Source: a virus. Taken from it: DNA of 28,983 nt. A program made the translations under genes and the position numbers. Under the pieces are notes generated by a model. The model searched no databases, was not told the origin of the DNA, and worked only from the letters and a program-made list of their open reading frames with translations. The stretch is from IMG/VR virus record IMGVR_UViG_3300028548_000508, positions 1 through 28,983 of that record. One strand, given 5' to 3'. Numbering within the stretch: position 1 is the stretch's first letter; the number at the start of each line of letters is the position of its first letter. This document shows, piece by piece, positions 1-28,983 of the stretch.

Positions 1-618
1 CGTTACGAATGCTGCTTCGTATTCCTGTTGAAAAGTTCTTTCATCTAGGTCAGCTCTGGCCGCTTCAATCTCTTCGGGAGGGACGTTACCGCCTTGCAGT
101 GTTGTGTACTGGAAAGACTCCCAATCTTTCGCCCCATCCTTTGCTTTAGCCCACAAATCGTAAAAGTGATTGCGGCCTTTAGGTGTACCAATAAAAAGCG
201 CACCCCCTTGCCTGTCAGATAGTGACGGCCTGATAACTTCGTACCAAGCCTCTGGCCTCATATCTGCAAACTCGTCAAGGACAACAAAGTCCAAAGCTCG
301 TCCGCGAAGGTTGTTTGGCTTCTCTGCGCCCTTTAAAGCGATTACAGAACCATTGATAAGGCGTAAGGTTAGGCTGGTTTCGTTTGTCTTAGCTATATAC
401 TCAGGCGGTATAGATGCAATCAACATATCCCACGCAATTTCTTTTGCAGCCGAATAGGTGGGAGCAACATACCAAACATTGCGGTTAGGCGATTTGATGG
501 CCTGCTCTAATAGCTTTCCAGTAGACAGGAAGGTCTTACCGAATCGTCTACCAGCCACAACAGAAACGAAACGGCTAGTCGATACGAATATCTCACTCTG
601 CGGTAGGGTTAATTGCAC
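1..618 (-). CDS. terL: Terminase large subunit, N-terminal part (cut by window edge)
   Basis: This is the ATPase motor that packages phage DNA into proheads together with the small terminase and the portal. The translated frame shows a Walker A motif VVAGRRFGKT near residue 20, an adenine-binding/motor stretch VWYVAPTYSAAKEIAW, a Walker B motif ALDFVVLDEF near residue 95, and the coupling motif GTPKGRNHFYDLW, ending with DERTFQQEYEAAF at the edge. About 206 residues are present; the family usually has 400-550, so the C-terminal nuclease domain lies outside. There is no ATG start. A GTG at 618-616 is the first start codon after an in-frame TAG and gives MQLTLPQSEIF, overlapping the end of terS by 26 nt, so translation is probably coupled. 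The family is certain from motifs; the exact start is likely. Confidence 0.95.
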   Translation of the reverse strand, partial: MQLTLPQSEIFVSTSRFVSVVAGRRFGKTFLSTGKLLEQAIKSPNRNVWYVAPTYSAAKEIAWDMLIASIPPEYIAKTNETSLTLRLINGSVIALKGAEKPNNLRGRALDFVVLDEFADMRPEAWYEVIRPSLSDRQGGALFIGTPKGRNHFYDLWAKAKDGAKDWESFQYTTLQGGNVPPEEIEAARADLDERTFQQEYEAAFVT

Positions 619-961
619 GAGGGTCTATTGTGATCTGTATCGGTGGAATTTCTTTAATAGGCTCAATGTATTGCTCACCCCAGCTTTCTCGATCTCTTGT
701 CTTGAGGTAGAAAATCATACAGGTATTATCGCCCTCAATGGCTTTTTCAAACAAAGCGTTGGTCACTTGATTGATTCCTTGGCTCCTTCCTTCTTTTATA
801 GCCTGCATGAACTGCGGATAATCGTTCTGTTTTTCATATACGGTACGCTCACCAATACCAAGGCAATCGGCTATCTGGGATACAGTTAAGCCCCTAGAAG
901 CCATCTCACGCGCTTCTTCGCATATCTCTTCTGTGGGTATCCACGGTGGTCTGCCTGTCAT
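593..961 (-). CDS. terS: Terminase small subunit
   Basis: This is the DNA-recognition subunit of the packaging terminase. The 122-residue protein opens with TGRPPWIPTEE and then a helix-turn-helix (roughly residues 22-50, GLTVSQIADCLGIGERTVYE), followed by YPQFMQAIKEGRSQGI and a helical oligomerisation region with FEKAIEGDNTCMIFYLKTR. This arrangement is typical of phage small terminases, which bind the pac or cos site. The ATG overlaps the stop of the upstream gene as ATGA, and its 3' end overlaps terL. Position directly before the Walker ATPase gene supports the call. No unusual residues were seen. Confidence 0.9.
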   Translation of the reverse strand: MTGRPPWIPTEEICEEAREMASRGLTVSQIADCLGIGERTVYEKQNDYPQFMQAIKEGRSQGINQVTNALFEKAIEGDNTCMIFYLKTRDRESWGEQYIEPIKEIPPIQITIDPRAINPTAE

Positions 962-1218
962 ACTTCAGTACCAAATACTTCATCAGCAGTAAGGGCAAAG
1001 CCCATATCTTCAAGAAAGCTATCTGCTGTAACAGCTTCTTGATTTTGAATCTCGGTATCAACGGAGATGCACCATTCGTTAATAGCATCTCTTACTTGAT
1101 TTCTTTGGACGTCAATCTCCATTAGTGATTCCATAATAGCATCAAATCTATTAATGAGATCATCTAACTCAAATTGAAAGCATAATTCTAGTTTAATTGA
1201 TATTTCTGAGCGTTCCAT
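958..1218 (-). CDS. Hypothetical acidic helical protein upstream of terS
   Basis: This 86-residue protein is not recognised. It is acidic and mostly helical, with a leucine/isoleucine-rich central stretch (FELDDLINRFDAIMESLMEI, then DVQRNQVRDAINEW) that could form a coiled coil. The ATG at 1218 is preferred over a TTG four codons upstream because a GGGGG run lies about 6 nt before it. It is the first full-size gene downstream of the promoter near 1390, and its TGA overlaps the terS ATG, so it is made with the packaging proteins. A terminase accessory role is possible from position only. Confidence 0.7.
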   Translation of the reverse strand: MERSEISIKLELCFQFELDDLINRFDAIMESLMEIDVQRNQVRDAINEWCISVDTEIQNQEAVTADSFLEDMGFALTADEVFGTEV

Positions 1219-1277
1219 TTCTACCCCCAACGGTAGTTTATTAGGGGTATTGTGGACGTTTTAAACGGAAATGTAAA

Positions 1278-1346
1278 CTAGTTAAGGTCTTGAGCTGCTA
1301 CAGCGAGTAGCGAAGTTACTACGAAGATGATCATGTAGATAATCAC
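1278..1346 (-). CDS. 22-residue hydrophobic micropeptide with strong RBS
   Basis: A short reading frame begins with GTG and encodes MIIYMIIFVVTSLLAVAAQD followed by LN and TAG. Nearly the whole peptide is one hydrophobic membrane-type helix. An AAGGGG Shine-Dalgarno lies 6 nt before the GTG, and a sigma70-like promoter sits just upstream, so it would be the first cistron of the terminase transcript. I do not recognise it. It could be a membrane micropeptide (holin or antiholin-like, host-targeting) or a leader peptide. Reality as a gene rests on the RBS, the promoter position and the clean hydrophobic composition. Confidence 0.55.
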   Translation of the reverse strand: MIIYMIIFVVTSLLAVAAQDLN

Positions 1347-1376
1347 GGTTGCCCCTTGGTGAATGAATGAGGGCGC

Positions 1377-1406
1377 ATTATAAATACTATCGGTTATGAT
1401 TTGAAA
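1377..1406 (-). promoter_or_regulatory. Sigma70-like promoter for the terminase/late transcript
   Basis: On the minus strand a TTTCAA hexamer (1406-1401) is separated by 18 nt from a perfect TATAAT (1382-1377). The predicted start near 1370 gives a short leader of about 24 nt before the micropeptide GTG. It is the only near-consensus promoter between the early genes and terS. Operator-like repeats lie 60-110 nt upstream. The call is by sequence only. Confidence 0.6.
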
Positions 1407-1442
1407 TGATGCTTTAACATGCAATGTATATCATAAATGGTA

Positions 1443-1491
1443 TGTTCACTGTAGTTACCATTTTCAACACTATTGGTCGCTGTAGTGACCA
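1443..1491. repeat. Two 18-bp imperfect palindromes, operator-like
   Basis: TGTTCACTGTAGTTACCA (1443-1460) and TGGTCGCTGTAGTGACCA (1474-1491) match at 15 of 18 positions and are each imperfectly palindromic around a CACTGTAGT-type core. Their starts are 31 bp apart, about three helical turns, so both would face the same side of the DNA. Similarity extends 3' into ATTTT after each copy. They lie upstream of the terminase promoter in non-coding DNA. A repressor/activator operator or a terminase recognition site would fit. Confidence 0.6.
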
Positions 1492-1510
1492 TTTTACAAA
1501 ATTTTTAGGG

Positions 1511-1629
1511 TAGTCCGTTTCAGCTCCCCAGTGGACTAGTCTGGGTCAAAAGGTACAAAGTGACCTTGGCCTAATCCGTTGCAGCACACCAGTGGATAAG
1601 GCTGGCAGGAGGAAGGCTTTCGCCCTTGG
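1511..1629. repeat. Tandem ~60-bp imperfect repeat with hairpins, non-coding
   Basis: Two copies of a unit about 60 bp long follow each other between the last early gene and the operator region. Plus-strand hairpin 1 pairs TAGTCC (1511-1516) with GGACTA (1533-1538); hairpin 2 pairs TAATCC (1572-1577) with GGATAA (1594-1599), offset 61 bp. The 16-nt loops are similar, GTTTCAGCTCCCCAGT against GTTGCAGCACACCAGT. A G-C pair in one stem is A-T in the other, so pairing is kept. Each unit also carries CTGG and CCTTGG boxes at matching offsets (CCTTGG at 1564 and 1624). No coding frame spans it. It may be a structured RNA, a terminator array, or part of a packaging site. Confidence 0.65.
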
Positions 1630-1824
1630 CTAATAGATAAATAATTCGTAGGCTATAAAGCCAAACAGAGCGATTATCATTACCCCCAAGTGCAATCTAT
1701 AAACTACAACAGGCTTAGTTAAATACTCTTTCACCGATTCTATCTTTGCATTTTTCTGCGCGTTCAAAATGGATTTGTCAGCACTTTTATGCGCTTTGGC
1801 TATAAACTCTTTTACATTGTTCAT
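1630..1824 (-). CDS. Small membrane protein, last gene of the early unit
   Basis: This 64-residue protein has a basic, helical N-terminal half (MNNVKEFIAKAHKSADKS) and one C-terminal membrane segment (VVYRLHLGVMIIALFGFIAY). The likely topology is a tail-anchored inner-membrane protein with a cytoplasmic N-terminus. An AGAGGA Shine-Dalgarno lies 6 nt before the ATG, inside the preceding gene, whose TGA overlaps this ATG as ATGA. The family is not recognised. Its position at the end of a run of tiny coupled genes suggests an accessory, host-directed role; that is inference. Confidence 0.7.
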   Translation of the reverse strand: MNNVKEFIAKAHKSADKSILNAQKNAKIESVKEYLTKPVVVYRLHLGVMIIALFGFIAYELFIY

Positions 1825-1943
1825 TTTTTATCCTCTTTTTTACTTTGTTCATAGCGTTCGTTGGCATCTTGAACCATAAGCCACGCACCTCTAAACAGCG
1901 CAGCAACAAACAATCCGAATATCACAGATAATATCATTTCCAT
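1821..1943 (-). CDS. 40-residue single-pass membrane protein
   Basis: The frame reads MEMILSVIFGLFVAALFRGA and then a charged tail WLMVQDANERYEQSKKEDKK. It has one N-terminal hydrophobic segment followed by a hydrophilic, lysine-rich C-terminus. The ATG overlaps the previous stop as TAATG and its own TGA overlaps the next ATG, so it sits in a chain of coupled cistrons. GAGAGGTGAG upstream can serve as Shine-Dalgarno. It is not recognised. Support is the coupling at both ends and the membrane-type composition. Confidence 0.65.
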   Translation of the reverse strand: MEMILSVIFGLFVAALFRGAWLMVQDANERYEQSKKEDKK

Positions 1944-2305
1944 TACTCACCTCTCTCATAGCCAGCGAACGGCTCTGGCTGAATGTTGTTTACGCAATCA
2001 TACGCCTCCTGAACTAGATCACTTAAAGTTGGCTCAAGGTGTAAATAGATAGCATTTTTAAGAAGGATTGAACACGCATCAGATTCAAGGTCATGGTATA
2101 GCTTATCCAAGAACGATTTCTGATCAATAATACAAGGAGGCAAGACATCATCAAGCCAGCTATCCATTTGCAACAAAAACGAATAACAAGCCGAATCCTT
2201 GTCGTAATCAGTTAGGTCAATTAAATCGCCATCCCAATTTTTATAAGATGATTGAATGTTGTTGATCAGCAGCTCAAGGTTTTGCTTAACAATTAGAATA
2301 GTCAT
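1943..2305 (-). CDS. Hypothetical acidic protein (120 aa)
   Basis: The family is not recognised. From the ATG at 2305 (MTILIVKQNLELLINNIQ) it is acidic and helical, with stretches such as WDGDLIDLTDYDKDSACYSF and DSWLDDVLPPCIID; it has no membrane segment. This start is chosen because it overlaps the upstream stop as TAATG and has GGGGGTG about 6 nt ahead; a GTG two codons earlier is the alternative. Its stop overlaps the ATG of the next membrane peptide. Strong negative charge is typical of small phage proteins that mimic DNA or bind host proteins, but nothing specific supports that. Confidence 0.7.
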   Translation of the reverse strand: MTILIVKQNLELLINNIQSSYKNWDGDLIDLTDYDKDSACYSFLLQMDSWLDDVLPPCIIDQKSFLDKLYHDLESDACSILLKNAIYLHLEPTLSDLVQEAYDCVNNIQPEPFAGYERGE

Positions 2306-2469
2306 TAGCACACCCCCATATTGATACAGTCGTTGTAGCCCATTGTTGAGACGGCAACATACATAACAAATAGAACTAAGCCTAGAGCGACAAACTGGCG
2401 CTTTTGTGCGCGTTTCTTGCGGGCTATCTCATTTTTTACTTGGTCGATTTTGTACGGATAGTTAATCAT
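2305..2469 (-). CDS. 54-residue single-pass membrane protein
   Basis: The protein starts MINYPYKIDQVKNEIARKKR, continues with more basic residues (AQKRQ), then has one membrane segment FVALGLVLFVMYVAV near residues 26-40 and a short C-terminus with two cysteines (GYNDCINMGVC). The basic side before the membrane segment predicts a cytoplasmic N-terminus and a periplasmic C-terminus, where the cysteines could form a disulphide. It is coupled at both ends: ATGA with the gene before and TAATG with the one after. Not recognised. Confidence 0.7.
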   Translation of the reverse strand: MINYPYKIDQVKNEIARKKRAQKRQFVALGLVLFVMYVAVSTMGYNDCINMGVC

Positions 2470-2690
2470 GCTAACACCTCCACAGTGTTGTAGCCGTAGC
2501 CGTTGTTCTCAAGATGCTCTTCAAGAACACCTACCCCTGATGCTGTCATGTGGCTTTTAATGAACTGGCTTACAGTTTCATCAGACCCGATTTCTTTTAG
2601 GTACTCTTTGATCATATTAGCGTCAACCTCTACGGCATAGCTAACGCGAACTTTTTGCATTTTAGTTTCATACATTCTAGGTTGTGACAT
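2466..2690 (-). CDS. Hypothetical protein, paralogue of the next upstream gene
   Basis: This 74-residue protein shares a pattern with its neighbour at 2701-2907: K-V/I-x-V...EVD...IK...DET...FI-K/R-SH, then an identical GVGVL and a leucine-rich end. The two genes also share the RBS context (AAGGGGAATGACATG here, AAGGGGAATAATATG there), so they look like a tandem duplication including the leader. Identity is only moderate, so the event is old. Function is not recognised; the compact alpha/beta pattern without membrane segments suggests a small soluble domain. Its TGA overlaps the next ATG. Confidence 0.75.
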   Translation of the reverse strand: MSQPRMYETKMQKVRVSYAVEVDANMIKEYLKEIGSDETVSQFIKSHMTASGVGVLEEHLENNGYGYNTVEVLA

Positions 2691-2700
2691 GTCATTCCCC

Positions 2701-2907
2701 TTATATATTTGTTTTTATTATATCAACAGCATCTGGAAGATGAGCATAGTAAAGCGCGTCACTTAAAACCCCTACGCCAGCAGATAATACATGAGACCTA
2801 ATAAAGCACCGAATAGTCTCGTCACTATCAGCTAGACACCTTTCCTGCATTAATTGCTTGATTACTTTTGGGTCAACTTCAAGCGTACATTCGACTTTGA
2901 TTTTCAT
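2701..2907 (-). CDS. Hypothetical protein, paralogue of the adjacent downstream gene
   Basis: This 68-residue protein (MKIKVECTLEVDPKVIKQLM...) is the second copy of the small family described at 2466-2690. Both have EVD, IK, DET, FI-R/K-SH and GVGVL at matching spacing. AAGGGG lies 6 nt before the ATG. A UACG-loop hairpin lies between it and the gene before. The function is unknown. Confidence 0.75.
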   Translation of the reverse strand: MKIKVECTLEVDPKVIKQLMQERCLADSDETIRCFIRSHVLSAGVGVLSDALYYAHLPDAVDIIKTNI

Positions 2908-2932
2908 ATTATTCCCCTTGGTTTTTTTGATT

Positions 2933-2948
2933 GCCCCCCGTAGGGGGC
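2933..2948 (-). promoter_or_regulatory. UACG-loop GC hairpin after a stop codon, no U-tract
   Basis: On the minus strand GCCCCC pairs with GGGGGC around a TACG tetraloop (UNCG class), just after the stop in a TTTAATTAAACC context. What follows is AATC and an A-run, so it is not an ordinary intrinsic terminator. A closely similar element with the same 5' context is at 9344-9357. It may protect mRNA ends, cause pausing or mark a processing site. Confidence 0.6.
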
Positions 2949-2955
2949 GGTTTAA

Positions 2956-3198
2956 TTAAATGTTTCTGTAGTGGCAAGTCATGCGCTCTATTGGCCAGTG
3001 GTGAACTATTTCTCCATTTTCGAGATACAAGTGGTATCGCTGGCTAGGTTCACAGCTTGTCCCTACGAAACGAGACTCGACTAGGGTGGCGCGTTTTTTG
3101 CCCCAGCTAACAACTGTCTGTTCCCGTGTAATGCCACATTGAGATACGGACAATATTGTGTCGCCTTTCTTAGCTGTAACGTTCGCTGCTGTTGTCAT
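2956..3198 (-). CDS. Hypothetical small beta-rich protein
   Basis: This 80-residue protein is not recognised. The pattern of short strands with a basic middle (VVSWGKKRATLVESRF), aromatic strand YHLYLENGEIVHHWPI and a basic end (ERMTCHYRNI) suggests a small SH3/KOW-like barrel. The ATG is preceded by AAGG at about 9 nt. It follows a 128-nt gene-free leader (3199-3326) that is AT-rich; I see no convincing promoter there. Its stop lies in TTTAATTAA directly before a GC hairpin. Confidence 0.65.
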   Translation of the reverse strand: MTTAANVTAKKGDTILSVSQCGITREQTVVSWGKKRATLVESRFVGTSCEPSQRYHLYLENGEIVHHWPIERMTCHYRNI

Positions 3199-3326
3199 GG
3201 GGTAAACCTTGTTTCGTTGAATGAGGTGTAACTATGCGCCCTTTATTTCCTAAAGTAAACTTTTTTGATTACAATAATAATGATTTGCATATACCATTAT
3301 GGAATAAAGAATTTGTTCTTATAACT

Positions 3327-3758
3327 TTACATCTCACCTATGCGCCATTCCTGATCCTTAATCTGCTCCTTTAAGTCTCTGGCAAACTGGATCACTTCCT
3401 CTCGGTCGAACTTAGGCGAAGCTCTCCAAGCCAGCCGCTCCATCGCCCTAATGCGATTCTCACCGTATGTATCAACCATCCATTGCCTATAGCGCAAGAC
3501 GTAGTGAGCCTGTTTCATGCCCCAAAGATTACAGGCTGGGCATTGAACGTGTATATTCTCTTCAAATAGCTTAAAGACCGTTCTACCCCTAGGCATAAAG
3601 TGACCACCTTGCATGTTCTTATAGTGGTCTATTTTGCCGCAGGTAACGCACTGGCAGTATCCGTTGTCATCGCTTGCCTTCAATCTTACAAGTCGCTGTA
3701 AGAGCTTTGCAGCCTTCTCTACCTCCTGCGCGATGGTAGACTTCTTACGCTTGGCCAT
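3327..3758 (-). CDS. ninG: NinG-like recombination protein
   Basis: NinG (Rap) of lambda acts in phage recombination as a Holliday junction/D-loop endonuclease. The 143-residue product has the family's two cysteine pairs and histidine motif: YCQCVTCGK (about residue 36), then GGHFMPRGR and, after a short gap, NIHVQCPACNLWG. These form an HNH-like zinc fold. The N-terminus is basic (MAKRKKSTIAQEVEKAAKLL). The ATG at 3758 is preferred to one 24 nt upstream because GGAGAAAGAAG precedes it; it overlaps the DUF3310 gene by 14 nt. Neighbours NinB, Erf and exonuclease support a recombination role. Confidence 0.88.
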   Translation of the reverse strand: MAKRKKSTIAQEVEKAAKLLQRLVRLKASDDNGYCQCVTCGKIDHYKNMQGGHFMPRGRTVFKLFEENIHVQCPACNLWGMKQAHYVLRYRQWMVDTYGENRIRAMERLAWRASPKFDREEVIQFARDLKEQIKDQEWRIGEM

Positions 3759-4077
3759 ATTCTTCTTTCTCCAGCGTTTCAATCAGCTTATCTAGGTACC
3801 AGCGGCATTTCTGCAGATCCTGTGTCGGGTTTTCCTTCGCCTCATACCTCCATAGGTATTTCTGGCAGTTGCCTTTTAGGTAACCGTGAAACGCATAGGA
3901 AGCCATAGATTCTTCAATTGCATCAATGCACTCAATGCCACCGCTTGCATAATGATCTGGGCTATTTACTGCATCTGGCTCATCAACGTCAAAATCTACA
4001 CCATCATCTCTAAAATCAATTGGTGGGTGTTCCTGCTTAAGTCTTTCCCAATGATGTTTTTCAGCTTTATTTATCAA
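3745..4077 (-). CDS. DUF3310 protein
   Basis: The C-terminal 70 residues match the DUF3310 pattern found in many phages: VNSPDHYASGGIECIDAIEE, then YLKGNCQKYLWRYEAKENPT and QDLQKCRWYLDKLIE. The family is sometimes labelled nucleotide kinase-like, but its activity is not established. The N-terminal 40 residues are acidic and variable. It has no ATG; a TTG at 4077 preceded by GGAGG at the right distance is the evident start, and that TTG overlaps the stop of the zinc-ribbon gene. It belongs to the replication/recombination block. Confidence 0.85.
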   Translation of the reverse strand: MINKAEKHHWERLKQEHPPIDFRDDGVDFDVDEPDAVNSPDHYASGGIECIDAIEESMASYAFHGYLKGNCQKYLWRYEAKENPTQDLQKCRWYLDKLIETLEKEEYGQA

Positions 4078-4250
4078 TGTATTTCCTCCAGCGGGACCGT
4101 AAGTTCTTCAGGGCTGTCAAGGTTGCAGCGAGGACACATACCATAAGCACAATCATCAGAACCAAGCCAGTATTCAAGAGGTAGGCCGCATTCACAGTGC
4201 ATCTTTTTAACTTTGATGCCGTACATAGGAAAATCAATTACCTTACTCAT
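4074..4250 (-). CDS. 58-residue zinc-ribbon-like protein
   Basis: The product is MSKVIDFPMYGIKVKKMHCE continuing with CGLPLEYWLGSDDCAYGMC and PRCNLDSPEE. The CxC and CxxC pairs (C19, C21, C39, C42) plus C34 suggest a zinc ribbon. GGGGGC lies 4 nt before the ATG, which overlaps the end of the metallophosphoesterase gene by 8 nt. Its TGA overlaps the TTG start of the DUF3310 gene. The family is not recognised; small zinc ribbons in phages often bind nucleic acid or host polymerase. Confidence 0.7.
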   Translation of the reverse strand: MSKVIDFPMYGIKVKKMHCECGLPLEYWLGSDDCAYGMCPRCNLDSPEELTVPLEEIH

Positions 4251-5016
4251 TTAAGCCCCCAAATTTCTCTCTTAGATAGTTGATTGATACTGGCAATTCA
4301 TCACAGCCACCACCAGCAACCTCGTTTAGCATCCAAATGCCGCGCCAAGAACCATTGGTCTGAGCGGTTAAGTAGGACTCATCATGCTGGTAAAATATGC
4401 CAGAAAACAAACCCAGTATATTCGTGCCATCTGCCCTGCGCCCGTAGGCTATATCTCTATCTTGTACATGACCCATAATGCAGGACATCATCTTTTTACT
4501 TAGCATGTTCCTTGCGCTAGAGACTGGGCGACCCATCACCCCAGAAGTAAAGTAATGGGAATAGGCAAGGCCATCAATAACGGCAACCTCTAAAAAGTCG
4601 TAAACCTCCCAGCCCATCTCTTCAAGATTAAAGTCTTTAAACCCTATCAAGCCATCTAGCATTGGGTCATCTTCAATGGCTCTGATTATTCTATTCTCAT
4701 GGTTGCCGAGAGTAAAAACCAGTCGCGGATTCCATTGCTTGTCTTTGTTCCGAATCAATCTTTTTTGTTCATCGCGGATAGGCTTTAAGAAGGCTTCCAT
4801 GCCTGCAATGCCAGCTTTAATGTCTTTGGTATACCGTCTACCTTCAAAACTTTTCTTGCCCTTGTCGTAGGAGCTTAGGCTCTCCATATCCCAATGGTCG
4901 CCAATGTGAACAATAACGTCTGGTCGCATCTTCACTGCATACTGTCCCGCCCAGCTCAAATGCTCAATGGGCGTATTAGGCTTAACTTGTGTGTCAGGTA
5001 TAATTAAATGCTTCAT
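4243..5016 (-). CDS. Calcineurin-like metallophosphoesterase
   Basis: A two-metal phosphoesterase of about 257 residues starting MKHLIIPDTQVK. Motifs in order: D8-T-Q10 (where the family usually has DxH), GDHWD (39-43), GNHEN (104-108), SH (153-154) and GH (182-183). The replaced histidine would normally bind one metal, so metal use may differ. Phage members are found among replication and recombination genes and may process nucleic-acid ends or cyclic nucleotides; the substrate is unknown. A much longer open frame extends upstream through ninB, but the ATG at 5016, 3 nt beyond the ninB stop, fits the domain start. No signal peptide is present. Confidence 0.88.
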   Translation of the reverse strand: MKHLIIPDTQVKPNTPIEHLSWAGQYAVKMRPDVIVHIGDHWDMESLSSYDKGKKSFEGRRYTKDIKAGIAGMEAFLKPIRDEQKRLIRNKDKQWNPRLVFTLGNHENRIIRAIEDDPMLDGLIGFKDFNLEEMGWEVYDFLEVAVIDGLAYSHYFTSGVMGRPVSSARNMLSKKMMSCIMGHVQDRDIAYGRRADGTNILGLFSGIFYQHDESYLTAQTNGSWRGIWMLNEVAGGGCDELPVSINYLREKFGGLNE

Positions 5017-5018
5017 TG

Positions 5019-5477
5019 CTAGTTCTCTTGCTGATTTTGCAAGGCTGCGTATTCGCTCTCGTGCGGTACGCTCAACATTACTCCTTGCTTGGTAGCCCAA
5101 TGATACACTTGATCTAAATAGTAAGCCATTTCGCCTTTTTTTAGGTCTTTGGTTGATTTGATCTGATCCTCGATTATCTCTTTGCCAATGTTGACAGTGT
5201 AGACTCCGATAAACCTTCGCTTCAGCCAGAGCTTCCAAACCTCTTCGGGCTTGTCATGCTTAATCACATGCCCTTTCTTTGCCATCTCTTCTGCAATCTG
5301 CCTGTACCAGATATGGGCCATGGCGTTCTGGCTTAATGATCTGGGGTTCTGGTAGGCTTCAAACTTAATAGCCAGCGGATTAGCATAATCCCAGTTTTCC
5401 AATCGGCTCAACAAGAAAGGTAGTCGTTTTTCTACTTCATCTTTGCTGTTGATTTTTACAAAGTCGCCCTGACTCAT
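5019..5477 (-). CDS. ninB: NinB-like recombination protein
   Basis: This 152-residue protein carries the NinB signature RSLSQNAMAHIWYRQIAEEM near the first third, followed by a basic helix KPEEVWKLWLKRRF and a C-terminal helical region. NinB (Orf) of lambda is a DNA-binding recombination mediator acting with the Red system. The ATG at 5477 overlaps the previous stop as ATGA and has GAGGGTG upstream; an ATG six codons earlier is the alternative. It lies two genes from ninG in the same transcript. Confidence 0.82.
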   Translation of the reverse strand: MSQGDFVKINSKDEVEKRLPFLLSRLENWDYANPLAIKFEAYQNPRSLSQNAMAHIWYRQIAEEMAKKGHVIKHDKPEEVWKLWLKRRFIGVYTVNIGKEIIEDQIKSTKDLKKGEMAYYLDQVYHWATKQGVMLSVPHESEYAALQNQQEN

Positions 5478-5803
5478 AGAAGCACCCTCAACCATTTATC
5501 TGATAATCTCATGCTGGAGGTTTCCAGCTTGTCAGAGCCTCTAACCCTCATCATGTAATCGGATGGTTTCTTCTGGGCATCACCAACCCTGTACAGGTCG
5601 CGATCAGTAAAGAACGGCTTACCGTATAACCTGCCCTTAATTGTTGCTTTACTTACGCTTATAGCCTCCTGAAGTTGCTTATAGGTATAGTAATTACCAT
5701 ATTCAAGTTTGGTATTATGACAACCGCAAACTGGGTTTATGCAGTTGTGACATTCAGGATGCTTTTTATATTGGATGAATCTTGGCTTATTAGCTGCTGG
5801 CAT
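5474..5803 (-). CDS. Hypothetical cysteine-cluster DNA-binding-like protein
   Basis: The family is not recognised. The N-terminus has a cysteine/histidine cluster HPECHNCINPVCGCHN (C18, C21, C26, C28), which could bind zinc. The middle, YYTYKQLQEAISVSKATIKG, looks like a helix-turn-helix with a wing (FFTDRDLYRVG). A role as a small regulator or replication helper fits its place beside the replisome-organiser-like gene. Its ATG lies 14 nt inside that gene with GGAGAG upstream. Confidence 0.6.
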   Translation of the reverse strand: MPAANKPRFIQYKKHPECHNCINPVCGCHNTKLEYGNYYTYKQLQEAISVSKATIKGRLYGKPFFTDRDLYRVGDAQKKPSDYMMRVRGSDKLETSSMRLSDKWLRVLL

Positions 5804-6170
5804 GTTTTAACTCTCCATCGTAATAGTACCCGCGCTGTGCAAGATAATATTCTTTCATTTCCTTCTGCTGCTCTGGCTCTAGCCAGCTAATATCTGTAAG
5901 GCTTTCATCTAGCGTTCTGGCCCGTAAACTATCTGCCTTCTTGTAGCTCTTAGCTATCGGTGAAGTGCCACCCTGATTCTGCGACCTAGCAAGCCAGCTA
6001 TTAACAAAGCGTTTAATGCCTGTCTTTGTCTTACGCTTGGTTGGGTTAGCGTCTAACCATGATTCCATAGCTCTCAGCTCTTGGTGTACGTCCACTGCTG
6101 GATAAGTCCTACCCCATGCAATAACGTCAGACTGTTCAGGCTCCCAGTTTTCCTTTGTATTTAAAAGCAT
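5790..6170 (-). CDS. Replisome-organiser C-terminal-like protein
   Basis: The 126-residue product has the motif often seen at the C-terminus of phage replication initiators (lambda O/replisome organiser type): VIAWGRTYPAVDVHQELRAM, then SWLDANPTKRKTKTGIKRFV and NSWLARSQ. This region normally recruits the host helicase-loading machinery. The N-terminal origin-binding winged helix is missing, and no DnaC/P-like loader or helicase is in the window. Either this protein works alone with host factors or the neighbouring cysteine/HTH protein supplies DNA binding. The ATG is one base beyond the previous stop, with GGGGAAT as RBS. Confidence 0.6.
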   Translation of the reverse strand: MLLNTKENWEPEQSDVIAWGRTYPAVDVHQELRAMESWLDANPTKRKTKTGIKRFVNSWLARSQNQGGTSPIAKSYKKADSLRARTLDESLTDISWLEPEQQKEMKEYYLAQRGYYYDGELKHASS

Positions 6171-6171
6171 T

Positions 6172-6726
6172 TTATTCCCCGAATGTTAGTTGATACAGAT
6201 GCGTCTCAATATTGTTAAACAATGAGTCCATCTTTTCCAGTTGGTTGTATTTCTTCTTACCACCGTCTTCACGCTCAATCAAGCCATCAGAATTCTCGCC
6301 CTTTCTCTTTATCTGGCAGGTAGACCAATAGTCAGATTTTCTACACCATCCCATAAACTGTACTTTAGATGCAAGCTCCTCACCTTTTGGAATCAAGACG
6401 CTGGCAAAGACGTAATAATGGCAAGGGTAATCTTTTTGGTAAAGGTTGACGTGAGTGTCATAATCAGGACGGCAATCAACGGATCTTTGTTTAGCTTTTA
6501 AATCAATAGTTGCTTTGCCAATCTTAAAATCAAAATGGTAGCTGGTTGACGCTGTGTAATCATGTTCAAGACGCTTTATGTCAAGAATGTCTTTAAATAC
6601 TAACTCAGCCAGATTGCCAGCATATTGTCCCGAACCCTTTTCAAGCATTGTCTTACCGTTAAACGCTTTGTTGGTAGCCATTTGTTTGGCTTCTTGATGG
6701 TTCTTCACGCTAGGAATGATAATCAT
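6172..6726 (-). CDS. PD-(D/E)XK nuclease-like protein
   Basis: This 184-residue protein shows a restriction-nuclease-type core: GNLAELVFKDIL with E41, then HFDFKIGKATIDLKAKQR giving D66, D75 and K77 as the probable metal-binding and catalytic residues, followed by strands YYVFASV and VQFMGW typical of that fold. The C-terminal 60 residues are charged. It may be a phage endonuclease acting on host DNA, recombination intermediates or DNA ends; the substrate cannot be read from sequence. ATGA overlap with the gene before. No methyltransferase partner is seen, so a restriction-modification role is unlikely. Confidence 0.6.
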   Translation of the reverse strand: MIIIPSVKNHQEAKQMATNKAFNGKTMLEKGSGQYAGNLAELVFKDILDIKRLEHDYTASTSYHFDFKIGKATIDLKAKQRSVDCRPDYDTHVNLYQKDYPCHYYVFASVLIPKGEELASKVQFMGWCRKSDYWSTCQIKRKGENSDGLIEREDGGKKKYNQLEKMDSLFNNIETHLYQLTFGE

Positions 6727-7007
6727 AGGTCATCGTACCCAGACAACAGCGAATGTATTTTGTGCATAGACTCAAAATCAATATCGCAATAGTTTCCCAT
6801 TACTGAAACCTTAATACCTTCTTCTTCAAAGATTTCACAATCAGGATCAAACCACATTAAGCCCTCATCACCATCAGTGTAAAAAGCACCTACGCCTTCA
6901 CCGCAGATATAAGTAAAGTAATCAGGCTCCATTGATGTAATCCAACTTAAAACTTCTTCTTCAGACATTTCTAAAAACTTACATGCTTTTTCAATGTGCA
7001 TATCCAT
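6723..7007 (-). CDS. Hypothetical very acidic protein (94 aa)
   Basis: The family is not recognised. The sequence is strongly acidic (for example GDEGLMWFDPDCEIFEEEG) with an N-terminal helix (MDMHIEKACKFLEMSEEEV) and alternating strands. TAAGGAGA lies 6 nt before the ATG. It is the first gene left of the regulatory island, and a small hairpin (about 7025-7045 on the minus strand) sits immediately upstream of its RBS. Acidic early phage proteins sometimes mimic DNA to block host nucleases; that is speculation. Confidence 0.7.
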   Translation of the reverse strand: MDMHIEKACKFLEMSEEEVLSWITSMEPDYFTYICGEGVGAFYTDGDEGLMWFDPDCEIFEEEGIKVSVMGNYCDIDFESMHKIHSLLSGYDDL

Positions 7008-7223
7008 TTTGTCTCTCCTAAGGACTCGGCAAGCCTCGCCAAGTATTTAATTAAAGGTTATTTTTAATTGCCTTATTTGCTTTAGGCAATCTAATTGTTA
7101 ACCAGTTGTTTCATAAGATGTACATGTTTTATTAATGTGTACAAAAAATGTAATTATTTAAAGACGTTATAACCCTTTCTACTTAGCAAAGTAGAATTTT
7201 AAATCTGAGGGCTATGCGACTCA
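7008..7223. promoter_or_regulatory. Divergent intergenic region with TGTACA repeats and hairpins
   Basis: This AT-rich stretch separates the leftward acidic-protein gene from the only rightward ORF. TGTACA occurs at 7119-7124 (inside the 8-bp palindrome ATGTACAT) and again at 7138-7143, 19 bp apart. Inverted repeats include TTGCCT/AGGCAA around 7070-7095 and TTCTACTT/AAGTAGAA with a four-base loop around 7180-7200. A small stem precedes the RBS of the leftward gene. These are reasonable operators for the nearby XRE regulator. I could not assign a convincing -35/-10 pair on either strand. Confidence 0.45.
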
Positions 7224-7427
7224 GTGACTAAAGTTTGTTCGTATTTAGAATCGGTTGCCTATCCTTGGCCTTCGTTATTCCCTGATCGGCAGTCAAACCA
7301 ATCAGGGGGTGCTATTAGAGGGGTCACTCTCGATAATGGGTTATTAATTCCCAATCCACACACCCGAACAGTTTTAAGTTTAAATTATTTCCTAGCTAAA
7401 CTACACCTAAAAGATGATCCTACTTAG
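7224..7427 (+). CDS. Possible rightward small gene, convergent with the XRE gene
   Basis: This is the only rightward reading frame not lying mostly opposite a stronger leftward gene. It would encode 67 residues (MTKVCSYLESVAYPWPSLFP...LNYFLAKLHLKDDPT) from a GTG start, with no ATG and only a distant GAGGG as RBS. Composition and codons look protein-like, but no family is recognised. It contains a 7-bp inverted repeat CCCTGAT/ATCAGGG. Its stop overlaps the 3' end of the XRE gene by 8 nt, and a rightward intrinsic terminator follows at 7694-7716. It may instead be the 5' part of an antisense RNA over the regulator. Confidence 0.35.
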   Translation: MTKVCSYLESVAYPWPSLFPDRQSNQSGGAIRGVTLDNGLLIPNPHTRTVLSLNYFLAKLHLKDDPT

Positions 7428-7629
7428 AACCAAAAGTTATAAAATCATCAATGCTTATACCCAAATGAAAGGTCAATAACTGAATCGTATGTAGCTTGAT
7501 GTTTTTGCTGGAGCGCCACCTTAGTAGTTGCTGGGGCGAAGTTCCGCTCCTTTTAGCCAGCTCACGGCTAGTAATACCTTTTTCCTTTTGTGCTGCTTTA
7601 AGGCACTTGCCCGCGTCTATTAATTCCAT
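7420..7629 (-). CDS. XRE-family (Cro/CI-like) HTH regulator
   Basis: This 69-residue protein is a single helix-turn-helix domain: KAAQKEKGITSRELAKRSGT, then SPQQLLRWRSSKN and a C-terminal helix QLLTFHLGISIDDF. Size and lack of a dimerisation/cleavage domain resemble Cro more than CI. It would regulate phage promoters, possibly the TGTACA sites at 7119 and 7138. AGGA lies about 10 nt before the ATG. An AGGAGG at 7686-7681 on the same strand has no usable start codon behind it. Located between the recombination genes and the rest of the early unit. Confidence 0.85.
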   Translation of the reverse strand: MELIDAGKCLKAAQKEKGITSRELAKRSGTSPQQLLRWRSSKNIKLHTIQLLTFHLGISIDDFITFGSK

Positions 7630-7693
7630 CGTTTCAAATCCTGTGATATATTAATTGAGCTGGTTCCCCCGACTAGCAAACCTCCTATGGTTT

Positions 7694-7716
7694 CCCCCTC
7701 GCAAGAGGGGGTTTTT
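7694..7716 (+). terminator. Rightward intrinsic terminator
   Basis: CCCCCTC pairs with GAGGGGG around a GCAA (GNRA) tetraloop and is followed by TTTTT on the plus strand. On the minus strand the hairpin is followed by AAACC, so it works only for rightward transcripts. It lies immediately past the stop of the SSB-like gene. Its existence implies rightward transcription through 7224-7690. Confidence 0.75.
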
Positions 7717-7719
7717 AGT

Positions 7720-8025
7720 TTAGAACGGTACGTCATCATCCAACTCTTCAATGCTCAGACCACCTTGATTTACTGGGGCGCTTTCAACTTGCTTTGCTCC
7801 ATCAGTAAAAAAGACCTTCACATTACCAAGAATAGGCGTTTGTACCTGCGCGTCTCGCTCTTCCTTAGTAGTAGACTGGCTGATAAAGCCGTTATTTTCG
7901 TACTGGTCTTGCTGCTCGGTATCAATAAACGTGGTCAGATCAAGATAAGTACCCTTTGCCCCTTTGTAAAGACGCGCCTTGTCAATTTTAGTAACGTCAA
8001 TTCTTACAGATAATCCTACTTTCAT
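7720..8025 (-). CDS. ssb: SSB-like single-stranded DNA-binding protein
   Basis: The 101-residue protein ends with the acidic tip ELDDDVPF, closely matching the conserved SSB tail (E. coli SSB ends DDDIPF) that binds partner proteins. The body (MKVGLSVRIDVTKIDKARLY, YLDLTTFIDTE, VKVFFTDG) is beta-rich as expected for an OB fold and contains a charged linker. It lies next to the exonuclease and annealing-protein genes (4-nt overlap with the exonuclease), as in many phage recombination modules. The divergent body means the call rests mainly on tail, size and context. Confidence 0.75.
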   Translation of the reverse strand: MKVGLSVRIDVTKIDKARLYKGAKGTYLDLTTFIDTEQQDQYENNGFISQSTTKEERDAQVQTPILGNVKVFFTDGAKQVESAPVNQGGLSIEELDDDVPF

Positions 8026-8621
8026 TTTAACTTCTCCACTTGGTTTAGTATTACTTCAACGGCCTTGGTCACTTCCTCGGCCAGCTTTGCGATATAGTCT
8101 TCATCGCGTTCAACCCGCACAAGCACATGCGGCATTTCTGGATGATAGGCGAAAAAGTCCCACCATTCTCTTTGGCTGATCCACATACAACCCTGAATCT
8201 GTTGCCAGTATTTCTTTACGCCTACTTGGTTGTCTCTCAAATAACTGACCATCGTCTGAGGCGCTGGGCATTTGATTTCTAAACCGCCTTGATCTGCAAT
8301 TAATCCATCAGGCGAACACCCATACTCAAAGCCAGTATCTAAAATAAACCCAGTTTCAATAACATCATTGCCAGAAATAAACTCGTAGGCTTCACGGGCT
8401 TCTGGTTCCAACTCAGTTCCACGCGCCATCCACTCAGTAACGTAGAACGGCTCAGATTGCCCTGTAAGGCGTTCGGCTATCAATTGATTGATGTACCCAT
8501 CAGCAGAGCTAGAAGGCTTCCCAGTGGCTGTAATTAGCTTAGAAAACATGCTTGCAGAAGGCTTACCCAATCTAGCGGCAAGCCATTCTGGTGAACCCTG
8601 CTCATGGTCTAAGATGATCAC
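8022..8621 (-). CDS. exo: YqaJ/lambda-type exonuclease
   Basis: This is a 5'-3' dsDNA exonuclease of the phage recombination system. It begins DHEQGSPEWLAARLGKPSAS, the usual YqaJ/lambda exonuclease N-terminus, then has ARGTELEPEAREAYE with a conserved Glu near residue 72, and the nuclease core YGCSPDGLI...GGLEIKCP with D105, E115 and K117. The 199-residue length is normal. It resects DNA ends so that the Erf protein, encoded immediately upstream with ATGA overlap, can anneal the single strands. Confidence 0.93.
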   Translation of the reverse strand: MIILDHEQGSPEWLAARLGKPSASMFSKLITATGKPSSSADGYINQLIAERLTGQSEPFYVTEWMARGTELEPEAREAYEFISGNDVIETGFILDTGFEYGCSPDGLIADQGGLEIKCPAPQTMVSYLRDNQVGVKKYWQQIQGCMWISQREWWDFFAYHPEMPHVLVRVERDEDYIAKLAEEVTKAVEVILNQVEKLK

Positions 8622-9181
8622 TTCTTAGCCTCTAGTGCGGCAACAGCGCGATCAAAGTGCATAGCTAGAATCTGATCAACAGAACGAACCTTCAGCCACT
8701 TGCAGAATTTCTCGCTGTCAGCACCAGTCTCATCAAGTAATTTCTTGATGGCGATGATCTGGTCGTCAGATACAATTTTCTTGTCATCACCGCGAAGCAT
8801 TGCAGATTCCGCATCGTCGTCAGCAGTTGGAATGCCTGCAATAGACTGTAAAGCGTACCGTCTTGCGTACGTTATGGCTGACCCTGATGCCTGTGGGTCT
8901 TTCTTAACAGTCGGCAGGGTGTAATCCATTTCTAGCCACTGGCCTGAGTTGTGCATTAGGCGAGTAACTACGCCAATACGATCTTCAAAGGTAACGGGAA
9001 ACTGTGTGTAGCTTAAACCGTTATCAGAAAAGGGCTGCTTGATTGCCTTAATAACAGACGTTAGATCGGCATAGCTGGACTTAAAGAACGGGTTAGATGA
9101 ATCCTTAACTGCCCCCCCCATCTCAGCCTGAGCCTTGCATAGAGCTGCTGCCAGCTCGTTAATTAATTCGCTTGATTTCAT
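8618..9181 (-). CDS. erf: ERF-family single-strand annealing recombinase
   Basis: The 187-residue product has the Erf family signature KDSSNPFFKSSYADL (about residues 26-40) and GSAITYARRYALQSIAGI (about 100-117), followed by an acidic linker and a C-terminal helical domain (DQIIAIKKLLDETGADSEKF). P22 Erf promotes strand annealing and phage genome circularisation. AGGGGG lies 6 nt before the ATG, which overlaps the stop of a 48-residue ORF. Exonuclease and SSB follow, giving a complete annealing module. Confidence 0.93.
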   Translation of the reverse strand: MKSSELINELAAALCKAQAEMGGAVKDSSNPFFKSSYADLTSVIKAIKQPFSDNGLSYTQFPVTFEDRIGVVTRLMHNSGQWLEMDYTLPTVKKDPQASGSAITYARRYALQSIAGIPTADDDAESAMLRGDDKKIVSDDQIIAIKKLLDETGADSEKFCKWLKVRSVDQILAMHFDRAVAALEAKK

Positions 9182-9324
9182 TGTTGACCCCCTATGGTCT
9201 GTTCTGTAGCGTACTGCTTACCATAACCAGCATAGTAAGCGTCTGATTGCCCGTTTAGGGCTGGATAACCTGTTACGCAGTCATACTCACCGCGCTCTAG
9301 GTCGTTTAACTCATTGATTCCCAT
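9178..9324 (-). CDS. 48-residue hypothetical protein before erf
   Basis: The frame starts MGINELNDLERGEYDCVTGY and ends YGKQYATEQTIGGQQ. A near-perfect TAGGAGG lies 5 nt before the ATG, and the TGA overlaps the erf ATG, so it is almost certainly translated. The middle is rich in Tyr and Gly (DAYYAGYGKQY). No family recognised; it may adjust recombination or simply couple translation of erf. Confidence 0.7.
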   Translation of the reverse strand: MGINELNDLERGEYDCVTGYPALNGQSDAYYAGYGKQYATEQTIGGQQ

Positions 9325-9343
9325 ATTGCCTCCTACAGCATTT

Positions 9344-9357
9344 GCCCCCGAAGGGGC
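9344..9357 (-). promoter_or_regulatory. UUCG-loop GC hairpin after a stop codon, no U-tract
   Basis: On the minus strand GCCCC pairs with GGGGC around TTCG, right after the stop of the 59-residue ORF in a TTTAATTAACC context. It is followed by AAATG, not by a U-run. It matches the element at 2933-2948 in stem, loop class and 5' context, so the two form a dispersed repeat of the early transcript. Confidence 0.6.
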
Positions 9358-9363
9358 GGTTAA

Positions 9364-9543
9364 TTAAACAGCGTCTGGATACCTGCGCTTCATTTCCGCT
9401 TCCATTTCTGCTAACTCTTTTTTTACGAACTCCTGCACTTCTGAAGGGTATCTTACGCCTCGCTCTATTGCCCACAAAATACCATCATGGTTTTCTATTG
9501 TGCGGATAATGGTGCTATCGGATGACTGGTTGAAATTTAACAT
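9364..9543 (-). CDS. 59-residue hypothetical protein, first gene of the early unit
   Basis: The product begins MLNFNQSSDSTIIRTIENHD and has a charged helical second half (VQEFVKKELAEMEAEMKRRY). AAGGG precedes the ATG by 7 nt. It is the promoter-proximal gene after the late terminator, a place where phages often keep small host-acting proteins. No family recognised. Confidence 0.65.
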   Translation of the reverse strand: MLNFNQSSDSTIIRTIENHDGILWAIERGVRYPSEVQEFVKKELAEMEAEMKRRYPDAV

Positions 9544-9575
9544 TTTGTTGCCCTTGTTTTGTTAATTGAGGTGAT

Positions 9576-9617
9576 ATCTTGCCTGATGTTTACCCTAATG
9601 TAAACCTTTTAGTTTAC
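9576..9617 (-). promoter_or_regulatory. Early control region: three half-sites at 12-bp spacing, weak promoter
   Basis: GTTTAC (9588), GTAAAC (9600) and GTTTAC (9612) are spaced exactly 12 bp apart with alternating orientation, so they form two overlapping inverted repeats with 6-bp spacers. On the minus strand TTTACA (9604-9599) could be a -35 with CAAGAT (9581-9576) as a weak -10 at 17 nt. Location between the late terminator and the first early gene fits an operator/promoter. The half-sites are clear; the promoter is tentative. Confidence 0.5.
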
Positions 9618-9634
9618 TTTATTTAGCAAAAGGC

Positions 9635-9670
9635 AAAAAAAAGCCCTGCAATAAATTAATAAGCAGGGCT
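9635..9670 (-). terminator. Strong intrinsic terminator of the late unit
   Basis: On the minus strand AGCCCTGC pairs with GCAGGGCT (8 bp, 13-nt AT-rich loop) followed by a run of T residues. It lies about 80 nt past the endolysin stop and ends the structural/lysis transcript before the early genes. The region 9671-9747 between stop and terminator shows no gene. Confidence 0.88.
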
Positions 9671-9747
9671 AAAAGGGAATAACAAGAGACAAGTAAAAAA
9701 GTTTACGCCACATGGCGCACCAAAAGTATAACTAATTTATCTGGCCA

Positions 9748-10140
9748 TTAATAGCTCCAAATGGCTGGATTAGGAAAGCCATCTTCATCAGTGCAGGCAT
9801 CTAGGTGAATGAATCTACCGCCACCCTTCTGCTGTATGCCTATTCTTTGGATACCATGCTTTTGGGCCACTCTAATGATCTCTAAGGCGTTTTCTCCATT
9901 AGCCAACACATCTACCGCCTTTCCAGTTGTATGCGCTCCTAGATGCTCTTTACGGGCTTCTATGGGGTGTTGGGGGCATCGGTAAGCAGATGATAGAGCA
10001 AAGCTAAATCCGCACTCTTCTCGGATGGCATTCAGGGTAGCAAGAAACCCTAGGTCGAATTCTGTGGTATTGCAGCCGCACTTACAGGTCAGCTCTTTGG
10101 CCTTAAAGAAGCCGCTTTCTTTTTTAGGTGATTTAGCCAT
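9748..10140 (-). CDS. Endolysin, M15-family peptidase
   Basis: A zinc D-Ala-D-Ala carboxypeptidase/endopeptidase-type lysin that cuts peptidoglycan cross-bridges. The 130-residue protein has ELTCKCGC near the N-terminus, SSAYRCPQHP, then the zinc-ligand motif GAHTTGKAVDV (H70, D77) and RFIHLDA (H112), ending NPAIWSY as usual for the family. No signal peptide is present, so export depends on the holin encoded immediately upstream. AGAAGG precedes the ATG, two bases after the holin stop. Last gene before the late terminator. Confidence 0.92.
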   Translation of the reverse strand: MAKSPKKESGFFKAKELTCKCGCNTTEFDLGFLATLNAIREECGFSFALSSAYRCPQHPIEARKEHLGAHTTGKAVDVLANGENALEIIRVAQKHGIQRIGIQQKGGGRFIHLDACTDEDGFPNPAIWSY

Positions 10141-10141
10141 G

Positions 10142-10522
10142 TTATTTACCTTCTACTTGTTTGGTTTTCTCGAAGCTGCGAAGCCCGCCCAGACCCAATA
10201 GGCCCATCAGAATAGGCATCATAGTGCCAGTATCAGCTTGCGGGATATCTACACCAAAGCCAGCGGCCAAGGGTGAGATTAGGAAGTTGACTGCAAAGCC
10301 AAGGACGCAGACCCAGCCTGTAGCAGGTCGCCAGTTTCGCTGAAATGCGCTGCCTTTTGCTTCTTCGGTGTTAAGTTTGATTTGAGCAAGAGATAACTCC
10401 TGCGCGTGTTTCTCTGACATTGTTGCAATTTCGTGCGCGATCTTCTGCTTGGTGTCTGCATCTGGTATCCACTTATCAAGAAGACCTGTTACTGGGCCTA
10501 TTAACTGGTTTAGTAAGCTCAT
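10142..10522 (-). CDS. Holin of the 3TM/GTA type
   Basis: The 126-residue protein starts MSLLNQLIGPVTGLLDKWIP, has a charged coiled middle (KHAQELSLAQIKLNTEEAK), then the family hallmark RNWRPATGWVCVLGFAVNFL and a second hydrophobic segment MMPILMGLLGLGGL. This matches the 3TM holin family linked to gene transfer agents and many phages. It would permeabilise the inner membrane to release the endolysin. The ATG at 10522 is chosen because it overlaps the upstream stop as TAATG; the longer frame has no better RBS. Confidence 0.82.
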   Translation of the reverse strand: MSLLNQLIGPVTGLLDKWIPDADTKQKIAHEIATMSEKHAQELSLAQIKLNTEEAKGSAFQRNWRPATGWVCVLGFAVNFLISPLAAGFGVDIPQADTGTMMPILMGLLGLGGLRSFEKTKQVEGK

Positions 10523-10725
10523 TAGACAAACTTCTCTACTAGGAATAACCCAATTATCAGCGGGTACATGCCCCACAGCATCATCTCACTTTTCTTAAAC
10601 CTTGCAGAGCCTTCATCAAGTCGCTTTTCTATGCTCTGGAACTTCTCATCTATCGAGATCATACGCACCGCGCACTCTCTTTCGTGAGCTTCAAGTTTTA
10701 AAAGTGCTTCAGATACCGTTGCCAT
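10522..10725 (-). CDS. Coiled-coil single-TM protein, XhlA-like lysis accessory
   Basis: This 67-residue protein has a helical charged N-terminus (MATVSEALLKLEAHERECAV, then DEKFQSIEKRLDEGSARF) followed by one C-terminal membrane segment (MLWGMYPLIIGLFLVEKF). The layout is that of haemolysin XhlA-type proteins, which sit beside holins. The ATG overlaps the upstream gene; a TTG four codons earlier is possible. Function is inferred from layout and lysis-gene neighbours. Confidence 0.65.
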   Translation of the reverse strand: MATVSEALLKLEAHERECAVRMISIDEKFQSIEKRLDEGSARFKKSEMMLWGMYPLIIGLFLVEKFV

Positions 10726-11197
10726 TCGACATTCCAATAAGTAATTTGATAATAATGTACAAAGTGTACACTAATACAGCTAAAGCTCCGAGCTGGACGG
10801 TAGTCCAAAACACTGCTTTTCTTTTTCTTTCTTGCGCGTAAATAGTTTTTTCACGCTGGTCTTTGATCTTTCGCCTTAAAGCAACAAGCTCTGTATATCC
10901 TGTCGGGCCATAGGTGTACATCAACAGCTCGCGCAACTCTTTTTCTTGCTGCTTAATCTTCTTTTCTTTAGCGTATATCTCCATAGCTTCTTGCTCTACG
11001 GATTGCCTAGCTACCAACCGTTTAAACAATGGCGGGTTTTCTGCCTGTTTCTTGGCTTCGTTAAAGTCACTGCAAGCGCCATACCATGCACCAATCTGCC
11101 CAAGTGTATCTTCTACATCTCGGCCAGCAGCAACCATTGCTTTTACGGTGTTAAATGCTTTTGTAGCAACTGCTATAGCGGTTAGCGGGTCAATCAT
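10709..11197 (-). CDS. Membrane-anchored helical protein of the lysis region
   Basis: The 162-residue product starts MIDPLTAIAVATKAFNTVKA, has a long charged helical middle (EIYAKEKKIKQQEKELRELL) and one membrane segment near the C-terminus (LGALAVLVYTLYIIIKLLIG). I recall similar proteins from marine phages next to lysis or tail-fibre genes, always without known function. The ATG overlaps the upstream gene by 8 nt with AAGGTG as RBS. A spanin-like or holin-partner role is possible but unproven; there is no lipobox. Confidence 0.7.
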   Translation of the reverse strand: MIDPLTAIAVATKAFNTVKAMVAAGRDVEDTLGQIGAWYGACSDFNEAKKQAENPPLFKRLVARQSVEQEAMEIYAKEKKIKQQEKELRELLMYTYGPTGYTELVALRRKIKDQREKTIYAQERKRKAVFWTTVQLGALAVLVYTLYIIIKLLIGMSNGNGI

Positions 11198-11393
11198 GGA
11201 TAAGCACCTTACTCGGGTCTACATATTTGGGAACGCAATACGCCATTACTGGAGTACTGTATCTTTTTCTTGTCCCCTGAATGGTTAGCTCTTCAGCAAA
11301 CCACCTACACCGATTAAGATCATGCCAATGACTGGTGGCCTTTACATCAACCGTTCCATTAACCAAAACGATCAAAGCAAAGACCAGTTTCAT
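11190..11393 (-). CDS. Small secreted protein with signal peptide
   Basis: This 67-residue protein begins MKLVFALIVLVNGTVDVKA, a probable signal peptide, followed by a mature region with two cysteines (NRCRWFAEEL and VMAYCVPKYV) that could form a disulphide in the periplasm. The start follows the previous TAA directly. It belongs to the lysis/fibre junction. The pattern is familiar to me from marine phages, without known function. Confidence 0.7.
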   Translation of the reverse strand: MKLVFALIVLVNGTVDVKATSHWHDLNRCRWFAEELTIQGTRKRYSTPVMAYCVPKYVDPSKVLIHD

Positions 11394-11603
11394 TTACTCA
11401 GCTTCTTGCTCAAGGTCAGCAACTAACATGCTAATAAAAGCATCTTTGCCAACCGATAGCTGATCAAGATTAAACTGCGTAGACTTAATCTTTCTGTCTA
11501 AGTCATTACAGTGATTAACCATTGCCTGCTGTTGCTCGGTCATATCTTCATAGGTGTATTCAACGTCATTGATCGTAATGGGAGTTGTTTTTTTCTCGCC
11601 CAT
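11394..11603 (-). CDS. Small helical protein, DUF6447-like
   Basis: The 69-residue product MGEKKTTPITINDVEYTYED, then MTEQQQAMVNHCNDLDRKIK and FNLDQLSVGKDAFISML, resembles a small family I recall as DUF6447, present in marine phages; this name is from memory and not checked. Mostly helical with a coiled-coil-like middle. GAGGAT precedes the ATG. Function unknown. Confidence 0.65.
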   Translation of the reverse strand: MGEKKTTPITINDVEYTYEDMTEQQQAMVNHCNDLDRKIKSTQFNLDQLSVGKDAFISMLVADLEQEAE

Positions 11604-11627
11604 GTTTGTATCCTCGTTTTAAGTTAG

Positions 11628-11873
11628 TTAGCTTGCGGTGTAACCGTTGCCTGCAACAATTGCTGCATCACATGCGGTCATGTCTTCACTGCCCCAATCG
11701 TCCTTGGCAACCATTAACTCTAGGTGCTGAGTGTTTCTATCTACACAGCCTTGGCGTTCTTCGGCAGACTCATCAGCCATAGAGTTTCCTGCGATGATGT
11801 CTGTGATTACTGCTACGCTGTCACCCATTGCTGAGTAGTCTTGTGCGAGTTGTTCTGCTGTACGATCTTCCAT
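11628..11873 (-). CDS. Hypothetical acidic protein next to the tail fibre
   Basis: The 81-residue product has the motif QHLELMVAKDDWGSEDMTAC, which I associate with small proteins encoded beside marine phage fibre genes. It is acidic and helical with no membrane segment. AAGGA lies about 8 nt before the ATG, overlapping the end of the fibre gene. It could be a fibre assembly helper; the role is not established. Confidence 0.65.
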   Translation of the reverse strand: MEDRTAEQLAQDYSAMGDSVAVITDIIAGNSMADESAEERQGCVDRNTQHLELMVAKDDWGSEDMTACDAAIVAGNGYTAS

Positions 11874-11878
11874 TGTCT

Positions 11879-14800
11879 TTATCCTTCTAGGGTTGTGATG
11901 CGGTCTGTTAATAATGTGATTAGTGCGCTTTGTTCTTGAACTGCTTTAACCAGCGGCATAACAAACATCTCGTATGAGATGCCTTGCATATTATCAATAC
12001 CATCATCAATCTGATTATGTCCTGCAAAGTCTGTTATATTATGCGCGGCCATTGCTGCCTTAACTTCTTGGGCAATAAACCCATACATCTTCTTTGCATA
12101 CAGTGGCTCTGTTTTAGAGGCATCATAATCTGCCATGCTAGGGTCTACTTCGGAAGGTGCTTTGAACTTGTAAGTTACAGTTCTCAAGTCATTAATAAAG
12201 TCTAAGCCACAATCTGTGTTAGTTGAGATGTCTTTTTTAATTCTTTCGTCCGACACTCTTGTCCAAGTAGCATTAGAAATGAACTGGTTATAAACCCTAT
12301 GAGAAGCGGAATCCACGCCAAAAGTAAAGTTGTAATTACCAATAGACGTTACGTTTCTGCCTAATGTAATACTATAAGAGCTACCAGTATCCGCGCCATA
12401 CCCAACGCAGGTGTTACCTATGCCACTAGTAATGGTGTCCCCAGCAAGCACACCGATGAGGGTGTTTTGAGTCCCCGTGGTTACTGCTAAACCTGCACTA
12501 GAACCCACAGCAGTGTTTGTGCCGCCTGTTGTGGCCGCCGTTAAAGCATTTCTACCCACTGCTGTGTTGTCAGAGGCTGTGGTGTTTGCGTATAAAGCAT
12601 CTTTACCCATAGCAACATTGCTAGCACCTGTGGTGTTAAAGCGCATTGCAGTTTGACCAACAGCAGTATTATTACTTGCAGTTGTGTTAGCAAGTAAAGC
12701 GCCTTCGCCCACAGTTGTGTTATACGAGCCTGTAGTATTCTGTCTAAGTGAGTTCATGCCCACCGCTACGTTTGCTACGCCTGTGGTGTTTGTGCTTAAA
12801 GCAGCTACGCCTACAGCTACACTTCCTGCGCCTGTGGTGTTTGCGCCTAAAGATGCATAGCCTACCGCAGTGTTGTAGCTTGCGGTTGTGTTGGCGTCTA
12901 GTGCAGATTTACCTACCGCTGTGTTTGCTGTTCCAGTGGTGTTTATCTGCAAAGCCCCACGCCCAATAGCAGTGTTGTCACTTGCTGTTGTATTTGCTGA
13001 TAAAGCATGGTAACCCAAAGATACGTTGTCGTGGCCTGTAGTAATTGCGTCGCCCGAAAGGCCACCAATGAGAGTGTTTTGAGTGCCTGTGGTTACTGCG
13101 GCTCCTGCATGATAACCAAGAGCTGTATTGTAAGCATCTGTACTTGAAGTAAAGTTTTGAGAGCCTAAAGCGAAATATCCCATAGCAGTGTTATACTGAC
13201 CTAACGTGTCTTGGGTAAGTGCTTGAAACCCTACGGCTGTGTTGCGGTCAGAATCTGTTAATCTATCCCCTGCAAGACCACCGATAAGGGTATTTTGAAC
13301 GCCTGTGGTTACTGCGTATCCTGCATCATTACCTACTGCTACGTTATAACTATTCGTGCTTGACGTGTTGTTTGCACTCAATAAAGCCCGATAGCCTATT
13401 GCAGTATTGTAATTACTTTCAGTATCCGTACTTAGAGCTTGATAGCCCACAGCCGTGTTGAAATGTGCGTCAACAAGCGCCTCGCCTGCAAAAGCACCCA
13501 CTGCTACGTTTGATGTGCCTGTGGTATTTCCCCCAAGGGCTTGGCGACCTATTGCAACATTATAGTCTGCGGTAGTATTAGCAGTTAAGGCGTTATACCC
13601 CATAGCTACATTGTTATCGCCAGTGGTGTTAGCGTCTAGCGAGAGTGTACCGACAGCCGTGTTTTGCCCGCCAGTAGTGTTGCTATACATAGACTGGAAA
13701 CCAATGCTCACATTGTTATTAGCAGTGGTGTTTTTCCCTAAAGCGTGTACACCAAGAGCCACATTTTGACCACCAGTTGTAATCTCATCACCTGCAAGGC
13801 CACCGATGAGGGTGTTTGCTACGCCTGTGGTTACTGCGTATCCTGCAAAATGTCCGACTGCTGTATTGAAAGCATTTGTAGCACTGCTGTAGTTTTGAGT
13901 GCGTAATGCTGAAGGGCCTACCGCAACAGAGGCAGAGCCTAATATATTAGTACCTAAAGAATCATACCCAATTGCAACATTTTCACCGGCTGTTGTTGTA
14001 GCGTCACCTGCTAAAGTTCCTACAAATACATTCTTATCACCCGTAGTAATCGCAGTACCTGCTTCATCACCCACGACAGTATTATAATTACCACCGCTGA
14101 CAATGGAGTTACCTGCGTTGACACCTAGCGTGAGGTTACTTGTACCTGCGGATATAGTTGCTAAAGCAGAGCTAGGGTCTGTATAAAACCTGAGAGCACC
14201 GCCTGATACAAAACCTAAAGTGTTTGTGCCGCCCCTCGCAATACCTGTGTCTGTGTCAGAAGCAAAAGCAATAGCAGGTGCGGCATATGAACCGTTTGCA
14301 ATGGTTATTACACCACCAACCGCTAGAGTACTTGTAAAGCTAGTGCCACCTAAACTGTTGGAGTTGCTTGTAGAAGTTATAGCCGCTGAGGATGAAAGAC
14401 CTACAGTGCTAATAGCAGCAGTAAAAGTAGTGCCGCCTAAACTGTTTGAGTTGCTTGTCCCTACGATAGACGCAGAAGAAGACAATCCGTCAACTACAGC
14501 TCTGCCAGTAACGTCTACGCCTGTGGCGTCTATGCGCATGCGTTCTGTAGCGCCAGTAAAAAAATTCAACAGGCTAGAACTATTGTTACCAGAGATACGC
14601 TCACCACCGTCACCAAACAATACCGAGTAAGCACTGCCTGCTGTAAGGTGTTGTGCTGAAGTTACTGAGGTTGCACTGGCTGTGCCTGTAACTGTAGCTG
14701 CTGCAAACGTAGGGCTGTCAGTAGTGGCAACGCCTTGGTCAAGAGCCTTAACGCTTGCAATAGCTGTCAACTCACTGTCCATCAAAGCACCAGCGGCTGT

Positions 14801-15025
14801 TACGTTGGTAGCATCTGTAACATCAGCGTTAGTTTCAACAGTGTCTAACTTAGTACCGTCTGTAGCTACATCTCTACCATCAACGGTTGAGTTGGTAGTG
14901 ATAGCACCAGTAAAAGCCGCGCCAGAAAGCTCGGCCTTATCAGTGTTTAAATTAGTGAAGTTAGCATCAACTTCTGTATTAGTTAGGGGCGAACCTTTGC
15001 CTGCCCTTGTTACGATAGTAGCCAT
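11879..15025 (-). CDS. Tail fibre with YadA-like repeats and S74 chaperone domain
   Basis: This 1048-residue receptor-binding protein candidate is modular. Residues 1-130 resemble phage fibre attachment regions (GSPLTNTEVDANFTNLNTDK). Residues about 180-290 contain two related blocks with SNSNSLGGT. Residues about 300-880 are repeats of the form NTTxxxNTAVGxxALxx (17 residues), interrupted by four longer blocks with AVTTGxxNTLIGGLAGD; this is the head-repeat pattern of YadA-like trimeric adhesins. The C-terminal ~125 residues are a peptidase S74 intramolecular chaperone, VSDERIKKDI with S925 and K930 at the dyad spacing of endosialidase chaperones, then GFIAQEV and ISYEMFVMPLVKAVQE. S74 domains trimerise the fibre and cut themselves off. 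AAGGGG precedes the ATG. Confidence 0.9.
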   Translation of the reverse strand: MATIVTRAGKGSPLTNTEVDANFTNLNTDKAELSGAAFTGAITTNSTVDGRDVATDGTKLDTVETNADVTDATNVTAAGALMDSELTAIASVKALDQGVATTDSPTFAAATVTGTASATSVTSAQHLTAGSAYSVLFGDGGERISGNNSSSLLNFFTGATERMRIDATGVDVTGRAVVDGLSSSASIVGTSNSNSLGGTTFTAAISTVGLSSSAAITSTSNSNSLGGTSFTSTLAVGGVITIANGSYAAPAIAFASDTDTGIARGGTNTLGFVSGGALRFYTDPSSALATISAGTSNLTLGVNAGNSIVSGGNYNTVVGDEAGTAITTGDKNVFVGTLAGDATTTAGENVAIGYDSLGTNILGSASVAVGPSALRTQNYSSATNAFNTAVGHFAGYAVTTGVANTLIGGLAGDEITTGGQNVALGVHALGKNTTANNNVSIGFQSMYSNTTGGQNTAVGTLSLDANTTGDNNVAMGYNALTANTTADYNVAIGRQALGGNTTGTSNVAVGAFAGEALVDAHFNTAVGYQALSTDTESNYNTAIGYRALLSANNTSSTNSYNVAVGNDAGYAVTTGVQNTLIGGLAGDRLTDSDRNTAVGFQALTQDTLGQYNTAMGYFALGSQNFTSSTDAYNTALGYHAGAAVTTGTQNTLIGGLSGDAITTGHDNVSLGYHALSANTTASDNTAIGRGALQINTTGTANTAVGKSALDANTTASYNTAVGYASLGANTTGAGSVAVGVAALSTNTTGVANVAVGMNSLRQNTTGSYNTTVGEGALLANTTASNNTAVGQTAMRFNTTGASNVAMGKDALYANTTASDNTAVGRNALTAATTGGTNTAVGSSAGLAVTTGTQNTLIGVLAGDTITSGIGNTCVGYGADTGSSYSITLGRNVTSIGNYNFTFGVDSASHRVYNQFISNATWTRVSDERIKKDISTNTDCGLDFINDLRTVTYKFKAPSEVDPSMADYDASKTEPLYAKKMYGFIAQEVKAAMAAHNITDFAGHNQIDDGIDNMQGISYEMFVMPLVKAVQEQSALITLLTDRITTLEG
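12380..14131 (-). repeat. DNA repeats encoding the fibre beta-roll
   Basis: The middle of the fibre gene is a run of degenerate 51-bp units (17 codons) encoding NTT-G/A-xxNTAVG-type repeats, with at least nine consecutive units around residues 690-840, and four longer blocks containing CTGGGACTCAAAACACC-type sequence and its variants. Units are similar but not identical, which allows length change by recombination. Confidence 0.85.
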
Positions 15026-15041
15026 AGGAAGCCCCTTGTAA

Positions 15042-15491
15042 TTAAGATGCGGTTAAAGTAATAGTCCAAGTTACTGACATAGTATCGTCAGCGGCTTTAT
15101 TCACTACAGCAAACACTGTACGACAAAGCATAGTTCCGCTAGATGCAGCGTTAAATACGCCAGCCTCTGTAACCGCACCAGTGCCTTCACCAGCTTCAAA
15201 AGATGAAACATAGGTAATGGTATTGTTAGAAGCAGTAGAGCTGTCTAACGCTTCTCTAGCGCCTAGAATAGACAGTAGATCGGTTTGGCCAGCAGCAGCC
15301 GCAGTAGTATCTGAACCTAATGCCATGTGCGACATTACGCCAGCAGAAGTTCCAGCCATGCGAGAGCAAATAAACTCTAGGCCAGCACTAACTACTAAGT
15401 TGTGGATTTCACGGCTGTCTTTTACATTGCCGTCTTTGTCTTTCAATACTATCGCAACATCACCGCGTAGCTTTAAATCTTCGTTAATCAT
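15042..15491 (-). CDS. Tail/fibre-associated structural protein
   Basis: The 149-residue protein has a pattern seen in phage tail-tip loci: NLVVSAGLEFICSRMAGTSA, MSHMALGSDTTAA, then TEAGVFNAASSGTMLCRTVF and MSVTWTITLTAS. It is beta-rich with Gly/Ala/Ser loops. AGGTGATTT precedes the ATG. It lies between two fibre-like genes, so it is probably part of the distal tail; the specific role is unknown. Confidence 0.7.
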   Translation of the reverse strand: MINEDLKLRGDVAIVLKDKDGNVKDSREIHNLVVSAGLEFICSRMAGTSAGVMSHMALGSDTTAAAAGQTDLLSILGAREALDSSTASNNTITYVSSFEAGEGTGAVTEAGVFNAASSGTMLCRTVFAVVNKAADDTMSVTWTITLTAS

Positions 15492-15501
15492 AAATCACCT
15501 G

Positions 15502-16344
15502 TTAAAAGTTTTGGGAGTAGCCGACATAATCTTCAGCAAAATAATCAAAAGCACAATAGCCTTGACCGCGAATCGAACCCGAATCGGATGAACCGATTGT
15601 ATCACTTAAACCCCTAGTACTGGAATAAGTGAACAGATCAGCGATTGTAGCCAAATCAGATCGAACCTTTGTAAACGTCATCTCTTGATCATCTTCAGTG
15701 GTAGCTTCACCATCCAGATCATCTGTAACGCCTGTAACCTCATCAATGAACTTGTGAAAGTCCATGTTTTGATTGTCTGTTGTACCTGAGCTGTCAGATG
15801 CAACTTTGTTTGGGCTTAGTAATGTCTCATCTGTTGCGCCAGACGCATCAGCCAAAGACTTGATAAACTGCAAAGACTCTTCGTCAGTTGCTCCCGAGCT
15901 ATCAGCAAACACCTTGCCTGCGCCAACGCTAATGGACTCAGCCGCATAAAACACATCAAAGTGCGACCTATTAAAAGCAGTCTCGATAAATATGCTCTCA
16001 CCAACGCTAGGGGCATCTTGTATTAGCTTGCCAATAGCAAAGGTATCAATCTGGTCAGATGTTGCGCCAGAGTCATTCTGTACTGTGCCAAACCCTAAAG
16101 CGGCAGAATCATTAGTGCCTGAGTTATCAGATACACCCTTGCCAACGCCAGTAGCAGTCAAGTCAGTTATTGCCTGAGAATCGACCAAAGACTTGCCAAC
16201 AGCTTTAGACTGAGCATCAGATAGACCCAAAGCATCAAAGAAAAACCTAAAGATTAAGAAGTCGCCTAAGTTAATCTTAGCTACGGCTTTCTTAAACCCA
16301 ATCTCTGCAACGGCTTTTTTAAAAGCAACGATTGCATTAATCAT
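15502..16344 (-). CDS. Repeat-rich tail fibre-like protein
   Basis: This 280-residue protein has a basic N-terminus (AIVAFKKAVAEIGFKKAVAK) followed by many acidic repeats of the type K-x-xx-DSSGATDExxxFxK about 20 residues apart, and ends GYCAFDYFAEDYVGYSQNF. The C-terminal YCAF-YFAEDY-GYS motif resembles short aromatic tails I recall in marine siphovirus fibre proteins. The repeats suggest an elongated trimer. The ATG overlaps the upstream stop as TAATG. A structural role is likely, function unproven. Confidence 0.65.
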   Translation of the reverse strand: MINAIVAFKKAVAEIGFKKAVAKINLGDFLIFRFFFDALGLSDAQSKAVGKSLVDSQAITDLTATGVGKGVSDNSGTNDSAALGFGTVQNDSGATSDQIDTFAIGKLIQDAPSVGESIFIETAFNRSHFDVFYAAESISVGAGKVFADSSGATDEESLQFIKSLADASGATDETLLSPNKVASDSSGTTDNQNMDFHKFIDEVTGVTDDLDGEATTEDDQEMTFTKVRSDLATIADLFTYSSTRGLSDTIGSSDSGSIRGQGYCAFDYFAEDYVGYSQNF

Positions 16345-16670
16345 TAGAAGTCAGCCCTAACGTAGAAGTCCAGCACTGCGAATACGGTTTCTACCGCTCC
16401 GCTAGAGTATGTGATTTCTATCTCGCCTTCGTAATATCCTTCGTCAATACTTAACTGAGTGCCTGAGAAAGAGAATACCGCAATGCCAGCCTCAAAGTTG
16501 CCACCAACGTCAGCCGCTGCAAGAGTGAACAAAGTTGTAGTAGTTCCTTTTGCTCTAAACTTTAACGCACAACTGCCACCAGCAAAGTTAATAGCTGTGC
16601 CATCATCATTTCGCGTCAACTGGGCTTGAACCTGTGGGGCTTGGTCGCCCTGTACTAATTGGTAAATCAT
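16344..16670 (-). CDS. Baseplate/fibre upper-domain protein (BppU-like)
   Basis: The 108-residue product MIYQLVQGDQAPQVQAQLTR, then GGSCALKFRAKGTTTTLF and EGYYEGEIEITYSSGAVETV, follows the pattern of the BppU N-terminal/DUF2479-type beta-sandwich used to attach fibres to the baseplate. GAGG from the previous gene acts as RBS. Neighbours on both sides are fibre-related. Confidence 0.7.
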   Translation of the reverse strand: MIYQLVQGDQAPQVQAQLTRNDDGTAINFAGGSCALKFRAKGTTTTLFTLAAADVGGNFEAGIAVFSFSGTQLSIDEGYYEGEIEITYSSGAVETVFAVLDFYVRADF

Positions 16671-16671
16671 A

Positions 16672-17073
16672 TTAAACCTCTGGCTTTGTGGGCCATATTA
16701 TATCATCTAAAGATGTGGCATCAGAATAGGTTTCTGGTATGTCTCTCAGTGCCTGCCTGTAGGTTGTCCACTCAGCTTTCTTTGTATCACTTAACGGGCT
16801 ATCTGGAAATTGCGTCCAGTCTGATTTTTGCAATCTAACATTTCTATTTGCCCTAGATTCTTTTTGCGTCTGGCTTATCAATTCAGCAGTGTTAGGCGCA
16901 TTAATTTTTGGAGCATCAACAATGTTGCCGTCACTTATAACGCTAAAATTATCATCAGCAATACCCTCCATTACAAGCTCGCCTTCCGCTGCCTGCATAT
17001 TAAAATCGGAATCAACACAGCTTCCAGTCCTAACTATAACCCCGTTACTTTTGTAAACTATAAATGATTTCAC
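16672..17073 (-). CDS. Tail assembly chaperone-like protein (Phage_tail_APC type)
   Basis: The C-terminal half carries the typical motif RANRNVRLQKSDWTQFPDSP, then KAEWTTYRQALRDIP and WPTKPEV, found in phage tail-fibre-associated proteins annotated as tail assembly chaperone. The N-terminal half is a small beta domain (FIVYKSNGVIVRTGSCVD). It has a GTG start overlapping the J-like gene stop as GTGA, with GAGG upstream. It probably helps fold or attach the fibre. Confidence 0.8.
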   Translation of the reverse strand: MKSFIVYKSNGVIVRTGSCVDSDFNMQAAEGELVMEGIADDNFSVISDGNIVDAPKINAPNTAELISQTQKESRANRNVRLQKSDWTQFPDSPLSDTKKAEWTTYRQALRDIPETYSDATSLDDIIWPTKPEV

Positions 17074-20000
17074 TTTTTAACCTCTAGTGTTACAAGCGAT
17101 TTATTAGATAATGTGATTATTGGATTGTTAGTAATAGTGCTACCATTTTGGTCTTCTAGTTTTGCGGTTAGCGTGTAAGATACACTGCCAGAAGACGGAA
17201 CATCTTTTAAAGAAACAGCATACACCTGACGCTCTTTTCTTCCATTGCCTGCATCGCCTAACTGCCAATTTTGAACTGCAATAGGAGTTGCTGACCCAAT
17301 CAATGTGTTGTTTCTTTTTATTGAAAAAGCAACTTGAACGCCCTCGCTGGTCTGATCATCGTCATAACCAAAAAACACAATAGTTGCGAAAACATTTACA
17401 GAGCCACCTTCAGAAGTATAAGTAACAGTCTGCTGTACAACCTCTCCATTTGACTCTGATAAATTAGTAGCTGCTGCGGTGTATGAGCTGCTTGGTAAAG
17501 TAACAGCATTGCCAGCTATTTTTAAAGTTTCAACAGAAAGGTTAGCAATTTTACCTGTAGTAACAGCAAGATTAGCAATTTTTGCAGAACTTACTGCAAG
17601 GTCATCTATTTTAACTGTAGTTACACCATCATCACCAATGATTAATGTTTTATTCGTTCCGCTTGTTACAACATCAATCCCAACGCCATCAACTCTAATT
17701 CTGTCGGCTTCCATAGTGCCTGTTTTAATCAGGCCACCATTAATTGTGGTAATTTCAGTGCTAGAAGCGTTAGCTAACTCACTATTTAAATTAGTAAAAG
17801 TTACCAAGCCGTCAAACTGAACGCTATTAAACGGTGTATTAAAGGTTCTTGATTGAGTGCCACCAAATGTTGCTTCAGTAACATGCCAATAAGTAGCCCA
17901 GTATTTTGCATCACCACCTGTGTTTGTTGGTGGGGTAGTAGACCAGTTAGCCGTTAAACCTCCAAATGATCCTGTTACAAAGTTGTAAGACGTTGCACTT
18001 GGGGAAGCTGGTGCGTTTGCTTGTGACACAGAATAATAAAGATAACCGTCTGCATTTCGTGGGCCAGCGGCTCCATTACTTCCGTTACTTCCGTTAGTGC
18101 CGTTAGTTCCGTTAGTGCCGTTAATTGCTGCGGCATTAGTGGTCGCATTAACCACGCCTGTAAATGCTGACTTATTTCCGCTGTAGTCCACTGACTTAAA
18201 CTTGTAGTAGAAAGCAGTAGCATCAGCAAGGCCACCATTAAGGAATTCAGCTTTAACGCCAAAGCCACCACCTACAGTAGCCACTTCAGCATAAGTACCG
18301 CCAGCAGATGTAGCGCGATAAACCTCAGTGTTTGAAAAGTCTTTGTCTGATGGGTTAGTCCACTCCAGACTGATAGACTTATAGCCAGCGGTTGCTGATA
18401 AAACTGTAGGCAAAGCAGGAGCTGTATTGTCTCCGATGGCCGTTACGTTAGCCGTTACAAATGCGCTTCTAATTCCTAGATCATTTATTGCCCTGACTCT
18501 AGTGTAATAAGTAACTGCGCCAAGTGCAGGTGTTATCGTGAACTGATTTCCCTGAACGTCAATAGAATTAAAGTCAGTATTATTGGTAGACCATTGGTAG
18601 TCATATCTAACAACAAAAGCATCTGCGCTTGATACCCATGTAGAAACAATCTGCGGGATTATTGTTCCGTCAAGATTAACTGCTGAAGATGCTGTGCCAG
18701 CAAAAGAAGTAGGAGCGGCAACAGTCCTACCGTCATACAAGGAAACTTCACCGCCTGCTAAATAATCTATTTCGTCAGATGAAGTCCAATCGTAGATAGC
18801 TGCTGCGGTTTCTATGGCTTCTACATTTACTATTATGCTGCCATCAGAACCTAAATCAAATGTGTAGCCTAATACTTGGAATACTTTTGCAGACCAGCCA
18901 ATCTTTGCATTGGTAACCATGATGTTATCGCCAGCCTTAAACTTTAAAGCCGCCAAATTACATGGCAAGGTGACAGAAGTTTGCTGTCTGGACTGGAGCA
19001 AAGCTAACTTAGCTAATCGTTGCGCCCGAATGTTGTTTGTCGTTGTCGGCAATGGCATATCTAAATAGATAGGGTCGCCATCAGTTGCGCTGAATGTGCT
19101 GCTTATTTGGGCTGGGTAGTCTGCAAGAATATAGTTATCTTCTTCGCTTAAAAATACACCCTTTACGCCATTGTAAATACTGCGTCTGCTTTGCTTGGTC
19201 TGTGTAGATATTGCACCAACTAAAACCGATTCATCTATAGTAACTGTGGGCGTCACATAGGCTGAACCAGATATAAAGTATTCACCGCCAGAGTGAATTA
19301 AACGGCCAGCCATAGCAGATAGCAGTGCTTCAATGTTGGCTTCTCTAGAATTGCCCGTATCGACAACGCCATCGCACACATATCTTTTCTGCGTACCACC
19401 AGCAGAAAGAGTTACATCTTGATCACACAAAGTCTGAGCTGTAGAAACAGAAGTAGCGTTTATGTTTGCGGCATCTTCAGCCAATCCATATTTGGAATCC
19501 AGCAGGTAATCCCTAACGATCAGTGCAGGATTTTGTGACCAAACGGTAGTAGATGTTGCTGGGTTGTAGACTTTCTTGCCACGAACTACTGTAGAGATAT
19601 TGGGCAACCCGTTAGCGAACTGCTCGGCATCGTATTTAAGACGGACGTAAATGTAAGCTGTGTCTAATAGCTTGTGGTTTGTAGTCCACTGGGTAGATCT
19701 TGATACAAGATTAGCGTCTGCTGTGGTCTGCGTTCCATCGTGGAAGTTTAGGTCGATATAAGTACCCCAGCTACCAACATAACCGCTATCCCACACCTTT
19801 TCATCGTTAAACCAGACTTCCTCATAGGCATCAATTGCATGGCCTGCAACAGCAATCACCATGTGCATAAATTCGTTGTCTGTGCCTGTTGAGTCTAGGT
19901 AAACAATAGAACCGCCAACCCTAGCGCGACCGTAAACCATTGTTCTTGTAGATGCAGGCTCTCTAACTGTCGTGGTAGTGCCAGACATTTGAGCGCCAAT

Positions 20001-20159
20001 TGACGGGGTAGGCATAAGAGCGCGGGAAACCATTGATAACCCTGCGCCAACTGCAAAAGCCACACCGAATGAAGCTAATGCAGTTAATCCGTATATAGTG
20101 CCAACAGTCAAGGATATTGAAGCCCCTGCTGCCAATCCTGCTATTGCTGCAATTGCCAT
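17070..20159 (-). CDS. Tail tip/host specificity protein, J-like
   Basis: A 1029-residue central tail-tip protein. It opens with hydrophobic glycine/alanine-rich segments (GASISLTVGTIYGLTALASF), then a conserved tip region: EVWFNDEKVWDSGYVGSWGT, YIYVRLKYDAEQFANGLPNI and GKKVYNPATSTT, ALIVRDYLLDSKYGLAED. Two fibronectin type III-like domains lie at about 480-675 (SLEWTNPSDKDFSNTEVYRA in the second), followed by a short Gly-X-Asn collagen-like stretch at about 680-698, a C-terminal helical region with INGGLIKTGTMEADRI and KIANLAVTTGKIANLS, and a beta-rich end. This domain order is that of siphovirus J-type proteins, which contact the receptor. The ATG follows the GNAT stop by one base. Confidence 0.85.
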   Translation of the reverse strand: MAIAAIAGLAAGASISLTVGTIYGLTALASFGVAFAVGAGLSMVSRALMPTPSIGAQMSGTTTTVREPASTRTMVYGRARVGGSIVYLDSTGTDNEFMHMVIAVAGHAIDAYEEVWFNDEKVWDSGYVGSWGTYIDLNFHDGTQTTADANLVSRSTQWTTNHKLLDTAYIYVRLKYDAEQFANGLPNISTVVRGKKVYNPATSTTVWSQNPALIVRDYLLDSKYGLAEDAANINATSVSTAQTLCDQDVTLSAGGTQKRYVCDGVVDTGNSREANIEALLSAMAGRLIHSGGEYFISGSAYVTPTVTIDESVLVGAISTQTKQSRRSIYNGVKGVFLSEEDNYILADYPAQISSTFSATDGDPIYLDMPLPTTTNNIRAQRLAKLALLQSRQQTSVTLPCNLAALKFKAGDNIMVTNAKIGWSAKVFQVLGYTFDLGSDGSIIVNVEAIETAAAIYDWTSSDEIDYLAGGEVSLYDGRTVAAPTSFAGTASSAVNLDGTIIPQIVSTWVSSADAFVVRYDYQWSTNNTDFNSIDVQGNQFTITPALGAVTYYTRVRAINDLGIRSAFVTANVTAIGDNTAPALPTVLSATAGYKSISLEWTNPSDKDFSNTEVYRATSAGGTYAEVATVGGGFGVKAEFLNGGLADATAFYYKFKSVDYSGNKSAFTGVVNATTNAAAINGTNGTNGTNGSNGSNGAAGPRNADGYLYYSVSQANAPASPSATSYNFVTGSFGGLTANWSTTPPTNTGGDAKYWATYWHVTEATFGGTQSRTFNTPFNSVQFDGLVTFTNLNSELANASSTEITTINGGLIKTGTMEADRIRVDGVGIDVVTSGTNKTLIIGDDGVTTVKIDDLAVSSAKIANLAVTTGKIANLSVETLKIAGNAVTLPSSSYTAAATNLSESNGEVVQQTVTYTSEGGSVNVFATIVFFGYDDDQTSEGVQVAFSIKRNNTLIGSATPIAVQNWQLGDAGNGRKERQVYAVSLKDVPSSGSVSYTLTAKLEDQNGSTITNNPIITLSNKSLVTLEVKK

Positions 20160-20160
20160 T

Positions 20161-20616
20161 TTATTTCCCTAGGAATTTGGAGTAAATGCGTTCTATTAAA
20201 TCAAAGCCCATCCCAATCATTAAGCTATCAAATGGAATGTGGACTTTAGTATTAATCATCATCAAAGAAACGCCAGCTTCTCGGCAATGATTTTCCGCAA
20301 ACTTGATCAATTTATAACCAGTCGCACCAGCTCTACTATCTGGCAACACAAACAAAACATCGTTATTAGCAAACAGATGATCTTGGTAATGGATGCTTTG
20401 GCTAACCATTAGAACAAAATACCCAACCAGCTCGCCATCATCCCTTGCAGTAAATATCCGAAGAATCCCAGCAGCATCAAGATTTGCGTATTCTTTCCAG
20501 TTGGGGTTTAACTTAATCTCGCCTTGGTTTAAGGCTACTAGCTCCCAGTGCTTATCAAGTAAAGGGATTAGCTCTGCCTTTACGTTTAACAGGCTTTCGT
20601 GAGCTATCTTGATCAA
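20161..20616 (-). CDS. GNAT-family acetyltransferase in the tail module
   Basis: The 151-residue protein shows the GNAT fold: ILRIFTARDDGELVGYFVLM (strands beta 2-4), DVLFVLPDSRAGATGYKLIK with a cofactor-binding R-A-G-A-T-G loop, and CREAGVSLMMINTK, then LMIGMGFDLIERIYSK. It likely transfers an acetyl group from acetyl-CoA to an unknown target. It starts with TTG (TTGA overlap with the upstream stop; AGGG upstream). Its place between tail-tip genes recurs in related phages as I recall, suggesting modification of a virion protein or of the host surface, but the target is unknown. Confidence 0.82.
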   Translation of the reverse strand: MIKIAHESLLNVKAELIPLLDKHWELVALNQGEIKLNPNWKEYANLDAAGILRIFTARDDGELVGYFVLMVSQSIHYQDHLFANNDVLFVLPDSRAGATGYKLIKFAENHCREAGVSLMMINTKVHIPFDSLMIGMGFDLIERIYSKFLGK

Positions 20617-21230
20617 CGGTTTGCCCTGTCGTACCTTCCTGAACCGCCAGAACTTGCCATCGAAGAAGGTGAAGCCCTGCCCCAGATAATCTCCTTCTCT
20701 TGTATCTTGGCTACGAACTCAAAACCTTTATCTGTGGGATGCTCAATCTTTTGATCTTCTGCTGTGTAGCGTCTAACTGCTGTGCGTTGGAATGCTATCA
20801 GCTTATTCTCAACCGTAACTGTAATCGTAGAAGTATCGCCAGAATCTGCAATTGTCATTATATCCATGAACCCGCTAAACAAGATAACTGGGCTTGCGAT
20901 TAAATCACCGCTTCCATCAAATGCGCCAAGGCGAATGATTAGGGGCCTGCCTTGGTATGGCTCATCTCTGGCTAGTGTAAGCAAAGACTGCTTTATGCCA
21001 CCTAGGGTTACAGTTGCGCCATTAGCGGTAAGCTCTGCGGTTTCACTGATTGACCCAATAGACAGTAAGTCACCAGCACCAAGATAGGTGTTGGAGTTAT
21101 AGGTAAGATCACCCATCCCAGACCAAAGAAAAATGCTACCAGAACTGAACTCCATATCTACCAAATAAATGGGGCGTACTAGCTCGGCAGTAGCAACCGC
21201 CTGCATCTCTGTGCTTAATGTTCTGCTCAT
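20613..21230 (-). CDS. Tail protein, DUF2163/BR0599-like
   Basis: The 205-residue product fits the distal-tail family of gene transfer agents and siphoviruses: VRPIYLVDMEFSSGSIFLWS, GDLTYNSNTYLGAGDLLSIG, then ETAELTANGATVTLGGI and YQGRPLIIRLGAFDG. The C-terminus is short and ends with a Gly/Ser-rich, arginine tail (SSGGSGRYDRANR). It probably forms part of the tip hub below the tube. TAATG overlap with the preceding gene. Confidence 0.75.
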   Translation of the reverse strand: MSRTLSTEMQAVATAELVRPIYLVDMEFSSGSIFLWSGMGDLTYNSNTYLGAGDLLSIGSISETAELTANGATVTLGGIKQSLLTLARDEPYQGRPLIIRLGAFDGSGDLIASPVILFSGFMDIMTIADSGDTSTITVTVENKLIAFQRTAVRRYTAEDQKIEHPTDKGFEFVAKIQEKEIIWGRASPSSMASSGGSGRYDRANR

Positions 21231-21790
21231 TAGATGGCCTCTGAAAAGGCAAGACTGAATCCGTATATAGAGGCTGCATCAGTAGACCAGCCTATATCGT
21301 TGCTCGATAACCGCCATAGGCTTTTTGGCAGGGTAAAATCTAATGCTGTACCGCTTGTCACTGCTGTTCGCAATGGAGGCTGAAAAGAAAGGTTGCCAGC
21401 GCCAGAAGACTTGTCTGACGTAACCATGTAAAGATAGTCGCCTAATTGGAAATAAGTGCCAGCAGTAACAGCACTAGCACCAGCAGTAGTCGCCAATACT
21501 TCAGCCCTTACCGCAGTTGTACCAGATGTGGTACTTGTGGCTGTGCTTGTATGTAAAGGGTGTCCAAATGTGAACGTACCAGAGCGCCCTTTTAAGCCCA
21601 CAATAAAAGCCTCGACTGATCGTGCCTCGTCATGCGTTAAAGGCGGTAGATTGACCTCTGCTTGCCATATAGCGCCTTGGTGGGCGTACACCTGTTGATC
21701 ATAGGTAAACGGTGATTCTGTGACCGCAACAGTTCGTTTTAAACGTAGGCTGATTGATGTAATGCCTACGTTGGGGAAAGCTAATGGCAT
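21230..21790 (-). CDS. Distal tail protein
   Basis: The 186-residue protein begins MPLAFPNVGITSISLRLKRT, with SPFTYDQQVYAHQGAIWQAE and NLPPLTHDEARSVEAFIVGL, KGRSGTFTFGHP. This is a known pattern in marine siphovirus tail modules, immediately after the tape measure, where the distal tail (Dit-like) protein is expected. GGAG lies before the ATG. Position and motif both support a tail-tip ring component. Confidence 0.75.
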   Translation of the reverse strand: MPLAFPNVGITSISLRLKRTVAVTESPFTYDQQVYAHQGAIWQAEVNLPPLTHDEARSVEAFIVGLKGRSGTFTFGHPLHTSTATSTTSGTTAVRAEVLATTAGASAVTAGTYFQLGDYLYMVTSDKSSGAGNLSFQPPLRTAVTSGTALDFTLPKSLWRLSSNDIGWSTDAASIYGFSLAFSEAI

Positions 21791-21793
21791 TTC

Positions 21794-23575
21794 TTATGCT
21801 CCGACTAATGACTTGCTGAACCCACCGCCACGCTGTCTAGCGTCTGCAACTGCACCTTTAGCGGCATTGGCAATTTGTGGCATCAGTGTAGCAATTTCTG
21901 CCCTGACTGTCTGCTGTACGCCAGTAGATACGTTAATGGTCTGGTTGACAGTAACACCACCGCCACCGCCCATTCTGCTATTCGGTACGATTGAGCCTTG
22001 AGAGTTAGGAATAAACAACTCTGGCCCGCGCTCACCAACCATATAGGGCGAACCGTTTTGAACAGAACCGCCAATTGCTCTAGGCTGCATTGGCCCAGCA
22101 GCGTTAAAATCAGTTGTGCTGGTTACACCACCAGTAATAGCACCACTTATAGCACCAAAAGCTGCATCAACAATATACTTTTGAATCAGCATCTTGATCA
22201 GGCTATCAACTACACTCTTAGCCATAGACTTCATCGCATCAGCGAAGTTTGCAGCGCCTGTTATACCTGCTGTCAAAGCGTCAGTCATACCATCTAAGCC
22301 TTGCTTAGTTAGGCTTTGTAGGTTTTCCTCCATTGATGGAAGGCTATCGCTCCAAGACTTAAAGCCAAGCTGTATGTCACTTACAGACTGCAATGCAGGA
22401 ATAAAAGCGGTGGGAATAACATTAGAAACATCTAACAAAGACGTTTTCAATTTTTCAATGTCTTCGTTTAAACCGTCAGCCCAGCTTACCTTGCCGATAA
22501 GTGAGCTTCCGAGGTCTTGTGCTTCATTTCGCAAAGCAATAACTTCGTTAAGTCTAGCCTCTAATTTGTCTACTGCATCTAATTGCATTTGAACGGAAAT
22601 ATTAGGCATATTTTTAACGCCTTCTATCTTTTCTTTTAAATCTTTAATTTCTTCATTGTATTGAACTACATCTTTAAGCCCCACTCCAAATAGGTCTTTA
22701 ATATTATTCTTGGTTTTTAAGGCTTCATTGTAGAGAATAATAAAACCATTGGTCATGGACTCAATGCCACTTAGTGCTACTTGTATACCAGTAAGTAAGT
22801 CAACAGCCAATGATCTAGCAAATGCCTCCACTCCACCTTTAACTTCTATAGACCTTTGCAAAAAGTTCGTAAAACTTTCAACAATTAGCTTTAAAGCAGG
22901 AGCAAATGCCGCCACAGTTTGATCTGTAACGCCTTTAAATAGACCTTGTAATTTAGTAAGTGAATCAACGGTATCTTCTACGCCTTTTGCAGCACTTCCA
23001 GACATTGCTAGACCTAGTGCTTTAGCCTCACCAAGCATTTCTTTCATCGCTTCGCTACCGCCTGAAAGCATGTTGACCAATGCCGCACCCTCAGAGTCAA
23101 ACAGCTTAAACGCTAAAGCCAGTTTTTCAGCTTCATTCGTTTCTTTACCAAAAGCATCAGCCAAAGCAAGCATTCTTTCTTCAAGCGGCATGTTTACAAG
23201 CTCTCGTGCATTCAGACCAAGTTTTTTTATTGCCTCCTTTGCTTCTCCAGTTCCGTTTGCCGCTTCAGCAGTTCGTCTAGTAAACCGCTGTAAAGCCATA
23301 TCCATCGTATTAGTTGCAACGCCAGTAAGATTAGCAGCATACCTTAAAGCGCCAAGAGCCTCAGTGGTTGTGCCAATCTTTGCAGCAGTCTTTGATAGGG
23401 AATCTGTTGCTAATAAAGATTGTCTTACGAGCAGTGTAAACGCTGCCCCAGCCAAAGCAGTTTTAAGATTAAGTACAGAGCCAGCTACAGCATTTATGCC
23501 TCTTCTTGCAGATTTCAAGCCCTTTGCTGTCTTGTCAAGCACACTAATTGCTATTTTAAAATTGCTATCAGCCAT
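21794..23575 (-). CDS. Tail tape measure protein
   Basis: The 593-residue protein determines tail length and is ejected with DNA. It has helical, alanine-rich sequence (SLSKTAAKIGTTTEALGALR, typical of tape measures), a TM-like segment near residue 40 and another near 470-500 (LIKMLIQKYIVDAAFGAISG), and the usual C-terminal GERGPELFIPNSQG motif followed by a glycine run. By the common rule of about 0.15 nm per residue the tail would be near 90 nm. The ATG at 23575 overlaps the end of the chaperone T frame and is preferred to a GTG three codons earlier. Confidence 0.93.
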   Translation of the reverse strand: MADSNFKIAISVLDKTAKGLKSARRGINAVAGSVLNLKTALAGAAFTLLVRQSLLATDSLSKTAAKIGTTTEALGALRYAANLTGVATNTMDMALQRFTRRTAEAANGTGEAKEAIKKLGLNARELVNMPLEERMLALADAFGKETNEAEKLALAFKLFDSEGAALVNMLSGGSEAMKEMLGEAKALGLAMSGSAAKGVEDTVDSLTKLQGLFKGVTDQTVAAFAPALKLIVESFTNFLQRSIEVKGGVEAFARSLAVDLLTGIQVALSGIESMTNGFIILYNEALKTKNNIKDLFGVGLKDVVQYNEEIKDLKEKIEGVKNMPNISVQMQLDAVDKLEARLNEVIALRNEAQDLGSSLIGKVSWADGLNEDIEKLKTSLLDVSNVIPTAFIPALQSVSDIQLGFKSWSDSLPSMEENLQSLTKQGLDGMTDALTAGITGAANFADAMKSMAKSVVDSLIKMLIQKYIVDAAFGAISGAITGGVTSTTDFNAAGPMQPRAIGGSVQNGSPYMVGERGPELFIPNSQGSIVPNSRMGGGGGVTVNQTINVSTGVQQTVRAEIATLMPQIANAAKGAVADARQRGGGFSKSLVGA

Positions 23576-23711
23576 CTTTCTCACTCATTATATGGAAGTA
23601 GGCCAACCACTCGTTAAAGTGACTGACGGGCATCTGTTCCGCTTCTTCTATCGTAATGTGAAGGCGGTCAGCCAAGGAAAGCAGATTCATCCTTGACTGA
23701 TCGCGTTTTAG
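23568..23711 (-). CDS. Tail assembly chaperone T region (reached by -1 frameshift)
   Basis: This short frame follows the chaperone G gene in the -1 frame and has no stop between the slippery site and its TGA. The read-through product adds LKRDQSR and then MNLLSLADRLHITIEEAEQM and PVSHFNEWLAYFHIMSEKDG to the G protein, giving a fusion of about 162 residues. The T part has the short helical pattern typical of GT proteins. An internal ATG at 23690 exists, but AAGG touches it directly, a poor spacing, so independent initiation is unlikely. In lambda, G and GT load tube protein onto the tape measure, and the T part binds tube subunits. Confidence 0.82.
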   Translation of the reverse strand, partial: LKRDQSRMNLLSLADRLHITIEEAEQMPVSHFNEWLAYFHIMSEKDG

Positions 23712-23717
23712 TTTCCC
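23668..23717 (-). promoter_or_regulatory. Programmed -1 frameshift signal: GGGAAAC plus stem-loop
   Basis: The minus strand reads ACG GGA AAC TAA at the end of the G gene. G GGA AAC is a canonical X XXY YYZ heptamer in the right phase (23717-23711), one codon before the stop. Ten nucleotides later TCAGTCAAGG (23700-23691) pairs with CCTTGGCTGA (23677-23668) as a 10-bp stem with one T-G wobble and a 13-nt loop. Lambda uses GGGAAAG for the same purpose. The -1 frame leads directly into the T region. Confidence 0.85.
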
Positions 23718-24055
23718 GTTGCGTCCTCTACAGATTCAATCTCTGCAAACATCTGATTGGCAATTTCGGAAATGACATTAGTCTCTTCACCCATTAGGTC
23801 AATGCGATCCTCAGCAGATGAAAAGAGCTTAGAGCCGCCTTCATCTTCTGCCTTCATACAGATCAAATCTACCATTGCCCCAATGGTTGTATTGCTAAGA
23901 AAATTGGGGTGCTTCTTCTGTAACTGGTCTAGGTCGTAGCAGGTAATGCTTCTGCAATACAGTTTAAACGCTCCAGATTCGTCACCCCATGCAGGCACCA
24001 CTACTTCTCGTGCCTGCAACTTTCTTCTACTTCTTAACTCTTTAGCTAATCCCAT
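23708..24055 (-). CDS. Tail assembly chaperone G
   Basis: The 115-residue protein (MGLAKELRSRRKLQAREVVV, PAWGDESGAFKLYCRSITCY, DLICMKAEDEGGSKLF) sits between the tube and tape measure genes, the standard place for G. It is mostly helical after a short beta start. AAGGGGAT precedes the ATG. Its last codons form the slippery heptamer, so a fraction of ribosomes make the GT fusion. Confidence 0.85.
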   Translation of the reverse strand: MGLAKELRSRRKLQAREVVVPAWGDESGAFKLYCRSITCYDLDQLQKKHPNFLSNTTIGAMVDLICMKAEDEGGSKLFSSAEDRIDLMGEETNVISEIANQMFAEIESVEDATGN

Positions 24056-24074
24056 GGTTTATCCCCTTAGTTAA

Positions 24075-24476
24075 TTAAACTTGTGCTTCAGTTACATCAC
24101 CGCTGCACTGGATTGAAAAGCTGGCTTCTACCATGCCATCAAAAGAACCAGTGATAGCGCGAGAAGTTACAATGCCTGTGCCAGAGAAGTAAGTCTCTCC
24201 AGTGCCAGTGCCTGTAGGATAGATTTCAAAATCAATAGAAGCCCGCTCATCAAGAACTAGCTGCTGTGCGTCTGCCTCATCCCAGTAAACTTCTAGTGAT
24301 ACTGTATTTGTCTTCAACCCAGCTTTGTAGGAGCGCGAAACATCGCCCATAACTGAATCTTCAATTGTGTCTGCTGAACCGTCAAACGTGAAAGAACGTA
24401 CTTCGCCTACCACGGCAACAGTCGTGCCTGAGACTTGTACTTTTACTACTCCAGATGCGCCTGTTTTAGTCGCCAT
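24075..24476 (-). CDS. Major tail tube protein
   Basis: The 133-residue product MATKTGASGVVKVQVSGTTV, FTFDGSADTIEDSVMGDVS, then NTVSLEVYWDEADAQQLV and GSFDGMVEASFSIQCSG is a beta-sandwich tail tube protein of the siphovirus type. Position between tail terminator and chaperone G fits. AAAGG precedes the ATG; the stop is in a TTTAATTAA context. Hexamers stack to form the tube. Confidence 0.88.
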   Translation of the reverse strand: MATKTGASGVVKVQVSGTTVAVVGEVRSFTFDGSADTIEDSVMGDVSRSYKAGLKTNTVSLEVYWDEADAQQLVLDERASIDFEIYPTGTGTGETYFSGTGIVTSRAITGSFDGMVEASFSIQCSGDVTEAQV

Positions 24477-24499
24477 GATAATTACCTTTTAATTTAAGT

Positions 24500-24934
24500 T
24501 TAAGTTGTGCCGCGAGTGTATTGGTACAAAACGCGGACTGTAATAATGATCCCGCCAATGGGATCAATAGAACCTTCATCAATCTCGATATTGGTTATCT
24601 GCGTATCTAGGGCATACCCACCACGCAAGCGGTCAACATCAAGAGCTTCTTCAATTGCTTCAATAAGATTGTTGCGGGCTGAATCAATAACAGAGCCTTT
24701 AACATAGCAAATGAATTCATAATTTATGGTAGCCATACGTTGAGTAATGGAACCACCTATAGAGCTATCTTCTCTATCTTCTCCAGCACTGCGAACCAAT
24801 ATAGCTGGAAACTGTGCGCTGGATAACTTGTCAAAATCAAACGGCTCTCTGGTAACGTACTTAATCCCAACTGGCGCTGTTACAGCCCGCAAGGTAGTTA
24901 CCAAATTGTTAGCAATGTTTTCTCTTACACTCAT
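24500..24934 (-). CDS. Tail terminator/completion protein
   Basis: The 144-residue protein MSVRENIANNLVTTLRAVTA...FPAILVRSAGEDRE...TINYEFICYVKGS has the alpha/beta fold pattern of tail terminator proteins (lambda U-like), with a helix, strands and RNNLIEAIEEALDVDRL. Located between gp10-like and tube genes, as expected. Start overlaps the previous stop as ATGA. It would cap the tube and join it to the head. Confidence 0.75.
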   Translation of the reverse strand: MSVRENIANNLVTTLRAVTAPVGIKYVTREPFDFDKLSSAQFPAILVRSAGEDREDSSIGGSITQRMATINYEFICYVKGSVIDSARNNLIEAIEEALDVDRLRGGYALDTQITNIEIDEGSIDPIGGIIITVRVLYQYTRGTT

Positions 24935-25350
24935 TTCAACGCCTTAAAGAATATCTTGCCCAGTTTCTTTTCTTCAGAACTATTAAACGCAAAGAAAGGT
25001 CTTTTCTTGTCATTCATAGCAGCTTTCTTAGACTCAGCAGCTCGGCTAAAGAATATCTCTGCTTGCTTGCTGTTAGCCTTAGTTGTCATAGACCCTAGCA
25101 TCTGACCTGTGAACTGTAGATCAGGTATACTACCTCTACCATTACTTGATCTAAATGCTGCATACGTTTCACTGTAAGGCTTAAAGCTGCCTTTATAGCC
25201 AACGCCTTTGCTAGTTCTATCTTCAATAATATTAACGCCAGCTTGGGCGGTAATGGATAAAGCATTTTTAACGCTTGCAGATAATTCTTTGCCTTTCTTC
25301 TTTATTCGCTTGGCTATCTCTTTAGCGTTGGTGTTTATCTTAACCTGCAT
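24931..25350 (-). CDS. HK97 gp10-like head-tail completion protein
   Basis: The 139-residue, basic product (KINTNAKEIAKRIKKKGKEL, then ITAQAGVNIIEDRTSKGVGY and a lysine-rich end) has the gp10-like pattern with a long helix and a region GSFKPYSETYAAFR. Its neighbours are the connector and the tail terminator. TAATG overlap with the preceding gene. Confidence 0.78.
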   Translation of the reverse strand: MQVKINTNAKEIAKRIKKKGKELSASVKNALSITAQAGVNIIEDRTSKGVGYKGSFKPYSETYAAFRSSNGRGSIPDLQFTGQMLGSMTTKANSKQAEIFFSRAAESKKAAMNDKKRPFFAFNSSEEKKLGKIFFKALK

Positions 25351-25760
25351 TATCTATTTAACCATTGTCCGATAGGTTGCTTCTCAGCATAGTCAACAGA
25401 ACCATCATCATTCTCGTCATAGTCAACACCATCAGATAACACTGCTTCTAGCTCTTCGCCATAACGCGCTTTGTAGAAGTCAATCATGTTTCCGAATCTG
25501 TCGCCATCAACCCAATTGGTTAGCTGGGGTAAAGCATAACGCCACAACACTAGGTAGGCACTCGCCATAGTAAACTGTGCAGGGGTGAGCTTTGTAGTAT
25601 CCATCTCGCCTGCTATGTTCTTTCTGGGCCACCACTTAATACGTAACTCTCGCTGAAGATCAGCTTCAGCTTTAGGATGCTCCAGAACAAAAGACTCAAT
25701 ACCAAGACTAAGAATGTCGGGAATCAGTTTAAGTAAATCAGCGTCTGAGGAATAAGCCAT
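25350..25760 (-). CDS. Head-tail connector protein
   Basis: The 136-residue protein MAYSSDADLLKLIPDILSLG...LTPAQFTMASAYLVLWRYAL...WVDGDRFGNMIDFYKARYGE is helical with an acidic C-terminal region (DYDENDDGSVDYAEK). This is the pattern of gp6-type head completion adaptors encoded right after the capsid gene. AAAGG lies before the ATG, immediately downstream of the capsid attenuator. Confidence 0.75.
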   Translation of the reverse strand: MAYSSDADLLKLIPDILSLGIESFVLEHPKAEADLQRELRIKWWPRKNIAGEMDTTKLTPAQFTMASAYLVLWRYALPQLTNWVDGDRFGNMIDFYKARYGEELEAVLSDGVDYDENDDGSVDYAEKQPIGQWLNR

Positions 25761-25772
25761 TATTTAACCTTT

Positions 25773-25798
25773 TAAAAAATGCCCCCCCGAAGGAGGGC
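25773..25798 (-). terminator. Terminator/attenuator after the major capsid gene
   Basis: On the minus strand GCCCTCC pairs with GGGGGGC (one T-G wobble) around a TTCG loop, followed by ATTTTTT. It lies between the capsid gene and the connector gene inside the late unit, so it probably reduces rather than stops transcription, keeping capsid protein in excess. Confidence 0.8.
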
Positions 25799-25818
25799 AG
25801 ATTATTAGTCTTACTATC

Positions 25819-26652
25819 TTACAGTACAGCGTCAGACAGAAGCTCGATACCGAACGAATCATCAAGCTCTGCAACACCGTAAACGGCAGTAGCGTTAAGC
25901 TCGAATGCTCGGAGAGACTCGTCACGCTGTGGCGCAATGTTAAAGTCACGCTTCATAGCGATCATAATAGCTTCAGGAGCGAATACAGCGCCCTTAGCAT
26001 CGCCAGCACCGTCAATAGCTACGTTAGCTGACTCGTAAACATTGATTCCAGCGATAGTTCCAACATAACCAGTACGCATCGCTTCGTTCTGCGAATCGCC
26101 ACCATTGGGGTTAGCAAAGGTGTTAGTTAGGTTAGCTTTCAACTGGTAGGCTTGGAAAGGGTGTACAACAGCATTGATCACGCCAGTTACTTTGTTAGCG
26201 CGTAGAGTAGCAGCAGCCTTAAACAAATCAGCAACAGTGATCTCAGCGCCAGCAGCACCGATAGAGCCAGAGAAGCCGTCAAACAAAGCGATTAAGTCAG
26301 TGTCGATCTTGGTAGCGATAGCGTTACCAAGAACAGTACCTAACTCAACAGCAGGGTTGCCGTCACCGTAAGTAGCCATATCAGTCAAAAGAACCTGTGC
26401 GCCCTCTTCGCCAACAGTTACAGAAACTGAAGAAGTAGAAACGGTGGTGCTAGACATGTCAGTGCCTTCTTGCAAATTAGCCGCTGAAATAGCAGGGTAC
26501 TTAGGAACCTGAATAGTTTTACCGGCTTGGGCCTGAATGTTATACATTGTAACCAGCCCTAGCATTAGGGATTGCTCTTCAGCAGTAAAGCGAGCTTGTG
26601 CGACAATATTTACAAATAGGTCGTCAAGGGTAGTACTAGTAGTTGCAGCCAT
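25819..26652 (-). CDS. Major capsid protein
   Basis: The 277-residue product MAATTSTTLDDLFVNIVAQA, then IQVPKYPAISAANLQEGTDM, VNAVVHPFQAYQLK-type segment (INAVVHPFQAYQLKANL), and DFNIAPQRDESLRAFELNAT, AVYGVAELDDSFGIELL shows the HK97-fold capsid pattern with an E-loop-like region and a conserved C-terminal strand. It follows a scaffold gene and precedes the attenuator. AAGGTAA precedes the ATG by 8 nt. No protease domain is seen nearby. Confidence 0.92.
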   Translation of the reverse strand: MAATTSTTLDDLFVNIVAQARFTAEEQSLMLGLVTMYNIQAQAGKTIQVPKYPAISAANLQEGTDMSSTTVSTSSVSVTVGEEGAQVLLTDMATYGDGNPAVELGTVLGNAIATKIDTDLIALFDGFSGSIGAAGAEITVADLFKAAATLRANKVTGVINAVVHPFQAYQLKANLTNTFANPNGGDSQNEAMRTGYVGTIAGINVYESANVAIDGAGDAKGAVFAPEAIMIAMKRDFNIAPQRDESLRAFELNATAVYGVAELDDSFGIELLSDAVL

Positions 26653-26693
26653 GATAAATTACCTTAAAATTAAATTAGTTTGTGGTTTGTTGG

Positions 26694-27353
26694 TTACTTT
26701 TTCTTGAAAGCAGCAAATGCTTCTTTGCCGCCATCGTTCCAGTTTGCAACCATATCTGCCACAGATGTAGGCTTCTGTGTAGAGCCACCAGTGTTACCCT
26801 GCGATCCTGTTCCACCTATAGAGGCTTTGACCATGTGCGGGTTTACTGTCAAGAATTCAGTTACCATCTCATTGACGGATAACAAATCACCGCTGTCATT
26901 GTATCGCGGTACTCCGTTAGCGTCTAGCACCTCAACCGTCCCATCTTCCGACAGTCTAGTCTGGCCTTTAAGTAACTGAGAAACTTGATTTGGATTTACA
27001 GCATTACTGTTACCAGCAGCACCAAGCAAAGCGCCATCAACTAGCGTCTGTTGTAGCTTGCTCTTGTAACTCTGTATCTCCATGTCTTTCTTTTCGACCG
27101 TCTGTTTCAGAATAGAATCGAACTCGCCACGCTCTTTCTTTCGCTCCAACTCGGCAGCTTCTCGCTGCGCCATTAAGTCTTTCGCGTCATCCAGATCAAT
27201 GCCAGATATCTTCTTGTCGAACTTACGCTGCTCTCTTGCAACACGATCCGCAACAATGCGGTCTAGTTCGTCCTGAGTAAAGGTCTTTGATTCCTGATTT
27301 TGTGCTGCCGCAGTTTCAGTCTCTGCTTCTGTTGCCATGATTTCATCGCTCAT
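26694..27353 (-). CDS. Capsid scaffold protein
   Basis: The 219-residue acidic and helical protein has the typical scaffold layout: a flexible N-terminus, TFTQDELDRIVADRVAREQR, a coiled-coil (REAAELERKKERGEFDSILK), a middle linking region and a C-terminal lysine patch VANWNDGGKEAFAAFKKK that would bind capsid protein. This is the common DUF4355-like pattern. AGAGGC precedes the ATG at 27353. It is encoded directly before the capsid gene. Confidence 0.88.
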   Translation of the reverse strand: MSDEIMATEAETETAAAQNQESKTFTQDELDRIVADRVAREQRKFDKKISGIDLDDAKDLMAQREAAELERKKERGEFDSILKQTVEKKDMEIQSYKSKLQQTLVDGALLGAAGNSNAVNPNQVSQLLKGQTRLSEDGTVEVLDANGVPRYNDSGDLLSVNEMVTEFLTVNPHMVKASIGGTGSQGNTGGSTQKPTSVADMVANWNDGGKEAFAAFKKK

Positions 27354-27395
27354 GTGACGTAGCCTCTAAAAGAGTAGGTGGAATGGTGAATCTCG

Positions 27396-27422
27396 ATTGT
27401 AGCATAATTGGTTACTTTTTAA
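27396..27422 (-). promoter_or_regulatory. Possible extended -10 promoter for scaffold and capsid
   Basis: On the minus strand TGCTACAAT (an extended -10: TG, one base, TACAAT) lies about 45 nt before the scaffold ATG. A GTTAAA at about 16 nt upstream is a weak -35. Located between the 23-residue peptide and scaffold, it could boost capsid expression. Sequence-only, tentative. Confidence 0.4.
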
Positions 27423-27483
27423 CTTTCTTCTTCTTTTTGGGCCGGCCCACTTTTGAGCCGTATGTTCCTGTACCTTTTGGCAT
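27412..27483 (-). CDS. 23-residue lysine-rich peptide with AT-hook-like core
   Basis: The frame encodes MPKGTGTYGSKVGRPKKKKK followed by VKK. Its ATG overlaps the stop of the MuF gene as TAATG, so translation by coupling is likely. The GRP core with flanking lysines resembles an AT-hook. I recall similar tiny basic ORFs beside portal/MuF genes in other phages. It may bind DNA in the prohead; this is inference. Confidence 0.6.
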   Translation of the reverse strand: MPKGTGTYGSKVGRPKKKKKVKK

Positions 27484-28370
27484 TATTCTTCCTCTTCATC
27501 AAATTGTGGTCGCCAATGATGTTGGCAGTTATATCCACCTCTTACAATAAAAGGGTCACCAGATGCCTTACCTTTCCAGCTACCCGCCCAAGTCTCTTCA
27601 ATTTGCTCTTCAGTAAATACTTGCCCAGCACGTTTCACACAGAACGGCCTAGAGTCTCTGACAGTACTTCCGTAATACTTCCACTTGGTAGCGCCAGACT
27701 GCTTGCCAATAGCTGTATTGATTGAGGCATCAAACTGCATAAGGCTATCTTGTGCCATCTGCGTTGCGTAACGTCTTAGGTTATTACCAACCCTATCTCT
27801 AGCGTATATCGTCTGTAATTGCCTTACAGCGTCTGCCTGCTGCGCTGCCGTACCGTTAGCAGCAACATCGACAAGGCGGCTGGCCTCTAAGCTGTCAGAC
27901 TGAATGTAAACGCCATTGATGGTCTGTCGAAGGTTCTTAACTGTGTCGTTAAATGATCGACCTGTTAGGGTGCTTTGGTAGACCTCGTTAGCCATTACAT
28001 CAAGGTACTCGTTAGCAATGGCTTCAAACCCTTGAAAGGATAGGCGCTGTAACTGGCTAATAATTGTTGTATCTAGCTTAGTAAAGTCTCCGTAGGTGGC
28101 GAGCATCTTGGCTGCGTCAGCGGAAACCTTGTTGTAGTCTCTTATTATGGAATCTACTTCAGAAAGATAATCAGCTTCTAATGCCGCCATTAATTGCGGC
28201 CTAGCGGATACAGCCCACTCCAAGTCAAACAGTTTCCCGTCTTTCGTTGGAGCAGTAGCCATAAGGCTTGCTACATCGTCTTCTAAGGTCTTTAAAGCGC
28301 CAGCCAATCGCTCTTGATGGCTATCGGCTAGACGCTCTAAGATTTCAGAATAATCGCTATCTGCTGCCAT
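27483..28370 (-). CDS. MuF-type head morphogenesis protein (SPP1 gp7-like)
   Basis: The 295-residue protein is a minor head protein ejected or bound near the portal. The N-terminal two thirds are helical (LRQTINGVYIQ, LQTIYARDRVGNNLRRYATQ). The C-terminal MuF domain has KWKYYGSTVRDSRPFCVKRA, then PFIVRGGYNCQHHWRPQF with the conserved Cys and His residues. An acidic run EEEE ends the chain. TAATG overlap with the portal gene. Confidence 0.88.
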   Translation of the reverse strand: MAADSDYSEILERLADSHQERLAGALKTLEDDVASLMATAPTKDGKLFDLEWAVSARPQLMAALEADYLSEVDSIIRDYNKVSADAAKMLATYGDFTKLDTTIISQLQRLSFQGFEAIANEYLDVMANEVYQSTLTGRSFNDTVKNLRQTINGVYIQSDSLEASRLVDVAANGTAAQQADAVRQLQTIYARDRVGNNLRRYATQMAQDSLMQFDASINTAIGKQSGATKWKYYGSTVRDSRPFCVKRAGQVFTEEQIEETWAGSWKGKASGDPFIVRGGYNCQHHWRPQFDEEEE

Positions 28371-28983
28371 TAAAGATCTTTCTCTTCATCCTGCGCTACA
28401 AATTGGCCTAATACTTGAGTGCCAGATTCAATCTCAACGTGAGCTTTAGCAAGCTGCTCATCATCAAGTAGAAGGTCTGCAATCTTCTTGTCGATCTCCA
28501 TAGCCATCGTTGCTGACTTAACGCCCGTAGAGCGCAACTGCTGTAAGAACATTAGCTCTTTATCGTAATCACGAAGGTCAAACGAATCAGGGTAGAAGAT
28601 TTCAACGTCTGCGGTTATCTCTTGCCATTGGCAGAACAACAACCATAGCTGCTCTTCAGAAAGCTCAAGCAAATCAGCCTTCTCGGATAGTTTGGCATTC
28701 AACATCTGGAATTCAGTAGCCATTGCCACACCTGACATAGTAACTGCTTCAGTACCGCGAACAGCGCCCATGTGACTCATACGGTTAATAGCTTGAATCT
28801 TATCCTGAATAGATGCGCGTACAGCGTCAAGGTTCTGACCGCTCGGCTGTAGCTGATAAGGCTTTAAACTAGAATCCATATCATCAGGCATATTGATAAT
28901 AGCGCCAGCACCAGCACTAGCATCAGTCCCAAAAGACTTAACGAGTGTGGGGTGGTTGGAGATACGAATCAATTGCTCGACTT
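28370..28983 (-). CDS. Portal protein, C-terminal part (cut by window edge)
   Basis: The frame is open to the window end, so the N-terminal part is missing. The visible 204 residues (VEQLIRISNHPTLVKSFGTD, AGAIINMPDDMDSSLKPYQL, QNLDAVRASIQDKIQAINRM) match the C-terminal half of siphovirus portals, with a long helix, GVAMATEFQMLNAKLSEKAD and an acidic end. MuF follows immediately, which is the classical order. Together with TerL at the opposite edge it indicates a circular map. A TTG inside the frame is not taken as the start. Confidence 0.85.
   Translation of the reverse strand, partial: VEQLIRISNHPTLVKSFGTDASAGAGAIINMPDDMDSSLKPYQLQPSGQNLDAVRASIQDKIQAINRMSHMGAVRGTEAVTMSGVAMATEFQMLNAKLSEKADLLELSEEQLWLLFCQWQEITADVEIFYPDSFDLRDYDKELMFLQQLRSTGVKSATMAMEIDKKIADLLLDDEQLAKAHVEIESGTQVLGQFVAQDEEKDL

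Follow-up and report, generated by a model that had tools for sequence, protein, structure and literature searches.

Does the non-coding tandem repeat between the early genes and the terminase genes of an uncultured virus encode a structure under selection and, if so, what is that structure for? The window analysed here is the whole 28,983-nucleotide stretch of IMG/VR record IMGVR_UViG_3300028548_000508 (positions 1–28,983). The original prediction, made from the letters of the window, had singled out two ~60-bp units with shared boxes at equal offsets, hairpins with 16-nt loops and one compensatory base change, and had offered an RNA element, a tandem terminator or part of a cos/pac site as explanations. 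The units are present as described. On the plus strand, TAGTCC (1511–1516) and GGACTA (1533–1538) enclose a 16-nt loop, as do TAATCC (1572–1577) and GGATAA (1594–1599); the shared boxes of the two hairpins are offset by 61 nt, and one pair changes from G-C to A-T while staying paired.

Taken by itself, the window would make a weak case for a structured repeat. Repeat finding did not list the pair of units, and the folding energy of the window sequence did not differ from that of shuffles (z: minus strand, 0.27; plus strand, −0.39). Minimum-energy folding misses the element because a pseudoknot and alternative hairpins mislead it. It is the homologues that decide the matter.

Homologues and predicted fold of the repeat

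The homologue set comprised 119 matches in 88 sources, and all relatives were uncultured IMG/VR contigs. The shared-box pattern matched 13 viral stretches, and relatives of the upstream gene together with two further patterns added more. Three pattern matches in genome contigs were discarded: L146 and L148 look like terminators, and in L147 the remainder of the fold is missing. A covariance model of the nested stems, CM R1, was built from units like the first one in the window (U1) only, yet it detected the second window unit, U2 (Table 1). In other loci, the second units found with R1 were always in tandem and on the 5′ side of U1.

Judged from these homologues, the tandem repeat at 1510–1632 is a structured RNA of the minus (coding) strand, with two adjoining units. 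Each ~60-nt unit is predicted to form a three-way junction (stems P0, P1 and S1), to which pairing of the S1 loop with the 3′ tail adds a pseudoknot, S2. The hairpin reading of the original prediction held in part: its stems exist, but the plus-strand hairpin corresponds to S2, one of four stems, the RNA lies on the minus strand, and the second plus-strand stem carries one mismatch (T·T on the minus strand).

Table 1 Coordinates of the element, its predicted stems and neighbouring features in the window.
Feature	Position	Strand	Evidence or comment
U1, 3′ unit of the RNA, strongly conserved copy	1510–1572	−	CM R1 84.6 bits; CM R2 69.2 bits
U2, 5′ unit of the RNA, tandem copy that evolves faster	1574–1632	−	CM R1 20.0 bits, E = 0.0018 (model E-values are rough); CM R2 38.9 bits
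U1 stem P0, 5′ strand, GGCC	1568–1571	−	Pairs with 1522–1526; covaries
U1 stem P0, 3′ strand, GAGCU, one bulged A	1522–1526	−	Pairs with 1568–1571
U1 hairpin P1, 5′ strand, AAGGU	1563–1567	−	Pairs with 1550–1554; double-sided changes in 5/5 pairs
U1 hairpin P1, 3′ strand, ACCUU	1550–1554	−	Pairs with 1563–1567
U1 stem S1, 5′ strand, CCCAG	1541–1545	−	Pairs with 1527–1531; 10 haplotypes
U1 stem S1, 3′ strand, CUGGG	1527–1531	−	Pairs with 1541–1545
U1 pseudoknot S2, 5′ strand, UAGUCC, within S1 loop	1533–1538	−	Pairs with 1511–1516
U1 pseudoknot S2, 3′ strand, GGACUA	1511–1516	−	Own loop–tail pairing test
U2 stem S1, 5′ strand, GCCAG	1602–1606	−	CM alignments
U2 stem S1, 3′ strand, CUGGU	1588–1592	−	CM alignments
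U2 stem P0, 3′ strand	1583–1587	−	CM alignments
U2 pseudoknot S2, 5′ strand, UUAUCC	1594–1599	−	CM alignments
U2 pseudoknot S2, 3′ strand, GGAUUA	1572–1577	−	Pairs with 1594–1599, one U·U mismatch
Small membrane protein gene, 64 aa, upstream of element	1630–1824	−	Homologue there in most relatives, unrelated genes in others
Promoter-like site TTCAAA-17-TATAAT, conserved, not part of the RNA	1377–1405	−	10/12 consensus matches; homologous in relatives
Second promoter-like site TTTACA-17-CACAAT, before late genes	1249–1277	−	Conserved in relatives
Terminase small subunit gene, first packaging gene downstream	593–961	−	PHROG 309, E = 2.6e-24

Across 102 distinct homologous units, 96.9% of nested-pair cells were paired, 13 of the 14 nested pairs had changes on both sides, and covariation was 0.540, compared with 0.213 in shuffled (0/500) and at most 0.109 in slid controls; the alignment was fitted to the structure by a model that leaves out S2, so these counts lean towards that structure. 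The 36 distinct U1-type units gave 97.1% paired cells and a covariation of 0.207 (0.112 shuffled, ≤0.085 slid). Mean pairwise identity among distinct units was 0.62. A covariance search over related phages had been put forward as a check on the original prediction; the covariation that it revealed, far above both kinds of control, strongly supports selection on structure and an RNA element.

For S2, the loop of each unit was paired with its own tail and with the tails of units carrying another loop. At least five Watson–Crick pairs formed with the own tail in 99 of 106 distinct units, and cross-pairing was 22%. The S1 variants were all paired, with CCCAG/CUGGG, GCCAG/CUGGU, GCAGG/CCUGU, GCUGG/CCAGU and CUCAG/CUGAG among the haplotypes, and P0 occurred in the compensatory forms GGCC/GAGCC, GACC/GGUC, GAUC/GAUC, GGUC/GACC and GACU/AGUC. 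All four predicted stems, P0, P1, S1 and S2, are backed by covariation. Outside the pairs, U1-type units share the conserved unpaired bases UUUGA, and the conserved bases of the family alignment are T50, C55, A56, A71 and C72, some of them within S2. The conserved unpaired bases suggest that a partner recognizes the RNA or that its tertiary fold is a demanding one.

Read on the minus strand, the pairs included 124 G-U cells versus 20 A-C cells, indicating that the selected form is the minus-strand RNA. Since G-U pairs turn into A-C mismatches on the other strand, this reliance points to selection on single-stranded RNA and not on duplex DNA, which argues against the suggested part of a cos/pac site. 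The tandem terminator fared no better. There is no hairpin with a U-tract at the window element and no U-tract after S2 in relatives, ruling out an intrinsic terminator; true terminators are separate from the element and lie further downstream; 22 of 85 loci have one within 400 nt on the same strand.

Against Rfam 15, the window gave no match at gathering score and none at E ≤ 5, and ten relatives gave none at gathering score; the region of L198 gave four weak, chance-like matches, all on the strand opposite to the element. Text searches of the literature, with incomplete coverage, found no description of this RNA. Comparison of the homologues showed the predicted tandem pseudoknot RNA to be a structured RNA family with one or two tandem copies; it is new in the sense that neither Rfam 15 nor the papers found contain it.

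Distribution and gene context

To avoid selection by the element's own sequence, we assembled an unbiased sample of loci fetched by their large terminase. With R1, the element was detected in 46 of 73 searched loci, and a second model, R2, added 7 loci whose DNA reaches back to the nin region. The remaining loci mostly have too little upstream DNA to show whether it is there; L182, which has the same layout as L177, was outside the R2 search. The element was present in every searched contig spanning the nin-to-terminase region, and contigs of 26–37 kb had one element site each (15/15), with one or two units. BLAST searches of named phages gave no match for the window element or for the unit of L162, and only 20-nt chance matches for the unit of L198. 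The element was not found in plasmids, nor in the three searched among the nearest named phages by capsid (Pelagibacter HTVC111P and HTVC026P, and Phage DSL-LC06; capsid identity to the nearest named phages is 44–48%). The group of viruses carrying the RNA is uncultured and widespread, and infects bacteria.

Gene order is constant and on one strand: NinB, NinG, small genes, the element, gene o958, small terminase and large terminase. Downstream of the element, optional genes may be inserted. The element always sits at the early/late boundary, with the nin region on one side and late promoters and terminase on the other; the original prediction had placed it correctly, after the early unit and before the terminase genes, and this place is conserved.

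On the 5′ side, the position is fixed by a stop codon. In the window, the UAG of the 64-aa gene (1630–1632) is the first triplet of U2, and in 73 of 74 loci with a called ORF the distance from the first base of the element to the stop of the longest upstream ORF is −22 to +4 nt, mostly −3 to +4. The genes directly upstream are of at least three unrelated kinds, and the upstream gene was therefore rejected as the element's specific target. In L151, L162 and L163, the gene before the element encodes, in place of the small membrane protein, a protein predicted to be secreted and rich in D(A/S)WGNTR-type repeats. A stimulator of stop-codon readthrough was rejected because in-frame extensions vary from 1 to 77 codons across loci, as was a free-standing small RNA gene with a promoter directly before the element: a possible site was seen by eye in L060 only and is not conserved.

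On the 3′ side, the element is followed directly by the conserved promoter-like region, by an intrinsic terminator or by an extra gene. A 5′ side fixed by the stop codon together with a variable 3′ side implies a 3′-UTR or intercistronic element and not the leader of a particular gene. This arrangement across loci showed the predicted RNA to be the untranslated end of the early operon transcript, on the minus strand.

Promoter-like sites with at least 9 of 12 consensus matches followed the element in 76 of 84 loci, compared with 55% for shuffles and 40 of 77 upstream controls, a tally that uses a simple consensus and a crude shuffle control. In most relatives, a conserved tiny ORF of ~18–24 codons with a membrane-like product (MIIYMI...; window ~1278–1346, minus strand) separates the two late promoter-like sites. 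The stretch from the element to the first promoter-like site contains, at 1437–1497, two operator-like repeats (CTGTAGT.ACCATTTT), which are shared by close relatives of the window only. At ~1217–1255 on the minus strand, a CCCC...GGGG hairpin surrounds the ribosome-binding site in the leader of the gene before the small terminase; it has a recurring ACTAC loop, occurs also in many relatives and is a possible second regulatory RNA.

Two further sites lie well away from the element. The major capsid gene is followed at once by a terminator-like hairpin (window 25780–25799, minus strand), with the next late gene beyond it. The hairpin is kept in 11 of 11 relatives (L227–L237), several of which have short T runs only, and may act as a partial terminator that raises the yield of capsid relative to downstream products. 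At ~9580–9680 (minus strand), the end of the late operon (AGCCCTGC...GCAGGGCTTTTTTTT) is followed by GTTTAC/GTAAAC repeats that look like an early promoter/operator region.

Candidate functions

Its presence in every checkable relative suggests that the element serves an important step between early and late gene expression. It starts at the stop of the last gene, is independent of both neighbours and is followed by late promoter-like sites, from which we infer that it acts on the early mRNA itself. As its most likely function we tentatively propose that of a structural barrier, acting in cis, where the early mRNA ends. Ribosomes at the upstream stop codon would cover the 5′ strands of P0 and P1; once they have gone, each unit would fold into a tight knot that halts exoribonucleases. 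The early mRNA would thus gain a defined, protected end, both at the roughly one in four loci with an intrinsic terminator and at the others, where Rho or run-through would bring transcription to its end, in a manner resembling viral exonuclease-resistant RNAs of the same strand topology.

We place the barrier first because of this xrRNA-like strand topology and because Rho-terminated transcripts of Escherichia coli are trimmed by 3′–5′ exonucleases (PMC7815308). Several points speak against a barrier. The element does not always come last in the mRNA, since some lineages have another gene directly after it (L004, L013, L024 and L033), and 3′–5′ enzymes could be stopped by a simple hairpin. 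Moreover, xrRNAs block a 5′–3′ enzyme, Xrn1. Wider in reach, and in our judgement possible but doubtful, is the proposition that phages independently evolved a tandem, exonuclease-resistant RNA of xrRNA topology, and that they use it (or use the element as an RNA antiterminator of new shape) instead of a protein for the passage from early to late expression.

Of the two serious rivals of the barrier, the better placed is a put-like cis RNA antiterminator, in which the nascent RNA would bind RNA polymerase and let it read through terminators into the late genes, replacing Q; we hold it to be rather unlikely. The element does occupy the Q/pR′ place of lambdoid phages, after NinB and NinG and before terminase, and no Q family member was found among the neighbouring proteins searched. 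The intrinsic terminators downstream of the element, the hairpin after the capsid gene in the late operon (window and all 11 relatives) and the existence of phage RNA antiterminators of similar size (PMC9378689) would suit such a role, but most loci have no terminator within 400 nt, and late transcripts started at the promoter-like sites after the element would not contain it.

The other serious rival, a trans-acting RNA processed from the early mRNA and serving as a decoy or inhibitor of a host factor (a nuclease, toxin or defence protein) or resembling a type III antitoxin, strikes us as unlikely. Tandem pseudoknots, conserved unpaired bases and independence from the flanking genes would suit a self-contained RNA, and ToxI is a precedent for repeated pseudoknots (PMC5772629); yet the place of the element is fixed, in every case at the early/late boundary and next to a stop codon, and it has neither a coupled toxin gene nor a conserved promoter of its own.

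The conserved unpaired bases lie within a pseudoknotted junction, as might be expected of a regulatory aptamer that binds a metabolite or a phage or host protein and switches neighbouring genes. Tandem aptamers are known among riboswitches. We nevertheless judge this improbable: what follows the element is a ribosome-binding site ~15 nt away, a terminator or a promoter, with no constant expression platform, and we saw neither a conserved alternative pairing nor a match to an Rfam riboswitch. A packaging element, either an RNA akin to pRNA or a cos/pac site in the DNA by the terminase genes, is very improbable despite the nearby terminase and the three-way junction of phi29 pRNA, given that the small terminase gene is >2 kb away in many relatives, that the one-strand G-U pairs speak against a duplex-DNA site as the selected form and that pRNA is, to our knowledge, known only from phi29-like phages.

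Whichever reading applies, the element marks the early-to-late boundary in viruses in which the neighbouring genes searched gave no Q, and so provides a handle on the programme switch. The fold is compact, covaries in four stems and is absent from Rfam, and both the barrier and the antiterminator could be tested with an RNA of ~130 nt.

Comparison with known RNAs

The xrRNA-like topology and phage RNAs at comparable positions are of kinds that are already known. With intrinsic terminators, the element shares G+C-rich stems after a stop codon, but it differs in having a pseudoknot and conserved loops. It sits where the lambda Q/qut/pR′ system does, with the nin region on one side and the late genes on the other; it is, however, an RNA element and not a protein, and a role in antitermination is a proposal.

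HK022 put RNA is likewise an untranslated phage RNA of the early transcript, with ~70 nt per element. It lies near the early promoters, whereas the element described here is at the end of the early operon, before late promoter-like sites. Its two stem-loops, for which the paper mentions no pseudoknot (PMC9378689), also contrast with a pseudoknotted three-way junction and count against a put-like mechanism. If the element does act on RNA polymerase, it would represent a second architecture of RNA-only antitermination.

ToxI resembles the element in consisting of tandem RNA pseudoknots, but its 36-nt units, in 5.5 repeats, are followed by a terminator and the toxin gene toxN (PMC5772629). Membership of this system, or of type III toxin–antitoxin systems, was ruled out by units of ~60 nt in one or two copies, the absence of a toxin gene and the variable downstream gene.

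The closest likeness in strand order is to flaviviral xrRNAs, which occur in tandem copies in flaviviruses. These RNAs combine a three-way junction with PK2, a pairing of loop and 3′ tail (PMC7603331), and the predicted fold follows the same order of P0, hairpin P1 and S1 with its loop pairing 3′ of P0, at a similar size (~60–70 nt) and likewise after an open reading frame. It differs in that known xrRNA models did not match it (no Rfam match at E ≤ 5), in its setting in double-stranded DNA phages and in that no conserved candidate pair was noted for PK1, the second, small pseudoknot that in xrRNAs links the 5′ end with the junction region. If the element does block nucleases, it would be the bacterial-virus counterpart of xrRNAs, reached by convergent evolution.
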